This document shows, in pieces, positions 1-64,000 of a DNA stretch of 64,000 bases. The stretch is from Chloroflexota bacterium (lineage in GTDB: Bacteria > Chloroflexota > Dormibacteria > Dormibacterales > Dormibacteraceae). Numbering within the stretch: the first letter of the stretch is position 1; each line of letters starts with the position of its first letter. A model generated the notes under the pieces. That model was not told the DNA's origin. It ran no database searches and saw nothing but the letters and a program-made list of their open reading frames with translations. The stretch is from assembly GCA_005881275.1 (NCBI GenBank), contig VBEF01000039.1, forward strand, positions 1 to 64,000, read 5' to 3'. The translations under genes and the position numbers were made by a program.

Positions 1-1103
1 TCACCGCGGCGGACGGCAGCCCGCTGAAAGACGGCAACGAGGTCGAGGCCGGCGCGACGATGAAGCTCACCTTCAATGACGCGATGGAGCCGGTCACGAT
101 CAAGGCCAGCGTCGGCACCCAGATAGCGAGCCTCACGTGGGCCGCCGACAGCAAGAGCGCCACGTTCTCGCTGGCGGGTCTGCCCTCCGGCCCGGTCACC
201 GTCCAGGTCGCGCCGGGGGGCCGCGACCAGACCGGTCACCTCGTTCCGGCCGGGTTCACGCTGAAGACTGGCATCTACTGGCACAACCACCAGCACACAG
301 TGGCGCTTGGGTATCCGGCCCTGATCCAGATCCCCAACGATGAGTTCGCGCGCGACCAGAACGGCCTGCAGGCAGCCGACGTCATCTTCGAGTACCTCGC
401 CGAGGGGGGGATTACGCGTCTCACAGCGATCTATCAGAACGCGCCCGACCTGATCGGGCCCATGCGCTCGGCGCGGTTCATCTCGCTGAAGATCGGCCGC
501 CACTACAAAGGCCTCCTATTCCAGTCGGGCGAATCACAGGCCACGCGGGCTCGCGCCGCCCAGGACCCGACGCCGCAGTTCTTCGACACAGTCGGCTACC
601 AGTACCGGAGCAACGCCCGGTACGCACCGGACAACCTGATGATCAACGGGGACAAGGTGGCCGCCGCCGAAGGGCTCTTCGGACTCCCCTCTTACACAAT
701 CCCGAAGTCGAGGCCGAACCTCGGCGGCGGCACCGCGGTCAGCACAACGAACGTCGACGAGCACTACTCAACGTATTCCTATGACGCGGCCACCGGTACC
801 TATACAAAAAAGGAAGAGGGGCACCTGTACTCGGACGCCAGCCTCAGTCAGCCGCTCCACATCGAGATGCTGATGGTCATCCACACACGAGAATGGCTGC
901 TGGATGTCGGTGACGGCCACGGGGCGCACATCCACGACTTCGAGCTCGACACCAACGGACGCCTCGACGTGTTTTACAAGGGACAGCAGTACGGAGGCAC
1001 CTGGGCGTCGACGGACAGCCACGGGCCCCTGGTTTTCCAGCTCGACAGCGGCCAGCCCGTGACGCTCCCGCCGGGCCTGGTCTGGATCGACGTCACGCGT
1101 TAG
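1..1103 (+). CDS. DUF3048 (YerB-like) protein, 5' truncated by the window edge
   Basis: The reading frame is open from base 3, so the gene begins before the window; 366 residues are visible. The first ~85 resemble a bacterial Ig-like fold (alternating short strands, including the stretch MKLTFNDAMEPV), which often precedes this domain in wall-associated proteins. The rest matches DUF3048 (YerB/lipoprotein type): a repeated ADVIFEYLAEGGITRL core, GPMRSAR, and a Trp-rich beta region ending in PGLVWIDVT. The family is extracytoplasmic and has no firm biochemical role. Any signal peptide would lie upstream of the window. It converges with the sigma-factor gene, leaving only 3 bp between the two stops. 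Family assignment is good; function is unknown. Confidence 0.8.
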   Translation, partial: TAADGSPLKDGNEVEAGATMKLTFNDAMEPVTIKASVGTQIASLTWAADSKSATFSLAGLPSGPVTVQVAPGGRDQTGHLVPAGFTLKTGIYWHNHQHTVALGYPALIQIPNDEFARDQNGLQAADVIFEYLAEGGITRLTAIYQNAPDLIGPMRSARFISLKIGRHYKGLLFQSGESQATRARAAQDPTPQFFDTVGYQYRSNARYAPDNLMINGDKVAAAEGLFGLPSYTIPKSRPNLGGGTAVSTTNVDEHYSTYSYDAATGTYTKKEEGHLYSDASLSQPLHIEMLMVIHTREWLLDVGDGHGAHIHDFELDTNGRLDVFYKGQQYGGTWASTDSHGPLVFQLDSGQPVTLPPGLVWIDVTR

Positions 1104-1106
1104 CAG

Positions 1107-2342
1107 TCAGCCGCTCGCGACGCCGTCGCGTGCGGCTTGCATCTTCAAACGCGCGGCTTGCGTGGTGAGGTACCGCTGCTCCGCCAGGTTTGTCGTATGG
1201 CCTGCCGCCGCTCGATAGTGCGCCATTGCACCTCGGGTGTCTCCAGCCATCTCGAGCAAGTGAGCTCGGACCGCGTCGAGGCGATGGTGTCCCCTCAGCC
1301 GATCCTCGACCTCGGCGAGCAGGGTCAAGCCTGCGGCCGGGCCGTCGACCATCGCGGCGGCAACTGCCCTGTTGAGCGTGACGATCGGATTCCCGGTCAG
1401 CTGCTCGAGCAGCCCGTACAGCCCGAGGATCTGTGGCCAGTCGGTGCGTTCAGGTCGGGCGGCCCGATCATGGACAGCGGATATCGCGGCCTGCAGCTGG
1501 TACTCGCCAACCGCCCCTTTGCCGATCGCGCGGTTGATCAACGCGACCCCTTCGGCGATCAGCGCCTGATCCCACTGAGTGCGATCCTGTTCCGCAAGCG
1601 TGATCAGGTCGCCTCTCGCGTTGATCCGCGCCCGGCGTCTGGCATCGATCAGCAGCATCAGTGCGAGCAGACCCATGACCTCGCCGTCGTCGGGAAGCAG
1701 CCGCTGCAGCATCCTCGTCAACCGAATCGCTTCATCCGCCAAGTCGGTGCGGTTCAGCTCGTGGCCGGTGCTGCTCGCGTACCCCTCGTTGAACATGAGG
1801 TACAGCACATGCAGCACCGTGCGCAGTCTTGCTGCCAGCTCGTTGCGTGTCGGCATACGGAAGCGCACGCCTGAAGCCTTGATGATGTGCTTCGCCCGGC
1901 TGATGCGCTGAGCCATCGTCGCCTCGCCCGCGAGGAATGCGTTGGCGATCTGGGCGGTGGTGAGTCCACCCACGGCCCTCAATGTCAGTGCGATGGCTGA
2001 CGCTGGGGTCAGCGCCGGATGGCAGCACATGAACAGAAGAATCAACGTGTCGTCTTTTGCGGGGATCTCTCCGGTGGGCGCTTCCTGAAGCAGGGCCAGG
2101 CTTTCGCGATCTCGCCGGGACTGGTCACTTCGCCTCTGATCGATCATCCGCCGGACGGCCGTGTGCACGAGCCAACCGAGCGGTTTCGCCGGAACGCCAT
2201 CGCGCGGCCAGTGCACGGCCGCCGCGAGCAGCGCCTCCTGAACCGCGTCTTCCGCAGCGTAAAAGTCACCCGACCTGCGGATGAGTACGCCAAGGACCTG
2301 CGGCGCAAGGTCGCGCAGCAGGTCCTCCACACGCGGCGGCAC
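1107..2342 (-). CDS. ECF-like RNA polymerase sigma factor (SigJ/DUF6596 type)
   Basis: 411 residues. An N-terminal sigma-70 region 2 (about residues 20-75, with AEDAVQEALLAAAVHWP then a basic RRMIDQRRSDQSRR helix) is followed by a region 4 helix-turn-helix (about 115-150, GGLTTAQIANAFLAGEATMAQRI). A long all-helical C-terminal extension characterises the DUF6596 sigma group, which is much longer than classical ECF factors. A reading frame remains open further upstream, but that part is only a shadow of the YciI gene. The GTG at 2342 lies 2 bp after the yciI stop and fits the family length. These sigma factors are usually encoded next to YciI-like proteins, as here, so the pair is probably co-transcribed. 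The target regulon cannot be read from the sequence. Confidence 0.87.
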   Translation of the reverse strand: MPPRVEDLLRDLAPQVLGVLIRRSGDFYAAEDAVQEALLAAAVHWPRDGVPAKPLGWLVHTAVRRMIDQRRSDQSRRDRESLALLQEAPTGEIPAKDDTLILLFMCCHPALTPASAIALTLRAVGGLTTAQIANAFLAGEATMAQRISRAKHIIKASGVRFRMPTRNELAARLRTVLHVLYLMFNEGYASSTGHELNRTDLADEAIRLTRMLQRLLPDDGEVMGLLALMLLIDARRRARINARGDLITLAEQDRTQWDQALIAEGVALINRAIGKGAVGEYQLQAAISAVHDRAARPERTDWPQILGLYGLLEQLTGNPIVTLNRAVAAAMVDGPAAGLTLLAEVEDRLRGHHRLDAVRAHLLEMAGDTRGAMAHYRAAAGHTTNLAEQRYLTTQAARLKMQAARDGVASG

Positions 2343-2344
2343 GT

Positions 2345-2785
2345 TCAGCGCTCGCCACCTACCTGTTGAAGAAACGCCTCCATCTCTGCGACGTCGGACG
2401 GCGCCTGGTCCATCACCTGCCGCACCTGGATCGGCTGCTGGGTCGCAATCCCGCCAGGTCCGGGCACGGCCGAGATCTTCGCGGCGATCTCTATGGCGCG
2501 TGCTTCTGAGTCGACGTCGACGATCTGATACCCGGCCAGCCACTCTTTGAATTCCTGGAAGGGACCATCGGTGACGACGGGCGCATTCAGGCCGTCGAAT
2601 CGCACGATCTTGGCTAGATTCGGTCCGGCCAGGACCTGGGAATCGACCAGCTCGCCGCTGCTGACCAGCTCCTTGTGAAGGGCCTCGTAATAGTCGAGAT
2701 GTGCGGTGATCTCCTCCGGCTTCCACTCCTCCATTGGCGCCTCGACGACGCCTCCTTCGAAATTGACGATCAGCAGGTATCTCAT
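2345..2785 (-). CDS. YciI-family (DGPF/YCII-related) protein
   Basis: 146 residues beginning MRYLLIVNFEGG, the usual opening of the YCII/DGPF family. The diagnostic VVTDGPFQEFKEWLAGYQIVD is at about residues 60-80. The ATG at 2785 is preceded by a GAGGAG Shine-Dalgarno, which favours it over an in-frame start 27 codons upstream. The fold is a ferredoxin-like alpha/beta barrel dimer with a conserved His/Asp pair in some members; its reaction is unknown. It is followed 2 bp later by the sigma-factor gene. In many actinobacterial and chloroflexotal genomes the two are adjacent, which suggests that the YciI protein senses or modifies something for the sigma factor. That role is inference. Confidence 0.85.
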   Translation of the reverse strand: MRYLLIVNFEGGVVEAPMEEWKPEEITAHLDYYEALHKELVSSGELVDSQVLAGPNLAKIVRFDGLNAPVVTDGPFQEFKEWLAGYQIVDVDSEARAIEIAAKISAVPGPGGIATQQPIQVRQVMDQAPSDVAEMEAFLQQVGGER

Positions 2786-2913
2786 CTCTGACTCCTCGTG
2801 ACCGGAATTTGTGCCTGTAACGGCACGTTCACCACCAGGACGGAGCACGCCGCCCGTTCTCGACATCGGCGGCCAATCATGACGGCTCTCTCAAGTCACT
2901 TCATGCTGATGTC

Positions 2914-3960
2914 GTGAGCGAGGCCGCGGAGCGGGGCGTCCGCTACAAAGGTCCTGACCTGAAGCGCCTCGGCCAGGCGATTCTCGAGGCGGTCGGCACG
3001 CCCGAAGACCTCGCGGCGATCGTTGCCGGGTCACTTGTCGACGCCAACCTCGCCGGCCATGACTCGCACGGCGTGATCAGGCTCACGTCGTACGTGGCCG
3101 GCGTTCGAAGCGGCCAGGTTCAGCCCGGAGCTCGCGCGGTGGTCGAGTCGCTCGGCGATGCCTGCGCGCGAGTCGACGGCGCCTGGGGATGGGGCCAGCC
3201 CGCCGCTCACATCGCGACGGACACCGCCTCGAAGCTCGCGCGCGCCAACGGGGTCGGGCTGGTCACCGTCGGCCGCTGCAACCACATCGGGCGATTGGGT
3301 GAATACATCGAGGACTTGAGCCGCGCGGGCCAGATAGGGCTCATGACTTGCAACTCCCCTCCGGCGGTCGCGCCCTACGGCGGGTACACGCGCCTCCTGG
3401 GCACGAATCCGATTGCGTGGGGCGCTCCGCGGTCACCGGGCAAACCCCCGATCGTCGTTGATTTCGCGACCGCCTCCATCGCCGAGGGGAAGCTGAGGAT
3501 CGCCCACGCCAACGGCTCGAAGGCGCCTCTCGGCGCGGTGGTGGACAAGAGTGGCCAACCGACCACCGACACCGCTGCTTTCTACGACGGAGGCGCGCTC
3601 ACCACGTTCGGCGGACACAAGGGATTCGGACTGAGCGTGATGGCCGAGCTGATGGCCGGGATGCTGTCAGGCACCGGCTTGTCCTCAGACCCTGATTACA
3701 GCAACGGCAACGGCACCATGCTGCTCGCGATCGACGTGGGCAGGTTCTTGCCGGCGAGCGACTTCATGGAGCAGGCGGACGCCTTGGAGGGCCGCCTCCA
3801 TGCGGCCCCAACCGCCGCGGGTTTCGACGCAATTCAGATGCCGGGCGAACCCGAATGGCGATCGCGTGCGGAGCGCACGTCGGAGGGAATTCCCGTCGCT
3901 GGCGCGACACTTCGCGCGATCAACGACCTCGCCCAGGAGCTTGGCCTGAGCCCGATCTGA
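2914..3960 (+). CDS. LDH2-family malate/L-lactate/ureidoglycolate-type dehydrogenase
   Basis: 348 residues, normal length for the Ldh2 (type-2 malate/lactate dehydrogenase) family of NAD(P)-dependent oxidoreductases. Visible signatures are the early DSHGVIRL segment (about residue 50), the cofactor-binding VGRCNHIGRLGEYIE, and GGHKGFGLSVMAELMAGMLSG (about 230). The GTG start begins 14 codons before the conserved KGPDLKRLGQAILEA helix. It converges on the lactonase gene with a 2-bp gap. Together with the neighbouring lactonase, aldolase and D-2-hydroxyacid dehydrogenase it fits a sugar-acid or hydroxyacid catabolic set, in which it would interconvert a 2-hydroxyacid and a 2-oxoacid. The exact substrate cannot be fixed from the sequence. 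Confidence 0.88.
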   Translation: MSEAAERGVRYKGPDLKRLGQAILEAVGTPEDLAAIVAGSLVDANLAGHDSHGVIRLTSYVAGVRSGQVQPGARAVVESLGDACARVDGAWGWGQPAAHIATDTASKLARANGVGLVTVGRCNHIGRLGEYIEDLSRAGQIGLMTCNSPPAVAPYGGYTRLLGTNPIAWGAPRSPGKPPIVVDFATASIAEGKLRIAHANGSKAPLGAVVDKSGQPTTDTAAFYDGGALTTFGGHKGFGLSVMAELMAGMLSGTGLSSDPDYSNGNGTMLLAIDVGRFLPASDFMEQADALEGRLHAAPTAAGFDAIQMPGEPEWRSRAERTSEGIPVAGATLRAINDLAQELGLSPI

Positions 3961-3962
3961 GC

Positions 3963-4847
3963 CTAGCCGCCGAACCTGTACGGAGGTCGGCCGACGTGTC
4001 CGGGCCGGCACCGGAACAGGCCGCCCGCATGCGGCTGCTTCTCGAGCTGCTCCTCTGAGAGTCCTGTTGCGGCGGTCGTTATGTACAGATCCGACAGTTC
4101 GGGTCCTCCGAAGACGCAGCTGCTCACCCTGCTCACAGGAACTTTGATCTCGAGATCGAAGCTTCCGTCGGGCCGGTACCGGCGGACTGACCAACCGCCC
4201 CACAGCGCGACCCAGATGCCGCCCTTGGAATCAAGCGTCATACCATCGGGTAGGCCGTCACCCTTCTCGATTCGAATCAGGGGCCTTCGATTGGTGACCG
4301 TGCCGGCCGACGGCTCGAAGTCGAGCCCGTCGATGCAGTAGCTCAGCGAGTCGATGTAGTACATGAGCCGATCGTCGTCCGTCCAGTCGAGTCCGTTCGA
4401 CACCGTGACGTCGGAGAGCACGCGGTCGACCGTGTGATCGAGATTCAATCGATACAACGCACCCGCGCCGGGCGCTTCGTCGTTGGCCATCGATCCCGCC
4501 CAAAACCTTCCTCGGCTGTCGCATTTCCCATCGTTCATTCGATTCTCTGGCTGGTGAGGCTCGGCGGCCGCGACGGTGTCTGTCCTTCCCGACGTTCGAT
4601 CGATGAGCTGAAACCCGTTTCCAATCGCTGCGATCAGGTTGCCCGACATCGTCGGCGCCACCGCCCCGACATCGGCGCCGACGTCGAGCTGCTCGACGTG
4701 GCCGGTTTCGGGATCGAGCCACTGGACACGGTGACTTTTGATGTCGACCCAGACCAGGCGCTGCTCGTCCTCGAGCCAGACGGGGCCTTCGCCGATGACG
4801 TTGTGTAGGTCGGCGACCAGCTCGAGCGGTACTGAGTCGGGTGACAT
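3963..4847 (-). CDS. SMP-30/gluconolactonase-family sugar lactonase
   Basis: 294 residues forming a predicted six-bladed beta-propeller. The N-terminal IGEGPVWLEDEQRLVWVD carries the metal-binding Glu. Later NDGKCDSRGRFWAGSM, SNGLDWTDDDRLMYYIDS and DGLPDGMTLDSKGGIWVALWGG supply the Asn and Asp ligands of the divalent-metal site. The likely reaction is hydrolysis of an aldonolactone to the aldonic acid in the cytosol. It is the last gene of a minus-strand unit of D-2-hydroxyacid dehydrogenase, aldolase and lactonase, 3 bp after the aldolase stop. Family confidence is high; which lactone is used is not known. Confidence 0.9.
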   Translation of the reverse strand: MSPDSVPLELVADLHNVIGEGPVWLEDEQRLVWVDIKSHRVQWLDPETGHVEQLDVGADVGAVAPTMSGNLIAAIGNGFQLIDRTSGRTDTVAAAEPHQPENRMNDGKCDSRGRFWAGSMANDEAPGAGALYRLNLDHTVDRVLSDVTVSNGLDWTDDDRLMYYIDSLSYCIDGLDFEPSAGTVTNRRPLIRIEKGDGLPDGMTLDSKGGIWVALWGGWSVRRYRPDGSFDLEIKVPVSRVSSCVFGGPELSDLYITTAATGLSEEQLEKQPHAGGLFRCRPGHVGRPPYRFGG

Positions 4848-4850
4848 CGC

Positions 4851-5600
4851 CTAGCTGTTACCGGTCAGTTCCCTCGACTGCGCAGCGATCTCTTCAGACG
4901 CGGCCGCGAGAAGTCTTGTGTCCGACTGCAGCCCGAGCATGACAAAGCCGAGCTTGTGCCACTGTGCGGCGACCTCAGGCGACCCGCACATGATCCCGGC
5001 AGCAACGCCATTCGAGAGGGCGGCCCGGACGATCGCCTCGATCAACCGGCGATGTTCGGGATGAGATCCCTCATAGCTCGAGTCGAGCCCCGCCGAGACG
5101 GCCAGGTCGTTGGGGCCGACGAACACGGCATCAACGCCGGGCACTGACAAGATTTCGTCGGCTCGATCCACGGCTTGCACGGTCTCGATCATCACCACGC
5201 AGATCGGGCGCCGCCAGTCGCTGTCGACCTCCCTGGCGCGGACCGGACCCATGCTCCTCATGCCATCGGGCGGATAGCGGCAGGCGTCGACCGCGGCCTG
5301 TGCCTCGCCGACCGAATTGACCATAGGCACGATGACGCCGCCCGCTCCCGCGTCGAGCGCCTTCATGATCGAGCCGGGCTCGTTCCATGGCACGCGCACA
5401 AAGGACGGAACGCCGCCTGCCGAGATGGCCTGGAGCATGGGGAGCATGACGTCGTAGCCGATCAAGCCGTGCTGGGTGTCGACGCAGACCCAGTCGTGCC
5501 CCGAGCGCGCCGCCACCTCGGCGGTCCACGAGCTTGGGATGGTGCACCACGCACCGAGCGTCGCTTTGCCCGCCTTCCACTGTTCGCTCAGCGAGCTCAT
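4851..5600 (-). CDS. HpcH/HpaI-family 2-keto-3-deoxy aldolase
   Basis: 249 residues, the standard size of the class II metal-dependent HpcH/HpaI aldolases. The VCVDTQHGLIGYD segment holds the catalytic-base His (about residue 44). AGGVIVPMVNSVGEAQAAV and VVMIETVQAV carry the Arg/Glu region, and VDAVFVGPNDLAVSAGL carries the metal-site Asp. The enzyme cleaves 2-keto-3-deoxy sugar acids, or heptenedioate derivatives, to pyruvate or an analogue plus an aldehyde. Its ATG overlaps the stop of the upstream dehydrogenase gene by 4 bp, so the two are translationally coupled. With the lactonase downstream, a sugar-acid route is the simplest reading, though an aromatic meta-cleavage substrate is not excluded. 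Confidence 0.9.
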   Translation of the reverse strand: MSSLSEQWKAGKATLGAWCTIPSSWTAEVAARSGHDWVCVDTQHGLIGYDVMLPMLQAISAGGVPSFVRVPWNEPGSIMKALDAGAGGVIVPMVNSVGEAQAAVDACRYPPDGMRSMGPVRAREVDSDWRRPICVVMIETVQAVDRADEILSVPGVDAVFVGPNDLAVSAGLDSSYEGSHPEHRRLIEAIVRAALSNGVAAGIMCGSPEVAAQWHKLGFVMLGLQSDTRLLAAASEEIAAQSRELTGNS

Positions 5601-6586
5601 CGCACCCTCGCCGCGATCACACCGTTGACGACGTTGACGGGTGGCTGACCATCGAGCACGCGCATCAGGTTTTCTCCGATGACCTCGATCAATCGGGCGT
5701 CGGCGTCGAGTGTCGCCCCTGCGCGATGCGGAGCGAGGACGACGTTGTCCAGGGATCGCAGGGGCGAATCTAGCGGCAGCGGTTCGACTTCGAACACGTC
5801 GAGCCCCGCGCCGGCGAGATGGCCAGACCGCAGTGCGTCGACCAGAGCGGTCTCGTCGACTATGGCGCCGCGCGCCGCATTGATCACGTAGGAACCCTTT
5901 TTCATGCGGAAGAGCGCCTCGCGGCCGATCAGGGCCTTTGTATCGAGGTCAAGCGGCGCATGCACGCACACGATGTCGCTCTCCAGAAGAATTGTCTCGA
6001 GGTCGACCTGGACCGCATTGGGGGCGGTTCGAGGTACGGCGTCGGCGAACAGGATCCGCGCGCCGAACGCCGCGACCCGATGCGCCACAGCCGAGCCGAT
6101 GTTGCCCATCCCGATGATGCCCACCGTCATCGCGCCCAGCTCGCGCCCCATCGTCTCTTCGCTGCGAAGGGGGTCTGACGCATGCCAACCACCTGCTCGG
6201 AGCTGGCGGTCCAACCAGTGGGAGCGGCGGAGGAGCGCGATCATCGCCATCACCGTCCAATCGGCAACCGAATCCTTGTTGTATCCGGCCGCATTCGCGA
6301 CCGGGATGCCGAGCTCGGCGGCTGCACGGTGGTCGATTGAATCGAATCCGACCGCCGCTTGCTGGATGAGCAGGCACCGGCTCATCTGCTGCAGGACAGC
6401 GCGGTCGATCTGATGCCTGTGCCGTCGGTCGGCGATCACAAGATCGGCATCGGCGCACGCAGCCGCCACGTCCGCCTGGGCAGGCGGTGGGGGCACGAGC
6501 AGGACCTCTACGCGGTGGCGGCCCTTCAACATGGCGCGCACGGTCCCTTCGTCAAAGGGGCTGAGGCACGCAATGCGGGCCTGCAT
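5597..6586 (-). CDS. D-2-hydroxyacid dehydrogenase (NAD-binding, CtBP-like)
   Basis: 329 residues. The Rossmann motif GIIGMGNIGSAVAHRV is near residue 153, and the catalytic Arg lies in NAARGAIVDE (about 237). A Glu follows in the GLDVFEVEPLP region and the catalytic His is in APHRAGAT. It would reduce a 2-oxoacid to the D-hydroxyacid, or the reverse, with NAD(H). The N-terminal substrate domain begins MQARIACLSPFDEGTV. This is the first gene of a three-gene minus-strand unit with the aldolase and lactonase. It is divergently arranged with the VOC gene, 69 bp away. The substrate may be the product of the adjacent aldolase, but that is inference. Confidence 0.88.
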   Translation of the reverse strand: MQARIACLSPFDEGTVRAMLKGRHRVEVLLVPPPPAQADVAAACADADLVIADRRHRHQIDRAVLQQMSRCLLIQQAAVGFDSIDHRAAAELGIPVANAAGYNKDSVADWTVMAMIALLRRSHWLDRQLRAGGWHASDPLRSEETMGRELGAMTVGIIGMGNIGSAVAHRVAAFGARILFADAVPRTAPNAVQVDLETILLESDIVCVHAPLDLDTKALIGREALFRMKKGSYVINAARGAIVDETALVDALRSGHLAGAGLDVFEVEPLPLDSPLRSLDNVVLAPHRAGATLDADARLIEVIGENLMRVLDGQPPVNVVNGVIAARVR

Positions 6587-6655
6587 TGGACTCGAAGGCT
6601 AGCACTCCGCCCAGGCCGCGTTGGCGGCCGCATCAGGGCGCGCTATCGTGAGCCG

Positions 6656-7138
6656 GTGACCCGGGCGCACATCAATCACGTCAGCATCGTGGCCCGTGAC
6701 CTCCAGCATTCCGTCCAGTTCTACATCGAGATCTTCGGCGCTGAAACAATCGACACGCCCAACTTCGGGTTCCCCGTTCAGTGGCTGCGTGTAGGCGACC
6801 TGCAGCTCCATCTGTTCGAGCGCCCGGGCGCCGCCCCCGCCTACCACCATTTCGCACTCGGGGTCGACGACTTCGAGGCGGTTTTCCGAGCAACTCGCAC
6901 GAGAGGCCTTCACGACGTCGAAACCATGGGCTCGCACCTGAACGAGCTCCCGAGCGGCCAGGTCCAGCTGTACATTCGCGACCCAGGCGGAAACCTGGTC
7001 GAGGTCAACTGGAACGACGCTCGTGGCCTCAGCGACGAGGTCAGGCAGGAGATGAGACGCCTGGAGGACAGCCACCCTCAAAGTGAGTCGAACCGCAGGG
7101 CAGAGCTCTACCTCGCCGACTCCCCGAAGGCGAGATGA
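6656..7138 (+). CDS. VOC-family (glyoxalase/dioxygenase fold) protein
   Basis: 160 residues with the vicinal-oxygen-chelate fold. The first repeat opens INHVSIVARDLQHSVQFYIEIFGAE with its candidate metal His. YHHFALGVDDFEAVF follows, and the C-terminal repeat ends VQLYIRDPGGNLVEVNW with the metal-binding Glu. The GTG at 6656 was chosen because the conserved fold starts 3 residues later, while the longer open frame upstream is antisense to the dehydrogenase. VOC proteins include glyoxalases, fosfomycin-resistance enzymes and extradiol dioxygenases, so the substrate cannot be named. It converges with the flavoprotein gene, with 2 bp between stops. Confidence 0.82.
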   Translation: MTRAHINHVSIVARDLQHSVQFYIEIFGAETIDTPNFGFPVQWLRVGDLQLHLFERPGAAPAYHHFALGVDDFEAVFRATRTRGLHDVETMGSHLNELPSGQVQLYIRDPGGNLVEVNWNDARGLSDEVRQEMRRLEDSHPQSESNRRAELYLADSPKAR

Positions 7139-7140
7139 AT

Positions 7141-8388
7141 CTATAGACGACTCAGGTCCCGGCCTTCGTCGGCCAGGGCTGCGGGGTCTGGCCGGGCTTG
7201 CTTGGCGATCAAGCGTCCCGCCGCCGCCATCTCATCGTGCTCATCCAGCTCCGGGTCACCGCCGCGATTCACACCCACCGCCGCGCGCAGCACGCCATCC
7301 GCCAGGTAGAACCCGACAAGCTTCCGATCCATCGCCGACCCGCGCACGACGAAGCGGTCCCATGTGCGGGCGTGACCGACGTACTCGAGCTTGTGCTCGT
7401 ACTGATCCGACCAGAACGTGTGGACGTATGCGAACGACGCTGCCGAGCCCAAGACCGACCGGGCGGCCGCCGCCCCTTGCTTCTCAGCGTTGTTGTAGTG
7501 CTCGACCCGAATGCGGCCAAAAAGGGGATGCATGTGGTTGGCCAGATCGCCGGCGGCGAATATTCCCGGCACGTTTGTCCGGCACGAAGGGTCGACGCTC
7601 ACGCCATTGTCAAGCGCCACTCCGCTGCCTTCGAGGAAAGCGACCGACGGTCGGATGCCCACCGCCACGACGGCGAGATCGCACTCCAGCCTGCGCCCAT
7701 TCCTCGTCACCGCCTGTTCGATTTGCCTGGCACCTTCGAATCGGACGACCTCATCGCCGGTCACCAGCTCGACGCCCGCCTCCCGATGGATTCCGGCCAT
7801 GAGCTCTCCCATTTCGGGGCCCAGGACTGACTCGAGCGGAGCACGGCCGGGCAAGACGGCGCTCACCCGAACGCCCAGCTGGGTCAGCGAGGCGGCGACC
7901 TCGGAACCGATGAAGCCCATCCCGACCACCAGCGCTCGGGCCCCACGCAGGGCGGCTTGTTTGATCGCGTCGCAGTCGGCCACCGTCCGGAGCTGGAAGA
8001 CACCCGGCAGCTGCGCACCAGGGACGTCCAGGCGCCTGTTCTCACCTCCCGTCGTGATCAAGAGGCGGCTGTACGAAACAGCGTTCCCACCAGCCAGCTC
8101 GACGCGACGCGCGCGGATGTCGACGTGCGCGGCGGTGGCGGCAACCCGGTCCACGCGGTTCTTCTCGTACCAGTCCTCCGGGTTCACGAACCAGCCCGAC
8201 AGCGACTCTTCACCGCGAAGGTACGTCTTGGACAGAGGCGGGCGGCCAAACGGAGGAGTCGGCTCGCGGCCGATCAGAACGAGGCGGCCGCCGTACCCGT
8301 CCTCGCGAAAGGTTCTGGCCGCGACGCCGCCGGCCATTCCCGAACCGAGGATCACGATGGAGTCTTCGGACGTATCGCGCCCCGACAT
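7141..8388 (-). CDS. FAD-dependent ferredoxin/rubredoxin-reductase-like oxidoreductase
   Basis: 415 residues of the pyridine nucleotide-disulfide oxidoreductase fold. The FAD motif ILGSGMAGGVAARTF is at the N terminus, the NAD(P)H motif VVGMGFIGSEVAASL near residue 160, and the second FAD motif GIFAAGDLAN near 275. A C-terminal reductase domain (YNNAEKQGAAAAR onward) is typical of BphA4/AlkT-type ferredoxin reductases. There is no redox-active CxxC pair, so it is an electron-transfer reductase rather than a thiol reductase. It would pass electrons from NAD(P)H to a ferredoxin serving an oxygenase or P450, but no such partner lies next to it. It is divergent from the cupin gene. Confidence 0.87.
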   Translation of the reverse strand: MSGRDTSEDSIVILGSGMAGGVAARTFREDGYGGRLVLIGREPTPPFGRPPLSKTYLRGEESLSGWFVNPEDWYEKNRVDRVAATAAHVDIRARRVELAGGNAVSYSRLLITTGGENRRLDVPGAQLPGVFQLRTVADCDAIKQAALRGARALVVGMGFIGSEVAASLTQLGVRVSAVLPGRAPLESVLGPEMGELMAGIHREAGVELVTGDEVVRFEGARQIEQAVTRNGRRLECDLAVVAVGIRPSVAFLEGSGVALDNGVSVDPSCRTNVPGIFAAGDLANHMHPLFGRIRVEHYNNAEKQGAAAARSVLGSAASFAYVHTFWSDQYEHKLEYVGHARTWDRFVVRGSAMDRKLVGFYLADGVLRAAVGVNRGGDPELDEHDEMAAAGRLIAKQARPDPAALADEGRDLSRL

Positions 8389-8462
8389 GAATGTACGACG
8401 TCTTGAGACTGGGGCACGGTGTTTGTCGGCGGCCGACGTGAATCATGGAAACTGGAGGTGGC

Positions 8463-8849
8463 ATGAAGATCACACCACGGTCAGAGGCATTCGACGTTCA
8501 GAACACAATGGATCCGTCGCACTTCACGGGCATTGCAGTTGCGCGAGAGCTGGTTCAGGCTTCGCCGCAGACGCCCTCGATATTTGCCGCGGTCGTTCGG
8601 TTCGAGGCCGGCGCTCGAAACCACTGGCATTCGCACGCAGGCGGACAGCTGCTGCACGTCATCCACGGTGAGGGCTGGGTCCAAGCCCGCGGACACGCTC
8701 CGCAGCGCATCAATGAGGGCGATACGGTGACGGCTGATCCCGGCGAGGAGCACTGGCACGGGGCGGGCAAAACGGCACCCATGGCTCACATCGCGGTCGC
8801 GGTTGGCGAGACGCGCTGGTTGGAGGAATCGCCATCGCCCCCGCAGTAG
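8463..8849 (+). CDS. Cupin-domain protein
   Basis: 128 residues, a single beta-barrel cupin. Motif 1 reads NHWHSHAGGQLLHVIHGEGWVQ (about residues 45-66), with His residues placed to bind a metal. Motif 2 is in DPGEEHWHGAGKTAPMAHIAV. The ATG at 8463 is preceded by a clear GGAGGTGG Shine-Dalgarno, so it is preferred to an in-frame ATG six codons upstream. The sequence resembles small cupins found beside carboxymuconolactone decarboxylases, although none is present here. It probably shares a transcript with the following acetyltransferase gene, whose start lies 4 bp downstream. Substrate unknown. Confidence 0.85.
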   Translation: MKITPRSEAFDVQNTMDPSHFTGIAVARELVQASPQTPSIFAAVVRFEAGARNHWHSHAGGQLLHVIHGEGWVQARGHAPQRINEGDTVTADPGEEHWHGAGKTAPMAHIAVAVGETRWLEESPSPPQ

Positions 8850-8853
8850 ACCG

Positions 8854-9345
8854 GTGAGCACGATCCGGCCCTGCCGCGACAACGAGCGCGAGACGATTCT
8901 CGCGATCGTCAACGACGCGGCGGTTGCGTACCGCGGAGTCATCCCTGCGGATCGCTGGCATGAGCCCTACATGCCGTCGCACGAGCTCGATCACGAGATC
9001 GGCGCGGGTGTCGCCTTCTGGGGCTATGAGGCGGACCGGGAGCTGGTCGGGGTGATGGGTATCCAACCCGTTCGCGACGTGAACCTGATCCGCCACGCCT
9101 ACGTCCTATCCACCAGCCAGCGCAACGGCGTGGGAGGCGCGCTGATCGAGCACCTGCGAACCCTGGACACGCGGCGCATGCTGGTCGGCACATGGGCGGC
9201 CGCCGAATGGGCGATCAGCTTCTACCGCCGTCATGGTTTCGAGCTGACCACGCCCGAGCAGAAGAGGGCATTGCTCCAGTCCTACTGGACCGTGCCGGAT
9301 CGCCAGATCGAGCTGTCGGTCGTGCTCGCCAATCCGCCCCTCTAG
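8854..9345 (+). CDS. GNAT-family N-acetyltransferase
   Basis: 163 residues starting at GTG 8854, 4 bp after the cupin stop. The conserved fold begins STIRPCRDNERETILAIV. The acetyl-CoA binding loop is the STSQRNGVGGALIEHL segment (Q/R-x-x-G-x-G/A), and the C-terminal AEWAISFYRRHGFELT is the standard GNAT beta6-beta7 region. The enzyme would transfer an acetyl group to a small-molecule or protein amine; the acceptor cannot be deduced. An in-frame start 17 codons upstream lies inside the cupin gene and gives a basic non-homologous leader, so it was rejected. Confidence 0.83.
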   Translation: MSTIRPCRDNERETILAIVNDAAVAYRGVIPADRWHEPYMPSHELDHEIGAGVAFWGYEADRELVGVMGIQPVRDVNLIRHAYVLSTSQRNGVGGALIEHLRTLDTRRMLVGTWAAAEWAISFYRRHGFELTTPEQKRALLQSYWTVPDRQIELSVVLANPPL

Positions 9346-9398
9346 CGGAGCCTAAGCTCAGAGCCGCAAAAGTATCGTCAGCGCCCGCTGACCGCGGC

Positions 9399-10331
9399 CT
9401 AAGCTCGGGCGGCGTCCTTAAGTGCGCTGATGTACATCGAGGCGGCGACCGCAGCAGTGGTTCCGTCACCAACGGCGGTTGCGATCTGCTTGGTCAGCTG
9501 AGCGCGCACGTCGCCCACCGCCCAGATTCCCTCCACCGACGTCTGCATGTTGCGGTCGGTCTGGATGTATCCCGCGGCGTCGTGGTCCACGTGCACCTTG
9601 AGCAGCGACGAGTTCGGCACGAATCCGATGAAGATGAAGACGCCGCCGACGTGGAGCTCTTTCATCTCGCCGTGCTGCTCGTAAAGGACATCCCGGACCT
9701 TGTCGTCTCCGGCGATCTCTTTGACATGGGCGTCGAAGATGAACTCGATCTTGGGGTTTGCCTGAGCCCGCTCGACGAGGATCGGCTGGGCGCGCAGCTC
9801 GCTGCGGCGGTGCAGGATGTAGACCTTTGACGCGTATCGGGTGAGAAACTCTCCCTCCTCGACCGCGGCATCCCCGCCGCCAATTACGGCGAGCTCCTGG
9901 CCCTTGAAGAAGGCGCCGTCGCAGACTGCGCAGTAGCTCACGCCGCGTCCCGAGTACTCCTGCTCGCCGGGCACCTGAAGGTAGCGCGGGAGGCCGCCCG
10001 CGGCCATGATCAGCGCGGGCGCCCGGAGCTCTTCGCCCGACTCCATCCGTACCACCTTGCTGTTGCCTTCCACGTCTATCTCGTGGACGGGTTCGAAATC
10101 GCGGACCTCGACGCCGAACTTCCGGGCGTGGTCGCCCATCTTCAACGCCAGGTCCGAGCCGAGAATAGACTCCATGCCGGGGTAGTCCTCGACCAGCTCG
10201 GTGTTCAGCAGCTGACCGCCAAGGGGTCCGCGGTCCAAAACCACGGTCTTCAGGTTCATCCGGGCCGTGTACAGCGCGGCCGCCAGCCCGGCGGGCCCGC
10301 CCCCCACGATGATCACGTCGTAATCGCTCAT
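9399..10331 (-). CDS. trxB: Thioredoxin-disulfide reductase
   Basis: 310 residues of low-molecular-weight thioredoxin reductase. The FAD-binding IIVGGGPAGLAAALYTAR is at the N terminus, the redox-active CAVC (in SYCAVCDGAFF) near residue 135, the NADPH motif VIGGGDAAVEEGEFL near 150, and the closing GIWAVGDVR near 265. It reduces a thioredoxin or thioredoxin-like protein with NADPH in the cytosol. No thioredoxin gene is adjacent, but the YyaL-type protein 2 kb away has a thioredoxin-like fold. It lies downstream of the M20 peptidase and FixX-like genes on the same strand, behind a 147-bp spacer containing a palindrome. Confidence 0.95.
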   Translation of the reverse strand: MSDYDVIIVGGGPAGLAAALYTARMNLKTVVLDRGPLGGQLLNTELVEDYPGMESILGSDLALKMGDHARKFGVEVRDFEPVHEIDVEGNSKVVRMESGEELRAPALIMAAGGLPRYLQVPGEQEYSGRGVSYCAVCDGAFFKGQELAVIGGGDAAVEEGEFLTRYASKVYILHRRSELRAQPILVERAQANPKIEFIFDAHVKEIAGDDKVRDVLYEQHGEMKELHVGGVFIFIGFVPNSSLLKVHVDHDAAGYIQTDRNMQTSVEGIWAVGDVRAQLTKQIATAVGDGTTAAVAASMYISALKDAARA

Positions 10332-10402
10332 TGCCTCAATAGGAAGTATTCCCAGTTCGGGCTGTATTCCGAAGTGGCCTCGCCTGCCGGGTCCACCACC
10401 CT

Positions 10403-10465
10403 CGGATAGTCCGGACGAACCAAGCTCGACCCTGGCCGGACCCCCGGATAGTCCGGACTATCCGG
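10403..10465. promoter_or_regulatory. Repeated palindromic sites in front of trxB (candidate operator)
   Basis: The fixX-trxB spacer contains a perfect 22-bp palindrome at 10444-10465 (half-site CCGGATAGTCC). A second copy of its 13-bp core GGATAGTCCGGAC lies at 10404-10416. The two cores are in the same orientation and 42 bp apart, close to four helical turns. The palindrome alone could be an RNA hairpin after fixX, but it has no T-tract on the minus strand, and the extra phased copy argues for a DNA-binding site. No regulator can be named. Confidence 0.45.
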
Positions 10466-10478
10466 CATTAGGGCCGCC

Positions 10479-10766
10479 CTAGCCGTTGGTGTACCGGACG
10501 CCGTAGCCGCCCCGGGGGGCGTGGCACGAGATGTTGTCGAACGGGCAGCCGATGGAGCAGGCCCCGCACTCGATGCAGTTGCCGAAGCTCACCAGGTTCT
10601 TCTTCTGCTCCTCGTTCCACTCGTACACGCCGGCCGGGCAGAAATGGGTGCAGTACTTCCCCGTGCACTTCGACAGGCACACATTCTGGTTGACGATCTC
10701 GATGTGCGGCTTGCCGGTGTCCTCGTTGTACTTGACGGTGAACAGCTTGTCGGTCAACTTTTCCAT
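10479..10766 (-). CDS. FixX-like 4Fe-4S ferredoxin
   Basis: 95 residues, the same length as FixX. Cys-rich segments are CLSKCTGKYCTHFCPAGVY (about 31-49) and CIECGACSIGCP (about 64-75). The C terminus APRGGYGVRYTNG matches the FixX ending (PRG-x-x-GV-x-x). FixX normally accompanies the ETF-quinone oxidoreductase FixC and the electron-transfer flavoproteins FixAB, none of which is in the window. The ATG overlaps the stop codon of the M20 peptidase gene (TGATG), so translation is coupled. An upstream in-frame ATG adds 11 residues but lies inside the peptidase gene. An orphan FixX next to trxB is unusual; its electron partners are unknown. Confidence 0.85.
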   Translation of the reverse strand: MEKLTDKLFTVKYNEDTGKPHIEIVNQNVCLSKCTGKYCTHFCPAGVYEWNEEQKKNLVSFGNCIECGACSIGCPFDNISCHAPRGGYGVRYTNG

Positions 10767-12124
10767 CAGCTCGCTCCGAAACGCTCCCAGATCCGGCACA
10801 TGAGGCGCACCGTGTTGACGTAATCGGCGGCGCGGATGTTCTCGTTGGGCGCGTGGATCCGGTTGTCGGGGCGCCCCACTCCGACCGGAAGCACGGTGGG
10901 AATTTCAAGGTCTGAAACGACCGGGTGCATTGGTCCCGTGGCGGGCATGAACGGCCACAGCACCGGCTCGCCGTGCATCTCCCGGACGCATTCGATCACG
11001 CTCTTGGCGACCGCCGAGTTGGGATCGGACCGCGCGGGCTTTTCACCCTCGCCGGCCAGGATCTCGACTCTGTCGAAACCGTGCCGGTCCAGGTGCTTGC
11101 GAAGCAGCTCGCGGACCTCGTCCGGATCCTGGTTGGGAATGAGCCGGAAGTCGAGCTTGGCGGTCGCCTCTGCCGGCAGCACGGTTTTCGAGCCAGGGCC
11201 CTGGTAGCCGGTCGTGATCCCCGCGATGTTGCAGGTGGGCAGGAACAGCATCTGCTCGATCACCTGGTCGGGCTTGGGATCCCGGACCAGCTTGTCGAAG
11301 CCCACCAGCTTGCGGCGCTTCTCGATCTCGGGGTCGATGCCGGCCATCATGCGGCGATCCGCCTCAGTCGGCTGCACCACCTTGTCGTAGAAGCCCTCGA
11401 TCTTTATGTTCATGTCCTGGTCGCACAGGCTTCTCAAGGCGGCGACCATGTAGTGCGCCGCGGACGGATAGATCGACGCAAAGCCCGAGTGCTGGTCGAA
11501 GTCGAGCAGCTTGACGCGCAGGGTGATGTAGACCAGGCCGCGGCAGCCGAACTGCAGCGTCGCCCTGCCGGCGTCGTCGAAGGACGTGCCCGACTCCCAC
11601 AGGCACCCGTCCGCGCGCAGCTTGGCGGCGTGGTCGTGCGCGATCTTCTCGAAAGACCGGGAGCCGATCTCCTCCTCGCCCTCGATCAGAAAGCGAAGCG
11701 TGACCGGCACCTCGCCCAGCTGCTTCAGCGTCTCAAGCGCGTGGATGCGTGCCATGACGTCAGCTTTGTCGTCGGCAACGCCACGCGCAAAGATCCGGTC
11801 GTCCCGCTCGGCCGGCTCGAACGGCGGCGTGGTCCACAGGTCGATCGGGTCGACGGGCTGCACGTCGTAATGCTCGTAAAGCAGCAGCTTGCGCCGCCCC
11901 GCGCCCGGCACCTCGGCGTACAGCGCCGGCATGCCCCCCGCTTCGAGCGTCTCGACGCGATCTGTGAACTTCGCGAGCCGCTCGGCAAGCCAGTCGCGCG
12001 CCGGCTGGATGGCTTCACGACCGTGATTGGAGATGCTGGGGAACGAGCAGAGCTCTTTGAGCTCTCCGATGAACCGGCGGGAGTTCTTCTCGATGTACGC
12101 GTCCACCGCGCTGGTCGAGATCAC
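10766..12124 (-). CDS. M20-family metallopeptidase (dipeptidase/ArgE-DapE type)
   Basis: 452 residues from the GTG at 12124; an ATG at 12148 would add 8 residues and cannot be excluded. The di-zinc catalytic domain shows YEHYDVQP (metal His and catalytic Asp), GVADDKADVMAR (bridging Asp) and EGEEEIGS (catalytic Glu-Glu). The dimerisation/lid domain lies between about residues 190 and 330. The long form with ATLQFGCRGLVYITLRV resembles the dipeptidase group acting on short peptides in the cytosol. It leads the minus-strand group peptidase, fixX, trxB. The divergent YyaL gene begins 22 bp away, so both promoters must overlap the gene starts. Confidence 0.9.
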   Translation of the reverse strand: MISTSAVDAYIEKNSRRFIGELKELCSFPSISNHGREAIQPARDWLAERLAKFTDRVETLEAGGMPALYAEVPGAGRRKLLLYEHYDVQPVDPIDLWTTPPFEPAERDDRIFARGVADDKADVMARIHALETLKQLGEVPVTLRFLIEGEEEIGSRSFEKIAHDHAAKLRADGCLWESGTSFDDAGRATLQFGCRGLVYITLRVKLLDFDQHSGFASIYPSAAHYMVAALRSLCDQDMNIKIEGFYDKVVQPTEADRRMMAGIDPEIEKRRKLVGFDKLVRDPKPDQVIEQMLFLPTCNIAGITTGYQGPGSKTVLPAEATAKLDFRLIPNQDPDEVRELLRKHLDRHGFDRVEILAGEGEKPARSDPNSAVAKSVIECVREMHGEPVLWPFMPATGPMHPVVSDLEIPTVLPVGVGRPDNRIHAPNENIRAADYVNTVRLMCRIWERFGAS

Positions 12125-12146
12125 ATTGCCATCGTAACCTTCACCC

Positions 12147-13829
12147 ATGCCGGAAGCAGGAGCGGAGTTCCACTTCTCGCCTCGGCCGAACCGCGCGTCG
12201 GAGATCAATTGGCACCCCTGGTCGCAAGGTGCGTTCGACGAAGCCAGGCAGACGGGGCGGCCGATTCTCCTGTCCATCTCCGCGGTGTGGTGCCACTGGT
12301 GCCACGTGATGGATGAGACGACCTACTCGCATCCTGGCGTGATCGACATCATCAACACGAACTACGTGCCGGTGCGGGTCGACAACGACGTCCGGCCCGA
12401 CATCAACCAGCGCTACAACATGGGCGGCTGGCCGACGACGGCATTCCTCACCTCGTCGGGCGATATCCTCACGGGCGGCACCTACATGCCGCCGGACCAG
12501 ATGGCGAGCGCGCTCATGAAGGTGGCGGACTACTACCGCTCCAATCAGGCCGATATCGCGAGCCGCGTGCTCGAAGCGCGCAAACGCGCCGCCTCCGGTG
12601 TCGCGCGCAGCGCGGGCGACCTCGAGGAGGGCCTTGTCGACGAGATCCTCGACGCGGTCCGCTCCGCCTACGACTCCGAGTACGGGGGCTTCGGCAACGC
12701 GCCGAAGTTTCCTCAGACCGACGCCATCCTGCTCTTGCTCGAACAATCGGTGCTGCGCTCCGACGCCGAGCTGCGCCGAATGGCGATGCACACGCTGGAT
12801 CAGATGACGGGCGGCGGTACGTACGATCACGTGGAGGGCGGCTTCTTTCGCTACTCGACAACGCAAGATTGGAGCGTTCCGCATTTCGAGAAGATGCTCG
12901 AAGACCACGCGGGACTGGTCCAGGCCCTTGCCCTCGCCGGCATGACCGAGGCGCTGGACAGGACCACTCGATACCTCGACGAGGTCCTGCGCGACCCCAA
13001 GAGCGGGCTTTACGCGGGCAGCCAGGACGCCGACGAGCACTACTACACGATGGACGCCGAAGAGCGCAAGCAAAGTCAAGCGCCCTACGTGGACCGGCGC
13101 ATCTATACGTCGTGGAACGCTGCCCTGGCGATCGCCTACCTCGACGCAGGCAAGCAAGAGCTCGCGGCGAAGCTCCTCGACTCTCTTTTCAAGCGGGCCT
13201 ACCGCCCCGGCGAGGGAATGACGCACGCCGAAGGTGCGGACGGCCAGCTCGGCGACCAGGTCTGGTCCTTGTTTGCAGCGGTGCGCGCGTATCAGCACGG
13301 CCTTGGCGACAGGTGGATCGAGATTGCGCTCGAGCTCTCTGCGCACATAGAAGAAAGGTATGGGGACTCCGAGCTGGGGGGCTACTTCGACCGCGCGGGT
13401 GGAGACGAGCTCGGACGCCTTGGCGAGCGGATCAAGCCTCTCGCCGAGAACTCCATCGCGGCGATGGCGTTGATCGAGCTCGACATCCTGCGGGGGGACC
13501 CGGCCGCCCCATTTCGCGAGCATGCGCGCCGCGCCCTCGAGGCGGTGGCCGCCCTGCCCCGGCAGTACGGCCTGATGGCGGCGGTCTTCGCCCGCGCGCT
13601 GGATCGTCTACCGCACGCGATCAAGGTCACCACCAAAAATCTGGAGCTCGCGCGGGCGGGGCGCGCCGCGCATCCGTACGTGGCAGTCGACCCGGACGGA
13701 GATCTGCGCGCAGTTGTATGCGCCGGGACCATATGCTTGGCGCCGGTGACGACACCAACCGCCGTCGCGGAGGCCCTCAGACAGGCTTCGACGACGAGTG
13801 CGCCGGGCGCGCGCAGGGCGCACTCCTGA
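12147..13829 (+). CDS. YyaL/SSP20-type protein: thioredoxin-like domain plus (alpha/alpha)6 barrel
   Basis: 560 residues, somewhat shorter than the usual ~600-680. The first ~150 form a DUF255 thioredoxin-fold domain with the family motif WCHWCHVMDETTY near residue 50 and GGWPTTAFL after it. The remainder is a six-hairpin glycosidase-like barrel containing SEYGGFGNAPKFPQ, GGTYDHVEGGFFRYS, WSVPHFEKMLEDHA and RIYTSWNAALAIAYLDAG. The biochemical role of the family is not established; the CxxC-like pair and barrel suggest a redox-linked carbohydrate or peptide function. The gene overlaps the start of the LutB-LutA fusion. Confidence 0.9.
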   Translation: MPEAGAEFHFSPRPNRASEINWHPWSQGAFDEARQTGRPILLSISAVWCHWCHVMDETTYSHPGVIDIINTNYVPVRVDNDVRPDINQRYNMGGWPTTAFLTSSGDILTGGTYMPPDQMASALMKVADYYRSNQADIASRVLEARKRAASGVARSAGDLEEGLVDEILDAVRSAYDSEYGGFGNAPKFPQTDAILLLLEQSVLRSDAELRRMAMHTLDQMTGGGTYDHVEGGFFRYSTTQDWSVPHFEKMLEDHAGLVQALALAGMTEALDRTTRYLDEVLRDPKSGLYAGSQDADEHYYTMDAEERKQSQAPYVDRRIYTSWNAALAIAYLDAGKQELAAKLLDSLFKRAYRPGEGMTHAEGADGQLGDQVWSLFAAVRAYQHGLGDRWIEIALELSAHIEERYGDSELGGYFDRAGGDELGRLGERIKPLAENSIAAMALIELDILRGDPAAPFREHARRALEAVAALPRQYGLMAAVFARALDRLPHAIKVTTKNLELARAGRAAHPYVAVDPDGDLRAVVCAGTICLAPVTTPTAVAEALRQASTTSAPGARRAHS

Positions 13830-15895
13830 AAGAAAGTCGTGGTCACTTCTCGCGCCGGGTAGACCGAGCGCTCGACGATCCAAGCCTGCAGAAAGCGCTG
13901 GTCGGCGCGATGACCGGCCTGCGTGGCCGCCGCAACAAGGCGTTCGAGACCTTCGACTTCGAGAAAGGTCGGGCCGACCTGAAGCAACGCCGTGTCGCCA
14001 ACCTGGACCGCCTTCCTGAATTGCTGGAACAGTTCACGCAGCGACTTGCCGCCGTGGGCGGTGTTGTCCATCTGGCCAAGGACGCCGCAGAGGCGCGCGA
14101 AATCATCGGCCAGCTGTGCTGGAACGCGGGCAGCGGATTGCCTGCCGGCACCCGCATGGTCGTGACCAAGGTCAAGTCGATGGCTGCCGAGGAGATCGAG
14201 CTCAATCCTTACCTCGAAAACCTCGGGATGGAGGTTGTCGAGACCGACCTCGGCGAGCGGATGGTGCAGCTCACCCACACGCATCCTTCGCACATCATCG
14301 CGCCGGCGATTCACCTCACCAAAGAGGATGCCGCCGAAGTTTTCGGCACAGAGCCGACCGTCGAGGCGATCCAGAGCCACGCGCGCTCGTCGCTGCGCAA
14401 GAAGTTCATCGACGCGACGGTCGGCATCTCGGGCGCGAACATGGCCATCGCCGAGACGGGCACCATCGTGCTCGTCACCAACGAAGGCAACGCCGACCTG
14501 ACGACGACCTTGCCTCCGGTGCATATCGCACTCTTCGGCATGGACAAGCTGGTCGCTTCACTGGATGACGCGGTCGCGGTGCTGCGCATGCTGCCGCGCA
14601 GCGGCACGGGCCAGGTCATGAGCAGCTATGTCAACTGGATCACCGGACCCTCGCGCTCGGCCGACATCGAGCAGTCGCTCACCATCGGCGTGCATGGGCC
14701 GCGCGAGCTGCACTGCGTGATCCTGGACAACGGCCGCGAGAAGATGCTCGACGACCCGATCTTCAGGGACGCGCTGACGTGCATCCGGTGCGGCGCCTGC
14801 TCCAACGCATGCCCTCCGTTCATGGCCGTGAGCGGTCACCAGTTCGGCCACATCTACAACGGGCCCATCGGCCTGGTGCTCACGCCCTTCCATCACGGGC
14901 TGGAGTCGGCCGACCTCCCGAACACGCTCTGCGTCCAGTGCAACGCGTGCCAGGAGATCTGCCCGGTCGATATCCCGCTGCCGCGCCAGATCCTGGAGCA
15001 CAGGCGCTCCGGTCGGAAGTCTCTGCGCAAGCGCGCGGTGCTTGGCGTCTGGAAACGGCCGCTGCTGGCTGACCGCCTGATGCGCACCGCGGCGCCTTTC
15101 AGCGCGCTGGTGCCCGGCCAGCCGCGCCTGGCGCGGACTCCCTACCGCGACCGGGTCCGCGAGAGCGAGGTCGACGGAGAACCGCTCACCATCTTCGCCT
15201 CGTGCCTGGCCGATCGGGTCTGGCCCGCGTCGGCGTCGGCGCTGGAACAAATCGCAACCGCCGCGGGCTTCAAGGTTGGTTTTCCGAAGCAGCAATGGTG
15301 CTGCGGGCTGATCGCGGCCAATGCCGGGGACTTCAAGACCGGGGCGCACCTCTCCGCCCAGCTCGCCTCCAGCCTCCGAGATTCCAAGGGTCTGATCGTG
15401 ACCCCATCCGCGTCGTGCTTCGGCGCCTTCACGATGGACTCGCCCGACTGGGGTCCCGCCCCCGAGCAGAGCGTCCGGGCCCGCATGCGCGACTCGACCC
15501 GCTTTGTACTGCAGCTGCTGGAGACGAATCCTAAGCTCGTCGACCCAGACCGGATGAGCCTGAAGATCGCCTACCACGATTCGTGCCAGTCGCTGCGCCA
15601 GCTCGGGCTGAAAAGCGAGCCTCGGCGTGTACTCGAGCTGGCGGGCTACGAGGTCGTCGACATCCCGGACATCGCCAACTGCTGCGGCTTCGGTGGCAGC
15701 TTCAGCCTCGAGTGGCCGCGTGTGGCCGACCGCCTCGCGGAATGGAAGCTGGATGCGATCGCGAAGACGGGATGCGCGGTTGTGGCGTCGGACAACCCCG
15801 GCTGCCTGATGCATATCGCGGCCGCCGCGCGGCGGCGAGGGACGGAGCTTCGCATTGCTCATGTGCTCGAGCTCGTGGCCGAACATCTGGCTTGA
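13733..15895 (+). CDS. LutB-LutA fusion: LUD-domain iron-sulfur protein with C-terminal CCG domains
   Basis: 720 residues from the ATG at 13733. Conserved homology begins only ~30 codons later, near 13826, where there is no ATG, GTG or TTG, so the true start is uncertain. Residues ~60-330 are a LutB/LUD domain (GANMAIAETGTIVLVTNEGN). Two 4Fe-4S motifs follow, CIRCGACSNACPPF and CVQCNACQEICPVD. The last ~240 residues are a LutA/GlpC-like module with two CCG repeats (WCCGLIAAN; NCCGFGGSFSLEW and DNPGCLMH). In Bacillus-type lactate utilisation these parts are separate LutA and LutB proteins, with LutC as third subunit; no lutC is in the window. Role inferred: cytosolic L-lactate or related hydroxyacid oxidation. 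Confidence 0.85.
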   Translation: MLGAGDDTNRRRGGPQTGFDDECAGRAQGALLKESRGHFSRRVDRALDDPSLQKALVGAMTGLRGRRNKAFETFDFEKGRADLKQRRVANLDRLPELLEQFTQRLAAVGGVVHLAKDAAEAREIIGQLCWNAGSGLPAGTRMVVTKVKSMAAEEIELNPYLENLGMEVVETDLGERMVQLTHTHPSHIIAPAIHLTKEDAAEVFGTEPTVEAIQSHARSSLRKKFIDATVGISGANMAIAETGTIVLVTNEGNADLTTTLPPVHIALFGMDKLVASLDDAVAVLRMLPRSGTGQVMSSYVNWITGPSRSADIEQSLTIGVHGPRELHCVILDNGREKMLDDPIFRDALTCIRCGACSNACPPFMAVSGHQFGHIYNGPIGLVLTPFHHGLESADLPNTLCVQCNACQEICPVDIPLPRQILEHRRSGRKSLRKRAVLGVWKRPLLADRLMRTAAPFSALVPGQPRLARTPYRDRVRESEVDGEPLTIFASCLADRVWPASASALEQIATAAGFKVGFPKQQWCCGLIAANAGDFKTGAHLSAQLASSLRDSKGLIVTPSASCFGAFTMDSPDWGPAPEQSVRARMRDSTRFVLQLLETNPKLVDPDRMSLKIAYHDSCQSLRQLGLKSEPRRVLELAGYEVVDIPDIANCCGFGGSFSLEWPRVADRLAEWKLDAIAKTGCAVVASDNPGCLMHIAAAARRRGTELRIAHVLELVAEHLA

Positions 15896-15918
15896 CAACC
15901 GGCGCCCACCGGTAACCT
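15892..15918 (+). promoter_or_regulatory. Candidate pepA promoter
   Basis: A perfect -35 hexamer TTGACA (15892-15897) overlaps the stop codon of the preceding gene. A TAACCT element of the TAnnnT type lies 15 bp downstream (15913-15918), just before the GTG of pepA at 15929. The spacer is shorter than the usual 17 bp, so this is tentative. If used, the transcript would have almost no 5' leader. Confidence 0.35.
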
Positions 15919-15928
15919 TTAACGCGCC

Positions 15929-17434
15929 GTGAAGATCAGCCTCGTCTCGGCGGAAGCTGCCGAGCTGAATGTCGACGCCCTCGCCATCCCGGTCGCCACC
16001 GGCCAGCGCCTCACAGGCGCCGCCCTCGACCTGGACCGGGCTATGGGCGGCGTCCTCAACGAGATGGTCGTCAATGCCGAGTTCCGCGGCCGCATCCATG
16101 AGGTGCTGCCGATGCCGGCCCAGGGCAAGATCGCCGCCCGCCGCGTGATCCTCTACGGGCTTGGCGCACCCCACGACCTGGACGGCCAGCGCATGCGCTC
16201 CGCGCACCACGAGCTCGTTCGCGCATCGCGGACTTGGGGTTACAAGCGCATCGCGGTCCTGCGCAGCGAGCCGCTCGGTATGGACAGCCTCAAGGCGGTG
16301 GTCGAGGGCTGCGTGATGGGCACGTTCGAGCGGCGCTCGAGGCAGACCGGCGCGGCGCCGGAGCGGCGCGAGATCGATGAGGTGGGGCTGGCCGGTTTTG
16401 GGAACGGGCGCGAGCGCGAGGTCATGGCCGCCCAGGAAAACGGCGAAGCCACGAACCGGGCGCGCGAATGGCAGAACGCTCCACCCAACGAGCTCACGCC
16501 CGACGCGCTCGCGCAAGAGGCGACGCGAATCGCTCAGCGCCACAACCTCGAGATCGAGGTCCTCGGGCCGACCGAGCTGAAGTCAGGCGGGTACAACCTG
16601 ATGCTCGGCGTCGGCGCGGGCTCCGCCAAGCCGCCACGACTGATCCGTGTCCGCTATCACGGGAACCACCAGGGCGGCGCATCAGCGAAAACCGGCGAAC
16701 CGGCCCTCGCCCTGATCGGCAAGGGGATCACGTTCGACAGCGGAGGCATCTCGCTCAAGGAGCCGGACAAGATGAGCCGGATGAAGGACGACATGTCCGG
16801 TGCCGCCGCCGCGCTGTCGGCCATCGACGTCATTGCTTCGCGCAAGCTGCCGCTAGACGTGATGGCAGTAGTCGCGGCGGCGGAAAACATGCCAGGTCCA
16901 TCCGCTCAACGCCCCGGTGACGTGGTGGTCAGCGCCGACGGCAAGACCGTCGAGGTCGTCAACACCGACGCCGAAGGCCGCCTTGTCCTGGCCGACGCGT
17001 TGACGCACGCGCTTCGCAACCACGCGACACACCTCATCGACCTTGCGACGCTGACCGGCGCCGCCACCGTCGCAATCGGCCATGCTGCCAGCGCCGCGAC
17101 GAGCAACGACGACGAGTTCTGGTCGCTGGTCGAGCACGCCTCACGTGAAGCCGGCGACCGGGTGTGGCGCCTGCCGATGTACGCGGACTATCGGATCCTG
17201 CTGCGCAGCCAGATCGCCGACCTACGCAACAGCGAGTACGGTGAGGCGGGGACGATCATGGGTGGGATGTTCATCGCCGAGTTTGCGGGCGGCAAGCCCT
17301 GGGCGCACATCGATATCGCCGCGTCGGCCTGGAACACAAATGACGAACTGACCACCATTCTCCGCGGGCCGAGCGGAGCGGGAACGCGCCTTTGTATCGA
17401 GCTGGCGGAACTCATGGCGGGTGCTGAGCGTTAA
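15929..17434 (+). CDS. pepA: Leucyl aminopeptidase (M17)
   Basis: 501 residues with a GTG start. The N-terminal macro-like domain (about 1-170) is followed by the M17 catalytic domain. Di-metal ligands and catalytic residues lie in LIGKGITFDSGGISLK (Lys, Asp), KDDMSGAAAALSAI (Asp) and the signature NTDAEGRLVLADAL (Asp, Glu, catalytic Arg). It hydrolyses N-terminal residues from peptides in the cytosol as a hexamer. The gene overlaps dxs by 14 bp, so the two probably share a transcript even though their functions are unrelated. Confidence 0.96.
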   Translation: MKISLVSAEAAELNVDALAIPVATGQRLTGAALDLDRAMGGVLNEMVVNAEFRGRIHEVLPMPAQGKIAARRVILYGLGAPHDLDGQRMRSAHHELVRASRTWGYKRIAVLRSEPLGMDSLKAVVEGCVMGTFERRSRQTGAAPERREIDEVGLAGFGNGREREVMAAQENGEATNRAREWQNAPPNELTPDALAQEATRIAQRHNLEIEVLGPTELKSGGYNLMLGVGAGSAKPPRLIRVRYHGNHQGGASAKTGEPALALIGKGITFDSGGISLKEPDKMSRMKDDMSGAAAALSAIDVIASRKLPLDVMAVVAAAENMPGPSAQRPGDVVVSADGKTVEVVNTDAEGRLVLADALTHALRNHATHLIDLATLTGAATVAIGHAASAATSNDDEFWSLVEHASREAGDRVWRLPMYADYRILLRSQIADLRNSEYGEAGTIMGGMFIAEFAGGKPWAHIDIAASAWNTNDELTTILRGPSGAGTRLCIELAELMAGAER

Positions 17435-19328
17435 CCGAAGGGTGGGCATCCTCGAGACGATCCACTCGCCGGCCGATCTCAAGGCGCTGGACCCTGCGCG
17501 GCTGAGCGAGCTCGCGACCGAAGTCCGGGCCTTCCTCGTCGAGCAGACCTCACGCACCGGCGGCCATCTCTCCCCCAACCTCGGTGTGGTCGAGCTCACA
17601 TTTGCGCTTCACCGCGTGTTCGACAGCCCGAGTGACGCGATCGTCTGGGACACCGGCCACCAGGCGTACGTCCACAAGCTTGTGACCGGCCGAGCCGCAG
17701 AGTTTCCACGTCTGCGCCAGGCAGGCGGCATGTCCGGTTATCCGTCACGCAAGGAGTCCCAGCACGACCTCGTCGAGAACAGCCACGCGTCGACTTCGCT
17801 CAGCTACGCACTCGGCCTTGCCGAGGCGCGGCTGCGCAAGCGGGTCGGCGGATTCGTCGTCGCGGTCATCGGCGACGGCGCGCTGACGGGCGGCATGGCG
17901 TATGAGGCTCTGAACCAGATCGCCCACCTGCAGCCGCCGAACCTGATCATCGTGATCAACGACAACGGCCGTTCCTACGCGCCCACGGTCGGCGGCCTCG
18001 CGCGGCATCTCTCGCAGCTTCGCGTCGATCCCCGTTATGAGCGCCTCAAGGATGAGATCTCCCATCTTCTGCGTGACCTGCCGCTGGTCGGCTCCACCGC
18101 CGACCAGGCCGCCTATCGGGTGAAAGAAGGTCTGAAGCAGCTGCTCCAGCCTTCGACCATGTTCGAGAGCCTCGGCATCAAGTACGCAGGCCTCGTGGAT
18201 GGGCATGATGAGCTCGCTCTCGAAGAAGTTCTCACGCGCTCGAAGAAGCTGCGCGAGCCGGTGGTGGTACACGTCGTCACCGAAAAAGGCCACGGGTACA
18301 GCCCGGCGGTCGACGACGAGGTCGACAAGCTGCACGGCGTCAGCGCTTTCGACCCGCTGACGGGGCGGCCGCGCTCGACCGAGGTGACCTACACCGACGT
18401 CTTCGGCGAAGCGCTGATGACGGCGGCCTCGCGGCGCCCTGAGGTTTGCGCCATCACCGCGGCCATGGCCTCGTCGACGGGACTTCTGAACTTCGCCAAA
18501 GAGTTTCCCGACCGTTTCTTCGACGTCGGCATCTGCGAGCAGCACGCGGTCACGTTCGCGGCCGGACTCGCGATGGCGGGCATGCATCCGGTGGTCTGCA
18601 TCTACTCCACCTTTCTCGCGCGCGCCTTCGACCAGACGATCATGGACGTCGCGCTGCACAAGCTGCCGGTGGTCTTCGTCATCGACCGTGCGGGAGTGAC
18701 TGGTCCCGATGGCGCGTCGCACCACGGGATCTTCGACCTCTCGTACCTGCGCCTCATCCCCAACCTGAAGATCGCGGCGCCGAAAGACGCGACTGAGCTG
18801 TGCGCCCTGCTCGAGACCGCGCTCGCGACGGATGGGCCCGTTGCGATCCGCTACCCGAAGGGGCCGGTATCCGCGAGCCCCGACCTGCCGGTGGAGCCGC
18901 TACCCGTCGGCCGCTGGGAGGAGGTCCGCAAAGGAAAGGACGCGGTCATCTTCGCCGTCGGCAAGATGGTCGAGGTCGCCGGTGAGGCCGCGGAGCGCCT
19001 CGAGATGCAAGGCCTGTCCTGCGGCGTGATCAACGCCCGATGGGTCAAGCCGGTCGATCCGCGCATTGCGGATTGGGCACGCGCCTATCCGACCGTGCTG
19101 ACCGTCGAGGACAACGTCGGCGCGGGCGGCTTTGGCGGAGCGGTGCTGGAGGCGCTGGCGCCGCACGGCCTTGCCGGTCGGGTGCGGAACCTCGCCCTGC
19201 CAGATGCATTCCTGCCGCACGGCAAAGCGTCAGACATCCTGAAGGAGCACGGGCTCGACGCGGCGGGGATCGCCAGGGCCGTCTACGAGGCGGTCACGGG
19301 ACCCGTCCGTAAAGAGGACCGAATCTGA
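17421..19328 (+). CDS. dxs: 1-deoxy-D-xylulose-5-phosphate synthase
   Basis: 635 residues, full length. The TPP-binding region GDGALTGGMAYEALNQI ... NDNG lies near residues 150-185. The HLSPNLGVVELTFALH and DTGHQAYVHKL segments are at the N terminus, the pyrimidine-binding DVGICEQHAVTFAAGLA near 370, and DRAGVTGPDGASHHGIFDLSY near 415. It condenses pyruvate and glyceraldehyde-3-phosphate in the first step of the MEP isoprenoid pathway. The GTG at 17421 overlaps pepA; a second in-frame GTG at 17442, closer to the conserved ILETIHSPADL, is an equally possible start. No other MEP gene is in the window. Confidence 0.97.
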   Translation: MLSVNRRVGILETIHSPADLKALDPARLSELATEVRAFLVEQTSRTGGHLSPNLGVVELTFALHRVFDSPSDAIVWDTGHQAYVHKLVTGRAAEFPRLRQAGGMSGYPSRKESQHDLVENSHASTSLSYALGLAEARLRKRVGGFVVAVIGDGALTGGMAYEALNQIAHLQPPNLIIVINDNGRSYAPTVGGLARHLSQLRVDPRYERLKDEISHLLRDLPLVGSTADQAAYRVKEGLKQLLQPSTMFESLGIKYAGLVDGHDELALEEVLTRSKKLREPVVVHVVTEKGHGYSPAVDDEVDKLHGVSAFDPLTGRPRSTEVTYTDVFGEALMTAASRRPEVCAITAAMASSTGLLNFAKEFPDRFFDVGICEQHAVTFAAGLAMAGMHPVVCIYSTFLARAFDQTIMDVALHKLPVVFVIDRAGVTGPDGASHHGIFDLSYLRLIPNLKIAAPKDATELCALLETALATDGPVAIRYPKGPVSASPDLPVEPLPVGRWEEVRKGKDAVIFAVGKMVEVAGEAAERLEMQGLSCGVINARWVKPVDPRIADWARAYPTVLTVEDNVGAGGFGGAVLEALAPHGLAGRVRNLALPDAFLPHGKASDILKEHGLDAAGIARAVYEAVTGPVRKEDRI

Positions 19329-19340
19329 GAGGCGCGGCCT

Positions 19341-19745
19341 CTAGAGCTTTTTCCGGCCGCCGAAACCTTCGCCGACATGATGCCAGTGGTCAACACGCTC
19401 TTCGCCGAGCTTCCAGCACAGCTCCACCAGCTCGCCGTCCCGATACGACGGGAAGTCGATCAACCCCTCGAGCGGACCCTTGAGCTGGATGCCCATGCTG
19501 TTGAGGCTAAGCACCGCTTTGAGCAGCTCTTCCTCGGCGCCCTGGACCGCATCGCGCGCCTGCTGCTCGCGCTCGCGCTCCTCGCCGTTGGCGCTCGGCC
19601 GCTGCATGGCGTACTCCGCCATGCGGAGCTGCTCTTCGAGGTCGGGGCGCAACGCTGATAGCTCCGCGATTTGGGCCACGATCGGGCGCACCCGAGGCAG
19701 CTCGCGGTTCGCCTCGTCGACTGTGTACGTGCGGAGCCTCTGCAC
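19341..19745 (-). CDS. DUF2203-family protein
   Basis: 134 residues. It begins with TYTVDEANRELPRVRPIVAQI, the hallmark opening of DUF2203. A highly charged coiled-coil-like stretch (about 45-75, rich in Glu/Arg) follows, then GIQLKGPLEGLIDFPS and ELCWKLGEERVDHWHHVGEGF at the C terminus. The terminal WHHV-x-EGF is invariant in the family, whose function is unknown. It is a single-gene unit, convergent with dxs and divergent from the F420 oxidoreductase gene 21 bp away. Confidence 0.88.
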   Translation of the reverse strand: MQRLRTYTVDEANRELPRVRPIVAQIAELSALRPDLEEQLRMAEYAMQRPSANGEEREREQQARDAVQGAEEELLKAVLSLNSMGIQLKGPLEGLIDFPSYRDGELVELCWKLGEERVDHWHHVGEGFGGRKKL

Positions 19746-19766
19746 CGCTCAACGATACTTCGTTCG

Positions 19767-20177
19767 ATGGACGCGACGGTTATGCGACGGCGTATTTCCG
19801 ACACGCGCGTCGCCCGCCTGGCGACGACTGGAGCGGGGGGACGACCACACATCGTCCCTATCACCTTTGCGATCGAAAGGGAGAGCGTCTATTTCGCGGT
19901 CGACGCAAAGCCCAAGCGCACGCCCGACCTTCAACGCCTGCGCAACATCACGACCAACCCGGCGGTCTCCGTGCTGTTCGACCATTACGAGGAGGACTGG
20001 CGCAAGCTCTGGTGGGTGCGGGTCGAAGGCTCGGCGCGAATACTCGGCGACGAGGCCGAAGCGCAGCGCGCAATAGATCTGCTGGTCGGCCGGTACGAGC
20101 AGTACCGGCGCGCACGCCCCGGCGGCCCGGTGGTTGCAATTTCGATCGAGCGCATGACTGGGTGGTCGCCAGCCTAG
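19767..20177 (+). CDS. PPOX-class F420-dependent oxidoreductase
   Basis: 136 residues of the split beta-barrel flavin/F420-binding family (Rv0121-like). The core RVARLATTGAGGRPHIVPITFAI is followed by YFAVDAKPKR. NPAVSVLFDHYEEDWRKLWWVRVEGSARI covers the middle, and a C-terminal helix ends ISIERMTGWSP. Such enzymes use coenzyme F420 or FMN to reduce small molecules; the native substrate is unknown. Start chosen at ATG 19767, since the upstream part of the frame is antisense to the DUF2203 gene. It hints that the host makes F420, in line with an actinobacterial or chloroflexotal origin. Confidence 0.85.
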   Translation: MDATVMRRRISDTRVARLATTGAGGRPHIVPITFAIERESVYFAVDAKPKRTPDLQRLRNITTNPAVSVLFDHYEEDWRKLWWVRVEGSARILGDEAEAQRAIDLLVGRYEQYRRARPGGPVVAISIERMTGWSPA

Positions 20178-20201
20178 CGAGACGCACCTCCCGAATAAAC
20201 C

Positions 20202-20217
20202 CTGCCGGTTAAGGCAG
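20202..20217. promoter_or_regulatory. Small inverted repeat before the cyclase/AAA gene
   Basis: CTGCC at 20202-20206 and GGCAG at 20213-20217 are separated by GGTTAA, 10 bp before the GTG of the cyclase/AAA gene. It could be an operator or a short hairpin over the ribosome-binding region. Short arms make this weak. Confidence 0.25.
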
Positions 20218-20226
20218 AATCGGTCC

Positions 20227-23200
20227 GTGTCCGAGCAGCGCAAGGTCGTGACCATCCTCTTCGCCGACGTGGTGGGCTCGACGGAGATTGCGTCCCAGCG
20301 CGACCCGGAGGTGGTGCGCTCGATGATGTCGCGCTACTTCATGCGCGTCGGCGAGATATCCGCCGCATACGGCGGGACCGTGGAGAAGTTCGCCGGAGAT
20401 GCGGCGATGGTCGTCTTCGGCGTGCCGGTGGTGCACGACGACGACCCAGAGCGCGCGGTTCGCGCCGCGCTCGAGATCCGGGACGGCGGGGCCGAGCTCC
20501 AGGTCCGCGTGGGCGTCAACACCGGCGAGGCCGTCACGGCGGCAGCCGACGATCGCCAGTTCATGGTCAGCGGCGACGCCGTGAACGTGGCCGCCCGACT
20601 TCAGCAAGGCGCGGAGGCCGGTGAGGTCCTGGTCGGCTCGCTCACCCATCAGCTCACGCGCAACGCAATCGAATACGAGGCACGTGCACCCGTTGCCGCC
20701 AAAGGCAAGACCGAGCCGCTGGTGGCTCATCGAGCTCTCCGTCCGCGAAGCGAGGTTCCGGTGCAGATGCGGGGCATCCCTGGCCTGCACGCTGCGCTTG
20801 TCGGCCGCAACCGCGAGCTGAGGCTGCTCCTGGATACCTTCGCGCGCGTCGCGGAGGATCGGCGGCCGCATCTGTTCACCATCGTCGGCGCTGCGGGGAT
20901 CGGGAAATCGCGCCTGGTCAGCGAAGCGTTGACCGGGCTCGCGGACTCGGGCGCGCGGGTCCTGCGCGGCCGCTGCCTCCCCTATGGCCGCGGCATCACC
21001 TACTGGCCCCTCATCGAGATGCTGAGGCAGGACACCGGCACAGGCCTTGCCGACGAGCGTGAAGGCGCCCTCGCCAAGCTCGACCGATGGCTGGGGGAAC
21101 TTTTGAGCGACGATCCACAGCGACCTGCTGTGCGCGCGAGGCTCGCCGCGATGCTTGGCCTCGAAACCGCGGAGGCTATCATGCCCGACACGCCGGCGGA
21201 ACGTGTCGGGCGCGAGATTGGATGGGCCGTACGCCACTACATCGAGGCGGTCGCGCACAGCGCTCCGCTCATCGTCGTGGTCGACGATGTGCAGTGGGCC
21301 GAGCCGCCCATCGTGGCGCTGATCGAGCAGCTAGCCGATCGCGTGGCCGACGTTCCGGTGCTCATCATCTGCATGGCCCGTCCAGAATTTCTCGAGCTGC
21401 GCGGCGGCTGGAGCGCCGGCAAGGCAAACGCAACCACCATCACGCTCGATCCACTCGATCCGCTGGAAACGTCGACACTTGTCTCGCGACTGCTCGAGAT
21501 CGAGGCGCTTCCTGAGGATCTGCGCCGCCAGATCGTCGAACGCTCCGCCGGCACGCCTCTGTTCTGCGAAGAGTTCATCCACATGCTCATCGACGAGGGC
21601 CTCGTCGTGCGCGACGGCGCAAGCTGGCGCGCCGCCGCGACGATCGATCAGATCCGCGTGCCGCAAGGCATCAACGCGGTTCTTGCTGCCCGCCTCGACC
21701 TCCTGCCTGAAGAAGAAAGGAGCGTGTTGCAATCGGCGAGTGTCATCGGAGAGAGGTTTGGCCTGCACGAGGTCGATTCGCTGGTCGGTGGCGACGTGGA
21801 GTCGCGTCTTGACTCGTTGCGGCGCAAGGGCCTGGTCTCAGGTGGCGACAGCGCCGGCGAGGAGTTCAGATTCCGCCACCTTCTGATCCACGACGCCGCA
21901 TACGGTTCGCTGCCGAAAGCGGGTCGAGCGACGCTGCACGACCGGTTTCGCTCGGTTCTGGAGCGTGAGGCCAGGGACCCGCAACAGGTCACCGAGATTC
22001 TCGCCCACCACGCGGAGCGCGCATTCGCCCTTTCGCACGAACTCGGCCTGGAGGAAGAAATGGTCCGCGAGCGCGCAGTGAAGGCGGTCGAGTGGCTGTT
22101 CGCGACAGCGGACCGCGCGCGAACGCGGCACGACACGGCGACGATGGATTCCACCCTTCGTTCGATTCGCACGACCGCGGCCGAATTGCCCGCGGGTGGG
22201 GAGCCGGCCACCCGAGCCAGGCTGCGTCTTCTCGAGGCCCAGCTATTGGTGATGAGGGCCGACTATCGCGGGGCGAGCGAGGCGGCCGCCGAGGCGGCAG
22301 CGCTTGCAGAGTCAGCCGGCCTGCTGTCCACGGTGGCGGCCGCCCGTCTCGCCGCGGCCTGGATCTGGAATTTCAGCGGCACAGGAATCGTCACAGAATT
22401 CGAACGGATATGCGATCTGGCCGTTGAGGCCATGCATCGTGCGGGTGACGTCTCCGGTGAGATCGAGGCGAGGCAGATCAAGAACAACATTCCTTTCGCG
22501 GCCGGCCGGCTCGACGAGTTCGTCGCCACCAGCCTGGACCTCCTCGCACAAGCCCGGTCGATCGGCGATGGTCCGCGTGTCGCGGCCATCCTCGAACGAC
22601 TCGCCGCGGTCGAATCCGTACGTGGCAACATCGAGCTGGCGACACGCTTCCTGGAAGAGGGAGAGGCTCTGGCTGCCCAGCTGGGGCTGCGCAACACGGC
22701 GATCCACATGATGCGAAACCGTGCCATGAACATCCTCCGGGCCGGTGACGCCAGCGGTTCTGAAGTCGTCTGCCGGCAATTTCTGGCGGCAGCCGAGGAA
22801 GCAGGGGCGGTGCAGCTGCACATAAGCGCGCTGCGCTTCCTGGCGTACGCGCTGCGGGTGGGCGGAGATTTCTCCGAAATGGCGCGCGTGCTCGATTCCG
22901 CGATCGCTATGAGCGAAGCTTCCGGAGAGCGTTGGAACCGGGCCGAAATTCTTGGCTTGCGCTCCCGCGCAGCGCTTGAGCTGGGCGACCTCGGCGCGGC
23001 TGAGGCATTCATTCAGCGTGCCGTCGAAGCCACACGCGAGGAGGACATCACCGGAATTTCGGAGGTCCAGGGCCACCTGGGTCTCTTGCGGGCGGCGCAA
23101 GGGCGGGACGCCGACGCTGAGGCTGCCCTTCGCCGCAGCCACGACGTGGTCGCGTCGACGGGATATGAGTGGATGGTCGCCGACGCGGCGGTCAACCTGG

Positions 23201-23358
23201 CCCAATTCCTCGCCCAGCGCGGTCGTTTCGCCGAGGCGCGCGCCATCGTGGACGACTGGGAGCCGAAGGTGCACACGATCGGCTGGCGCGGCTGGAACCC
23301 GACGTTCCGAGCCATCCGCGAACTGATCGGCGGAGGTGTAGCCCACTCTGAGACTTGA
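20227..23358 (+). CDS. Class III adenylate/guanylate cyclase with AAA/NACHT-like ATPase and TPR-like tail
   Basis: 1043 residues. The class III cyclase domain (about 1-180) starts VTILFADVVGSTEIASQRD, with the metal-binding Asp, and has KFAGDAAMVVFGVPV and VGVNTGEAVTAA. An ATPase domain follows (about 195-600): Walker A in VGAAGIGKSRLVSEAL near residue 222, Walker B in LIVVVDDVQWAEPP near 350. The final ~430 residues are Ala/Glu-rich helical repeats of TPR type. The architecture is common in Actinobacteria and Chloroflexota, where it couples nucleotide sensing to signalling. The second substrate-specificity positions were not resolved, so cAMP or cGMP production is unproven and the cyclase may be degenerate. 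Start is GTG 20227. Confidence 0.9.
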   Translation: MSEQRKVVTILFADVVGSTEIASQRDPEVVRSMMSRYFMRVGEISAAYGGTVEKFAGDAAMVVFGVPVVHDDDPERAVRAALEIRDGGAELQVRVGVNTGEAVTAAADDRQFMVSGDAVNVAARLQQGAEAGEVLVGSLTHQLTRNAIEYEARAPVAAKGKTEPLVAHRALRPRSEVPVQMRGIPGLHAALVGRNRELRLLLDTFARVAEDRRPHLFTIVGAAGIGKSRLVSEALTGLADSGARVLRGRCLPYGRGITYWPLIEMLRQDTGTGLADEREGALAKLDRWLGELLSDDPQRPAVRARLAAMLGLETAEAIMPDTPAERVGREIGWAVRHYIEAVAHSAPLIVVVDDVQWAEPPIVALIEQLADRVADVPVLIICMARPEFLELRGGWSAGKANATTITLDPLDPLETSTLVSRLLEIEALPEDLRRQIVERSAGTPLFCEEFIHMLIDEGLVVRDGASWRAAATIDQIRVPQGINAVLAARLDLLPEEERSVLQSASVIGERFGLHEVDSLVGGDVESRLDSLRRKGLVSGGDSAGEEFRFRHLLIHDAAYGSLPKAGRATLHDRFRSVLEREARDPQQVTEILAHHAERAFALSHELGLEEEMVRERAVKAVEWLFATADRARTRHDTATMDSTLRSIRTTAAELPAGGEPATRARLRLLEAQLLVMRADYRGASEAAAEAAALAESAGLLSTVAAARLAAAWIWNFSGTGIVTEFERICDLAVEAMHRAGDVSGEIEARQIKNNIPFAAGRLDEFVATSLDLLAQARSIGDGPRVAAILERLAAVESVRGNIELATRFLEEGEALAAQLGLRNTAIHMMRNRAMNILRAGDASGSEVVCRQFLAAAEEAGAVQLHISALRFLAYALRVGGDFSEMARVLDSAIAMSEASGERWNRAEILGLRSRAALELGDLGAAEAFIQRAVEATREEDITGISEVQGHLGLLRAAQGRDADAEAALRRSHDVVASTGYEWMVADAAVNLAQFLAQRGRFAEARAIVDDWEPKVHTIGWRGWNPTFRAIRELIGGGVAHSET

Positions 23359-23384
23359 CAAGATGCGATGTCTTGTCTAGTCTC
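23350..23384 (+). promoter_or_regulatory. tetR promoter covered by an extended palindrome (auto-operator, leaderless start)
   Basis: A consensus -35 TTGACA (23355-23360) and a TAGTCT -10 (23378-23383) are spaced exactly 17 bp. The predicted start of transcription is at about 23390, the GTG of the tetR gene, so the mRNA would be leaderless. The promoter sits inside an inverted repeat: outer arms GAGACT/AGTCTC, inner arms GACAAGA/TCTTGTC, one mismatched pair between them, and a 7-nt centre. A TetR dimer bound here would block RNA polymerase. The -35 overlaps the stop codon of the upstream gene. Confidence 0.7.
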
Positions 23385-23389
23385 GTTTC

Positions 23390-24166
23390 GTGGCCGTGCG
23401 GGAGCTGATCCTCGACCGTGCGCCGGGTGTCCTGGCGCGAAGCGCCAGGCCGACCGTGGCCGACTTTGCGACCGCCGCCGGTGTCTCTCGCGCCAGCTTC
23501 TACCGCCACTTCAGGTCCCGTGAAGCACTGCTCGAGGCGCTCGAGGTGGTGCCGGAACCGGGGTCGCGGGAAAGGATCCTGCGCGCCGCCGTGGAGATGG
23601 TCGGCGACCAGGGACTCGGCGCCCTTGCAATGGACGAGTTAGCCGATCGAGCGGGCGTCTCGCGCGCGACGCTTTACCGCGTCTTCCCCGGCAAGGCGGC
23701 CCTGTTCACAGGACTGATCGAGTCCTACTCTCCGCTCGAGCCGGTCAGCAGGCTGCTCGCGGCTGGGCAGGACGCCGCGCCCCTCGAGCTGATGCCCGAG
23801 CTCGCCCGAACCGCGTATCGCGCGGTGTATGCGGGCGGCGAAAATCGGTCCGGCCTTCTGCGTGCGCTCTTCTTCGAGGTCAGCGCACTCGCTCCCGAAA
23901 CAGAGGAGGCCGCCCGCGGAGCCATCACAAAGGTTGTGGGCGCGCTGGTCATGTACGTGACGTCGCAGATGTCCGCCGGCACGCTGCGCACGATGCATCC
24001 CCTGCTGGCGCTTCAGTTATTCATCGGTCCGATCTTCTTTCACATCCTCACCAGGCCTTTCGCGGAGCGCGTGCTGAGCCTGGACATCGACGGCGAGACC
24101 GCTGTCACGCAGCTGGCTGAGTCCTGGCTTCGAGCCATGGTCGTCAAGGAGGAAGGAGATGGGTGA
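23390..24166 (+). CDS. TetR/AcrR-family regulator with two tandem HTH domains
   Basis: 258 residues. Two TetR-type helix-turn-helix units are visible: the first at about 22-43 (TVADFATAAGVSRASFYRHF), the second at about 79-100 (AMDELADRAGVSRATLYRVF). Most TetR proteins have one, about 200 residues in all. The remaining ~150 residues form the helical ligand/dimer domain. The GTG start lies at the predicted transcription start of a promoter buried in a palindrome, so autorepression is likely. The gene overlaps the ABC ATPase gene by 8 bp, so it probably controls the exporter, with the exported compound as inducer (inference). Confidence 0.88.
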   Translation: MAVRELILDRAPGVLARSARPTVADFATAAGVSRASFYRHFRSREALLEALEVVPEPGSRERILRAAVEMVGDQGLGALAMDELADRAGVSRATLYRVFPGKAALFTGLIESYSPLEPVSRLLAAGQDAAPLELMPELARTAYRAVYAGGENRSGLLRALFFEVSALAPETEEAARGAITKVVGALVMYVTSQMSAGTLRTMHPLLALQLFIGPIFFHILTRPFAERVLSLDIDGETAVTQLAESWLRAMVVKEEGDG

Positions 24167-24875
24167 CACATATGCGGTGGACGTGGAAGGTGCGTCCAAG
24201 TCGTTCGGCGCATACAAGGCGCTGAAGGGCGTGAACCTGCGCGTGCGTCAGGGCGAGATCTACGGTCTGCTCGGTCCGAACGGGGCGGGCAAGACCACGT
24301 TGATCCGCCTCATCTGCGGCCTGCTCGCCGCACACTCGGGGAGCGTCACGGTGCTGGGGCAGCGGATGCCCAACGTCGCGGTGCTGCGTCATATCGGCTA
24401 CATGACGCAGCAGGCGGCGCTCTATCCGGCGCTGTCGGTCGAGGAGAACGTCACCTTCTTCGCTGCCATCAATGGGGCAGAGGAAGGGGTCAAGGAGGCG
24501 CTGGAGCTGGTCCACCTCCAGGACCGCCGCGGCTCGGTGGTCGCGACGCTCAGCGGAGGACTGCGCCAGCGCTGCTCGCTCGCGTGTGCGCTGGTGCACC
24601 GCCCCGAGCTGCTCCTCCTTGACGAGCCCACCGTCGGTATCGATCCGCAGCTGCGTGTTCAGTTCTGGGAGTCCTTCCGGCAGATGGCGGCGAGCGGGAC
24701 GACGATCATCATCTCGAGCCACGTCATGGACGAGGCCGACCGCTGTCAGCGTCTCGGCTTGATCCAGTACGGCCGGCTCCTGGCCGAGGGCTCCCCCGCC
24801 GACATCCGGGCGCAAGGTGGATCGCAGAACCTCGAAGAGGCCTTCCTCGCGCTGGCGGGAAGGACGGAGTCGTGA
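24159..24875 (+). CDS. ABC-2-type exporter ATP-binding protein
   Basis: 238 residues. Walker A GPNGAGKTTLIRL is near residue 40, the Q-loop in YMTQQAALYPALSV, an ABC signature reading LSGGLRQRCSLACAL (Q/E position altered to L), Walker B LLLLDEPTVGID, and the H-loop in IISSHVMDEADRC. It energises export by the permease encoded next, with which it overlaps by a 4-bp GTGA. Translation starts at an ATG preceded by a strong GGAGGAAGGAG. This is a drug- or lipid-type efflux ATPase (DrrA/NatA-like); the substrate is unknown. Confidence 0.92.
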   Translation: MGDTYAVDVEGASKSFGAYKALKGVNLRVRQGEIYGLLGPNGAGKTTLIRLICGLLAAHSGSVTVLGQRMPNVAVLRHIGYMTQQAALYPALSVEENVTFFAAINGAEEGVKEALELVHLQDRRGSVVATLSGGLRQRCSLACALVHRPELLLLDEPTVGIDPQLRVQFWESFRQMAASGTTIIISSHVMDEADRCQRLGLIQYGRLLAEGSPADIRAQGGSQNLEEAFLALAGRTES

Positions 24876-25972
24876 GCGGCCACCGCGTCGCCGCGATCAC
24901 GCGAAGACTGCTCCAGGGGTTCCGACGCGACCGCCGGACGCTGGCTCTGCTCTTCGTTGCGCCGATCGTCATCCTCGGCCTGCTTGGCTATCTCATGCGA
25001 GGTTCGACGAGCGCGCCGCCGGTCGGAATCGCCAATCAGGACGGCGGTCCGCTGGGCGCGCTGGTGGCCGCGGCCCTTCGGGGTTCGAGCCATATCACGA
25101 CGACCGACATCAACGCCGCCGACGGCGATGCCAAGCTCAAGGATGGATCGCTCGTCGCATACATCGTGCTGCCTTCAGATTTCAGTCAGCAGGCACAGAA
25201 CGGCAACGTCGCGCCCGAAGTGCACCTCGAAGGTTCGGAGCCGGGTGTGAACGCCCCTGTTCTCCAGGCGCTGCAGCAGTCGATGCTCACTCTTGGCTCG
25301 TGGGTCACGGGGCGCAACATCACCTTCCAGCCAAGGGTCAAATATTTCTACGGCGGCCCGAACTACGACACGCTCGACTACTTCGGCGCCGCGTTCGTCG
25401 GTCTGGTCGTGTTCTTCCTCGTGTTTGTGATCACGATCGTTTCCTTCCTGAACGAGAGATCCCAGGGGACGCTCGAACGTTTGATGGCGAGCCCGCTGCG
25501 CCGCGGCGAGATCGTCCTCGGCTACATGCTCGGCTTCACCGTCATCGCTCTCGTGCAGGCGGCCGAGGTGCTGATCTTCTCGCTCGCCATCCTGAAGATC
25601 CAGAACCAGGGCAACGTGCTGCTGATCTTCGGCATGGAAGCGTTGATGGCGATCGCCGCGGTGAACCTCGGCATCTTCCTGAGCATGTTCGCGCGCTCGG
25701 AATTCCAGGCGGTGCAGTTCATCCCTCTCGTCGTGGTGCCGCAGGTCCTGCTGTCGGGAATCATCTTCCCGGTCTCGAGCGAGCCGAAGGCGCTGCAGTA
25801 CCTGTCCGACGTGCTGCCCCTCACCTACGCGGTGAACGGGATGCGCGACATCATGGTCAAGGGCGCCGACCTTACGTGGTCGTCGCTGCAGCTCGATGCG
25901 GCGGTGGTCGCCGGGTTCTGCATCGCGCTGATCGCCGCCGGGACCGCGACCCTTCGCCGAAGACTGGGATGA
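24872..25972 (+). CDS. ABC-2-type transporter permease
   Basis: 366 residues with the ABC-2 layout. There is one N-terminal membrane helix (LALLFVAPIVILGLLGYLM) and a ~130-residue extracytoplasmic domain. Five further helices cluster in the C-terminal half (GAAFVGLVVFFLVFVITIVSFL onward). The ERSQGTLERLMASPLRRGEIVLGY motif is conserved in YhgE/DrrB-like permeases. It forms the membrane channel of the exporter with the preceding ATPase. GTG start overlapping the ATPase stop. The operon is tetR, ATPase, permease, perhaps plus the zinc-ribbon gene 21 bp downstream. Confidence 0.92.
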   Translation: MSGHRVAAITRRLLQGFRRDRRTLALLFVAPIVILGLLGYLMRGSTSAPPVGIANQDGGPLGALVAAALRGSSHITTTDINAADGDAKLKDGSLVAYIVLPSDFSQQAQNGNVAPEVHLEGSEPGVNAPVLQALQQSMLTLGSWVTGRNITFQPRVKYFYGGPNYDTLDYFGAAFVGLVVFFLVFVITIVSFLNERSQGTLERLMASPLRRGEIVLGYMLGFTVIALVQAAEVLIFSLAILKIQNQGNVLLIFGMEALMAIAAVNLGIFLSMFARSEFQAVQFIPLVVVPQVLLSGIIFPVSSEPKALQYLSDVLPLTYAVNGMRDIMVKGADLTWSSLQLDAAVVAGFCIALIAAGTATLRRRLG

Positions 25973-25993
25973 ACAACGTAGTCTGAAATCGGC

Positions 25994-26299
25994 ATGTTGC
26001 TTGTTTGTTCGAGTCGCTGCGGCAGCCGGTTGTTCCGGGCCCTGTTCGCCGAGGTCGAGATCGACGCCAACGGTGACTACCAGGACTACCGCGTGGCGCA
26101 GCCCGGCTACGTGTGCCTCAACTGCGGCGCGCCGGCGGTCGACCTGGGCGAGGTGCCCGGGGCGATGGAGGAAGAGGCCCGCGCCGACGAGGCCTCCACG
26201 TCGACCACCGACATACTCTGTCCGGTCTGCGAAACGATGGTCCAGCTCGACGCGGACATGGAGTGCCCCAACTGCGGCGCTCCGCTCGAGGTCGCCTAG
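25994..26299 (+). CDS. Small zinc-ribbon protein
   Basis: 101 residues, acidic. It has a possible C-x4-C at the N terminus and three clear CxxC pairs: CLNC near 37, CPVC near 76 and CPNC near 90, the last two forming a zinc ribbon. The middle (about 45-72) is Glu/Ala-rich and probably disordered. No known enzymatic domain is seen; it may be a nucleic-acid or protein-binding adaptor. It follows the exporter permease by 21 bp on the same strand and converges with the MshC-like gene. Confidence 0.7.
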   Translation: MLLVCSSRCGSRLFRALFAEVEIDANGDYQDYRVAQPGYVCLNCGAPAVDLGEVPGAMEEEARADEASTSTTDILCPVCETMVQLDADMECPNCGAPLEVA

Positions 26300-26300
26300 C

Positions 26301-27419
26301 TCAGCTCAACTGGGAGGTGCCCAAGAGCACGTCTTTCATGGCTCGCACAGCCGGCGCGTCGCCCTGACGCACGGCCGCCCGTAGCGCCCGGACCGCGCGT
26401 GGCGTATCGAGGTCGTCGGCCAGCGCGGCGTTGAACTCCGCCATCAGCTGTCGACCCGGCGCGGGCCGGGCCCCGTCGTGCGCGAACCGGGCGTCATCGG
26501 CCAGGAATTTGCGCATCCGCTCGACGAACCGGGCCGACCGGGTCAGGCTCTTCCACTCGTAGGTCCAGTCGCGACCGTACCGATGGGAAACCAGGTAGAG
26601 CCGAACCGCCGCGGCCGGAGCCATCTGCAGCGCCTGGCTGACCTTGACGAGATTGCCACGCGACTTGCTCATCTTGTAACCCTCGTAGCGCACAAGCCCT
26701 GTGTGGACCCACGCCCGCACAAACGGCTTCTTGCCGGTCAGCGACTCCGACTGCGCGCGCTCCGACTCGTGGTGGCTGAACAGCAGGTCTCGCCCGCCTC
26801 CATGAAGGTCGATCTGCTCCCCCAGGTAGTGCATCGCCATCGCCGTGCACTCGATGTGCCACCCCGGCCGTCCCTCTCCAAACTTCGAGGGCCACGCCGG
26901 CTCGTCGGACCGGGAGCCTCGCCACAGAATGAAGTCAAGCGGGTCCCGCTTCGCCTCCGGCCCGACGACGCCGAGCAGGTCCTCGTGGCGAAGCTTGCGC
27001 AGCATGGAGCGGCGCGTCAGGTGCGAGAGGCGCCCGTAGCCGCGGTATTTGCTGACGTCGAAGTACAGGGCGTCCGTGTGGTAGGCAAAGCCGCGGGCCT
27101 GCAGCTTCGACGCCGCGGCGACGATCTGTCGGATCTCGTCGGAGACGCGGGGCATGACATCGGGAGGGCGCCATCCAAGCACCGTCATGTCGCGGACGTG
27201 CACCTGCGTCTCCCGGCCCGCGAGCTCGCGCCAATCGATGCCGTCGCGCCGCGCCCGCTCGAACAGCGGGTCGTCGACGTCCGTGATGTTCTGCACGTAC
27301 TTCACACGCCGACCGTTGGCTTCGAGGAACCTCACCAGCACGTCGAACATGGAGAACGTAAAGGCGTGGCCCATATGTCCCGACTCGTACGGCGTGACGC
27401 CGCACACGTAGAGGGTCAC
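26301..27419 (-). CDS. Cysteinyl-tRNA synthetase-like ligase resembling MshC
   Basis: 372 residues from the GTG at 27419. The class I aminoacyl-tRNA synthetase catalytic core is complete: HMGH (HIGH-type) within CGVTPYESGHMGHAF, YVQNITDVDDPLFERARRDG, zinc-site GWHIECTAMAMH and HHESE, and KMSKS. The DALR/anticodon-binding region of true CysS is nearly absent, and the length and the DPLFERARRDGIDWRELA block recall MshC, which joins cysteine to GlcN-inositol in mycothiol synthesis. Homology to the CysS/MshC N terminus continues ~20 codons upstream, yet those codons include no ATG, GTG or TTG, so a CTG (27491) or ATT (27482) start is possible. It follows metK directly. Confidence 0.75.
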   Translation of the reverse strand: MTLYVCGVTPYESGHMGHAFTFSMFDVLVRFLEANGRRVKYVQNITDVDDPLFERARRDGIDWRELAGRETQVHVRDMTVLGWRPPDVMPRVSDEIRQIVAAASKLQARGFAYHTDALYFDVSKYRGYGRLSHLTRRSMLRKLRHEDLLGVVGPEAKRDPLDFILWRGSRSDEPAWPSKFGEGRPGWHIECTAMAMHYLGEQIDLHGGGRDLLFSHHESERAQSESLTGKKPFVRAWVHTGLVRYEGYKMSKSRGNLVKVSQALQMAPAAAVRLYLVSHRYGRDWTYEWKSLTRSARFVERMRKFLADDARFAHDGARPAPGRQLMAEFNAALADDLDTPRAVRALRAAVRQGDAPAVRAMKDVLLGTSQLS

Positions 27420-27497
27420 GGGTTTCCCCGGCGCAGGAGAGATCGAGACTTTTCGCTGCGTCAGCGTGTCGCGGACCCGAATGCGGATCAGCTTGCG

Positions 27498-28724
27498 CTA
27501 GCTCTGTCGCGCCGCGACGGCGGCATCCGCGCGCAAGGCGTCCACCCTGTTCGTGATCTCCCACGGAACGCCCAGGTCGTCGCGGCCAAAATGCCCATAC
27601 GCGGCCGTCGGCGCGTAGATAGGACGCAGCAGGTCCATGTTGGCGATGATGGCACCCGGCCGCAGGTCGAAGTGGCGCCGGACAAGCTCGAGCAGCTCCT
27701 CCTCAGACTTGGCCCCAGTGCCGAAGGTCTCGATCGCGATCGAGGTCGGATGCGCGCGGCCGATGGCGTACGAAACCTGGACCTCGCACCGCTCCGCCAA
27801 CCCGGCCGCGACCAGGTTCTTGGCCACATGCCGCGCCGCATACGCTGCCGATCGGTCCACCTTGCTCGGATCCTTGCCGCTGAACGCACCGCCTCCGTGG
27901 CGGGCGACGCCCCCGTAAGTGTCGACGATGATCTTGCGCCCGGTCAGACCAGCGTCCGCCGCCGGGCCACCGACCACGAAGTGGCCACTCGGGTTGACCA
28001 TGATCTTGGTTGCGGCGTCGACGACCTGGCCTTTCAGCACAGGGTTGATCACCAGCTCACGAACGCCTTCGCTGATTTCCTTCTGCGTCGCGCTCGCTGC
28101 GTGGTGCGTCGACACCACGATGGCCTCTATTCGCTTTGGTTTTCCGTACTCATACTGGACCGTGACCTGCGTCTTGCCGTCAGGCCGAAGGAAGGGAAGC
28201 GATCCGTTCTTGCGCGTCTCCGCAAGCTTCTTGGCCAACCGGTTGGCGAGCGAGATGGTGAGCGGCATGAGCTCGGGTGTCTCGCGGCACGCGAAGCCGA
28301 TCATCATGCCCTGGTCCCCGGCACCCTGCAGCTCAAATGGATCGTCCTCTTGCGTTCCCTCGCGCTCTTCGAGCGAGTGGTTGACGCCGGCGGCGATGTC
28401 CGCCGACTGCTCCTTCAGATAGACCTGGATCAGCGCGTGGTCTGCGTCAAATCCGATCTGCTCGTCGTTGTAGCCGATCGAGCGAATCGTGTCGCGGATG
28501 GTGCGCTGTATGTCGAGCTCAGCGTGGGTCGTGACCTCGCCGATGACCACACACAGGCCTTTGGTGATGGCCGTCTCGCATGCAACCCGTGCGTGGGGGT
28601 CTTGCGCAAGCATCCCGTCCAGCACCGCATCAGAGACCTGGTCGCAGATCTTGTCGGGATGCCCTTCAGTTACAGACTCAGATGTGAGGAGAAACGACCG
28701 CGACGAACTGAAGGACGTAGTCAC
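27498..28724 (-). CDS. metK: S-adenosylmethionine synthetase
   Basis: 408 residues, full length. It opens with [25 protein letters not shown], and has [13 protein letters not shown] near 120 and [23 protein letters not shown] near 270. These are the ATP- and methionine-binding signatures. The enzyme makes SAM from ATP and methionine. Only 22 bp separate it from the small gene upstream, and the MshC-like ligase frame opens immediately downstream, so it sits inside a longer minus-strand transcript. The pairing of metK with a cysteine-activating enzyme suggests a sulfur-metabolism grouping (inference). Confidence 0.97.
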
Positions 28725-28747
28725 AAAGCCAGATGATAACCGGCGCC

Positions 28748-29011
28748 TTACGAGGCGTTGTGATGCCTCGAGTCTTCAGGTTGCTGCCCCAGAAGCTGCG
28801 CCTGCATGTCGAAGATGTCATCGAGCACGCGGTCGATGCGCCGGCCCTCCAGGCGGTGCTCGGCGATGACGCCGGCCCGTTCGAGATGCTGGCGCAGCGA
28901 AATGCCGAGCGGGCCATCGACCCGGATCTGCCCGCGGACCTTCGCCTCCTCGAGAAGCTGGAGGCATCGATCGAGGGCGAGCTGCTTCGACCTGTGCGCG
29001 GGCAGGTTCAT
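28748..29011 (-). CDS. Small conserved-position hypothetical protein
   Basis: 87 residues beginning [22 protein letters not shown]. Its ATG overlaps the stop of the Rieske gene by 4 bp (ATGA), the strongest reason to call it. The protein is mainly helical and charged, with one Cys and no membrane segment or known motif. The region [33 protein letters not shown] could be a DNA- or protein-binding helical domain, but that is a guess. On the opposite strand there is a frame of similar length with no supporting context. Function unknown. Confidence 0.55.
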
Positions 29012-29595
29012 TCCGTGCCGAGCACCTCGACGCGGCCAGCTGCTGTGACCTGCACGTACACCTTGTTGAGCGGAGCCAGGTGATATGGGTCGGAAGGGTG
29101 GCCCTCCGGCGTGAACTTCGCGGGATGACAGGGACACACGAGCTGGCCGCTGCCGGCCTCCCACCACAGCTCGCACGGCAGGTGAGAGCAGATCGAAGAG
29201 ACCGCGGTCACGGTGTCGCCGCGCCGGAAGAGAAAGGCCCGGACGCCGCCCGCCACGACGCGTTTCCCCCTGCCCTCAACGAGCTCGCTCAGAGAGCCGA
29301 CGTCGATCCAGCGTCCCAGTCCACCGGCCGCAGCCCCCGCAGCCAGGCCAAGTCCGGCGACGAGCGCGGCCCGCCGGGTGACGAACCCTTCGCGTGGCGC
29401 TTGCTCCAGGTCATGCGCGAGACGCTTGCGAAACGCGGGGTGCATGCGCTGCGGACCCTGGCGGGCACCGGCGAGCCTGGCCGCCGCCGTGATCGCCGCC
29501 TTCTCGTCGGCGTCTCCCCCGCGCAGCTTGAGACGCCGGCCTCGAAGGAGGTCGGACACGATCTTCTCGACGCGGTTCTCGCGCTTGCCGTTCAT
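29008..29595 (-). CDS. Rieske 2Fe-2S protein with N-terminal helical domain
   Basis: 195 residues. The Rieske motifs are CSHLPC (Cys136, His138) and CPCH (Cys154, His157), with Cys141 and Cys156 placed for the stabilising disulfide, so the cluster should be functional. Residues ~74-93 (RRAALVAGLGLAAGAAAGG) form one membrane or twin-arginine-like segment, leaving residues 1-70 in the cytoplasm and the Rieske domain outside. The gene overlaps the ECF sigma gene by 4 bp (ATGA), the usual arrangement for sigma/anti-sigma pairs. Inferred role: membrane redox sensor for the sigma factor; alternatively an electron-transfer subunit. No cytochrome b is nearby. Confidence 0.85.
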   Translation of the reverse strand: MNGKRENRVEKIVSDLLRGRRLKLRGGDADEKAAITAAARLAGARQGPQRMHPAFRKRLAHDLEQAPREGFVTRRAALVAGLGLAAGAAAGGLGRWIDVGSLSELVEGRGKRVVAGGVRAFLFRRGDTVTAVSSICSHLPCELWWEAGSGQLVCPCHPAKFTPEGHPSDPYHLAPLNKVYVQVTAAGRVEVLGTE

Positions 29596-30125
29596 TCGCC
29601 CGGCCTCACCTTTGCCGCTGCGCGCAGCGCGCGAAGCTGCATGACCTTGATCGCACCGACGGTGGAGTTCATTTCCGCGGCCACTTCTTTGAGTGAATAC
29701 CCGTACAGGAAACGGAGCTCGAGAACCCGCCTGTAGTTGTCGGAAAGCTGGGCCAGGATCCGCTGCACGGTTTCCGTTCCTCCCTCAGACGGCGGTTCGG
29801 GTGGAACGCTCAGCATCAGGTCTTCATGCAGCTCGGCCTCGGACAACCCAAGGCGTGTGCTCCAGAACCCGCCCAGGACTGAGCGCGCCGTGGCGAAGAG
29901 GTAGCCGCGAATCGAGCTCGCCGCAGCGTTTTGCCGCAGGCGAGGGATGGCTTTCAGCGCCACCTGCTGGGTCAGATCCTCGGCGTCGGCCCGGTTGCCG
30001 ACCCGCGCGTAGATGAATGCGTAGACAAGCTCCAGCTCATTGAGCGCGATGTCGGTCGCCCGCGAGGCGGCGGGCAGCTCGAGGACGTCGCGCTGCGCCT
30101 GCGCGTCTTGCTCGTCCGGCGTCAC
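29592..30125 (-). CDS. ECF-family RNA polymerase sigma factor
   Basis: 177 residues from the GTG at 30125, 7 bp after the lipoprotein stop. Region 2 is at about 25-85 (YAFIYARVGNRADAEDLTQQVALKAI) and region 4 near the C terminus (LSDNYRRVLELRFLYGYSLKEVAAEMNSTVGAIKVMQLRAL). A start 24 codons upstream lies within the lipoprotein gene. It is followed with a 4-bp overlap by the Rieske protein gene, which occupies the usual anti-sigma position. A lipoprotein gene precedes it on the same strand and could be a regulon member. Confidence 0.9.
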   Translation of the reverse strand: MTPDEQDAQAQRDVLELPAASRATDIALNELELVYAFIYARVGNRADAEDLTQQVALKAIPRLRQNAAASSIRGYLFATARSVLGGFWSTRLGLSEAELHEDLMLSVPPEPPSEGGTETVQRILAQLSDNYRRVLELRFLYGYSLKEVAAEMNSTVGAIKVMQLRALRAAAKVRPGE

Positions 30126-30132
30126 TGGTCGC

Positions 30133-30609
30133 CTAGGAGAAGAGGTTGCCGCAGAGCAGGTAGCTCGAGTTCGACCCCTGCATGTCGGGGCCGGCATGCA
30201 CGACGACGTACCACGTGCCGCTGGCCGGCGGATATCTCAGGTTCATCAGCGTTGTCCTGACGTCGGAGTCGCCCTGGCCGTCGGCCACGACCTGGTTCAA
30301 GGCGAACGCGATGCCGCCGCGCGACTGGCACGTCCCGAGGTGGATGTGCGAGACGTGGGACGAGTTCGCCTGCAGGCCGCTGACCTTCAGCTCGATGGCG
30401 GTCGTGCTCTGGTCGGCCAACAGCGTGATCGTCCCGCTCGCGGTGACGCCAGGCTCGGGCGTGAGGCGGAACGTGACGCCCTTCGGGCTCGGCGAAGACG
30501 TAGGCCTGGACGAGGCTGGAGGCGTGGGTGAAGCCGTTGTTGCCGACTCGCCGCCGCAGGCCATCGCGCAGACCGCGACCGCCACCACAGCGAACCATGC
30601 CTTGGGCAT
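30133..30609 (-). CDS. CHRD-like lipoprotein
   Basis: 158 residues. The signal peptide (about 1-18) ends in a lipobox-like AMAC, with the Cys at about residue 18, followed by a Ser/Thr/Pro linker. The mature domain is beta-rich and resembles CHRD proteins: GVTASGTITLL, SHVSHIHLGTCQSRGGIAFAL and ASGTWYVVVHAGPDMQG. CHRD domains occur in exported proteins of unsettled function. It is encoded just before the ECF sigma gene on the same strand, behind a strong hairpin that separates it from the DUF4349 gene. Confidence 0.78.
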   Translation of the reverse strand: MPKAWFAVVAVAVCAMACGGESATTASPTPPASSRPTSSPSPKGVTFRLTPEPGVTASGTITLLADQSTTAIELKVSGLQANSSHVSHIHLGTCQSRGGIAFALNQVVADGQGDSDVRTTLMNLRYPPASGTWYVVVHAGPDMQGSNSSYLLCGNLFS

Positions 30610-30626
30610 TACCGCAGCAGGTTACT

Positions 30627-30659
30627 GGAGCGGGCCGGAATTTCATCCCGGCCCGCTCC
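30627..30659. terminator. Strong hairpin between the DUF4349 and lipoprotein genes
   Basis: A 12-bp perfect stem, GGAGCGGGCCGG with CCGGCCCGCTCC, around a 9-nt loop. It lies 19 bp downstream of the DUF4349 stop on the minus strand. There is no T-tract after it in that direction, so it may be a terminator of the U-less type, an attenuator, or an mRNA-stabilising element. Confidence 0.5.
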
Positions 30660-30678
30660 CGATCCGAGTTCGCCCGCG

Positions 30679-31584
30679 CTACGGGCGCCAGGGCAGCGGC
30701 ACGCGGCGCCACCGCAGCACCAGGTAGCCGAGAAATCCGAGCACGAGCAGCGGACCGATCGCGCCCAGTCCCGTGACGACGTAGTTGATGGTGGTCACGA
30801 AGTTGTGCGCGGCGTCGTTCAGGGCGGTCGCAAAGCCCCAGCCGTCACCCGTCGCGGTGCGCGCTGGTGCACCTGACTCCGTCATCGTCACGCTGATCGA
30901 GCTGTAGGAGGTGTTGTCGTCCAGATACTTGATCTGACCCTTGAGCTGCTCGATCTGGGCCGTGATCTGGCCGATCTGGTTCTGCACCGCGATGATGTCG
31001 TTGATGTTTTGAGCCTTCGTGAGAAGCGCGAGCATCGCGTTCCTCTGCGCCTCCGCGTTGGCCAGGCGTGCCCGCAGGTCGACGTACTGCGCGCCCACGT
31101 CGGTTCCCGTGATGTGCTCGCTCTGGACCTTGCCGACCTTGGCCAGCTCGTCGATCGCGCTGTCGAAATGCGCGGCGGGGACCATGAAGTTGATTATTCC
31201 CGTGCGGATCTGGCTGTCCTGAACCTGACCTGTTGGGTTGGCCTGGGCGTCGGTACCCGCGATGTAGCCGCCCTGGAGCTCGACCAGGTTGCGGACCTGC
31301 GCGAGCTTGGAATCGAACGTGCCGGCTCCGACGGTGACCGCCAGCTGCGCCTGACGGATGACCGGTGGGCCCTGGAAAGCTGGAATCGTGGTGCCCGGCA
31401 ATGTGGTGCCTCCGGTGGTGCCGTTGGGCAACCCGGCGCTCTTCGACGGTTGCGCGGAATCCGTGCCGCCGCGCGCGACCGGCGCCTTTTCGCCGAGGCC
31501 CGATGACGAGCTGGCGGTGTTGGCGGCTCCGCCGCAGGCGGCCGCCGCAACGACGATGGCAACTACGACAAGGACCTTCTTCAT
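30679..31584 (-). CDS. DUF4349-containing lipoprotein
   Basis: 301 residues starting MKKVLVVVAIVVAAAACGG, a lipoprotein signal with lipobox Cys at 18, then a low-complexity Ser/Thr/Gly linker. The DUF4349 domain shows RQAQLAVTVGAGTFDSKLAQV and GGYIAGTDA. Then comes a coiled-coil region (LANAEAQRNAMLALLTKAQNI ... QIGQITAQIEQLKGQIKYL) and one C-terminal membrane helix (LGAIGPLLVLGFLGYLVL). The family is an envelope protein of unknown role. The frame stays open far upstream (to 33147), but that part is antisense to the ABC-F gene. The ATG at 31584 is divergent from ABC-F, 72 bp away. Confidence 0.88.
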   Translation of the reverse strand: MKKVLVVVAIVVAAAACGGAANTASSSSGLGEKAPVARGGTDSAQPSKSAGLPNGTTGGTTLPGTTIPAFQGPPVIRQAQLAVTVGAGTFDSKLAQVRNLVELQGGYIAGTDAQANPTGQVQDSQIRTGIINFMVPAAHFDSAIDELAKVGKVQSEHITGTDVGAQYVDLRARLANAEAQRNAMLALLTKAQNINDIIAVQNQIGQITAQIEQLKGQIKYLDDNTSYSSISVTMTESGAPARTATGDGWGFATALNDAAHNFVTTINYVVTGLGAIGPLLVLGFLGYLVLRWRRVPLPWRP

Positions 31585-31656
31585 GTGCGAGCGGCCTCCT
31601 GGGCGCTTATTTGCCTGACAGAACGTCAGGCGCGGAGCCAGGTAACAGTTGCCGTA

Positions 31657-33255
31657 ATGTCTGGCCTCGTGCTGCAGGTCCGCAACCTTGCCATCGACGT
31701 CGCCGCGCGCCGCATGCTGTCGGACGCGAGCTTCACCGTCGCCGCGGGAGACAAGGTCGGCCTGGTGGGGCGCAACGGCGCCGGCAAGACAAGCCTGCTC
31801 AAGGTCCTCGCCGGCGATGACGACGCGGCGGCCGGAGTCGTTCTCCGCCGGGGGACACTCGGTTATGTACCGCAGAATCCGCGGCCGCGAGCGGAAGCCG
31901 CCCCAACAGCTCTCACGCACATCCTGTCTGGGCGAGGCCTCGACCGCGCCGCGGCACGTCTCGCCGAGCTGCACACGCGACTGGAGCATGATCACTCGCT
32001 GGCGAGCATCGAGCGATATTCCGCCGCAGAGGAGAGCTACCGGCTTGACGGCGGCTACTCGAGCGAGTCGGACGCGCGGCGGATCGCGGGCGGGCTGGGT
32101 CTTCGGCTCGACAGGGTCGACCTGCCGCTGAGCGTGCTGTCGGGCGGAGAGCGCAGACGCGTCGAGCTGGCGCGCGTGCTGTTCGCGGGCGCAGATCTGC
32201 TTTTGCTCGACGAGCCCACCAACCACCTCGACAGCAACGCCAAGACATGGTTGATGGACTTCCTGCGCGATTACCGCGGGGCGGTGATCGTGGTGAGCCA
32301 CGACCTCGGCCTGCTCGACAGCTCGATCACGCGCGTCCTGCATCTCGACGCGGGGCGGTTGATCGAATACCGCGGCACCTACTCGCAGTATCAGGAGGCA
32401 CGCCGGCGCGAAGAGAAGCGCCTGACATCGTTGGCCCATCGCCAGGAGGCGGAGATCAAGCGCTTGAGCTTGCTGGCTGAGGTGATGCGCCGGCAGACCG
32501 AGAAGCGCGCCAAGCAAGCCAAATCGATCTTCACGCGCGTCGAGCGGATGAAAGCAGTGCGCGTCGTCGCGCCAAGGCGGGAGCGGAAGGTCAAGATCAA
32601 CTTCCCGGAGCCGCCGCACAGCGGGCGGATCGCGCTTCACGCCTCGGGGCTGGCCAAGGGCTACGGCGGCCCGCTGGTGTTTTCCGACGTGTCTTTCGAG
32701 GTGGAGCGCCGCGAGAGGTTGCTGGTGATGGGTCTGAACGGTGCGGGCAAGACAAGCCTGCTCCGCATCCTGGCGGGCGAGAGCACGGCGAACGCGGGGT
32801 CGTTCCGGCTCGGTCACGGCGTGTCGTTGGGTTACTACGCGCAAGAACACGAAGGCATTCGGGCGGGGGTCACAGTGCTGGCGCACATGCGCGAGCAGTC
32901 GGACGCCGAGGAACGAGTGCTGCGCGCGCTGTTGGGGATGTTCAACCTGACGGGTGATATCGCGCGGCAGGACGCGGGGACGCTCTCCGGTGGGGAGAAG
33001 ACGAAGCTGGCGCTGGCCCAGCTCGTGGCGGGGCGGCACAACGTGCTCCTGCTGGACGAGCCGACCAACAACCTGGATCCGCCATCGCGGACAGGTGTCG
33101 CGCGGGCCCTCGCGGAGTGGCCGGGGACGATGGTGATCGTGAGCCACGACCCGGAGTTCGTGGACGCGCTACGACCGGGCAGAGTCATGTTCATGCCCGA
33201 GGGCCGGATCGACTACTGGGAGGAGGATCTGCTCGACGTTGTGTCGATGGCTTAG
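31657..33255 (+). CDS. ABC-F family ATPase (ribosome-associated type)
   Basis: 532 residues with two ABC cassettes and no membrane domain. Cassette 1 has Walker A GRNGAGKTSLLKV near 37, LSGGERRRVELARVL and LLLLDEPTNHLD. Cassette 2 has GLNGAGKTSLLRI near 360, LSGGEKTKLALAQL and LLLDEPTNNLD. A charged helical linker (about 240-320) between them is the region that enters the ribosomal E/P site in ABC-F proteins. Such proteins act as translation factors or give antibiotic ribosome protection; which applies here is unknown. ATG 31657 chosen as the start of the conserved domain, 24 codons after an earlier in-frame ATG. Confidence 0.93.
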   Translation: MSGLVLQVRNLAIDVAARRMLSDASFTVAAGDKVGLVGRNGAGKTSLLKVLAGDDDAAAGVVLRRGTLGYVPQNPRPRAEAAPTALTHILSGRGLDRAAARLAELHTRLEHDHSLASIERYSAAEESYRLDGGYSSESDARRIAGGLGLRLDRVDLPLSVLSGGERRRVELARVLFAGADLLLLDEPTNHLDSNAKTWLMDFLRDYRGAVIVVSHDLGLLDSSITRVLHLDAGRLIEYRGTYSQYQEARRREEKRLTSLAHRQEAEIKRLSLLAEVMRRQTEKRAKQAKSIFTRVERMKAVRVVAPRRERKVKINFPEPPHSGRIALHASGLAKGYGGPLVFSDVSFEVERRERLLVMGLNGAGKTSLLRILAGESTANAGSFRLGHGVSLGYYAQEHEGIRAGVTVLAHMREQSDAEERVLRALLGMFNLTGDIARQDAGTLSGGEKTKLALAQLVAGRHNVLLLDEPTNNLDPPSRTGVARALAEWPGTMVIVSHDPEFVDALRPGRVMFMPEGRIDYWEEDLLDVVSMA

Positions 33256-33270
33256 GCGGACAATAGTCCG

Positions 33271-33516
33271 GTGAGCATCGAGGTCCACGAGGTCGTGATG
33301 CCCGAGCTGCAGGGGGCCGAAGAGATCACCGTCGGCGCGTGGAACAAACAGCGCGGCGAGCACGTGGCCGAGGGCGAGACGTTGATGGAGGTGCACACGG
33401 ACAAGGTCAACGCCGAGATCCCCTCCCCCGTAGCCGGCGTGGTCGAGGACCTGCTCCTCGAAGTCGGCGACCCGGTGGCGCCGGGACAGCCCATCGCGCG
33501 CATCGCGCCGGAGTAA
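33271..33516 (+). CDS. Stand-alone biotin/lipoyl attachment domain protein
   Basis: 81 residues that are nothing but a lipoyl/biotinyl domain. The attachment loop is VHTDKVNAEIPSP with the modified Lys at about residue 45. The D-K-V/A context favours lipoate over biotin (which uses M-K-M). The opening VVMPELQGAEEITVGAWNKQRGEHV matches the E2 dehydrogenase lipoyl domain, but there is no peripheral-subunit-binding or catalytic part. It lies 3 bp before an amine-oxidase gene. A free lipoyl carrier could serve the 2-oxoacid dehydrogenase E1-alpha encoded at 62 kb or another complex; the partner is unknown. Confidence 0.85.
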   Translation: MSIEVHEVVMPELQGAEEITVGAWNKQRGEHVAEGETLMEVHTDKVNAEIPSPVAGVVEDLLLEVGDPVAPGQPIARIAPE

Positions 33517-33519
33517 GCC

Positions 33520-34626
33520 GTGCGCGTGGCTGTGGTCGGCGGTGGCGCGATGGGCGCCGCGACCTCATGGAGGCTCGCCCACCGCGGCGTGGACGTCGTC
33601 TGCTACGACCGTTACTCGCCGCCGCATTCATTGGGCTCGACGCACGGCGACTCGCGGATCATCCGCACCGCCTACTTCGAGGGCGGCTGGTACGTGCCGC
33701 TGGTGCGCGAGGCATTCACGCTCTGGCGCGAGCTGGAGTCCGAAACCGGCGCGGACCTGCTGACCATGACAGGCGCGCTGATGATCGGCGAGCCGGATTC
33801 TGCGGCGGTCAAAGGGGCCCTCGCCTCAGCGAGCACGCACGGGCTCGAGATCGAGCAGCTCGACGCTGTCGAGCTGGGCCGCCGCTACCCTGGCCACATC
33901 GTGCCGGACGGCCAGGTGGCCGTGCTCGACAAGCAGGCGGGCATCCTTAATCCGGAGGCCGCCGTCGCGGCGATGCTCTCGCGAACGCCGGCTGTCGTGC
34001 GCAACAGCCCTGTCGCCTCGCTATCTGATCTGGTCGACAGCTTTGATGCGGTCGTGGTGGCGGTGGGTCCCTGGACGCCTGAGCTGATCGACTGGATTCC
34101 GCTCCATGTCGAGCGCCAGGTCCACGTCTGGTTTGCCCTCGACGCCGAAGCCGCCTGGTTGACGCCGGAACGGTTCCCGGTGTTCATCCTCCAGTCGCGC
34201 GAGTTCGGCGACGTGTACGGAATTCCGACGCTGGACGGAAGGTCGGCGAAAGTCGGTCGCCATCACGAGGGCGAGTTCACCGACCCCGATCGGATCCGCC
34301 GCACGGTCGATGAGACCGACATCGATCCCCTGCGTCGAATGGCCGCGAAGTACCTGCGGGGCCTGACCGGCCGCGTGACGAGGACCCTCACATGCATGTA
34401 CACGAACACGCCAGACCGTCACTTCGTGATCGACTTCAGCCCCTATGACAGGCGCGTCGTGGTGATCAGCGCCTGCTCAGGTCACGGGTTCAAGTTCGCG
34501 CCGGTCATCGGCGATATCGCGGCCGACCTGGTTTGCGATGGCGGAACCAGGAGGGACATCTCACGCTTTTCGGCTGCGCGGTTCTCGTCCTCGTACGTAC
34601 CAGACCACCACGACGATCGCGACTAG
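33520..34626 (+). CDS. FAD-dependent amine oxidase (sarcosine/N-methyltryptophan oxidase type)
   Basis: 368 residues of the DAO fold. The FAD motif VAVVGGGAMGAATSWRLAHRG is at the N terminus, followed by SLGSTHGDSRIIRTAYFEG, the SolA/MSOX opening. SACSGHGFKFAPVIGDIAADLV near the C terminus carries the conserved GHGFK. The enzyme would oxidise a secondary amine such as sarcosine, N-methyl-amino acid or pipecolate with oxygen. The covalent-FAD Cys sits in the CMYTNTPDRHFVID segment near 290. Its 3' end overlaps the convergent DedA gene by 66 bp. GTG start 3 bp after the lipoyl gene. Confidence 0.9.
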   Translation: MRVAVVGGGAMGAATSWRLAHRGVDVVCYDRYSPPHSLGSTHGDSRIIRTAYFEGGWYVPLVREAFTLWRELESETGADLLTMTGALMIGEPDSAAVKGALASASTHGLEIEQLDAVELGRRYPGHIVPDGQVAVLDKQAGILNPEAAVAAMLSRTPAVVRNSPVASLSDLVDSFDAVVVAVGPWTPELIDWIPLHVERQVHVWFALDAEAAWLTPERFPVFILQSREFGDVYGIPTLDGRSAKVGRHHEGEFTDPDRIRRTVDETDIDPLRRMAAKYLRGLTGRVTRTLTCMYTNTPDRHFVIDFSPYDRRVVVISACSGHGFKFAPVIGDIAADLVCDGGTRRDISRFSAARFSSSYVPDHHDDRD

Positions 34627-35166
34627 GATCGCGATCCCGATCGCGCCCTTCTCGAGCGGACCGCTGATGCGGTCGTAGTTGCGCCCGAGCAGATAACCGA
34701 CGAGGGCAAGCGCGGCGCACCACGGCAGGGCGCCGATGAGGGTGAGCGCCGAGAACTTCGCGAGGTCGATGCGCGCCAGGCCCGCCGGAAACGAGATGTA
34801 GGTTCGGATGACCGGTAGGACTCGCCCGATGAACACGGCAAGCAACCCCCAGCGGCGAAACCATCCGTCCGCCATCTCGAGGTGGTGGCGCCGGATGCCC
34901 ACGTAGCGGCCAGGACCGAGCAGCAGCGGCTCGCCGAATCGCGCCGCCAGAACGTAAGCGATAAGCGATCCGACAAGGTTCGCCAGGGCGCCCGCGACGA
35001 TCGCGGCGATCAGGCCTCCCTGCATGTGGCCGGTGGCCGCGAGCAGGCCCGCGGTGGGCATGATCACCTCGCTGGGCAAGGGCAGGCCGCAGCTCTCGCC
35101 GACCATGAGCACGAACACGCCGAGAAGGCCATAGCTCGCGACGAGATTGCTGAGGGCGGCGGTCAA
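34561..35166 (-). CDS. DedA-family membrane protein
   Basis: 201 residues from a TTG at 35166 that overlaps the stop of the preceding gene. Motifs of the DedA/VTT family are GESCGLPLPSEVIMPTAGLLAA, the segment around LIAYVLAARFGEP, and GRVLPVIRTYISFPAGLARI with the conserved Arg. About five hydrophobic segments, ending in VAIVVVVWYV and a basic tail. DedA proteins are membrane transporters or scramblases linked to undecaprenyl-phosphate recycling and envelope homeostasis. The 49 codons upstream in frame are a shadow of the neighbouring gene. The convergent overlap with the amine oxidase gene is real, as both proteins are conserved up to it. Confidence 0.9.
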   Translation of the reverse strand: MTAALSNLVASYGLLGVFVLMVGESCGLPLPSEVIMPTAGLLAATGHMQGGLIAAIVAGALANLVGSLIAYVLAARFGEPLLLGPGRYVGIRRHHLEMADGWFRRWGLLAVFIGRVLPVIRTYISFPAGLARIDLAKFSALTLIGALPWCAALALVGYLLGRNYDRISGPLEKGAIGIAILVAIVVVVWYVRGREPRSRKA

Positions 35167-35591
35167 ACGGTCTGAACCGCGGCTGCCTTCACCGCCCTGA
35201 ACGGCAGGGTTCGAGCCTGTTGATCGTCGATGAGGATCTCGAAGTTGTAGAAGCCCGGCCGGTTGATCGGGACGGTGGTGATATTGATGACGATGTTGGC
35301 CGACAGGTCCCATCCGTGTGGGTACTCGGTCGGAACCTGCCGCGCGGGCAGGTTCAGGACGATGGGCTGCGGGAGCACGGGCTTGCCGTCCTCGTCGCTG
35401 CAGTGGACCTCGACCTTGTGCGGTCGCTCAGTCTCGAGCCTCGTCGTCTGCAGTCGCAGCACTATGACTCCGCCAAATGGCGTTGGGAAGCTCTCGCGGA
35501 CGAGGGTGTCGAAGCCCGCGCCGAGGATGTAGACAAGGCCGTTTGGCGGCGCTTCGGCGGCGTTGGCGAGCAGAGCCCAATCGAGCCTCAT
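35163..35591 (-). CDS. DUF6941-like hypothetical protein
   Basis: 142 residues opening MRLDWALLANAAEAPPNGLVYILGAGFDTL, the pattern of the DUF6941 family. It is a predicted beta-sandwich without membrane or signal segments, ending FYNFEILIDDQQARTLPFRAV. The function of the family is unknown. It shares a 4-bp overlap with the DedA gene and is the last complete chromosomal gene before the tRNA-bounded insertion, whose left boundary is 99 bp upstream of its start. Confidence 0.75.
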   Translation of the reverse strand: MRLDWALLANAAEAPPNGLVYILGAGFDTLVRESFPTPFGGVIVLRLQTTRLETERPHKVEVHCSDEDGKPVLPQPIVLNLPARQVPTEYPHGWDLSANIVINITTVPINRPGFYNFEILIDDQQARTLPFRAVKAAAVQTV

Positions 35592-35690
35592 CTCCGGCCA
35601 TTATCGACGGGTGAATAAAGCCGCCGCGCCCACCTCGACAGGAGCTCGTTTTTCAGCGGCATTGCAACCCGACATCGTGGTCGTCAACTG

Positions 35691-35733
35691 GTGGGCCCGG
35701 GTGGCCTCGATCCACCGACCAGCCGATTATGAG
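35691..35733. repeat. attL: orphan copy of the tRNA 3' half
   Basis: A 43-bp exact duplicate of 36944-36986. It spans discriminator A73, the acceptor 3' strand, the T arm, variable loop, anticodon 3' stem and the CAT anticodon loop. The flanking bases differ immediately on both sides, so the repeat ends are sharp. It marks the left junction of the insertion. Confidence 0.85.
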
Positions 35734-36205
35734 GCCAGCCTTCGGCCGTCTCAGGAAGTGTCAGGGAGTGTCAGGCGTACTCAGCCGTCGCGCTCGACGA
35801 CTCGGTGTGTGCCACAGAGTGTCACGGGGCGTCACGGCGTTGATGTCAAAACTGTTGTCAGCCGACGCCGACTAGAAATCGCGGCCGGAAAAACCTCACA
35901 AGAATTTACGGCGCGTCTCACATGTGGTCAGAACGTGTCACAGAGTGTCAGCGCGTGTCGGGCGTTTCTCGTCGTCTCTATTTCGACCCGTTGCCGTCGC
36001 GACCGACTATAGATACGGTGCGGGGCATGGTGGCGAGGATTACGCGTTCCGCGCTGATGTCTGCAGTCGAGGCCGGCCTCGGCCGGATTCGGCACGGCTG
36101 CGTGACGGCCTGGCACGGAACGCGTAACACCGTGCCTTCCAGGACGTTCGCTGAGGTTTCTCTAGGTGGCCATTGCGGCCACAGGCCGAATGTGAGATTC
36201 GCGCG
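35734..36205. other. Left non-coding arm of the element with phased and dispersed short repeats
   Basis: No convincing gene. TCAG occurs at exactly 10-bp steps (35751, 35761, 35771, 35781), three times as TCAGG within AAGTG/GAGTG contexts. GTCACGG recurs at 35821 and 35831. CACAGAGTGTCA occurs at 35813-35824 and 35939-35950. AAAACTGTTGTCAG at 35848-35861 has a 13-of-14 match on the right side at 36861-36874. An inverted repeat GGCACGG/CCGTGCC is at 36112-36136 and GTGGCC/GGCCAC at 36166-36182. These look like integrase arm-type sites plus control sites of a lost integrase operon. Confidence 0.5.
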
Positions 36206-36418
36206 ATGAGCGCGCGACACCGCGGCAACGGCGAAGGCACGATCCTGAAGCGCTCGGACGGGCGTTGGGCCGCTGCCATCGTCCTCGACGACTACAGCCG
36301 CAAGTGGATGAACGTAACGTCGCCCATAAGCCGAGGGCCTAGACGGGTATGCAGCGAGCCAACACGGACTCATAGGTCAGCTCGTTCCACGTCGGGTCCC
36401 ACGGTTCGAGTCCGTTGA
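36206..36418 (+). pseudogene. Tyrosine integrase, N-terminal fragment only
   Basis: 70 codons from ATG 36206. The first ~40 residues (RHRGNGEGTILKRSDGRWAAAI ...) match the N-terminal arm-binding domain that opens many actinobacterial phage and ICE integrases (RRGNGEGS-x-x-KR-x-DGRW). After about 36325 the similarity ends and the frame runs antisense into the Imm26-like gene. The core-binding and catalytic domains (R-H-R-Y) are missing. A deletion that joined the integrase to the cargo gene is the simplest explanation. Confidence 0.7.
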
Positions 36419-36851
36419 TAGCTCTGATGGCCCTCTGAAGTCGAATCGGCGCAACGCTGGTGGGGTTGGTTAGTTTCTCGAGCTCGCCGGGATTGGGGAG
36501 CCTGCGTCGAGCGTGGTCGAACGTCTCGATGAACCAGCGGTCTGCTGCTCCTACCGTGATGCGATAGGCCGGAAATGGCACTCGATCCAGCTCGGGTGCC
36601 AGATTGCCGACCAGAGGCCACTTGCCGTGCCAGATCAGGGCGTCCATGGTAGGTGCGACGAGGGCGATCTCGTCGGCGACGATGTTCCTAATGTCCGGCT
36701 GGGCGTCCAGCGGCCAAGCTCGGCGAAAGATGACGACATACAGAGGGCCAGGGCCAGAGTTAACCGCCACAACTTGGCCGTGACCGACTTGGCCCGGATG
36801 CAATGGGATTTGAAAGACGTCTCCTATTCGCGCCTTCGGTCGTTTGACCAC
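36339..36851 (-). CDS. Imm26-like immunity protein
   Basis: 170 residues from the GTG at 36851, which has GGAGG 4 bp upstream. The N-terminal KARIGDVFQIPLHPGQVGHGQVVAV resembles the Imm26 family (GDVF-x-IPL ... G-x-G-x-V) of immunity proteins for polymorphic or contact-dependent toxins. The C-terminal part (RWFIETFDHARRRLPNPGELEKL onward) is helical and charged. An open frame extends upstream into the tRNA but would add a non-homologous leader. No cognate toxin is near, so it is an orphan immunity gene carried as cargo by the element. The family call rests on motif recognition. Confidence 0.65.
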   Translation of the reverse strand: MVKRPKARIGDVFQIPLHPGQVGHGQVVAVNSGPGPLYVVIFRRAWPLDAQPDIRNIVADEIALVAPTMDALIWHGKWPLVGNLAPELDRVPFPAYRITVGAADRWFIETFDHARRRLPNPGELEKLTNPTSVAPIRLQRAIRAINGLEPWDPTWNELTYESVLARCIPV

Positions 36852-36860
36852 GGATCCTCC

Positions 36861-36904
36861 AAAACTGTCGTCAGAATTGTTGTCAGACCGGCGGCAGCCG
36901 CCGG
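36861..36904. repeat. Right-arm repeats and palindrome of the element
   Basis: ACTGTCGTCAG (36864-36874) and ATTGTTGTCAG (36876-36886) repeat 12 bp apart and match ACTGTTGTCAG of the left arm. Next comes a palindrome, CCGGCGGC, one A, GCCGCCGG (36888-36904). The segment lies between the Imm26-like start and the tRNA, so it may also hold the promoter or operator of that gene. Confidence 0.45.
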
Positions 36905-36943
36905 CAATCCCACCAAGGAGGCCCGATATGAACTCGAAAATGA

Positions 36944-36986
36944 GTGGGCCCGGGTGGCCTCGATCCACCGACCAGCCGATTATGAG
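36944..36986. repeat. attR: tRNA 3' half, right junction of the element
   Basis: The 43-bp sequence duplicated at 35691-35733. Here it is part of the functional tRNA gene, so the element supplied the sequence that restored the tRNA on integration. Confidence 0.85.
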
Positions 36987-37018
36987 TCGGCCGCTCTAAC
37001 CAACTGAGCTACGGGCCC
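36945..37018 (-). tRNA. tRNA with CAT anticodon (Ile2 or elongator Met)
   Basis: 74 nt folding as a complete cloverleaf: acceptor GGGCCCG/CGGGCCC, D stem GCTC/GAGC, anticodon stem GCCGA/TCGGC with loop CTCATAA, T stem GGTGG/CCACC and discriminator A. CCA is not encoded. The acceptor resembles bacterial tRNA-Ile genes, so an Ile2 tRNA needing lysidine at C34 is slightly favoured over elongator Met. The paired G1-C72 argues against the initiator. The T loop reads ATCGAGG, with A where T54 is almost universal, which is unusual. Confidence 0.88.
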
Positions 37019-37142
37019 GCGGCCCTGAGTCTATGAGGTGCCCGTTCGGGGCGCGAGCCGAGCCGGCACGTTTACGAGACAGGCCGCCGCGGAATATCGT
37101 CCGTGTACTGACGGTTTCCCCGGACGGAGGTGTGAACAACAA

Positions 37143-37661
37143 ATGCTTGCGTTAGGACTCTTGATTCTTCGGGTAGCGATCGGCCTGACCGTCGCGGCCC
37201 ATGGAGCGCAGAAGCTCTTCGGATGGTGGGAAGGCCCCGGCATGAAGGGCTGGACCGGCGCGATGAACCACATGCGCATCCGGCCGGCGTCACAGTGGGC
37301 GTGGATGTCGGCCCTCGCGGAATTCGCAGGCGGGCTCGGCCTGGCGCTGGGATTCCTGACCCCCCTCCCCAGCCTCGCCATCGCCGGTTCGATGCTGGTC
37401 GCGATCGCCCTTGTGCACTGGCCTCACGGCTTCTTCAGCACGAAAGGCGGCCTCGAGTTCAACCTCGCCATCCTGGCCGCGGTGGCGGCGATTGCGCTCG
37501 CCGGCCCCGGCGCCTATTCACTGGACGCGGTGCTGGGCATCCGCTTTCCCGAACCCATCACATTGGTGGTCGGCACGATCCTGCTGCTCATCGGGGTGGC
37601 TGTGGCGCTCGGTACTCGCGCCCCCGAGCAAGCCGCTGAGAAGAGGCCTCAGGTCACCTAA
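37143..37661 (+). CDS. DoxX-family membrane protein
   Basis: 172 residues. The ATG at 37143 has GGAGGT 11 bp upstream. Four membrane helices are visible (LGLLILRVAIGLTVAAHGAQKL; FAGGLGLALGFLTPLPSLAIAGSMLVAIALV; LAILAAVAAIALAGPGAYSL; ITLVVGTILLLIGVAVALG). The first ends with the family HGAQKLFGWW motif. DoxX proteins are associated with thiosulfate:quinone oxidoreductase and with membrane redox complexes, but most members have no assigned role. The gene follows the tRNA and converges with the MprF-like gene, overlapping its end by 4 bp. Confidence 0.9.
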   Translation: MLALGLLILRVAIGLTVAAHGAQKLFGWWEGPGMKGWTGAMNHMRIRPASQWAWMSALAEFAGGLGLALGFLTPLPSLAIAGSMLVAIALVHWPHGFFSTKGGLEFNLAILAAVAAIALAGPGAYSLDAVLGIRFPEPITLVVGTILLLIGVAVALGTRAPEQAAEKRPQVT

Positions 37662-39361
37662 GCGACCGCCGGTCGGCCACGGCTTGGTGACGGCGTGCGC
37701 CTCGAGCGGAACCAGCCGAGAGTCGCCGTAAGAGGCGGAACATGGGCGCGCGCCAGGTCGACGATGACCTCCGGCAGCGTCGAGGTGCCCGGCACCACCA
37801 GGTAGCGCTCCTCCCATCGCGGGTCGAACTTCTCCTTGAACCGGTGCAGCGTGCGGCTGCGCTGGAATCGGTCCAGGCTCCAGTACATGGCGCGCAGCGC
37901 GGCGTCGACGCGGCGAGGAGTCTCGTGCCCGCCCATGATCCGCGGCGTCATTCCCAGACTCAGCTCTGCGACGCCACGGGCCCTTGCCTCGTCGATCGAC
38001 CTGACGATCAATACCTCGACCACCCCGTAGGTGCTGTCCGGCCGCCGGCGCATGAGGTCCAACGTCCACGCCTTGCGCTTCGGCACCGGCAGCCAGCTCA
38101 CGAACGCCTCCAGGCGTCCATCGGCCGCGAACGCCAACCCGACAACAATGTCAGGGTCCGACAGCGTGCCCAGGGTCCCCAGGCTGTAGCCGAGCTCGGG
38201 CGAGCGATGGCTTTGCAGCCACCGTTCCGAAACGCCCTGCAGCTGATGCGAGTGCTCTGCGACAACTTCGGGCCCGCGCCCGAACACAAATCTCACGCCG
38301 GACCTTTCGCTTCTGTGGATCGCATAGCGCAGGTCGGCACGCTTCTTTCCTTGCAGGCCGAAGTTCGACGGCTGCAGCACCGCCTCGGCACCGATCGGGA
38401 CGAGTGTCAGGCCCAGCGCTCGATAGGGAGCGGGCTCATCGACCTGATAGAAAGCCGGTATCCAGTCCTGCCGGTCGCAGTAAGCCACGAACTCGCGCGC
38501 GGCCCTGTCCAGAATTTCCGGGGGACCGATCGGATCGCCCAGTGCGAGGGCTGAACGACCCCTCAGCGTGAATGCCACGCAGCCTTCTCCATCGAGCCAG
38601 TGGTAGCTCGAGGCTCCGTGCACGGCCAGGTGCGAGATGTAGTTCCGTCCCCATACGTTCAGGAGCTGGTGAACGCGCTCGCGCTCCGCCTTCGTGGGGC
38701 TTGGCGCAAGCACTGGACGGAGCAGCTGCGTCAGCGCAACCAGGATCAGCGCGTAGCTCACGATCGGCAGCGTGCTGAGAAACCAGCTCGCCCGCTCGGT
38801 CAGGGCCCGATACGCGGTGGGGCTTCCGGCAAGCGCCGCGAGCAATGTCTCCGCGGTCCTCGTCAGCCCTACTTCCGGCCGCAGCTGGTTCTCGAGCAGC
38901 GCCGTGCCGGCCAGCGCGTAAACGACCGCCGTCAAAAGTCCGATGGCCAAGACGAAGAGGCCCCAGCGCAGACGTGTCGGATCCGATTCCGCATCGAAAT
39001 AGTGGCGGAACCACCACAGGCCAACAAGAATCCACGCGAACAACGCGGCCGCTTCGAAGTCCAGGTCCTTGACCAGCTCGAACGCGATTGTCGCCATCAG
39101 CAGCACCAGCGTCAGCCGAAACGCGACCCGCTTTCCGCGTGCGATTCCCGTCGCCAGGAGGAGCAGTCCCAGACCTGACAGCACCGCACCGGTGCGGCCG
39201 CCCAGCGTGATCGTCGCCGGGAGCAGCGTTTCAAGAACCTCGCTCCGCGTCTGATGCTGCACCAGCAGAGCCCCGACGACGTCGAGCATGCCGCTGATCA
39301 CCAACAGGCCGGCGAAGAACAGGCGAACCCGCCTGCGCTGGAGACGCAGCTCCGAGTCCAT
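37658..39361 (-). CDS. MprF-like phosphatidylglycerol lysyltransferase (DUF2156)
   Basis: 567 residues. About six membrane helices occupy the first ~230 residues (shorter than the 14-helix MprF flippase part). The DUF2156 catalytic domain follows: RVHQLLNVWGRNYISHLAVHG, GCVAFTLRGRSALALGDPIGP and VVEVLIVRSIDEARARGVAELSLGM, ending FKEKFDPRWEERYLVV. It would transfer a lysyl or alanyl group from aminoacyl-tRNA to phosphatidylglycerol, lowering membrane negative charge. The reduced membrane part suggests synthase activity with limited flippase function. It is divergent from a small membrane-protein gene. Confidence 0.88.
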   Translation of the reverse strand: MDSELRLQRRRVRLFFAGLLVISGMLDVVGALLVQHQTRSEVLETLLPATITLGGRTGAVLSGLGLLLLATGIARGKRVAFRLTLVLLMATIAFELVKDLDFEAAALFAWILVGLWWFRHYFDAESDPTRLRWGLFVLAIGLLTAVVYALAGTALLENQLRPEVGLTRTAETLLAALAGSPTAYRALTERASWFLSTLPIVSYALILVALTQLLRPVLAPSPTKAERERVHQLLNVWGRNYISHLAVHGASSYHWLDGEGCVAFTLRGRSALALGDPIGPPEILDRAAREFVAYCDRQDWIPAFYQVDEPAPYRALGLTLVPIGAEAVLQPSNFGLQGKKRADLRYAIHRSERSGVRFVFGRGPEVVAEHSHQLQGVSERWLQSHRSPELGYSLGTLGTLSDPDIVVGLAFAADGRLEAFVSWLPVPKRKAWTLDLMRRRPDSTYGVVEVLIVRSIDEARARGVAELSLGMTPRIMGGHETPRRVDAALRAMYWSLDRFQRSRTLHRFKEKFDPRWEERYLVVPGTSTLPEVIVDLARAHVPPLTATLGWFRSRRTPSPSRGRPAVA

Positions 39362-39398
39362 ACGGTTAGAACGTTAGGCGCACAATGCGCGCACTGAA

Positions 39399-39719
39399 AT
39401 GGGCGACACCGGGCCGACCAGGACGTCCGCTCCGCTCGGGATGGTCGCGATTGCAGTGATCGTGCTGGGCGTGGCGGCGGTGGGTTACCTGGTGACCACG
39501 TTCCTGTTCGCGTTTTCCGGAGGGCAGTACCGGATGGTCGCCGTGGTCAACCTCGGGGCCGTTGCTGTCATCTCGCTTGGCGTGCTGGTCGCGGCGGTGA
39601 AGTGGATCGTGCGGTCGTCCGCCGAAGCGATCAAGTGGACGGCTATCGCAACCGGAGGCGGTTGGGTTGCGGCGCTCATCGCCGAGTGGCTGTTTTCCTT
39701 CTCGTTGGGTGCCGGTTAG
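39399..39719 (+). CDS. Small three-helix membrane protein
   Basis: 106 residues. Hydrophobic segments are MVAIAVIVLGVAAVGYLVTTFLF, MVAVVNLGAVAVISLGVLVAA and WTAIATGGGWVAALIAEWLFS. No recognised family. The ATG is 37 bp from the divergent MprF-like gene, and the GCGC-ACAAT-GCGC sequence in that gap may be part of a shared control region. Function unknown. Confidence 0.6.
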   Translation: MGDTGPTRTSAPLGMVAIAVIVLGVAAVGYLVTTFLFAFSGGQYRMVAVVNLGAVAVISLGVLVAAVKWIVRSSAEAIKWTAIATGGGWVAALIAEWLFSFSLGAG

Positions 39720-39727
39720 GTGTTCCG

Positions 39728-40126
39728 CTACTCCGGACCGATGACTTCGACCTCGTTCCCGTCCGGGTCGTCGACGTAGAAGGTCCGCACGCCTTTCAGC
39801 ACTGGATGCACGCCGCGGCGGACCTCGACTCCGTCCTCGATGAATCGGTTCTCCAGCTCGTCGTACGACTTGCGATCGACCCGAAAAGCCAGGTGATGTA
39901 GCACCCGCTCCTCCTTATGGCGCGGGAAATAGTTCGCCTTGTGGGGGTGCGGGATCAGCACGATCATCTCGGGGATCCCGCCAGGTTTCGCCACCATCAG
40001 AAACTTGTTCGGCATCTCCGGGGGCGACATGATCTCGAGCCCGAACCGGTCGCGGTAGAACTGGAGCGCCGCCTCCATGTCGGCGACCCACAGCACGATC
40101 TCGGCCAGACCTTGAACACGACTCAT
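39728..40126 (-). CDS. VOC-family (glyoxalase-like) protein
   Basis: 132 residues with the two-repeat VOC fold. VQGLAEIVLWVADMEAALQFYRDRFGLE opens it, a HHLAFRVDRKSYDELENRF segment carries the second metal His, and GVRTFYVDDPDGNEVEVIGP ends it with the metal Glu. The substrate is unknown. Its ATG overlaps the stop of the URO-D family gene by 4 bp, so the two are co-translated and may act on the same pathway. Confidence 0.83.
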   Translation of the reverse strand: MSRVQGLAEIVLWVADMEAALQFYRDRFGLEIMSPPEMPNKFLMVAKPGGIPEMIVLIPHPHKANYFPRHKEERVLHHLAFRVDRKSYDELENRFIEDGVEVRRGVHPVLKGVRTFYVDDPDGNEVEVIGPE

Positions 40127-41109
40127 GCCGCGACCGCCAACATAACGGCTTCGAGATTAGCGTCGCGGACGCGCGGCGGCACCGAGCATCCCGGCGCCAG
40201 CAGCAACCCTCGTCCTCCCGTTTCGCGCATCGCGCGATGGGCTTCGGTCTTGATCTTCGATGCAGGGCCGAAGACAAGCGTCGAGCGCTGGCTCAGCCCA
40301 CCCATCACCGCGCGCCCAGCGATCTCGCGTCCCTCCGCCAGCGACGGGTTGCCCTGGTTGTGGATCGACCAGCTCACCGCTTGCGAAGCCAAATTGCGGG
40401 CCAGCGCGAAGTTGAGATTCGAGCCGCACAGGTGGACGACGTTGAACCACGTGCCGGCCGGCATGGCTCCAAGCACGGCCTCGTCGTAAGGCAGGACCAG
40501 GTCCCGATACACACCCTCAGGCATCACGTTGCGGCCCGCGTAGCCCGAGATCGCGTAGAAGATGCCGGCGGCTCCGGCCGCAACCGACCGACGGCTGAAA
40601 TCCGTCAGCGCCTCAGCGATCTTCTCCAACGCAGGACCGACGACTTCCGGGTGCTTGCGTAGCTCCCGCACGACGCGCGATTGCGATTTCCCGACCAGGT
40701 AGCCCCCGACCGTGATCGGGCTGAACACCGTCTGGATCACGGGTACGTCCGGCCCAAGCTCGCGTACCACCATCCGGATCGACTCCACCTGGTCGTCGAG
40801 CGCCTGCCGATTCACGATCTGGACCGCGGCCCATGAATCGAGGTCCGGGACCGCCGGCCGGATCAGGATAGGTCCGCGCAGCCGGTGTCCAGATGGGTGG
40901 TAAACCGACCCAAACGCTTCTGCGAAGGAACTTGCGCGGGGCTGGAACTTCACGAAGTCCCAGCCAAACCGCCGCGCCCGCTCGACGGTGATCGCGGCCA
41001 GGTCGTCCGGCGACCACTCCTCGCGATACGTGTGGCCCCACGCACCGACCGGCGGCCTGTCCGCGACCTCCATCGCCAGCGCTGTCTCGACGCGACGGCG
41101 GCCTGTCAT
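40123..41109 (-). CDS. Uroporphyrinogen decarboxylase-family protein
   Basis: 328 residues starting MTGRRRVETALAMEVADRPPVGAWGH, the usual opening of the URO-D superfamily. FDFVKFQPRAS-like text appears as GWDFVKFQPRASSFAEAFG, and the C terminus is GGRGLLLAPGCSVPPRVRDANLEAV, where the GC-x-x-P pattern resembles the zinc-binding MtaA-type methyltransferases more than heme-pathway HemE. It may be a corrinoid- or thiol-linked demethylase, or a decarboxylase. It is not near other heme genes. The in-frame extension to 41631 is a shadow. Confidence 0.82.
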   Translation of the reverse strand: MTGRRRVETALAMEVADRPPVGAWGHTYREEWSPDDLAAITVERARRFGWDFVKFQPRASSFAEAFGSVYHPSGHRLRGPILIRPAVPDLDSWAAVQIVNRQALDDQVESIRMVVRELGPDVPVIQTVFSPITVGGYLVGKSQSRVVRELRKHPEVVGPALEKIAEALTDFSRRSVAAGAAGIFYAISGYAGRNVMPEGVYRDLVLPYDEAVLGAMPAGTWFNVVHLCGSNLNFALARNLASQAVSWSIHNQGNPSLAEGREIAGRAVMGGLSQRSTLVFGPASKIKTEAHRAMRETGGRGLLLAPGCSVPPRVRDANLEAVMLAVAA

Positions 41110-41133
41110 CGGTTCGAGTTTAAGCTGGACTTC

Positions 41134-41472
41134 TTGACCGATATTGAGAGCGAGGCGGCGCGGTTGCGCGCGGCGGCCGAAGCCAAACCGCTGCGGCTGC
41201 CGATCAATCGCAAGGTCGACGAATCGCATCACGCGGTGACACCAGACGGCCTGTCGGTCTGGTACACGATCCAGGTCTCGCCGCACAGCCGGATCCAGGA
41301 GGCGATCTTCGAGCGCGGCGACCGCATGCCCTCCGATGAGGAATGCCGGCGCTGGGTCGAGCTCCTGATCGTCGGAGCCCATGGGAGCGAAGCGCCGAGC
41401 TTCCCCGGCGCGATGACGCGCCGCTTCGAAGCCTTCGAACACAACCCTGACCTGGAGGCGCCGATCGCCTGA
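41134..41472 (+). CDS. Hypothetical protein upstream of glcD
   Basis: 112 residues from TTG 41134, the first reasonable start after the divergent URO-D gene. A helical N terminus (LTDIESEAARLRAAAEAKPLRL) is followed by a beta-rich middle (GLSVWYTIQVSPHSRIQEAIFERGDRMPSDEECRRWVELLIVGA). Its TGA overlaps the ATG of glcD (TGATG), supporting a real, coupled gene. No family recognised and no membrane or signal segments. Confidence 0.55.
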   Translation: MTDIESEAARLRAAAEAKPLRLPINRKVDESHHAVTPDGLSVWYTIQVSPHSRIQEAIFERGDRMPSDEECRRWVELLIVGAHGSEAPSFPGAMTRRFEAFEHNPDLEAPIA

Positions 41473-42914
41473 TGCCCATACACGAGGTAGTGGCCGAGGA
41501 GCTGCGCCGCGCCGTCGGGCGGGAGTCCGTGATCGTTTCGCCCCACGACCTGCGGATCTTCGAGCGCGACGGATCCATCGAAGGCGCGATGCCCGACGCG
41601 GTCGTGCTCGTGTCGACGACCCAGGAAGCATCTGAGGTGATGAAGATCGCAGCCAGGCACCGCATCCCCGTGGTGCCGCGCGGGGCCGGCACCGGCCTGT
41701 CCGGCGGAGCGGTCACCATCCGCGGCGGAATCGCCCTGCAAGTGACTCGGATGCGGCGCATCCTCGAGATCGACCCGGTCGCGCAGACGGCCCTGGTCGA
41801 ACCTGGCGTGGTCAATCAGGAGCTCTCCCTCGTCGCCGCGCAGCATGGTCTGTTCTACGCGCCCGATCCATCCAGTCAGAAGGCATGCACGCTCGGCGGC
41901 AACGCGGCCGAAAACTCAGGCGGACCGCACTGCCTCTATTACGGCGTCACGACCAACCATGTGCTGGGCATGGAGGTCGTGCTGGCGGACGGCACCGTGC
42001 GCTGGGTCAGCGGCGACGCTCCCGACCGGGTCGGCCTCGACCTCTGCGGGTTGTTGGTCGGCTCGGAGGGCACGCTCTGTGCGATCACGAAGATCAAGGT
42101 CCGGCTGCTCCGTGTGCCGCCCAGCGTCGCGACGCTCCTCGCCGCCTTTCCAAGCATCGAGGCGGCAAGCCACGCCGTGTCCGCGATCATCGGGCACGGC
42201 ATCGTGCCCGCCGCGCTCGAGATGATGGACAACGTCACGGTAGGCGCGGTCGAGGCGCACTATCAAGCGGGATATCCGACCGACGCAGGCGCGGTGTTGC
42301 TCGTCGAGGTCGACGGCATCGCCGAGTCGACTCGCGAGCTCATGGCCGCGATCACCGACATCCTTGCCCACAACCAGGGCTACGCAATGCGTGAAGCGCA
42401 AACGCCGGCGGAGCGCGAGCTTCTCTGGGCGGGCCGCAAGGGCGCAATCGGCGCCCTGGGCCGCATCAAGCCCAATTACTACCTCCACGACGGGGTTGTC
42501 CCGCGCTCGCGCCTGCCCCAGGTCCTGTCCGCCGTGGGCGAGATCGGCGAGCACTACAAACTTCCGGTCGCGAACGTATTTCACGCCGGCGACGGCAACC
42601 TGCATCCCAACATCCTTTTCGACCTCCGCGACCGCGAGGTTCTGCACCAGGTCGAGGCGGCCGGAGAAGAGATGCTGCGCGCCGTGGTGGAGCTGGGCGG
42701 CGCGCTGTCGGGTGAGCACGGAATCGGCCTCGAGAAAGCGGCGTTCATGCCCTGGATCTTCACCGACGACGACCTCAACGCCATGCATCGCGTGAAGGAT
42801 GTGTTCGACGAGCAGGGCATCCTGAACCCGGGCAAGATCTTTCCCGACCCAACGCGAGCTCGCATCCATCTGGCGGGCCGCACGGGCCTCGCACTCGAGG
42901 CGAGGTGGTGGTGA
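41472..42914 (+). CDS. glcD: Glycolate oxidase subunit GlcD (FAD-linked)
   Basis: 480 residues. The FAD_binding_4 domain contains PVVPRGAGTGLSGGAVTIRGG near 70, the diphosphate-binding CTLGGNAAENSGGPHCLYYGVTTNHVLGMEVV near 140 and GLLVGSEGTLCAITKIKVRLL near 190. The C-terminal FAD-oxidase domain ends with FHAGDGNLHPNILFD and GGALSGEHGIGLEK. With GlcE and GlcF it oxidises glycolate (or D-lactate) to the oxoacid and passes electrons to the quinone pool. It is the first gene of glcDEF, with overlaps throughout. Confidence 0.93.
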   Translation: MPIHEVVAEELRRAVGRESVIVSPHDLRIFERDGSIEGAMPDAVVLVSTTQEASEVMKIAARHRIPVVPRGAGTGLSGGAVTIRGGIALQVTRMRRILEIDPVAQTALVEPGVVNQELSLVAAQHGLFYAPDPSSQKACTLGGNAAENSGGPHCLYYGVTTNHVLGMEVVLADGTVRWVSGDAPDRVGLDLCGLLVGSEGTLCAITKIKVRLLRVPPSVATLLAAFPSIEAASHAVSAIIGHGIVPAALEMMDNVTVGAVEAHYQAGYPTDAGAVLLVEVDGIAESTRELMAAITDILAHNQGYAMREAQTPAERELLWAGRKGAIGALGRIKPNYYLHDGVVPRSRLPQVLSAVGEIGEHYKLPVANVFHAGDGNLHPNILFDLRDREVLHQVEAAGEEMLRAVVELGGALSGEHGIGLEKAAFMPWIFTDDDLNAMHRVKDVFDEQGILNPGKIFPDPTRARIHLAGRTGLALEARWW

Positions 42915-43984
42915 CAGCCCCGAGCGTGGAGAAGCCGGCGAGCGCCGAAGAGCTCGCCCGCGTCCTGCACGAGGCCGCGTCGTCCAAGCTCGCGGTGGTT
43001 CCGGTTGGCGGCCGCCGGGCGAGCAAGATGGGCGATCCGGTCGAGCGGTGCGACGTTCTGCTGCACACCACGCGCCTGGACCGGGTGATCGAGCATTCCC
43101 AGGCCGATATGGTCGTCAGCGTCGAGGCCGGCATCAAGCTGGAGTCGCTCCAGTCCGAGCTTGCGAAGGCAGGTCAGTTCCTGCCGCTCGATCCCTTCAA
43201 CTCGCCTGGCCACACGATCGGCGGCCTGCTCGCGACTGGATGGACCGGACCGCTGCGCCTCCGCTTCGGGTCACCGCGGGATTACCTGATCGGAATCCGC
43301 GTCGCGGTGCCGGACGGCAGGCTGGCGAGCGGCGGCGGGCGCGTGGTCAAGAACGTCAGCGGCTACGACATGATGAAGCTGCATTACGGTGCGCTGGGTT
43401 CGCTCGGCGTCATCGTCGCGGCGTCGTTCAAGGTCTTTCCGCGGCCGCTGCGCGATGTGACGGTTTCGAGTCAAGGCGGCTGGGCGGACGTGGACCGCGC
43501 GCTGTCCACGCCGATCGCCCCTTCGGCCCTCGAGCTGTTTTCCGGCGGACGTGTCCTGGCCCGGTACACAGGCAGCCCCGACGCGGTCAACCGGGTCGTC
43601 AGCGAGCTCGGCTGGCGACCTGAGGACGATACGGTGTGGACGGAGCACGGCGGCCGGGCGCCTGACCGTTGGGCGCGCGTCGCGGTGCCGCGGTCTGAGC
43701 TGCGGCGGGTCCTGGGCACGTTTCCCTCCGGCGCCGAGTGGTGGGCCTCGCCTGGCATCGGGATCGCGCACTGGTCGGTCGCCACTGATGCGAGCTCGGT
43801 CCGAGAGATCAGGTCGACGGTGGAGGCCGCCGGCGGAACGCTCGCCCTCCTCGCCGCGCCCGACGATTTCACGCGCGAGGTTGGAGCATGGGGCGCGGTC
43901 CCGCCAACGCTCGACGTCCAGCGACGCCTAAAGCAAGCATTCGATCCCGGTGGCGTCTTGAACCCCGGCAGGTTCGTGGTTTGA
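42905..43984 (+). CDS. glcE: Glycolate oxidase subunit GlcE (FAD-binding)
   Basis: 359 residues of the PCMH FAD-binding fold, without the long C-terminal domain of GlcD. Visible are VVSVEAGIKLESLQSELAKAGQFLPLDPFN, TIGGLLATGWTGPLRLRFGSPRDYLIGIRVA, and GRVVKNVSGYDMMKLHYGALGSLGVI, a signature of GlcE. The C terminus VQRRLKQAFDPGGVLNPGRF is also typical. The GTG overlaps the glcD stop by 10 bp, and its own stop overlaps the glcF start, so the three proteins are made together. Confidence 0.92.
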   Translation: MVVTAPSVEKPASAEELARVLHEAASSKLAVVPVGGRRASKMGDPVERCDVLLHTTRLDRVIEHSQADMVVSVEAGIKLESLQSELAKAGQFLPLDPFNSPGHTIGGLLATGWTGPLRLRFGSPRDYLIGIRVAVPDGRLASGGGRVVKNVSGYDMMKLHYGALGSLGVIVAASFKVFPRPLRDVTVSSQGGWADVDRALSTPIAPSALELFSGGRVLARYTGSPDAVNRVVSELGWRPEDDTVWTEHGGRAPDRWARVAVPRSELRRVLGTFPSGAEWWASPGIGIAHWSVATDASSVREIRSTVEAAGGTLALLAAPDDFTREVGAWGAVPPTLDVQRRLKQAFDPGGVLNPGRFVV

Positions 43985-45168
43985 CAATTCCGTTCTCGCG
44001 TTTGTCCGACGACGACCTCGCGACCTGCGTCCACTGCGGCCTGTGCCTCGACGCATGCCCGACGTTTCGCGTCACGGGGCTCGAGACCGAGTCGCCGCGC
44101 GGCCGCATCTACCTCATGACCCAGTGGAAGCGCGGGACGCTGCCCTTTGACGAGGAGCAGGTCAAGCACATCGACCTCTGCCTCGGCTGCCGCACGTGCG
44201 AGGGCGTCTGTCCCTCGGGCGTGCCGTACGGACGCATCATCGAGGCGGGTCGGGCCGACGTCGAAGACCAGCGGCGCCCGTCGCTGAAGCGAGCCGCGAG
44301 CCGCGCCGCGCTGCGGCAGCTCGTCGGGCATCCGGGGCGCTTGCGGGCCGCCGGCGTGGCGACGCGTGCGGCGCAGAAGCTGCGCCTGACCTCGGTCGCG
44401 CGGTCGGGCCGGATGCTGCCTCAACTCGGCGCACCGTTCCGCGCGCCCGCGGGCGGTGTCGCGCCTGCGGCCGGCGAGCGCAAGCACCGCGTCGCGTTCC
44501 TGGTCGGATGCGTGATGCCGATCATGTATCCGCAGTCCCACCATGCAGCCGTGAGGCTGCTTCAGCTCGCGGGATGCGAGGTGTGGTTTCCGCAAGGCGA
44601 ACGCTGCTGCGGCGCGCTGTTCGCGCACAACGGCGACATCGAAGGCGCCGAGCGCCTGCGCGACGCCAACACGCGCATGTATCAGGCGGCGAGCTTCGAC
44701 GCCCTGATCGTCGACTCCGCCGGATGCGGCGCGCATCTCAAGGACTTCTATCCGGAGTTGAAGGGCCGGGTGAAGGACCTCACCGAGTGGCTCGCACAGG
44801 TGGGGTTGCCCGAGCCGAAACGCGAAGTGAGAGTTCGCGTCACCTACCAGGACGCGTGCCATCTCGCGCACGCGCAGAAGATCAAGAAGGAGCCGCGCGA
44901 CCTCATCCGAACGCTGCCCGGCGTGGAGTGGGTCGAGATGCGCCACGCAGAGATCTGCTGCGGAGCCGCCGGGCTGTACAGCACGCTCGAGCCTGACATG
45001 TCGAACCGCATCCTGCGCGAGAAGCTCGATGACGTCCTTGCCACGCGCGCCGACGTGCTTGCAGTGGCCAATCCTGGGTGCCAGATGCAGCTCGAGGCGG
45101 GACTGCGCAAACGGGGTTCGACCATGAAGGTCGAGCACGTATCAGAAGTGCTGGCCCGAGGGTACTGA
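43981..45168 (+). CDS. glcF: Glycolate oxidase iron-sulfur subunit GlcF
   Basis: 395 residues from TTG 43981 overlapping the glcE stop (TTGA). Two 4Fe-4S motifs, CVHCGLCLDACPTF and CLGCRTCEGVCPSG, lie in the first ~90 residues. Two CCG domains follow: ERCCGALFAHNGD with SAGCGAHLKDF, and YQDACHLAHAQ with ICCGAAGLYS and ANPGCQMQLEAGL. It carries electrons from the GlcDE flavins to the membrane. The upstream in-frame extension lies within glcE and is rejected. Confidence 0.93.
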   Translation: MTIPFSRLSDDDLATCVHCGLCLDACPTFRVTGLETESPRGRIYLMTQWKRGTLPFDEEQVKHIDLCLGCRTCEGVCPSGVPYGRIIEAGRADVEDQRRPSLKRAASRAALRQLVGHPGRLRAAGVATRAAQKLRLTSVARSGRMLPQLGAPFRAPAGGVAPAAGERKHRVAFLVGCVMPIMYPQSHHAAVRLLQLAGCEVWFPQGERCCGALFAHNGDIEGAERLRDANTRMYQAASFDALIVDSAGCGAHLKDFYPELKGRVKDLTEWLAQVGLPEPKREVRVRVTYQDACHLAHAQKIKKEPRDLIRTLPGVEWVEMRHAEICCGAAGLYSTLEPDMSNRILREKLDDVLATRADVLAVANPGCQMQLEAGLRKRGSTMKVEHVSEVLARGY

Positions 45169-45171
45169 GCT

Positions 45172-45207
45172 CCTCCCCATTCACGGGGAGGTGGCGCCAA
45201 AGGCGCC
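45172..45207. terminator. Bidirectional terminator between glcF and the PP2C gene
   Basis: Two stacked hairpins lie between convergent genes: CCTCCCC/GGGGAGG around ATTCAC (45172-45191) and GGCGCC/GGCGCC around AAA (45193-45207). The composition resembles REP-like intergenic hairpins that recur in many high-GC genomes; whether it is repeated elsewhere in this genome cannot be seen from one window. Confidence 0.6.
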
Positions 45208-45216
45208 GGAGGGACT

Positions 45217-45993
45217 CTAGATCTTTAGTTTCGGAAGGACCGCGGTCTTCGTCACGTCGACCTCCACGCGCGCCACCGCCAGCGTCACGTTGTCCGGGGC
45301 GCCCAGCTCACGGCACCGCTCGATGACTCGTTCGGCTCCGCGGTCGAGGTTCCCGTCCTTGAGCAGGAGGCGGCCCATCTCCTCCACGCTGACCCCGGCC
45401 GTCTCGACCCCATCGCTGCACAGCACAACGGCGTCTCCCTCTTCGAGCTTTATCTTGTCGGTGAACGGCTGCACCTGCTCCCACACGCCGACCGCGCGCG
45501 TGAGCTTGTGCTTCTGCGGATGGTTCGCAGCCTCCTCCGCTTTGATCAGCCCCAGGCGGACCTGCTCGGCAGGCCATGAGTGGTCCTGCGAGATGAGCTT
45601 CGCGAAGCCGTTGCGAAAGAGGTAGGCCGGGCTGTCGCCCACGTTGAGCAGCGCTACCTCGCCCGCCCGTATGGCCGCGATGACCATCGTGCTGCCCATG
45701 CCCAGCCAGTCGGGGTTGTCCTGCGCCGCCATGAACACGGCCTTGTTGGCTTCTTTGCAGGCGCGCGTCAGACGCTCGACGTCGGGGCCCTCCTCCCCAT
45801 CCTCCGCGAGGACCTTCGTCACCGTGCTGACCGCGAGAGAGCTCGCCTCCTGGCCCGCGGCGTGGCCGCCCATGCCATCGCATACCACGATCAAAGTGTC
45901 CAACCCGGCCTTGTGCCGCCAAACGGCGACGGAGTCCTCGTTCTCCTCGCGCTCCAGACCCGGATCCGTGGCCCACGCGATGCGCAGTCGCAT
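45217..45993 (-). CDS. PP2C-type protein Ser/Thr phosphatase
   Basis: 258 residues with all PPM metal motifs: REENEDSVAVW near the start, VCDGMGGHAAGQEAS near 40, LLNVGDSPAYLFR near 115, AVVLCSDGVETAG near 185 and GAPDNVTLAVARV at the end. It removes phosphate from Ser/Thr residues and probably counteracts a Hanks-type kinase. No kinase gene is in the window, but the FHA gene 25 bp upstream on the same strand encodes a phosphothreonine-binding domain. Confidence 0.93.
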   Translation of the reverse strand: MRLRIAWATDPGLEREENEDSVAVWRHKAGLDTLIVVCDGMGGHAAGQEASSLAVSTVTKVLAEDGEEGPDVERLTRACKEANKAVFMAAQDNPDWLGMGSTMVIAAIRAGEVALLNVGDSPAYLFRNGFAKLISQDHSWPAEQVRLGLIKAEEAANHPQKHKLTRAVGVWEQVQPFTDKIKLEEGDAVVLCSDGVETAGVSVEEMGRLLLKDGNLDRGAERVIERCRELGAPDNVTLAVARVEVDVTKTAVLPKLKI

Positions 45994-46018
45994 TGCTAGC
46001 GGACGAGCCGGACCGGCA

Positions 46019-47560
46019 TTAGGCTCCGAGAACCGCGAAGTGGACTGAGTTCTGGCCGAGCGTCAGGCGGTCCCCCTGGTTCAGCTGCTTCTCCTGGATC
46101 GACTCGCCATTCACGAACGTGCCGTTCGTGCTGCCGAGGTCGACGACCCAGAACTGATCGCCGCGTCGCTCGAGGCGAGCGTGATGTCCACTCGTCGCGG
46201 GGTCGCGCAGGATGATGTCGTTGTCCGGCGAGCGGCCCATCCGAACCGCGTGATCGCCGGCCCGATGGCTGTGCCCGGCGTCGGGTCCCGATTCGATGGT
46301 CAGCTCGGCCTGCGGCCCGGCAGCGACACTCGCGGCGGGCTGCTGCCTGGCCGGCATCGCCATCGTCTCCGGCAACGGAGGGGGCGCGGTGGGCGGCGGT
46401 TGCCACGCGGGCATCAGGGTGGTCGGCTCGCGGTCGTCGGCGGGCGCCGGGCCCCCGGAGCTCGACGGCGGCGGGGCGACCATCGTCGCGGCCACATCCG
46501 GCAAGCCGTCAGATTGGCCCGGCTTCCAGACCGGCGGTGGCGGCGGAGGTGGTTCCGCGGCGAGTCCCCGCCGAGCGGCCTCTGCGCCCGCGGCCAGGTC
46601 GGCGTCGGTTGACGCAGGGGGTGCCGAAGCTTCAGCCTCTGCGACTCCCGACCAGGCGGGCGCCGGGGCGGCGTTCGGTGGCGGTGGCGGGGCTTCGACC
46701 GGTGGCTGGGACGGCGCAGGGGCGGGCGCCGAAGGCGCGCCCCAGGCAGGTGGCGGCGGCGGAGGCGCTCCCCACGAAGGGGCGGGCGGGGCCGCCGGTT
46801 CCTCGGTCTTGGGAATGTCCCACGACGGCGCCACGGTCGCCGGCGGCCCTGCGACGGACGCCGGCGGCGCCCCCCAGTCGGTTGAGGCGGGGCGTGCCGG
46901 GGCTTGTTCCGCGGGCGCGGGAGGAGCAGGCGGCGCGGCGTCCCACGAGGGAGCCGCGGGCGGATTCCACGAGGGCGCTGTCGGAAACGCCGGTCGGGCC
47001 GACTCGGGCTCGGCCGCGGGCGGCGGCCCGGCAGGCGCGCCCCACGACGGCGCCGGCGCAGCCGGAGCTCCCCAAGACGGTGCGGGCGACGACGGAGCCG
47101 CCGCGGGCGAGCCCCAGGTCGGCGCGGAGCCAGCCGGTGGCGCGGGCGCGCCGCCGGGGGAACCCCAGGTTGGCGCCGCGGAGGCCGGCGGAGCTGCTGG
47201 AGCGGAACCTTGCGCAGGCGGAGCGCCCCATGTGGGCGACCCGGCGGGCGGGCTTGAGGCTACGGCCGGCGATGCGGGCGATCCCCAACCGGGCTGTGCC
47301 GGCTTCGCCGGCGGAGGCGCGCCCCTCCCCCCTGCGGCGCCTGGGGGCGGCGCCACCATCGTGGGGGCGACGGGCGCCGGACGCGCCGGGGCAGGCGGCG
47401 CCCACGTTGCGGCCACGCCGGCGGTCTGGTTGACCGGAGCCGCCGGCCGAACCGGCGGCGCCGACTTCTTCTTCTTGCGGCGGCGCCGGGTCATCAGGTA
47501 GAGCCCGCCGGTGAGCAGGGCCGCCACCGCCAGGATGATTACGGCGTATTCATTTGGCAT
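46019..47560 (-). CDS. Membrane-anchored FHA-domain protein with a Trp/Pro-rich linker
   Basis: 513 residues. One N-terminal membrane helix (YAVIILAVAALLTGGLYLM) and a basic RRRRKKKK stretch precede ~360 residues of Pro/Ala-rich, probably disordered linker. The linker holds about fifteen short P-[ST]-W-G or P-A-W motifs. The C-terminal FHA domain (about 415-513) has VRMGRSPDNDIILRDPATSGHHARLERR and VVDLGSTNGTFVNG, the phosphothreonine-binding loops. It should recruit a phosphorylated partner to the membrane and likely works with the adjacent PP2C phosphatase. The linker DNA also gives long antisense frames, which are shadows. Confidence 0.88.
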   Translation of the reverse strand: MPNEYAVIILAVAALLTGGLYLMTRRRRKKKKSAPPVRPAAPVNQTAGVAATWAPPAPARPAPVAPTMVAPPPGAAGGRGAPPPAKPAQPGWGSPASPAVASSPPAGSPTWGAPPAQGSAPAAPPASAAPTWGSPGGAPAPPAGSAPTWGSPAAAPSSPAPSWGAPAAPAPSWGAPAGPPPAAEPESARPAFPTAPSWNPPAAPSWDAAPPAPPAPAEQAPARPASTDWGAPPASVAGPPATVAPSWDIPKTEEPAAPPAPSWGAPPPPPPAWGAPSAPAPAPSQPPVEAPPPPPNAAPAPAWSGVAEAEASAPPASTDADLAAGAEAARRGLAAEPPPPPPPVWKPGQSDGLPDVAATMVAPPPSSSGGPAPADDREPTTLMPAWQPPPTAPPPLPETMAMPARQQPAASVAAGPQAELTIESGPDAGHSHRAGDHAVRMGRSPDNDIILRDPATSGHHARLERRGDQFWVVDLGSTNGTFVNGESIQEKQLNQGDRLTLGQNSVHFAVLGA

Positions 47561-47648
47561 GCCGTGGGGAGCCTCCCTTTAGCCTATCGCGGCAATCGAT
47601 GATCAATCCAAAACGTCAGCTGCGTAGTGAGGAAGTATGCCACCGCGA

Positions 47649-50276
47649 TCAGGATTCTCTACCCGAGTTGGCGCCGTTCTCGACCACGAGGCGGCCGGAC
47701 GCGACGCCGGGCACGGTGATGTCCGCCTCGAGTGAGTGAGCGCCGGCTCCGAGCCGGTCTCCCGTCACCACATGAACCCCGAAGCGCCGTCCCAGAGGCA
47801 TATCGAGCCGTCTTGGGAGCGGCGCGAGACCCGCGTTTGTTTCGATCTGCAGCTGATGGCCTGTGACCAGCACTCCGTCGAGGCGCAGTCCGGTTATCCC
47901 CGCCAGCACCGCGGGACGCGTGCGGTTCTCTAGCGCAAAGCTCATGCCGTGCGTCTCGGGTCGCAGGCTCCGCAGGTCCGCGAGGCGTTCCGCAAGGTAG
48001 CGCGGAATCTCCGGTCGCGCCTGCACCGGCGCCTGGGCCGATGTGACGAAAAAAGTGAGGTCGGTGCTGTCGATCTCGCGTCCGCTGATAGTCAGCGACG
48101 CCTCCATCCGATACTCGCCCTCGGCGGCCAGCGGAAGGCTGAGGGTGGTCGCGCTGACCGCGGGCTCGAACGCGGTAGGCACCTCGACCTCGACGGAGCC
48201 GGAGTAGGACTTCTTCTGGACCACATCTCGGACGCGGTCGAGGCCACGCGCGGCGCCTGCCTTTCCGCGCGACACCGACCATCGCACGGCGCCGCGGCCC
48301 ATGACCTCGGGATCGTCGTTGACGATGACGAGGCGCGCAGCGAACGGCGTGTGAGGATTTTGCACCACGCTGAATGGCCTGCCCGCCTCGAATGCGAGCG
48401 GCTCGATGATCACTCGCGTGGCCTTGAACGCGGTCGCAAGCGCCTCGAGCGCGAGCTTCGGCCGGCGCGAGCCGTCGAGCAATCCGAACCCGATGGCCGG
48501 GAACAGATCCACGAGGTGATAGGCGAAGGCTCCCCAGCACGATTCGAATTTCCGAGTGCGCAGGTGCTCGGCCGTGTAGCGGATCAGACGTGCCTGATAC
48601 TGCTGCGACGCCGCGGTGTACTTCTCGAAGCTCTGATACGCGGAGGGCAGGCCGACGCCCCGCTCGGCCCAGTTGACGGGCTGAAATCCCGCGTGCCGCC
48701 AGGCCGGCTCATCGTCCGCCACCGGCCAACGTTTCCCGATCCCATCCCACACAGCTGAATCCGCTTCGGGCAGCGACTGCGCGCCGAACGCTGTGACCAT
48801 CAGCGGCTCCACAAGGCCGACGTCGCGCCACGAACCTTCTGACCAGCCGAGCATCAGGTGCAGGTCGACGTCGCCCGATGCGGCCACCGCCGGACGGCTC
48901 GGGTCGAGTCGCTCGAAAGACGATTTCAAGTCCTGGTCGATCGAGTGGTTCTGGCGCACGGAGTGGACGTCCCCCAGGTCGGCGTTGGTGGCCAGCCAGG
49001 GCGGTTCGTCGTGCGCGATCCAGAGCGCGATGGACGGATGGTTGTGCAGCATCGTCACCATTTCGGCCTGCTGCTCCCGCGCCGCGCTCTCGAAGAACCG
49101 CGCCTCATCGTTTCGCCCGTGATAGACGTACGTGCCGGTCAGCGGGAGATCCTGAAACAGCAGCATCCCGGCCTCATCCGCCTGGCGGTAGAAATCGGCC
49201 GGCAGCACGTTGGCGACGATGCGGAGCGCATCCAGGTTGGCTGCCTTGGCGGTCACGATGTCGGACGCGAACAGCTCGGCGGTGAGCTGGTCCAGTCGGT
49301 GCGACGGCGCGTAGCACGCGCCGCGCAGAAACATCGGCCGTCCGTTGACGGAAAAGCTCCACCGGCGATGCCCGATGTCCCAGGACAGCTCGCGAAAGGC
49401 AAACACGTCGTCGATCCGCGACGATTCGGCGCCGTCCCCGTCACGGGCGACCATCTCGGCGCGATACACATGCTGCTGCCCGAACCGCCAGGGCTCCCAT
49501 CTCTTCGCGCCCGGAAACGCCAGGCGCATGGTGACCGTCTCTTCCATTCCGCCGCCAAGCCGCACCTCGCGCCGGAGCCTCACCGCATCGCGACCCGGGG
49601 TGGGCACGGTGAGCTCGACCTCGCCGTCCATCTGGCGGCCATCGAGGTTGCGCAAGCGCGCTTCCACCTCGAGCCGGCCGTCTCCGGCTTCGAAGGTGGG
49701 ACGCAGCCGCAGCCAGTCGACAGCGATCGGGCCCACGTATTCGAGCTGGACAGGCTGCCACAGGCCAAGGGGCACCTCCTGCCGGTAGTGCTCCGGAAGG
49801 CTCGCGTAAGCGGACGCTGGATACGGCTTGAGGTCGCCGTCGTTGAAGAGACCCATGATGTGGCGCTTCTTCTCCGGCTGGGTCTCGATCGGGGACTCGC
49901 AGCAGATCACCAGCAGGTTCTCCGGCTTCAGGTACGGGGTCAGGTCGAAACCAAAAGGCGCGAAGTAGCCATAGTGCGAGCCCAACAGCCGGCCGTTGAG
50001 CCACACGTTGGTGGCGAGGAACGCGCCGCCGATGCGAAGCACGACGCGGCCGGCGTGATCTGGGCGCGGAAACTCGGTGCGGTACCACACCGATTGGCGT
50101 CCTTCGGTCGCGGCAAGCTGGCGCGGCACCTCGATCGGTTTCCACCCGGAGCCGCGCCCGATCGTCAGACGCTCCGCCTCGCCTTCGCCGAGCGGCATCC
50201 AGACGGCCTCCCATCCGGTGAGCTCGCGCCGACCTGATGCGCGCTGCGTGAGCGGCATGAAGAGCGAGTCGCTCAT
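47649..50276 (-). CDS. Glycoside hydrolase family 2-like protein, catalytic nucleophile apparently missing
   Basis: 875 residues: sugar-binding jelly-roll (about 40-190; VWYRTEFPRPDHAGRVVLRIGG, ATNVWLNGRLLGSHYGYFAPFGFDLT), immunoglobulin-like domain, TIM barrel (about 290-570) and C-terminal beta domains. Layout and GFGLLDGSRRPKLALEAL resemble GH2 mannosidases/glucosaminidases. The acid/base motif reads HPSIALWIAHDEP (Glu424, Asp instead of the usual Asn before it). The nucleophile motif, normally SE[FY]G-x-QS, reads TAFGAQSLP, with Ala496 at the Glu position. It may be inactive or use another residue. ATG overlaps the galK stop by 4 bp; no signal peptide, so cytosolic. Confidence 0.85.
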   Translation of the reverse strand: MSDSLFMPLTQRASGRRELTGWEAVWMPLGEGEAERLTIGRGSGWKPIEVPRQLAATEGRQSVWYRTEFPRPDHAGRVVLRIGGAFLATNVWLNGRLLGSHYGYFAPFGFDLTPYLKPENLLVICCESPIETQPEKKRHIMGLFNDGDLKPYPASAYASLPEHYRQEVPLGLWQPVQLEYVGPIAVDWLRLRPTFEAGDGRLEVEARLRNLDGRQMDGEVELTVPTPGRDAVRLRREVRLGGGMEETVTMRLAFPGAKRWEPWRFGQQHVYRAEMVARDGDGAESSRIDDVFAFRELSWDIGHRRWSFSVNGRPMFLRGACYAPSHRLDQLTAELFASDIVTAKAANLDALRIVANVLPADFYRQADEAGMLLFQDLPLTGTYVYHGRNDEARFFESAAREQQAEMVTMLHNHPSIALWIAHDEPPWLATNADLGDVHSVRQNHSIDQDLKSSFERLDPSRPAVAASGDVDLHLMLGWSEGSWRDVGLVEPLMVTAFGAQSLPEADSAVWDGIGKRWPVADDEPAWRHAGFQPVNWAERGVGLPSAYQSFEKYTAASQQYQARLIRYTAEHLRTRKFESCWGAFAYHLVDLFPAIGFGLLDGSRRPKLALEALATAFKATRVIIEPLAFEAGRPFSVVQNPHTPFAARLVIVNDDPEVMGRGAVRWSVSRGKAGAARGLDRVRDVVQKKSYSGSVEVEVPTAFEPAVSATTLSLPLAAEGEYRMEASLTISGREIDSTDLTFFVTSAQAPVQARPEIPRYLAERLADLRSLRPETHGMSFALENRTRPAVLAGITGLRLDGVLVTGHQLQIETNAGLAPLPRRLDMPLGRRFGVHVVTGDRLGAGAHSLEADITVPGVASGRLVVENGANSGRES

Positions 50277-51175
50277 TGCGTTCTCACAAAGGCGCCGTCC
50301 GCCGTGGCGCAGAAAAGTACGGGCCGGTCGACCGCCGCGGCGAGAGACTCGGTGCGGTGCTTGTCGACAAGCGCGAGGATGCTGCCTCCAAATCCCGCGC
50401 CCATGATGCGAGCGCCGTAGCAACCGTCTGCTGACCACGCGCGCTCGACCAGCGCATCGACATTTGGCGTCGAGACCTCGAAATCGTCGCGCAAGCTCTG
50501 GTGGGATTCCTTCAGCAGCTCACCCATACGTGTGAAGTTGCGATCGTGAAGAGCCTGCGCGAACACGCGCACGCGCTGGATCTCGGAATCGACGTGCTTC
50601 CGTCGTTTCGGGTCGCCAGACTCGGCCTCACGACGCCGCTGGTTGTAGGGGGTCGACGCCAGCGAACGATGCTCGCCTGAATCGATGACGGCGATTGCGA
50701 CCTCATCGGGAAATGGGACCACCTGGTACTCCAGGGTCGCGCAATCGAGCAGCAGCGCGCTGCCGCGCCTTCCCAAAGCTGCCGCGAACTGATCCATCAC
50801 ACCCACCTGCACGCCTGTCGCCTTTTGCTCGGCGCGCTGACAGGCAAGAGCCGCCTGCTTGCCGTCCATGTCCGGCCGGATCGCGGCCGCCAGCGCGACG
50901 AGCAGAGCCGCCGAAGAGCTTATGCCCGCGTTGGGTGGCACCTGCGAGGTGACCTGGACCGCGTGTGGGTCGGCCCTGAGTTCCTCGCCAATCGCCTTCA
51001 CGTAGCCGAGCCCGCCCGGGACGTCGCTTTCGATCGACCATTCCGGGGCGGGGCGGGCCCACACCTCGGTGAAGCGGTCGACCGCCGCAGGCAGCACGAG
51101 TCCGCCCAGATAGTCCACGTGCTCCCCGATGAGGTTGACCCGGCCGGGCGCTCGCCCGTGCCAGTCAGATCCCAC
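50273..51175 (-). CDS. galK: Galactokinase (short form)
   Basis: 300 residues from the GTG at 51175, which overlaps the galT stop by 11 bp and follows a GGAG. GHMP-kinase signatures are complete: galactose-binding GRAPGRVNLIGEHVDYLGG at the N terminus, phosphate loop PPNAGISSSAALLVALAA, catalytic-Asp GVMDQFAAALG and C-terminal GARIMGAGFGGSILALV. It makes galactose-1-phosphate from galactose and ATP. It is ~50-90 residues shorter than typical GalK. Earlier ATG codons inside galT (51208, 51247) would lengthen it but add no conserved sequence. Confidence 0.92.
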   Translation of the reverse strand: MGSDWHGRAPGRVNLIGEHVDYLGGLVLPAAVDRFTEVWARPAPEWSIESDVPGGLGYVKAIGEELRADPHAVQVTSQVPPNAGISSSAALLVALAAAIRPDMDGKQAALACQRAEQKATGVQVGVMDQFAAALGRRGSALLLDCATLEYQVVPFPDEVAIAVIDSGEHRSLASTPYNQRRREAESGDPKRRKHVDSEIQRVRVFAQALHDRNFTRMGELLKESHQSLRDDFEVSTPNVDALVERAWSADGCYGARIMGAGFGGSILALVDKHRTESLAAAVDRPVLFCATADGAFVRTQ

Positions 51176-52073
51176 GAAGCTCCGCGGCGGTGTCCTCTGC
51201 GCGGGCATCGAGGATGAATGCGCCTGCGCCCAGCTCGGAACCCGCAAGGTATTTCAGCTTGTCGCGCGTGCGATTCGGGGGATAGAACTCGATGTGAAAG
51301 TGATGGTGGCGCGCCGCGCGTCCAGGCGGCCTCTGGTGCATCGCCATCACGTATGGCAACGGTTTCGCGAAGAGCCGGTCGTACTTCTGCAGCAATCCCT
51401 TCAGGTTGCGCGCGAACGATTCATCGTCCTGCGCATCGAGATCCGTGAGTCCGCCGCGATGATTGATCGGCGCGAGGTGCACCTCGTACGGCCATCGCGC
51501 GAATGGAGGCACGAAGGCGATCCAGCGATCGTCGCGCAGCACTGTTCGAGAGCCACTTTCCTCACCTTCGATGATGTCGCAGTACAGGCACCGCCCGGTC
51601 TTGCGCATGTGCTTCGACTCGGCGGCAAGCTCGCGCTGGATGACGGGCGGGACGAACGGGTAGGCGTAGATCTGGCCGTGGGGATGGCTCAAGGTGACGC
51701 CGATCTCCTCGCCGCGATTCTCGAAAACGTAGACATAGCGCACGTTGGGCAACCGGCCGAGCTCGCTGGTGCGGTCGCGCCAGACCTCGATGAGGTCGCG
51801 GATGTGCTCGACGCTCTGCTCGCCCAGGGACGAATCGTGGTCGGGCGTGTAGCAGACGACCTCGGCCCGGCCTTGATCACCCGTGTAGGACGGGAAACGG
51901 TTCTCGAAGACGACGATGTAGTAATCGGGGTCGGGGATCTCGGTTTCAGGCAGGCCGGGTTTGGTCGGGCACAGGGGGCAGTGCTCGGCGGGAGGGTGAT
52001 AGGTCCGGTCCTGGCGCCACGGCGCGACTGTGACCCACTCTTCGAGCAGGGGATTCCATCTGAGCTCGCTCAA
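51165..52073 (-). CDS. galT: Galactose-1-phosphate uridylyltransferase
   Basis: 302 residues from a TTG. The nucleophilic His132 lies in SHPHGQIYAYPF. Zinc ligands are CPLC (32-35) and further His residues. The C-terminal half carries YEVHLAPINHRGG and HFHIEFYPP. It swaps UMP between UDP-glucose and galactose-1-phosphate in the Leloir pathway. It is translated in overlap with galK; no galE is present in the window, so the epimerase must be encoded elsewhere. Confidence 0.95.
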   Translation of the reverse strand: MSELRWNPLLEEWVTVAPWRQDRTYHPPAEHCPLCPTKPGLPETEIPDPDYYIVVFENRFPSYTGDQGRAEVVCYTPDHDSSLGEQSVEHIRDLIEVWRDRTSELGRLPNVRYVYVFENRGEEIGVTLSHPHGQIYAYPFVPPVIQRELAAESKHMRKTGRCLYCDIIEGEESGSRTVLRDDRWIAFVPPFARWPYEVHLAPINHRGGLTDLDAQDDESFARNLKGLLQKYDRLFAKPLPYVMAMHQRPPGRAARHHHFHIEFYPPNRTRDKLKYLAGSELGAGAFILDARAEDTAAELRGI

Positions 52074-52153
52074 ATCTTTTCGTAGTAGATCAGGTACCGG
52101 CCGTCCGGTTTCTCGACCATCCGCTTCTTGACGTGCTCAGTCCTTGAGGGCAC
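52070..52153 (-). CDS. Possible 27-residue ORF coupled to galT
   Basis: A GTG at 52153, inside the end of the LOG-like gene, opens a 27-codon frame whose TGA overlaps the TTG of galT. The predicted peptide ends KPDGRYLIYYEKI. It may be a small protein or simply a translation-coupling frame that brings ribosomes to the weak galT start. No family recognised. Confidence 0.3.
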   Translation of the reverse strand: MPSRTEHVKKRMVEKPDGRYLIYYEKI

Positions 52154-52583
52154 GCTTCACCGCCTCCGCGGGCGAATCGACGACTTCGAGCCCCTTGACA
52201 TCCCACGTATCGAGGGCGAACACGGGGCGGTCGAGCCGGCGGGCGATCGCGATCTCGCTCAGCGTGCCCCATCCCGGTCCGATCGCGATCACGCTGTCCG
52301 CCGCGGTGACGATGACGCTGTTGCGCGCCTGACCGAGGCCGGTCGCGATCGCGACGGACAGATAGGGGTTCGCCCCGCCGCGGTCGGTGTCAGGAAGGAT
52401 GCCCACGACCAGCCCACCCTCGCTCGCCGCGCCTTCGCTGGCCGCGCCCATCACGCCGCCAAATCCTCCATTGATCACGACGGCGCCGTGCTTGGCGAGA
52501 AGCCTGCCGACCTCGCGCGCCGCGTGAAGCTGCGAGGGGGTCGCCTCCGAGGCGCCGCACACGGCGACATATCTGCGGGGCAT
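52137..52583 (-). CDS. TIGR00725/LOG-like Rossmann-fold protein
   Basis: 148 residues. Motifs are VAVCGASEATPSQLHAAREVG, GAVVINGGFGGVMGAASEGA (phosphate-binding GG-x-GG-x-MGA) and VIAIGPGWGTLSEIAIA, where the PGWGT-x-x-E signature resembles the PGG-x-GT-x-x-E of LOG phosphoribohydrolases. The TIGR00725 group is related to cytokinin-activating LOG proteins and to DprA/SLOG nucleotide-binding folds; the substrate is unknown. It is the first gene of the minus-strand group with galT, galK and GH2. Confidence 0.85.
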   Translation of the reverse strand: MPRRYVAVCGASEATPSQLHAAREVGRLLAKHGAVVINGGFGGVMGAASEGAASEGGLVVGILPDTDRGGANPYLSVAIATGLGQARNSVIVTAADSVIAIGPGWGTLSEIAIARRLDRPVFALDTWDVKGLEVVDSPAEAVKRALKD

Positions 52584-52680
52584 CGAGCGACAAGTCTAGG
52601 GGGCGCTCTCCGATCGCAGCCCTCAGGTAGTATTTGCTGCGAAGTTCAACGCCCGTGGGGCAAAGGAGGTGAGGCGGAGC

Positions 52681-52752
52681 TTGGATAAACCGAATCGTGG
52701 TGCCAACCGCCTCGTTTGCCAGCCGGGAGCTCGGGAGGAAAGCGGCTTCTAG
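52681..52752 (+). CDS. Possible 23-residue ORF with a perfect Shine-Dalgarno
   Basis: TTG at 52681 preceded by AAAGGAGGTGA (52662-52672), fully complementary to the 3' end of 16S rRNA, at a spacing of 8 nt. The frame encodes 23 residues beginning MDKPNRGANRLVCQPG and ends at TAG 52750. The start codon and the end of the ribosome-binding site fall in the GAGGCGG/CCGCCTC stem, so translation could be gated by structure. It may be a leader peptide or a small protein. Confidence 0.35.
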   Translation: MDKPNRGANRLVCQPGAREESGF

Positions 52753-52820
52753 CCTCTAGAGCTTCTCGTTCCGAATCCGGCTCCTGGAGTCGGAGGCGGT
52801 AGCACTGCGAACGTAGACGC

Positions 52821-52853
52821 CTAAGGGCCGGGTCGTCCCGGCCCTTAGTTTTT
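52821..52853 (+). terminator. Rho-independent terminator
   Basis: A 12-bp perfect stem (CTAAGGGCCGGG with CCCGGCCCTTAG), tetraloop TCGT, followed by TTTTTC. It ends the short transcription unit just upstream of the thioesterase gene, only 22 bp before that gene's GTG. Confidence 0.9.
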
Positions 52854-52875
52854 CTCCCCACTACGATTCACAGTC

Positions 52876-53358
52876 GTGGTGGAAGATTATTCGGCGCGCC
52901 TGAATGAGCTGCCCGAGGGCTGGCTCCAGGCGATGGGGATCACGATCACCCTCGCGACCAAGGACGAGGTGCGCGCCGAGCTTGTCACCGGGCCGGAGCA
53001 TCTGCAGGGCTACGGGATCGTGCACGGAGGCGTGCACTGCGGTCTGATCGAATCTCTCGCCTCAGTCGGCGCCGCGCTCTTCGCCCTCCCACGCGGTCAA
53101 CACGTGGTCGGCCTCGAGAACAACACCAGCTTCATCCGCGCGGTGCGGGTCGGGGTCAGGCTTCGTGCCGTCGCGACGCCCATCACGCGCGGCCAGCGCA
53201 CGCAGGTGTGGGAGTCGCGCGTCATCGATGAGGACGACCGCGTCGTGGCCACGGGCCGCGTGCGGCTCCTGTGCCTGGAGGGCGACCAGTCGCTCGCGGG
53301 CGAGCAGGTCAAGGGAGTCCTTCACCCGGAAAAAGTCATAGACGACCCGGCGACCTAG
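52876..53358 (+). CDS. PaaI-family hotdog thioesterase
   Basis: 160 residues of the hotdog fold. GITITLATKDEVRAELVTGPEHLQGYGIVHGGVHCGLIES carries the family HGG segment, in which the His-Gly-Gly loop and an acidic partner act in acyl-CoA thioester hydrolysis. VVGLENNTSFIRAVRVG is the conserved second motif. The substrate is probably a CoA thioester of unknown chain type. The GTG lies 22 bp after the terminator, so its promoter must overlap that hairpin. It is 13 bp upstream of the GNAT gene on the same strand. Confidence 0.87.
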   Translation: MVEDYSARLNELPEGWLQAMGITITLATKDEVRAELVTGPEHLQGYGIVHGGVHCGLIESLASVGAALFALPRGQHVVGLENNTSFIRAVRVGVRLRAVATPITRGQRTQVWESRVIDEDDRVVATGRVRLLCLEGDQSLAGEQVKGVLHPEKVIDDPAT

Positions 53359-53371
53359 ACTATCGCCACAC

Positions 53372-54160
53372 GTGGCGCGAGCAAGCGCGACAGCTCCGAT
53401 CACAGCCGACGCCGTGACGTCGGCCCTGTCTGCTGCCGGGGCTGACCTAGCCGCGGCCCTCGGCGGCAAAGCTCTGGTCCGCACCGCCGGTGATGCCGAG
53501 CTGTGGATCACAGGCCTGGCTCTCGCGCAGATGAATGGGGTCTTGACTTTGCGAACCTCCGCCGCGGCGGACGATGTTCGTGATCTTCTGGACTTCGACG
53601 CCTTGAAAAACCTTCCCCACTCGGTGCAGGTCCGCCCCGGCTGCGCGACCAGCATCGCCGAGGTGGCCAAACTCCGAGGCATGGTCGAAGACGAGCCTGT
53701 TCCGCTCATGGCCATGCAGCCGCCGATCGAGCGGCTCCAAAAGATCGCGAACCACCCTCGGCTCTCGATACGGAGGTTGAATCCAGAGGAAGCGACCATC
53801 CACACGGCGATCGCGGCCGCCGGCTTTGGCGTTCCCCCGGAACTGTTCGAAGCGATGGTCACCCCGGCATTGTTGGCGCGGCCCGGCTACCGTGCCTATG
53901 TCGGCACCGTTGACGGCCGACCCGTCACCACCGCCTTCGGATTCATTTCAGGTGATCACGTCGGGATATTCGACGTTGCAACCCCGCCGGACCATCGCGC
54001 TCGTGGCTATGGCGCGGCTCTCACGGCGCACGTGGTGCTCGACGGATTCAACGCCGGTGCTTCAGTCGCGTACCTGCAGTCATCCCCAATGGGCCTCCGG
54101 GTCTACGAACGTCTCGGCTTCCAGACCCTCGAGACCTGGTCGGTGTGGATCACACCGTAA
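53372..54160 (+). CDS. GNAT-family acetyltransferase (C-terminal GNAT domain)
   Basis: 262 residues. The first ~120 are of no recognised family but may be a degenerate GNAT half (RTAGDAELWITGLALAQMNGVLTLR). The C-terminal GNAT domain shows VGTVDGRPVTTAFGFIS, VATPPDHRARGYGAALTAHV (acetyl-CoA loop R-x-x-G-x-G/A) and AYLQSSPMGLRVYERLGFQTLETW. Acceptor unknown. It follows the thioesterase on the same strand, and its stop abuts that of the convergent membrane-transferase gene with no gap. Confidence 0.8.
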   Translation: MARASATAPITADAVTSALSAAGADLAAALGGKALVRTAGDAELWITGLALAQMNGVLTLRTSAAADDVRDLLDFDALKNLPHSVQVRPGCATSIAEVAKLRGMVEDEPVPLMAMQPPIERLQKIANHPRLSIRRLNPEEATIHTAIAAAGFGVPPELFEAMVTPALLARPGYRAYVGTVDGRPVTTAFGFISGDHVGIFDVATPPDHRARGYGAALTAHVVLDGFNAGASVAYLQSSPMGLRVYERLGFQTLETWSVWITP

Positions 54161-55687
54161 TCACTGACGTGTGACGTAACCGAAGATGATCTCGTCGATC
54201 AATCGCTCCACGGGTGCGAGGTCGTCGGTGAAGACCTGGCCGTGGTACGGCGACACGCGAAGCCGGCCTTCGGTTAGCACATTGCTTGCCACGTCGCTCG
54301 CGAACGGCTCGCTGATGAGCCCAAGGTTGTGCTGGACATCCGCAAGCGTGACCGGCTCGGTCGTCCCATACACCAGGGTGTTGCTGAACGCCGGGACATC
54401 GACCAGGTAGACGTTCGTGTAGACCGCCGCCATCGTGCTCGCGATCGCATCGACGAGCCTGTAGTCGGTCGCGGTCCGCCCCGCGTTGACCACCGCGACG
54501 CCGCCCGGCCTCAGGTGATCACGCACCTCGCTGAAGAACTCGCGCGTCGTCAGGTGGAAGGGAATGTAAGGCTGGCGGTATGCGTCCATCACCACGACGT
54601 CGTACTGGCGCGCCTGCGTGTCGAGCCAGTACCGCGCATCCCCAACGACCGGGTGCACGTTCGGCTCGTCGAGGTGGAAATAACGATGCGCGACGTCGAG
54701 GATGTCTGGGTCGATCTCGACCCCGGTGATCTGAACGCCCGTGCCGTAAGCCGCCGTGTACTGCCGCGCCGCGGTGCCGCCGGCAAGCCCAAGGATTGCG
54801 ATGTCGGCCGGCCGCAGCTCCGACACTTGCGCGGAACGGAACGAGTTCGCGACCACCATGTAGTCCCAGGGGCCTCCAGTCACCAGGTTCTGCGAGTCAT
54901 AGATCGAGTGCACGGCCTCGCCCTCGTTGAGGATCAGCTCCGTCTTCGAGCCGTCGCGCACCACCTGGATGTAGTGGTACGCGGACTCCTTCTCGTAGAC
55001 GAGCTGTCCCACCTGGGGCGGTTTGATGCCTGACGGCAGAAAGATCCAGGCGATGATCACCGCCGCGGCGAACGAGGCGTAGAGGCGTCGGCGCGGCCAC
55101 AGGCCTGCGATCGAGATCCCGACCAGGGCGAGGCCGAATCCCTCCAGCGTCGGGCGCGTTCCGTAGGTCGGGATGAACCAGAAGACCGGCAGGAAAGTGC
55201 CCAGGATGCTGCCCGCCGTGGACAGCGCGTACACGCGGCCTGCGGTATTGCCGCCCGTCTCGACATCGCGCAGCAACAGGCGGATCGCGAACGGGCTCAC
55301 GCATCCCAACAGCACGACCGGCGCAGCGAACAGCAGGACCACCGCAAGGAGCGTTCCGGCGACAAGGCCCACGCTGAGGTCCTTGAAGCCCTGCTGCGAC
55401 AGCAGGAGGATCGGGTAGCTGGCGAGCGGGATGATGCCGATCCACAGTCCCGCCCACGCGGTGATCTGGTACAGGACCTCGTCGCGAGGATGGCGGTCGG
55501 CGAGCCGCCCTCCGATCACGTAACCGGCCGAGAGGTAGACGAGGATGAGGCCGATCAGCACTCCCCACACGTAGAGGCTCGTGCCGAAGAAGGGAGCGAG
55601 CAATCGCGCGGCCCCAAACTCGACGCCGAGTGACGCCATGCCGGAGATGAAGACGAGCGGCAGCAGCAGCCTGCGGCCGCGGATCAA
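54161..55687 (-). CDS. Membrane-bound spermidine-synthase-like protein (fused-MFS type)
   Basis: 508 residues. Residues 1-215 hold about six to seven membrane helices (VFISGMASLGVEFGAARLLAPFFG, LYVWGVLIGLILVYLSAGYVIGG and others). Residues ~225-508 form a SpeE-like methyltransferase fold, with IAILGLAGGTAARQYTAAYG and ITGVEIDPDILDVAHRYF for nucleotide binding and VVVMDAYRQPYIPFHLTTREFF. Many such fusions have unknown products and may not be aminopropyltransferases. It is the last gene of the minus-strand run of MFS, phosphoesterase, GNAT, DnaJ and this gene. Confidence 0.85.
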   Translation of the reverse strand: MIRGRRLLLPLVFISGMASLGVEFGAARLLAPFFGTSLYVWGVLIGLILVYLSAGYVIGGRLADRHPRDEVLYQITAWAGLWIGIIPLASYPILLLSQQGFKDLSVGLVAGTLLAVVLLFAAPVVLLGCVSPFAIRLLLRDVETGGNTAGRVYALSTAGSILGTFLPVFWFIPTYGTRPTLEGFGLALVGISIAGLWPRRRLYASFAAAVIIAWIFLPSGIKPPQVGQLVYEKESAYHYIQVVRDGSKTELILNEGEAVHSIYDSQNLVTGGPWDYMVVANSFRSAQVSELRPADIAILGLAGGTAARQYTAAYGTGVQITGVEIDPDILDVAHRYFHLDEPNVHPVVGDARYWLDTQARQYDVVVMDAYRQPYIPFHLTTREFFSEVRDHLRPGGVAVVNAGRTATDYRLVDAIASTMAAVYTNVYLVDVPAFSNTLVYGTTEPVTLADVQHNLGLISEPFASDVASNVLTEGRLRVSPYHGQVFTDDLAPVERLIDEIIFGYVTRQ

Positions 55688-55697
55688 ATTGCGGTGC

Positions 55698-56585
55698 TCA
55701 GATCGGTTGCTCTGCCGCCCACTTGCGCGTCCGCTCGTCCATAGGGACGGGAAGCTGAACGCGCACCTCCGCGTACATGTCGCCCGGCGGTCCGCCTTTC
55801 GGGTCGGGCAGCCCCAGGCCCTTCAGGCGGATCTTCGTTCCGTTCTGCGTCTCGGCCGGGATCGTGAACTTGACCTGCCCACCTTTGATCGTGGGTGCTG
55901 AGACTTCGCCGCCCCGCAGGGCCACGTGCAGCGGAACGGGCACCATGACGCGGAGGTCCTTGCCATCCTTGCCCTCGCGCGTGAACACCAGGTCGGGGGC
56001 GACCTGAACCGTCGCGCGCAGGCCGGGCACGCGGAGCACGGTGCCCTCCTTCACACCGGCCGGCACCTTGACCTCGACGCGCCGGCCGCCGGGCAGCTCG
56101 ACCGTGCGGCTCGTGCCCCGATAGACCTCGGCGAGGCTCACGTTGATCGGAGCCTCAACGTCCACCTGCTGCTGGCGCACCCGACCGCGAGTGTTGCCGA
56201 AGATCGAGCCGAAAATGTCGCCGAACCCGCCACCCTCGCCGAAGAGGTCTTCCATGTCCTCCGGCGTGACGGTGCGGTACTCGACGCGCGAGCCGGCGTC
56301 GGGCCGGAATCCGCCTCCGCCTCGGGATGAGCCGGGCTGGGCGCCGGCGGCCTCGGCCGCGGCCCAGTTCGGGCCGAACTCGTCGTACAGCTTCCGTTTC
56401 TTGGCGTCCGAGAGCACGCCGTGGGCTTCGGACAGCTCCTTGAAGCGTGCCTCGGCCTGCTTGTCGTTTGCGTTGAGGTCCGGATGGAACTTGCGGGCGA
56501 GCTTGCGGAAGGCGGACGAGATCTCCTTCTGCGTCGCCGTGCGCGGCACGCCCAGCACCTCGTAGTAGTCCTTGGTCTTAGGCAT
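55698..56585 (-). CDS. DnaJ-class co-chaperone (CbpA-like)
   Basis: 295 residues. The J domain at 1-70 contains DYYEVLGVPRTATQKEISSAFRKLARKFHPDLN with the HPD tripeptide that stimulates Hsp70. A Gly-rich linker (about 95-145) follows, then two C-terminal substrate-binding beta domains. No zinc-finger CxxCxGxG repeats exist, so it is CbpA-like (type II) rather than DnaJ. The ATG at 56585 is 2 bp after the GNAT stop. No dnaK is nearby. Confidence 0.92.
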   Translation of the reverse strand: MPKTKDYYEVLGVPRTATQKEISSAFRKLARKFHPDLNANDKQAEARFKELSEAHGVLSDAKKRKLYDEFGPNWAAAEAAGAQPGSSRGGGGFRPDAGSRVEYRTVTPEDMEDLFGEGGGFGDIFGSIFGNTRGRVRQQQVDVEAPINVSLAEVYRGTSRTVELPGGRRVEVKVPAGVKEGTVLRVPGLRATVQVAPDLVFTREGKDGKDLRVMVPVPLHVALRGGEVSAPTIKGGQVKFTIPAETQNGTKIRLKGLGLPDPKGGPPGDMYAEVRVQLPVPMDERTRKWAAEQPI

Positions 56586-56587
56586 CC

Positions 56588-57550
56588 TTACTTTGTTACC
56601 CGCTTGTGGTGCTCGACGAATCCCGGTCGGGCCACGTAACCGAGCTGCTCGTTGATGTGCAGCATCGGGGCGTTCTCCGAATCGTTGTCGGTGCAGACCA
56701 CCGGCACGCCGAGCTCGACGGCCTGGGCGAGACCCTGGAGCTTGACCGCCCTGGCGAGGCCGCGACCGCGGAAGCCGGGATGCGTGCACGTGTAGCTGGT
56801 CCATACGGTGCCGCGCACAGGCGGAAATTTCAGGTAGGACAAGCTCACAGGCACGTTGTCGTGCAACGCGATCCAGATCCGGTCGTGCGGACGATCCGGC
56901 GCCTCCATCCGCCTCGCGAAGTCGTCGTACGTCTCATCGATGATCGGCAGCGTGTGCGGCACGTCCTGGGCGGTCAGGTTGGACAGCTCGAGGAGCTTCC
57001 TCAGCCCGTTCGGGTCGCTCCATCGCGCGAGAGTCGTGAGCTCGATGCCCTCGCCGGATTGCCTGTCGCACGCTCGCTTGGCGTCCGCCACCAGGCGAGC
57101 GCCGTGCTTGCGGAGATCGAGCTCCCAGCATCTCTCGATCCGTTCGCGCCTGTAACCAAGCGCGGCGAGCGAGTCGAGCATCTCGGGTTCATCTTCGGCG
57201 CAGTAGCTCATGAGCAGCCGCGCACCGTCCGCGATCGCCTGTTCCCCAATCCACGCGAACATCGCGACCAGCAGGCCACGGTCGAGATGCCTCTGCTCGA
57301 GCCACACCTCGACCTCGCAGTGACGGTCGGGAAGCTTGTCCCACGGTCCGTGAATCCAGCCGAGGTAACCGATCGGCGCACCATCGCCCTCCGCGATGAA
57401 GCGGCCGTGGGCGAATCCCTTGCGAGGCGACTCCCAACGCAGGCGCATGATCACCGGGTCCTGGGGCATCGCCGGATAAGCCGCGGTCATCATGTCCGCC
57501 GCCAGCTCTGCGTCGGCAAGGGTGGCGGGCCGGTAGCGGACAGCGGACAT
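56588..57550 (-). CDS. Double-GNAT acetyltransferase
   Basis: 320 residues with two GNAT-like halves. The N-terminal half (about 1-145) includes VRYRPATLADAELAADMMTAAYP and GRFIAEGDGAPIGYLGW. The C-terminal half (about 165-320) includes TYTCTHPGFRGRGLARAVKLQGLAQAVELGVP-type sequence with the acetyl-CoA loop GFRGRGLARAVK, and TDNDSENAPMLHINEQLGYVARPG. The organisation resembles mycothiol-synthase-like double GNAT proteins, but that is only structural similarity. Acceptor unknown. It sits between the phosphoesterase and dnaJ genes. Confidence 0.82.
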   Translation of the reverse strand: MSAVRYRPATLADAELAADMMTAAYPAMPQDPVIMRLRWESPRKGFAHGRFIAEGDGAPIGYLGWIHGPWDKLPDRHCEVEVWLEQRHLDRGLLVAMFAWIGEQAIADGARLLMSYCAEDEPEMLDSLAALGYRRERIERCWELDLRKHGARLVADAKRACDRQSGEGIELTTLARWSDPNGLRKLLELSNLTAQDVPHTLPIIDETYDDFARRMEAPDRPHDRIWIALHDNVPVSLSYLKFPPVRGTVWTSYTCTHPGFRGRGLARAVKLQGLAQAVELGVPVVCTDNDSENAPMLHINEQLGYVARPGFVEHHKRVTK

Positions 57551-57572
57551 GGAGACAGACTCTAGAGAAGAC

Positions 57573-58196
57573 CTAGACCCCGATGATCCGGGGCCGGATC
57601 CCGTCCTCGTCTATCTCCAGGATGCCGACTGACGGCGTTTCGTAGCGGCGCAGGTGACGGGCGACCTGCAGCCAGCACCATTCGAACCATCCCGGCTTCT
57701 GCTCGAGACGCAGTTTTGTGGTGGTCGGGTTCCACTGGTGTACCCCGCCAGGATTGAACAGGAGCGCTCCGTCGACCTTTCTCATATGGGCGCGGTGTGT
57801 GTGGCCGTAGACGATCACGTCGGCCTGCGGAAACCGCCGCCGGAGGCTGCGAGGCAATCCGGGGTGCGGACGGAAGTAGCCCAGGCTCAGCGTCCACAGC
57901 AACGTCTGAGGCTCTTCGATCCACCGGGACCGGTTGCCGTGGACGACGACGATCCGCCTGCCCGCCACCGTCATCTCACGAGTCGTGGGCAACGCGTCCA
58001 GAGTGCGATCGTGGTCGCCGCGCACTGCCTCGACGGGAGCCAGACGACCCAGCTCGTCCAGCGTGGAGGCGGCGTTGACGTCGCCGGCGTGGAGGATGAC
58101 CTGAACACCTTCCAGGACCTTGAAAAGCCGGTCAGGCAGCCGCTCGAGAAACTCCGGGCAGTGCGTGTCCGCCACGACGCCGACAAGGGTCGTCAT
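57573..58196 (-). CDS. YfcE/MJ0936-type metallophosphoesterase
   Basis: 207 residues of the calcineurin-like fold. Metal motifs in order are VVADTHC (D-x-H), LHAGDVNAAS (GD), RGDHDR (GD-x-D in place of the usual GN[HC][DE]), VVHGNRSR (H) and VYGHTHRAHM (GHTH). Family members are phosphodiesterases of about this size. The Asn of the third motif is replaced by Asp, which is uncommon. The ATG overlaps the MFS stop by 4 bp. Substrate unknown. Confidence 0.86.
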   Translation of the reverse strand: MTTLVGVVADTHCPEFLERLPDRLFKVLEGVQVILHAGDVNAASTLDELGRLAPVEAVRGDHDRTLDALPTTREMTVAGRRIVVVHGNRSRWIEEPQTLLWTLSLGYFRPHPGLPRSLRRRFPQADVIVYGHTHRAHMRKVDGALLFNPGGVHQWNPTTTKLRLEQKPGWFEWCWLQVARHLRRYETPSVGILEIDEDGIRPRIIGV

Positions 58197-59329
58197 GCGG
58201 CGCGTGTTGCGGCGGGCGACGGGCGCAAGGTGAGAAGGACGGCAAGCGGCGCGATGCTCAACACGGCGGCGATTCCGAAAACGAAGACCTGCCCGGAGCC
58301 GAACGCGACGCCGCCGATCACCGGTCCGACGACGCCGCCGATGTAAAACGGAAAGAGGATCTGGCCCAGCACGGCTCCTCGCCTCTCGGGACTCACCGTC
58401 GCGGCCATCACCGCCATGCTCGCGGTCAGGATGGCCGCGGTGCAAACGCCGTTGATCAGCAATCCGGTCGCAAACAACGGGAGCCAGTGACTGAGCCCGG
58501 CGACAAAAAGCGAGAGGCACGCGGCGATCGAGGTCAGGCTGAGCACCGCGACATGGCCGAACCGCGGAATCACCATCCCCCAGAGCGGTGAGGCCAGGGC
58601 CTGGCCGAGCCCGACCCCGGAGAGCACGACCCCAACCGCCGTGACGGCGTCGCCCGGCGTCATGCGCGAGATGTAGATCGGCACGTAGGGCAGCATCGTC
58701 CACAGTCCGACCTGAGCCGCGGTAGTAGCCAGGAACAGCCGCCACACCAGCGGCTTGCTCGCAATCTCCGCGAGCGCACCCCGCAGGAGACTAAGGACGC
58801 GCACATCGTCCGGCCGCACATGTTCGCTCTCACGCATGACGACGGTGAGGAGCAGTGCCGTCAGCACCGACAGGGCGGCATCGAAGAGGAGCATGCCGCG
58901 CACGTCGACGAGGTGCACCAGCAGCGCACCAAGGATCGGACCCAGGGCCCGTCCCGCCGGCGACCCCGCGCCGACGATGCCGATGGCAAGGGCAAGCCGC
59001 TGCCTCGGAGTGGTTGAGGCCTGGACGGCGAGCATCACGCCGGTGTTGCCGAGAATGAACCCGTTGAGCGAGCTGAAAACTAGCGCCATCCACGGCGAGG
59101 TCGAAAACGCCCATCCGGCAAACACCACAGCTTCGAGCACAGCGCTGCGGACGATGATCAGCTTGCGGCTGTAGCGGTCGGCGAGCACACCCCAGAAAGG
59201 CGCAAGCGGCAGGGCGAGGATCCAGCCGACACTCGAAATAGCGGCGATCCAACGCGGAACCTGGTCCGGCGCGACGTGAAGCTCCCGCAAATAGAAAGGC
59301 ATGTACGCGGTGAGCTGGTTCCACGACAT
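58193..59329 (-). CDS. MFS transporter
   Basis: 378 residues from ATG 59329. About 11 membrane segments are visible. The cytoplasmic loop between helices 2 and 3 reads GVLADRYSRKLI, an MFS motif-A variant. Hydrophobic sequence continues in frame upstream of the ATG (GWAVLAFLFAATLVVES) and would supply the first helix, but no ATG, GTG or TTG precedes it before the end of the neighbouring gene. So either the protein lacks one helix or an unusual start is used. Likely a drug or metabolite exporter. Overlaps the phosphoesterase start by 4 bp. Confidence 0.83.
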   Translation of the reverse strand: MSWNQLTAYMPFYLRELHVAPDQVPRWIAAISSVGWILALPLAPFWGVLADRYSRKLIIVRSAVLEAVVFAGWAFSTSPWMALVFSSLNGFILGNTGVMLAVQASTTPRQRLALAIGIVGAGSPAGRALGPILGALLVHLVDVRGMLLFDAALSVLTALLLTVVMRESEHVRPDDVRVLSLLRGALAEIASKPLVWRLFLATTAAQVGLWTMLPYVPIYISRMTPGDAVTAVGVVLSGVGLGQALASPLWGMVIPRFGHVAVLSLTSIAACLSLFVAGLSHWLPLFATGLLINGVCTAAILTASMAVMAATVSPERRGAVLGQILFPFYIGGVVGPVIGGVAFGSGQVFVFGIAAVLSIAPLAVLLTLRPSPAATRAA

Positions 59330-59403
59330 GCTTTCGACGACGAGCGTGGCGGCGAAGAGGAATGCGAGGACGGCCCATCCGGAGCCGTCGCGAGCCCGGT
59401 CGG

Positions 59404-61047
59404 CTACTTGATGCCCGCCGCGGCCAAACCGGCCGCGTGCGCGGCAGCCGCGTCCTGCCCCAGGTCCAGCGCCTGCAGGGCCGCGGCCGCAAAGGCGTGG
59501 GCCCTTTGCTGGTCGAGGTTGAGGTCGATGTTCGCCAGCGAGAACCACGCGCAGTACGTCTGGCGCGCGTAGCTGACGTTTTCCGGGGGCCTGCTCATCG
59601 CCGCAGTCGCCCACTGCACGGCTGTCGCGACGTCCTTGCCGCCGGAAAGAGCTTTGAACGCGCCCTGCGCCGCACTGTGGCACGCGCTCGCGGGCGCTCC
59701 CCCACGTTTGGCCCAGGCGAACCATTCCGCGTAGGACCGGTCCTCGGCTGTCGGACCGGGCTCGACCTTGGCATGTGGCCCTGACTTGGACTTCTGCTCC
59801 ACGACCTCCCACGTTGATTTCGCTGCGGCGGACTGCGACCCAGCGGAGGCCGCCGGTGTCGCCGGCGGGATGGGAATCTGAGCCACGGGCAGGTGCCCAC
59901 CACCGGGTGGGATGGGTGCGGAGGGCTTGGGAGCAGGTGCGGGATTGGGCGTGGACTGCGCGACAGGCTGCGCTGTCGTGTGAGGGATTTCCTCTCTTGG
60001 CGAGAACCATGTCGGCGTGCCCGGTTCGGCGGCGAGCGGGACTCTTGGGGCCCACGCCGGGATCTGAAGCGGCGGCGTGGAGGCGATCTTCGGGGCAGGG
60101 GTCGCCGGCTCGACTCTGGGTCCGGGCGCCCACACAGGACGGGGCGGCGGGCCGGACTGGGCCGGCGATACCGGTTCGGGCTGAGCCGCGACGACTGGCT
60201 CCGGCTTGTCGGGTGTGACGGGTTCTGGGTTGGCGGGCGCGACAGAATCCGGCTTTGGCCGCGGTGCGATCGGCTCCGGCTTCGCCGGTGGCGCGGAAGC
60301 CGTGACCGGCGGCCCGGCGTCGGAGGCCGGCGACGCAGCCTCGGGGGTCGCAATTTCGGCTGCCGGCGCGGGCGCGGGAGTGATCGTCGGCGGCATCGGC
60401 GCCGCGGCCGCGGGCGTCAGGGTCGGCGGCGAGGCTGATGCGGGCTCGAACGAATCCGGCCAGGTGGGGATCGGCTGCGCGGGGGTGACCGGCTCCTCCA
60501 GCTCGGATGGCGGCGGCCAGGCGGGCATCGCCTTCTCGGTTGGAGGCTCGGGCGGCCAGATGTCGGTCTCCTCGGGGGGCGCCGGTGCGGAATCCGTCGC
60601 GGGTGGCCATGTCGACTTGAGCGCATCCGCGGCCACGGCCCTGTGCGGCTCGGTCAGCGGACTTTCCGCCTCGGTCTCGTCTCCAGTGGCCTCCGGTTCG
60701 GCATCGGGCTCGGTCTCGGTCTCAGTCTCAGTCTCAGTCTCGGCGAGTGCCTCGCCGGACGAGGTTGGGACGGTCGTCGCCCAACCCGGCGTCACCCTGG
60801 ACCCCTCGCCGTTAGGCGAGCTCTGCGCCTTCGACCACTCGGGATCTCCCTTTTGCATGGGTAGGGCGGGCATGGCTTCTTCGACCTCAGACGCGGCCTT
60901 CGCCTCGTCGGGGTCCTCAGCCGGCTCCACCGGCACAGTGTTGGCCCAGACGGGCGTGGTCTGGCTGGTCGGGACAGCGTCGACCGGCTCCTCGGACGCG
61001 GCTTCCGGAGGGGTCGAATTGGCGGACACGGGCGGCTCGGACTCCAA
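59404..61047 (-). CDS. Long disordered Trp/Pro/Glu-rich protein with a small helical C-terminal domain
   Basis: 547 residues from a TTG. The first ~415 are low complexity (Pro, Ala, Glu, Thr, Ser), including ET dipeptide repeats and at least ten P-x-W or W-P-P motifs. The last ~95 (SACHSAAQGAFKALSGGKDVATAVQWATAAM ... LQALDLGQDAAAAHAAGLAAAGIK) form a compact helical domain with TPR-like spacing. No signal peptide or membrane helix. Similar P-x-W motifs occur in the linker of the FHA protein at 46-47.6 kb. Function unknown. It precedes the MFS gene on the same strand. Confidence 0.7.
   Translation of the reverse strand: MESEPPVSANSTPPEAASEEPVDAVPTSQTTPVWANTVPVEPAEDPDEAKAASEVEEAMPALPMQKGDPEWSKAQSSPNGEGSRVTPGWATTVPTSSGEALAETETETETETEPDAEPEATGDETEAESPLTEPHRAVAADALKSTWPPATDSAPAPPEETDIWPPEPPTEKAMPAWPPPSELEEPVTPAQPIPTWPDSFEPASASPPTLTPAAAAPMPPTITPAPAPAAEIATPEAASPASDAGPPVTASAPPAKPEPIAPRPKPDSVAPANPEPVTPDKPEPVVAAQPEPVSPAQSGPPPRPVWAPGPRVEPATPAPKIASTPPLQIPAWAPRVPLAAEPGTPTWFSPREEIPHTTAQPVAQSTPNPAPAPKPSAPIPPGGGHLPVAQIPIPPATPAASAGSQSAAAKSTWEVVEQKSKSGPHAKVEPGPTAEDRSYAEWFAWAKRGGAPASACHSAAQGAFKALSGGKDVATAVQWATAAMSRPPENVSYARQTYCAWFSLANIDLNLDQQRAHAFAAAALQALDLGQDAAAAHAAGLAAAGIK
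60709..60744. repeat. Hexamer tandem repeat within the disordered-protein gene
   Basis: Six tandem CTC[AG]G[TC] hexamers encode alternating Glu-Thr residues (Glu-Ala at one end). Repeats of multiples of three can expand or shrink without frameshift, so the length of this stretch may vary between strains. Confidence 0.7.
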
Positions 61048-61084
61048 ATCGTCGGCAGTCTAGCTTTGAGGTCTTAACTTGTAC

Positions 61085-62077
61085 CTAAGTTCCGGAGAAG
61101 ACGTTTTTCAGGGCGTCCTCCGGCAGAGGGTCGGGCTGCTGCTCGGCCCAATCGGCCGCTTCCGAAGCCTCCGCGTCGCAGGCGGCCTGCACTTCCGCCG
61201 CGCCCTCCGCGGTGATCCAGCGGCGCTCGACGAGCCACGCCGAAAACCGGTTGAGCGGGTCATGATGAGCCGCCTCATCCAGCTCTTGCCTGGTGCGGTA
61301 CTTGAGGTGGTTGTCCTCGGACGTATGGGAGTTGATGCGCCAGATCTTGGCGTCGATGAGCGTTGGCCCCTCGCCCCGACGGGCGCGTGCGACAGCCTCG
61401 CGACATACCTCATGGCAGGCCGGGACGTCGGTGCCGTCAACGGTCACCCCGGCGATGCCGTAGCCGGCCGCGCGGTCGGCCACGTCCGGGTTGGCCATCT
61501 GCAGCCGGATAGGAACCGAGATCGCATAGCTGTTGTTCTCGCAGACAAACACGACAGGCAGGCGGTGCACAGCCGCGAAATTCACGCCCTCGTGGAACTC
61601 GCCCTGGCTCGTGGCGCCGTCACCGAACGTGCACAGGGTGACGCTGCCCTCGGTCTTGAGCTTGGCCGCATACGCGATGCCGGCCGCCTTCGGGATCCAG
61701 CTCGCCACCACCTGCGAGACGGAGGCGATCTTAAGCTTGCGGTAGCTGTAGCAGCCGCCGGGGATGTTGCGGCCGGCGGAAAGCGGGTCACCGGCCTTGG
61801 CGAACACCGCAAGCATCCACTCCTTCATCGTCAGGCCGCGGACGATCGCGTTGGCCAGCCCCCGGTAGTGCGGCACGAGCCAGTCGTCCGGCCCGATCGC
61901 CGCCGTGGAGGCCACCTGGATGCCCTCGTGGCCGCGGCTCGAGCCGACGAATGGAGCGCGGCCCTGTTTGACCAGGATATGCATCCGATCGTCGAGCGCC
62001 TTGGCCATGCACATCCAGCGGTGGAGGTTCAGGTAGAGCTTTCGAGTTGCGCCCTCGGCCCGCGTCGCGGTTGCCAT
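61085..62077 (-). CDS. 2-oxoacid dehydrogenase E1 component, alpha subunit
   Basis: 330 residues of the PDH/BCKDH E1-alpha family. The TPP motif runs from TFGDGATSQGEFHEGVNFAA (GDG at 152-154) to VFVCENNSYA. GSSRGHEGIQVASTAAI and YRGLANAIVRGL occur near the N terminus, and phosphorylation-loop-like NSHTSEDNHLKYR near 260. It decarboxylates a 2-oxoacid and passes the acyl group to a lipoyl domain; the beta subunit and E2 are not adjacent. It starts directly after the LeuA-like stop, so it is part of an acyl-CoA/branched-chain metabolic group. Confidence 0.9.
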   Translation of the reverse strand: MATATRAEGATRKLYLNLHRWMCMAKALDDRMHILVKQGRAPFVGSSRGHEGIQVASTAAIGPDDWLVPHYRGLANAIVRGLTMKEWMLAVFAKAGDPLSAGRNIPGGCYSYRKLKIASVSQVVASWIPKAAGIAYAAKLKTEGSVTLCTFGDGATSQGEFHEGVNFAAVHRLPVVFVCENNSYAISVPIRLQMANPDVADRAAGYGIAGVTVDGTDVPACHEVCREAVARARRGEGPTLIDAKIWRINSHTSEDNHLKYRTRQELDEAAHHDPLNRFSAWLVERRWITAEGAAEVQAACDAEASEAADWAEQQPDPLPEDALKNVFSGT

Positions 62078-63454
62078 CTAGGCAGTCAGAGCCTTCGCTA
62101 TGTCCACGACTTCGTCCGCGGTCAGTCCCATGCGGTTGAGGTGATCGTAGTACTGGCGGTGGAATTCCGAGAAGTCGCTGCGCTCGGCGCGCTCCTCGCG
62201 CACACGCTTCACCTCGGCAAGAACCCTGGCCACCAGCTCAGGCTCGGGCCGCATCCCCGCGTGGCGCAAAGCGTGCTCGATCACCAGCGCACCCGAATGC
62301 TTGCCGTAGACGTAGCTGATCTCGGCGCCGAGGTCGGCAGGCGGAAGGAATTGGTAGATGGCGGGATGGATCAGCATGCCGGCCGTGTGAATTCCCGACT
62401 CATGGCTGAAGACGTTGAGGCCGATTCCGGGCTCGGTCGGCTGCACGGGCACGCCGCTCATGCTCTCCAGCCTGCGGGCGAGGTTGCGCAGCTTCTCGTA
62501 CTTGAAGCCGGGGATCTCGATCCCAAACAGATAGCGGAGCTGCATCAAGACCTGGTGCATAGGTGCGTTGCCGGTGCGCTCCCCGATGCCGTTGACGCTG
62601 GTGGTGAAGACCTCCGCCCCGGAGCCCAGCGCAGTCACCGTGTTCCAAGCGCCAAGGCCGAGGTCGTTATGGAAGTGGACGACCAGAGGCGCGTGCGGGG
62701 CGGCAGCCTTGATCGCGGGGATGTACTCGCGCACCGCGAAAGGCGAGTAGCAGCCGACGGTGTCGGGCGTCGAAGGCCTCGTCCCACCGGCTTTGAGGCC
62801 TTCCCTGTGGATCTCCGCGATGTAATCGACGTCAGCCCGGCTGCCGTCCTCGCCTCCGAACTCGATCGAGGTCGCGCCTTGCTCGCGCGCGTACCCGATC
62901 GCCTCGCACATCATGCGGAGGTTTGCCTCCCGGTAATAGGAAACGGGAAGCTCCAGCCACTCCGAGTCCGGGATGCCGTCGCGATGCAGCAGCGTCTTGC
63001 CGAGCTTGTACTTGACGTGGAGGTCTGACGCCGAGGTGAAGATGAAGTACGTCACCTCATCGCGCTTGTAGCCGAGCGAATCGATCACCTGCATCGTGCT
63101 GTCGATGTCGCCGCGCGTCGAACGCATCATGCAAACGACCTCGAGATCCGGTCTCAGCTCACCGCGCTTGCGACCGCCGAGCACCAGCCGAAGCGTTTCG
63201 CGTTCGCCCTCCGAGACCGAGGGAAATCCGACGTCCATGATGTGAACGCCGATATCGGAGAGCATGCGTGCGAGCTCGAACTTGTCCTTCGGCGTGATCG
63301 CGACGCCGGGCATCTGCTCGCCGTCGCGCAAGGTGTCGTCGTAGACGCGGATTTTGTCGGCCGGCGGGAACTTGAGGTCATGCGAGAAGCGCTTTGGGTC
63401 GCGAGCCAGCTCGTCGAGCGGCTCCTGAAGCTCTACTGGTTCGTTGTCATCCAC
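62078..63454 (-). CDS. LeuA/homocitrate/citramalate synthase-family acyltransferase
   Basis: 458 residues from GTG 63454. The DRE-TIM metallolyase barrel has YDDTLRDGEQMPGVAIT at the start, HFHNDLGLGAWNTVTAL near 205 and VNGIGERTGNAPMHQVLMQL near 230. A Zn/Mn-binding His pair (HFHND) and Asp (DTLRDGE) are present, but the ~100-residue leucine-regulatory domain is missing or shortened, as in homocitrate or citramalate synthases. It condenses acetyl-CoA with a 2-oxoacid. Downstream of leuD with an 8-bp overlap, so a leucine, isoleucine or lysine (alpha-aminoadipate) pathway is possible. Confidence 0.87.
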   Translation of the reverse strand: MDDNEPVELQEPLDELARDPKRFSHDLKFPPADKIRVYDDTLRDGEQMPGVAITPKDKFELARMLSDIGVHIMDVGFPSVSEGERETLRLVLGGRKRGELRPDLEVVCMMRSTRGDIDSTMQVIDSLGYKRDEVTYFIFTSASDLHVKYKLGKTLLHRDGIPDSEWLELPVSYYREANLRMMCEAIGYAREQGATSIEFGGEDGSRADVDYIAEIHREGLKAGGTRPSTPDTVGCYSPFAVREYIPAIKAAAPHAPLVVHFHNDLGLGAWNTVTALGSGAEVFTTSVNGIGERTGNAPMHQVLMQLRYLFGIEIPGFKYEKLRNLARRLESMSGVPVQPTEPGIGLNVFSHESGIHTAGMLIHPAIYQFLPPADLGAEISYVYGKHSGALVIEHALRHAGMRPEPELVARVLAEVKRVREERAERSDFSEFHRQYYDHLNRMGLTADEVVDIAKALTA

Positions 63455-63989
63455 GCGTGGCTGCCAGGCGCCGCCGCTCTTCGAGCTGCTTGCGCACCCA
63501 GGGCACCAGGCCGCCCATCTTCAGCAGGTCGTTCATGAACTTGGGAAACGCCTCGGCGCGGTATTCGTCGCCCTTGGTCATGTTGCGGATCACGCCCTCT
63601 TCGAGGTCGACCTCGAGCTCGTCGCCTTCCTCTATCGCCTCGGCCGCTTGCGGCGACTGAAGGATCGGGTAGCCCATGTTGATCGCGTTGCGGAAGAAGA
63701 TGCGCGCAAAGGAGTCGGCGATCACGAGAGAGATGCCGGCGCCTCGGATCGCCACAGGCGCGATCTCCCGCGACGAGCCGCAGCCGAAGTTAGAGCCGCC
63801 GACCATGATGTCACCCGGGGACACCTGGGAAGCCCACGTTTCGCGCCCCGGGACGCCATCCATCGCGTGCTTGCCCAGCTCCTTCTCGTCGAGGGAGTAG
63901 ATCGCGTATTTGGCCGGGATGATCTGGTCGGTGTCGACGTTGTCGCCGAACTTCCACGCCCGCCCCCGGACGACTTTCGGCAGCGTCAC
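63447..63989 (-). CDS. 3-isopropylmalate dehydratase/homoaconitase small subunit
   Basis: 180 residues of the LeuD swivelling domain, archaeal-type length. The N-terminal [27 protein letters not shown] carries the loop that sets substrate choice, and [23 protein letters not shown] is the invariant anion-binding motif. The loop reads YAIYS rather than the YLR or YLV of characterised homoaconitases and isopropylmalate isomerases, so the substrate is undecided. GTG start. The bases up to 64000 read as the end of another gene (stop overlapping the GTG), presumably the large subunit LeuC beyond the window. Confidence 0.9.
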
Positions 63990-64000
63990 GGTTGCCCTGC

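Follow-up and report, generated by a model that had tools for sequence, protein, structure and literature searches.

A conserved pair of genes in the Chloroflexota encoding an ECF sigma factor and a putative membrane anti-sigma factor with a Rieske outer domain

The inputs known so far to anti-sigma factors are zinc, thiols, peptides, siderophore receptors and proteolysis. RskA of Mycobacterium tuberculosis, encoded beside its own ECF sigma factor SigK, resembles the system proposed here in being a single-pass, redox-sensitive anti-sigma factor with secreted targets; unlike it, RskA senses through the cysteines of the sigma factor and proteolysis, and is not known to have a Rieske domain or a Tat-type anchor. 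Anti-sigma factors of the ZAS/ChrR/RsrA type share with it an anti-sigma role and metal-based sensing, as proposed here, but the metal centre in our case would be [2Fe-2S] and would lie outside the cytoplasm. Among Rieske proteins, those of the PetC3-like and bacterial membrane type (8hn2, 5cxm) have the same fold and the same ligand pattern with its disulfide pair, although those proteins carry electrons and have no sigma-linked domain at the N-terminus. RsbN, the partner of BldN in Streptomyces, is a membrane anti-sigma factor with a short helical cytoplasmic domain, and it defines the class III anti-sigma domains, in which sigma4 is contacted by helices 1 and 2 and sigma2 by helix 3 (PMC7406223, PMC8103513). 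Sigma-BldN is the closest solved structure to the sigma factor studied here, and the cytoplasmic domain (NT) of the adjacent protein equals that of RsbN in its predicted number of helices and is similar in size, as compared by description. NT has, however, no sequence similarity to solved anti-sigma domains, and the outer domain of the protein is a Rieske domain.

The window, by which we mean the whole 64,000-nucleotide stretch of DNA that was analyzed, carries on its minus strand, in this order, a DUF4349 gene, a CHRD lipoprotein gene, an ECF sigma gene, a Rieske gene, an 87-aa ORF and metK. The original prediction, that the ECF sigma gene is adjoined by a membrane Rieske gene with an ATGA overlap, is borne out: the overlap joins the sigma stop to the Rieske start, and a second ATGA joins the Rieske stop to the start of the 87-aa ORF. 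The features are located as follows.

30133-30609, minus strand: CHRD-domain lipoprotein gene, the first gene of the operon and a likely target
29592-30125, minus strand: ECF sigma gene, 177 aa from a GTG start, with regions 2 and 4 but no region 3
29008-29595, minus strand: NT-TM-Rieske gene, 195 aa, ATG start, putative membrane-bound anti-sigma factor
29377-29595, minus strand: NT, residues 1-73, the three-helix cytoplasmic part and proposed sigma-binding domain
29317-29376, minus strand: twin-arginine (TRRAALVAG) membrane anchor, residues 74-93
29011-29313, minus strand: Rieske [2Fe-2S] domain, residues 95-195, CSHLPC...CPCH
28748-29011, minus strand: 87-aa ORF, function unassigned, in ATGA overlap with the Rieske gene

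The sigma gene product matches Sigma70_r2 (E=8e-7) and r4_2 (E=4e-11) in Pfam and scores above cut-off with the sigma70-ECF model TIGR02937 in NCBIfam; with regions 2 and 4 present and region 3 absent, it is an ECF (group 4) sigma-70 factor. Its single PDB match at E<=1e-5 is sigma-BldN in complex with RsbN (6dxo), and its best NCBIfam score is with the BldN family, below cut-off. The 87-aa ORF gives nothing above cut-off in Pfam or NCBIfam; it is 54-84% identical within the window's family and absent from the other families checked, and since it is conserved within one family only, it is probably local and not part of the core. The CHRD and DUF4349 genes are also confined to the window's family among the loci checked. 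Both the lipoprotein and the 87-aa gene had been put forward as possible parts of the system; the lipoprotein gene is preceded by a motif at 30610-30625. A CysS-like ligase gene lies on the minus strand at 26301-27419; the MshC (mycothiol ligase) model outscores CysS for its product, with both below cut-off.

The pairing of an ECF sigma factor with a membrane Rieske protein is not a local accident, and is almost universal across the phylum. More than 100 loci were examined; they come from the Dormibacteria and from numerous other families in the phylum, the named relatives being Dormibacterota/Chloroflexi soil MAGs. First, the Rieske protein is detected in 52 of 61 relatives, and full-length proteins with NT, TM and Rieske parts are present in many further families of the phylum. 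Second, the sigma and Rieske genes are adjacent at 106 of 107 testable loci, a survey whose failure had been named beforehand as grounds for giving up the proposal. The sigma gene is immediately upstream and on the same strand at every one of 40 loci outside the class, at all testable loci of the first type within the class, and at all but one locus of the second type; the lone exception (L119) has an assembly gap (N) where the sigma gene would lie. Third, all 44 loci measured have the sigma and Rieske frames overlapping, by 1-14 bp. As the other neighbors differ outside the class, it is the sigma-Rieske pair that constitutes the unit. Most of these genomes appear to be metagenome-assembled, which could favor the view that the pair arose from faulty annotation or assembly, or through chance proximity; the order and overlap are nonetheless the same in independent assemblies, including the single-contig G354 and G191, and adjacency and overlap across the loci refute this explanation, whose probability we regard as negligible.

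We propose that the product of the Rieske gene crosses the membrane once and acts as an anti-sigma factor reporting envelope redox or cluster status, and we put the probability of this explanation as a whole at roughly two in three. The NT domain would hold the sigma factor, encoded just upstream, at the membrane. The Rieske domain would fold around its [2Fe-2S] cluster while still in the cytoplasm; Tat would then carry it to the outer face, and the twin-arginine segment would remain as an anchor. A change in the cluster (its oxidation state, its loss, or missing insertion or export) would loosen the hold of NT on sigma, and the released sigma factor would transcribe its own operon and a few genes for secreted proteins and lipoproteins (CHRD, Lipoprotein_15, cupredoxins and YceI).

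The predicted topology of the Rieske protein, with a cytoplasmic helical domain, one TM and an outer domain, is that of a membrane-bound anti-sigma factor. The 70-residue cytoplasmic helical part and membrane or TAT-like segment described in the original prediction correspond closely to what we find: about 73 residues with three helices (predicted by AlphaFold2, with low confidence, at residues 4-17, 32-44 and 53-64), then RR and the only hydrophobic segment of the protein. By a coarse count, 100 of the 102 ORFs collected have the twin arginine, and in a 36-sequence alignment RR (74-75), Trp96, Cys136, Cys141, Cys154, Cys156 and His157 are invariant. RR ahead of a hydrophobic segment characterizes a Tat substrate; export itself is predicted, and, reasoning from the family pathway, the position of RR before the sole hydrophobic segment would fit export of a folded, cluster-loaded domain with the anchor left uncleaved and NT remaining cytoplasmic. 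RsbN is not known to have a twin-arginine anchor. In every complete aligned relative a linker of about 20 residues separates the anchor from the Rieske domain; the window protein lacks it (29313-29317), through either an in-frame deletion or an assembly error.

The outer domain matches Pfam Rieske over cut-off (E=3e-10) and is modelled by AlphaFold2 with a pLDDT of about 90-96; Foldseek comparison of this model returns 8hn2 (E=1.5e-8), and the matches are the Rieske proteins of C. tepidum and PetC3. The ligands within CSHLPC...CPCH are Cys136, His138, Cys154 and His157, with Cys141/Cys156 as the disulfide pair. By its fold and its CxH...CxxH ligands this is a Rieske domain, and it is predicted to bind [2Fe-2S]. 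In bc1-type Rieske proteins Ser and Tyr come after CPCH; the same positions in this family are occupied by A/T/N/P and mostly F, a replacement that would suggest a lower potential. That all ligands are present, as had been claimed, is true of the window protein and not of the family in general: position 138 is His in 90 of the 97 relatives with a readable motif and Asp in 7. The loci with Asp as a substitute for the first His ligand (CSD/CTD) are L045, L048, L050, L054, L073, L209 and L216, and these keep the other ligands and the disulfide cysteines. An Asp-ligated [2Fe-2S] cluster is chemically unusual, yet not impossible, and with one His ligand so replaced the chemistry of the cluster may vary.

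These features of the anchor and ligands bear directly on the main rival within the anti-sigma frame, in which cluster insertion or Tat export, and not redox state, is the signal. NT would still be an anti-sigma domain, but folding of the Rieske domain, insertion of its cluster and Tat export would act as a checkpoint; anti-sigma factor that fails to mature would be degraded and the sigma factor freed, so that the system would report Fe-S supply or Tat capacity. This explanation gains from the invariance of the twin arginine before the anchor, from the fact that Tat substrates are usually exported only once folded, and from the seven relatives with Asp for His, which suggest that exact redox tuning is dispensable. 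However, the ligands and disulfide cysteines are otherwise strongly conserved, which fits a working cluster, and we identified neither a protease site nor a partner for quality control. We consider a checkpoint of this kind unlikely, and prefer the sensing of envelope redox or cluster status.

For the NT domain, we propose a role in binding sigma from three lines of sequence evidence: natural fusions, a non-Rieske partner, and co-divergence with sigma. All three support the anti-sigma role that the original prediction had assigned to the Rieske protein. First, NT forms the C-terminus of an ECF sigma factor, with no membrane segment, in three genomes, the only in-frame fusions that the search recovered.

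Locus L105, 4518-5246, plus strand: sigma-NT fusion gene
Locus L106, 6186-6923, minus strand: sigma-NT fusion gene
Locus L107, 6531-7268, minus strand: sigma-NT fusion gene

Downstream of each fusion gene are a second sigma gene, an NT-TM-Rieske gene and a further Rieske gene. The fusions matched NT profile A1 at E values of 1.2e-5 to 3.5e-8, and because this profile contained no fusion sequences their discovery is not circular; their higher scores with profile A7 are circular, since A7 includes two fusion rows. Second, at locus L284 (4099-6962, plus strand) a different ECF sigma gene is followed by one for an NT-TM protein whose outer domain is Ig-like and not Rieske. Third, pairwise distances over 90 pairs correlate with r=0.90 for sigma and NT, 0.85 for sigma and Rieske, and 0.84 for NT and Rieske, all three values being inflated by shared ancestry; the partial r is 0.65 for sigma and NT versus 0.41 for sigma and Rieske, and NT divergence follows that of sigma more closely than that of the Rieske domain on its own chain. 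The NT matches inspected in 400 genomes lie almost all in sigma-paired genes. NT also stands alone, in ORFs of 78-80 aa with neither an anchor nor a Rieske domain, at L108 (4371-4607, minus strand) and L279 (4293-4535, plus strand); these ORFs possibly encode soluble anti-sigma factors or competitors.

The same data weigh on a second alternative, that the Rieske protein is an envelope electron carrier co-transcribed with the sigma factor that induces it, NT being a mere anchor or assembly domain and sigma being controlled otherwise. Rieske domains normally carry electrons, and the likely regulon described below includes cupredoxins, which are redox proteins. Against this, NT is fused to sigma without any Rieske domain or anchor, at L284 it accompanies another ECF sigma factor and is joined to an outer domain other than Rieske, and its inspected matches are so predominantly sigma-paired. 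The genomic setting also differs from that of a respiratory Rieske subunit: the cytochrome bc1/b6f Rieske subunit models all score far below cut-off for the window protein, its neighbors in the window are the sigma, CHRD, metK, mshC/cysS-like and ABC-F genes with no cytochrome b paired to it, and no cytochrome b or oxidase gene was recognized among the checked neighbors of the loci. We regard an electron carrier with an incidental NT as distinctly unlikely, and retain NT as the proposed anti-sigma domain.

The structural support for NT is indirect. Its pLDDT is 55-70 alone (window) and mostly 75-97 when joined to sigma (L226), a weak comparison between different proteins. The joined model is an in-frame read-through of sigma, stop and NT from G020 (L226), and is a modelling device with no recoding claimed. 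VIA-align/Foldseek comparison of this model returned sigma factors, many of them from anti-sigma complexes; as the alignments cover the sigma part only, they are uninformative on NT. Two NT profiles compared with the PDB found no solved anti-sigma domain and gave matches at chance level, such as retroviral capsid fragments, and the NT profile matched no family in Pfam or NCBIfam. NT does not have the attributes of a zinc anti-sigma or class I domain, there being no match to one in Pfam or NCBIfam and no Cys in the aligned rows inspected.

A motif, GTAACC-N6/7-[CG]GTA, lies ahead of 82 of the 93 sigma operons. Its density is 2.56 per kb upstream of these operons versus 0.02 per kb in the remainder of those loci, a difference of about 130-fold, and L184, among the 11 loci without it, has a copy just beyond the searched stretch. 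No other conserved upstream element was found for the sigma operons. The window contains exactly two copies, where 0.13 would be expected.

30610-30625, minus strand: motif copy 1, GTAACCTGCTGCGGTA, with the ATG of the CHRD lipoprotein gene directly behind
31642-31656, plus strand: motif copy 2, GTAACAGTTGCCGTA, immediately followed by the ATG of the divergent ABC-F gene

A sigma promoter motif had been anticipated before both the lipoprotein and the DUF4349 genes; it is present before the first, but the copy near DUF4349 points to the divergent ABC-F gene. Within the divergent DUF4349/ABC-F intergenic region (31584-31657) there is also a block, TGTTACGT-N13-GCGTTTGGTC, that is conserved across the family, and one half of it is the reverse of the GTAAC motif. 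Genes for secreted proteins are preceded by additional copies of the motif, two of them in the window's own genome but outside the window and the rest at further loci. They precede Lipoprotein_15 genes (L242, L062, L067, L190, L199 and L218), a CHRD gene (L244), cupredoxin genes (L184, L190 and L110) and a YceI gene (L110). At L190 (G133:C208) there are five copies in about 5 kb, which lie before Lipoprotein_15, two cupredoxins, the sigma operon and a 118-aa ORF. The positions of the motif suggest a regulon that includes Lipoprotein_15, CHRD, cupredoxin and YceI genes. Genome-wide counts show no clear excess over a reversed-pattern control in any genome tested, so the argument for a regulon is one of position, not of count.

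The sigma factor is the only regulator that is always present, and for this reason we infer that it reads the motif. GTAAC, the first half of the motif, appears to resemble the -35 element of BldN promoters, but the gap to the second half is much smaller than standard ECF promoters have. With its halves 12-13 bp apart and start codons as little as 0-15 nt behind it, the motif was rejected as a standard ECF -35/-10 pair. We are evenly divided on the broader proposal that ECF systems throughout the phylum use an exported Rieske domain as the sensory part of a transmembrane anti-sigma factor, and that compact GTAACC-N6/7-CGTA promoters let redox or cluster status on the outer side of the membrane control the transcription of genes for cupredoxins, Lipoprotein_15 and CHRD proteins.

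Membrane anti-sigma factors are themselves known, and what would be new here is one with a Rieske outer domain. A search of the open literature, 5.39 million papers, for Rieske proteins together with ECF or anti-sigma factors gave nothing relevant; the 2021 ECF reclassification was outside its scope, and an earlier mention in a group description is possible. Rieske domains are likewise unmentioned in two ECF reviews and in the class I anti-sigma survey. The natural sigma-NT fusions make the claim of sigma binding testable with one small soluble protein. If the proposal is correct, anti-sigma factors would have a new type of input, a Rieske cluster serving as outer sensor, and sigma release would be tied directly to the redox chemistry of quinones, copper or oxygen in the envelope. 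It would also be the first regulatory function for membrane Rieske proteins outside bc complexes, and would provide a testable regulon for the Lipoprotein_15 and CHRD proteins, for which we know of no established role.

Follow-up and report, generated by a model that had tools for sequence, protein, structure and literature searches.

A probable CIME-like mini-element at a Chloroflexota tRNA gene, with a likely orphan immunity gene as its only cargo

Introduction

How an immunity-type gene comes to stand alone between two copies of a tRNA gene's 3′ part is the question raised by a 1.25-kb segment in a soil Chloroflexota MAG of 2.94 Mb (86% complete; here G000). An initial annotation had read this segment as a collapsed tRNA-integrated element with only an Imm26-like immunity gene left, explained either by decay around a selected gene or as a mini-cassette moved in trans by a related integrase. 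We followed up this reading in the 64,000-nt window, which is the whole stretch of DNA that was analysed and to which coordinates without a locus label refer, and in related genomes, which carry the other G numbers. The genomes used here from this group are all drafts, and some of their contigs break at these repeats.

Results

Integration at a CAU tRNA gene

The two att copies (Table 1) form a perfect direct repeat (43/43 bp, spacing 1253) that brackets the segment, as the initial annotation had described. Along the tRNA, the repeat spans from the first base of the anticodon loop to the 3′ end, and chance falls far short of explaining so exact a register with the tRNA 3′ end. The interval from the anticodon loop to the 3′ end is a usual one for insertion by tyrosine integrases. 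The end repeats consist of a regenerated tRNA gene and a displaced 3′ fragment, the pair of features that marks island ends as outlined for Islander (PMC4383910). ARAGORN assigns Met to this tRNA, and two other CAU tRNAs of G008, when compared with it, exclude an initiator and leave elongator Met and Ile2 as candidate types. A specific assignment to tRNA-Ile2 was considered and dropped, as another CAU tRNA of G008 looks more Ile2-like.

The locus between the DUF6941 gene and the tRNA is variable among 17 genomes of the genus. In G004, only 35 bp separate the two, which represents the empty site that the initial annotation had proposed to look for, and this empty site in a near relative together with the register of the repeat bears out its proposal of site-specific insertion at the tRNA 3′ end. 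In G007 the interval is 496 bp long and holds another small gene. G008 carries the same Imm26 gene as the host (91% amino acid identity) with the right end adjoining the tRNA, retains only an 11-base att-core remnant (GTGGGCCCGG) on the left side, and has a second cassette with a different gene preceding the Imm26 cassette. Many genus genomes, as well as other genera, have an amidohydrolase gene between DUF6941 and the tRNA, and this gene is missing at the site in G000, G004, G007 and G008. A much larger occupant of the tRNA site than the host element is found in G001:C45 (L035), where ~12.6 kb from the flanking gene to the tRNA encode efflux-type transporters together with a two-component system.

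A tandem duplication of the tRNA gene, its copies separated by unrelated sequence, which the initial annotation had named alongside a general lack of empty sites as grounds for abandoning insertion, would account for one repeat copy being part of a tRNA gene. However, the distal copy begins at the anticodon loop and has no 5′ half, the ends of the element are conserved between genera, and an empty site exists. On this anatomy and the empty site we reject the duplication, whose probability is practically nil.

Anatomy of the element

From left to right, the element consists of attL, the left end, an integrase fragment, a junction, the Imm26 gene, the right end and the tRNA (Table 1). The left end is rich in TGTCA repeats (35759, 35769, 35820, 35844, 35856, 35936 and 35946), which occur seven times on the plus strand in 35734-36000 versus a shuffle mean of 0.7. 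The motif CAAAACTGTTGTCAG in the left end is repeated by the right-end motif CAAAACTGTCGTCAGAATTGTTGTCAG, and its presence at both ends suggests that these are integrase arm sites. Residues 1-36 of the integrase fragment match a full 378-aa tyrosine integrase (72%, E 1e-11), on which the Pfam domain Phage_integrase is recognised, confirming that the fragment is the N-terminus of an integrase as initially proposed. The host element holds these 36 codons of the integrase, the complete gene being found in G022:C20. Codon 36 is joined ~25 bp behind the Imm26 stop, and the frame of the fragment continues past this point into the region downstream of Imm26.

Table 1. Features of the element and its flanks in the 64,000-nt window.
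Feature	Coordinates	Strand	Evidence
Host gene at left flank, DUF6941	35163..35591	-	Profile; at the site in most genus relatives
Distal att copy (attL), displaced tRNA 3′ part	35691..35733	+	Exact repeat
Left end (integrase upstream region), 472 bp	35734..36205	+	Homology to ends in two other genera
Putative arm-type site CAAAACTGTTGTCAG	35847..35861	+	Recurs at right end
Integrase N-terminal fragment, 36 codons	36206..36313	+	Homology to full tyrosine integrase
Junction ACGTAACGT, integrase fragment / Imm26 module	36308..36316		G008 homology begins here
Imm26-family gene, 170 aa, GTG start	36339..36851	-	PF15428
Conserved right end	36859..36943	+	Common to relatives' elements
Putative arm-type sites CAAAACTGTCGTCAGAATTGTTGTCAG, right end	36860..36886	+	Kept in seven right ends with different cargo
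att copy on tRNA side (attR)	36944..36986	+	Exact repeat, tRNA overlap
tRNA gene, CAU anticodon (CAT in DNA)	36944..37018	-	Rfam tRNA, 65.6 bits
Host gene at right flank, DoxX	37143..37661	+	Profile and relatives

Two further features of this region were observed. Upstream of the integrase, a 28-nt stretch (36112-36141) contains the inverted repeat GGCACGG...CCGTGCC, which is possibly an operator; the same 28 nt are identical in G001:C18 and near-identical in G019:C3 (L054 3684-3711; L055 4616-4651), in both cases away from an integrase of the element type. In addition, the Imm26 module begins at a shared ACGTWACGT point in G000 and G008 (36308-36325; L025 ~3387-3415), and this start point lies behind integrase codon 36 in G000 and behind the att-core remnant in G008. 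The 16 nt at the start of the module are exact reverse complements between the two genomes, an inverted match that was set aside as evidence given that its near-palindromic core explains part of it.

Related elements in other genera

The left end and first integrase codons of the host element are 75% identical to G019:C28 and 69% to G022:C20, both from other genera. G022:C20 holds a complete form, 2957 bp long, whose 43-bp att copies are identical; its left end is followed by a 378-aa integrase with Phage_integrase and SAM-like domains, then by one HEAT-repeat gene and the right end. The initial annotation had suggested searching for a full-length island, and an intact relative does exist, although at 2.96 kb it holds only the integrase and one cargo gene. 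Among the family members at the tRNA site, transfer genes are not seen and Imm26 has no linked toxin; with the one intact autonomous relative found being only ~3 kb, a collapse from a large island with toxin or transfer genes is not borne out. Directly beside the G022:C20 element (L053 269-1294) lie a SocA/Panacea-domain gene and then a PemK-type gene, a toxin-antitoxin pair.

The right end is kept in G008, G001:C116, G019 (two copies), G022 (two contigs) and G040, with cargo that is mostly unrelated. This cargo ranges from Imm26 through a DUF2199 protein (G011, with a partial right end) and a PIN domain protein (G019) to lipoprotein-like proteins. By inspection, the first cargo gene of the integrase-less forms lies in the tRNA direction and reads away from the tRNA. 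The integrase is truncated at about residue 240, near the cargo stop, in G001:C116, has an internal deletion in G022:C22 and is split into two frames in G019; these breakages and that at codon 36 in the host are independent. In G019, the att copies are unequal in the T-arm, the distal copy having 95% identity to the version that other genera carry natively and the tRNA-side copy matching the form of the host-window element. This difference fits a crossover on the side of the anticodon, the new 3′ part of the tRNA coming from the element. A 0.7-kb interval in G035 (L185 2187-2962), which runs from an att-like copy to the tRNA, encodes one small lipoprotein-like protein and has no recognisable arms or integrase, is possibly an even smaller element.

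No match to the right-end motif was found in viral contigs, and the phage relatives of the integrase were all below 60% identity, the best among the matches listed being ~36%. The host element is one member of a family, not named before, of very small single-cargo elements that occupy the same site, and a limited literature search returned no report of this Chloroflexota element family.

The Imm26 cargo gene

A profile search, which the initial annotation had recommended for its Imm26-like protein, gave a match to PF15428 at 40.1 bits versus a curated cut-off of 23.3 (E 4.8e-10), and the GTG start is preceded by GGAGG at 36856-36860. The dN/dS between the G000 and G008 genes is 0.20, which indicates purifying selection on Imm26. 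Imm26 was defined as an immunity family tied to Tox-URI1 and to polyimmunity loci (PMC3482391). Among distant homologues of the host protein (L189/L188), one in a gammaproteobacterial MAG starts directly behind an RHS-repeat protein and one in a Uliginosibacterium MAG comes after an Imm70 gene, placing these toxin-linked homologues behind an RHS-repeat protein or within a polyimmunity locus. The host protein shares with these distant homologues a C-terminal part that lies outside the Pfam Imm26 model. Because the distant homologues adjoin an RHS-repeat protein or a polyimmunity locus, and because no toxin lies within the host element, the best inference is that the host Imm26 is an orphan immunity gene. 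It probably guards against a polymorphic toxin of competitors. Orphan immunity genes are a known type of gene, and their protective function has been demonstrated in rAID systems of Bacteroidales (PMC12247911). PADLOC returned no match for Imm26 and only a weak HEAT-type match for one other cargo gene, and no convincing relative of the Imm26 profile was found among solved structures.

Probable horizontal movement of the cargo

The dS of Imm26 between G000 and G008 is 0.24 [0.14-0.34], while five flanking genes (DUF6941, DedA, DoxX and two more) have dS of 0.84-1.08, values near 1 being approximate. Along the syntenic contig, genes in a credible frame have dS mostly of 0.55-1.03, with the exception of a short conserved ferredoxin-like gene (10482-10865) whose dS of 0.25 is as low as that of Imm26. 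ORFs with very low dS but dN > dS were judged to be in the wrong frame and left out of this comparison, and the low-dS ORF at 11544-11864 was left out on codon-position GC. G004 and G007 are nearer to G000 (dS mostly ~0.6), and both are without Imm26. The GC3 of Imm26 is 0.69 versus 0.80-0.87 in most other genes of the window, and an Imm26 gene is rare in the class, occurring in only 3 of 110 genomes. From these comparisons, Imm26 appears to have moved between species. A weaker and less clear case for movement is the larger cargo common to G001 and G022, with a dS of 0.70 versus 1.31 for DoxX.

Homologous recombination across the locus could also have brought Imm26 to G000 and G008 with no integrase involved, as the tRNA and the locus are common to both genomes and could serve as anchors. 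However, both flanks are highly divergent, the similarity ends at the tRNA, and the left end in G000 matches that of other genera and not G008. With flanks this divergent and a left end unlike that of G008, we reject this explanation as very improbable.

Discussion

We consider it likely that the 1.25-kb segment is a CIME-like, non-autonomous, att-flanked mini-element that arose from tyrosine integrase insertion at a CAU tRNA gene and whose sole gene is an orphan immunity gene. In this mechanism, a tyrosine integrase would insert a small element at the part of the tRNA gene between the anticodon loop and the 3′ end, with the element bringing a new tRNA 3′ half and the old half being displaced to 35691-35733. 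The ancestor would have been an element that encoded its own integrase and carried Imm26, a gene of origin outside the species. A deletion would then have removed most of the integrase gene but spared both ends, the putative arm sites and the att cores. The deleted element would be movable solely by an integrase from elsewhere, and we infer that any such mobility, past or present, would involve an integrase acting in trans or an adjacent element in cis.

Two rival accounts of the lost integrase were weighed. In the first, an autonomous element with integrase and Imm26 inserted and the integrase was lost in place, leaving a dead remnant in which Imm26 is under selection and the ends are as yet uneroded. 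This account, to which we would give a little under an even chance, is favored by the common occurrence of broken integrases in the family and by the erosion of distal ends elsewhere, for example to GTGGGCCCGG in G008. It is also favored by the host genome itself, as no other integrase of the element type is detectable in the 86% complete MAG and no helper was therefore seen. Against it, the host element has identical att copies and two intact ends, and in both G000 and G008 the cargo, which moved after the species split, has the same boundary and no integrase beside it. In the second account, which likewise stops just short of being an even prospect, full-length relatives supply the integrases that mobilise single-gene elements which have intact ends but no integrase of their own. 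Members with no integrase or a broken one predominate (G000, G008, G040, G011, G001 and G022:C22), the ends are conserved while the cargo differs, and the cargo dS lies far below that of the flanks in G000/G008 and less clearly so in G001/G022. This account is weakened by the helper not being seen in G000, by no identical complete integrase-less element being common to any two genomes, and by the absence of transfer genes, so that the step from cell to cell would have to occur via phage, conjugation or transformation.

The boundary shared by G000 and G008 bears on this choice. Because the two genomes have this boundary in common and the gene moved after the species split, the moving form was perhaps integrase-less, and the evidence leans towards a moving form that had already lost its integrase. 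As a counterpoint, the Imm26 copy in G008 is without a left end, and with that end lost, the common boundary falls short of proof that an integrase-less form moved. Mobilisation of the host element in trans is plausible on this sequence evidence. The purifying selection on the retained Imm26-type gene and the cargo's independent mobility both agree with the initial annotation; between its two alternatives, decay in place and movement in trans, we lean towards a non-autonomous but historically mobile element.

The host element is overall an unusually small instance of an already known element type. A CIME is a cis-mobilizable element that has lost its integration and transfer genes and kept attL and attR (PMC5704250), and the host element likewise has attL and attR without integration or transfer genes, at a hotspot with tandem accretion in relatives. 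Unlike CIMEs, it measures 1.25 kb with a single cargo gene, and its autonomous relative of ~3 kb has no transfer genes and is not an ICE or IME, so that the term CIME-like is as far as the comparison goes. Within the Chloroflexota, the ssrA islands of Dehalococcoides are tandem and bounded by RNA-gene 3′-end repeats, and 15 of them, which have no integration module, were put forward as candidate cis-mobilizable elements (PMC3146451). The host element resembles these islands in phylum, in tandem arrangement among its relatives, in RNA-gene 3′-end repeats and in integrase-less members, whereas the Dehalococcoides islands are large and have a serine recombinase, a tmRNA target and reductive dehalogenase cargo. 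rAID (recombinase-associated acquired interbacterial defence) systems also combine a tyrosine recombinase with toxin-free orphan immunity genes (PMC12247911), but are multi-gene, co-oriented arrays in Bacteroidales with their recombinase, in contrast to the one gene, broken integrase and tRNA att found here. Going by their published description, tycheposons are similarly tRNA-bounded, with a tyrosine recombinase and variable cargo, and differ in their size of 4-200 kb (PMC10872708). CALIN and integron cassettes are integrase-less cargo units thought to rely on an integrase in trans (PMC11389934), though these form attC arrays, whereas the host element sits at a tRNA between tRNA-derived att copies.

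It is tempting to speculate, though we regard it as unlikely, that the CAU tRNA in this Chloroflexota family is the landing site of a single-gene cassette system in which integrase-less units whose ends are conserved are mobilised in trans by the integrase of a rare full-length member and carry conflict genes. Such cargo would be orphan immunity, PIN-domain and similar conflict genes, in an integron-like sampling of competitor-defence genes. Given that the cassettes would lie directly behind the tRNA and mostly point along its transcription direction, they may be expressed by read-through from the tRNA promoter.

This locus implies that a toxin-free immunity gene can spread among soil bacteria when the element that carries it hardly exceeds the gene in size. 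A further outcome is a compact, defined integrase/att system from an uncultured group of Chloroflexota, with an intact integrase, both ends and an empty site, which provides a direct test bed for the trans mobilisation of integrase-less islands.
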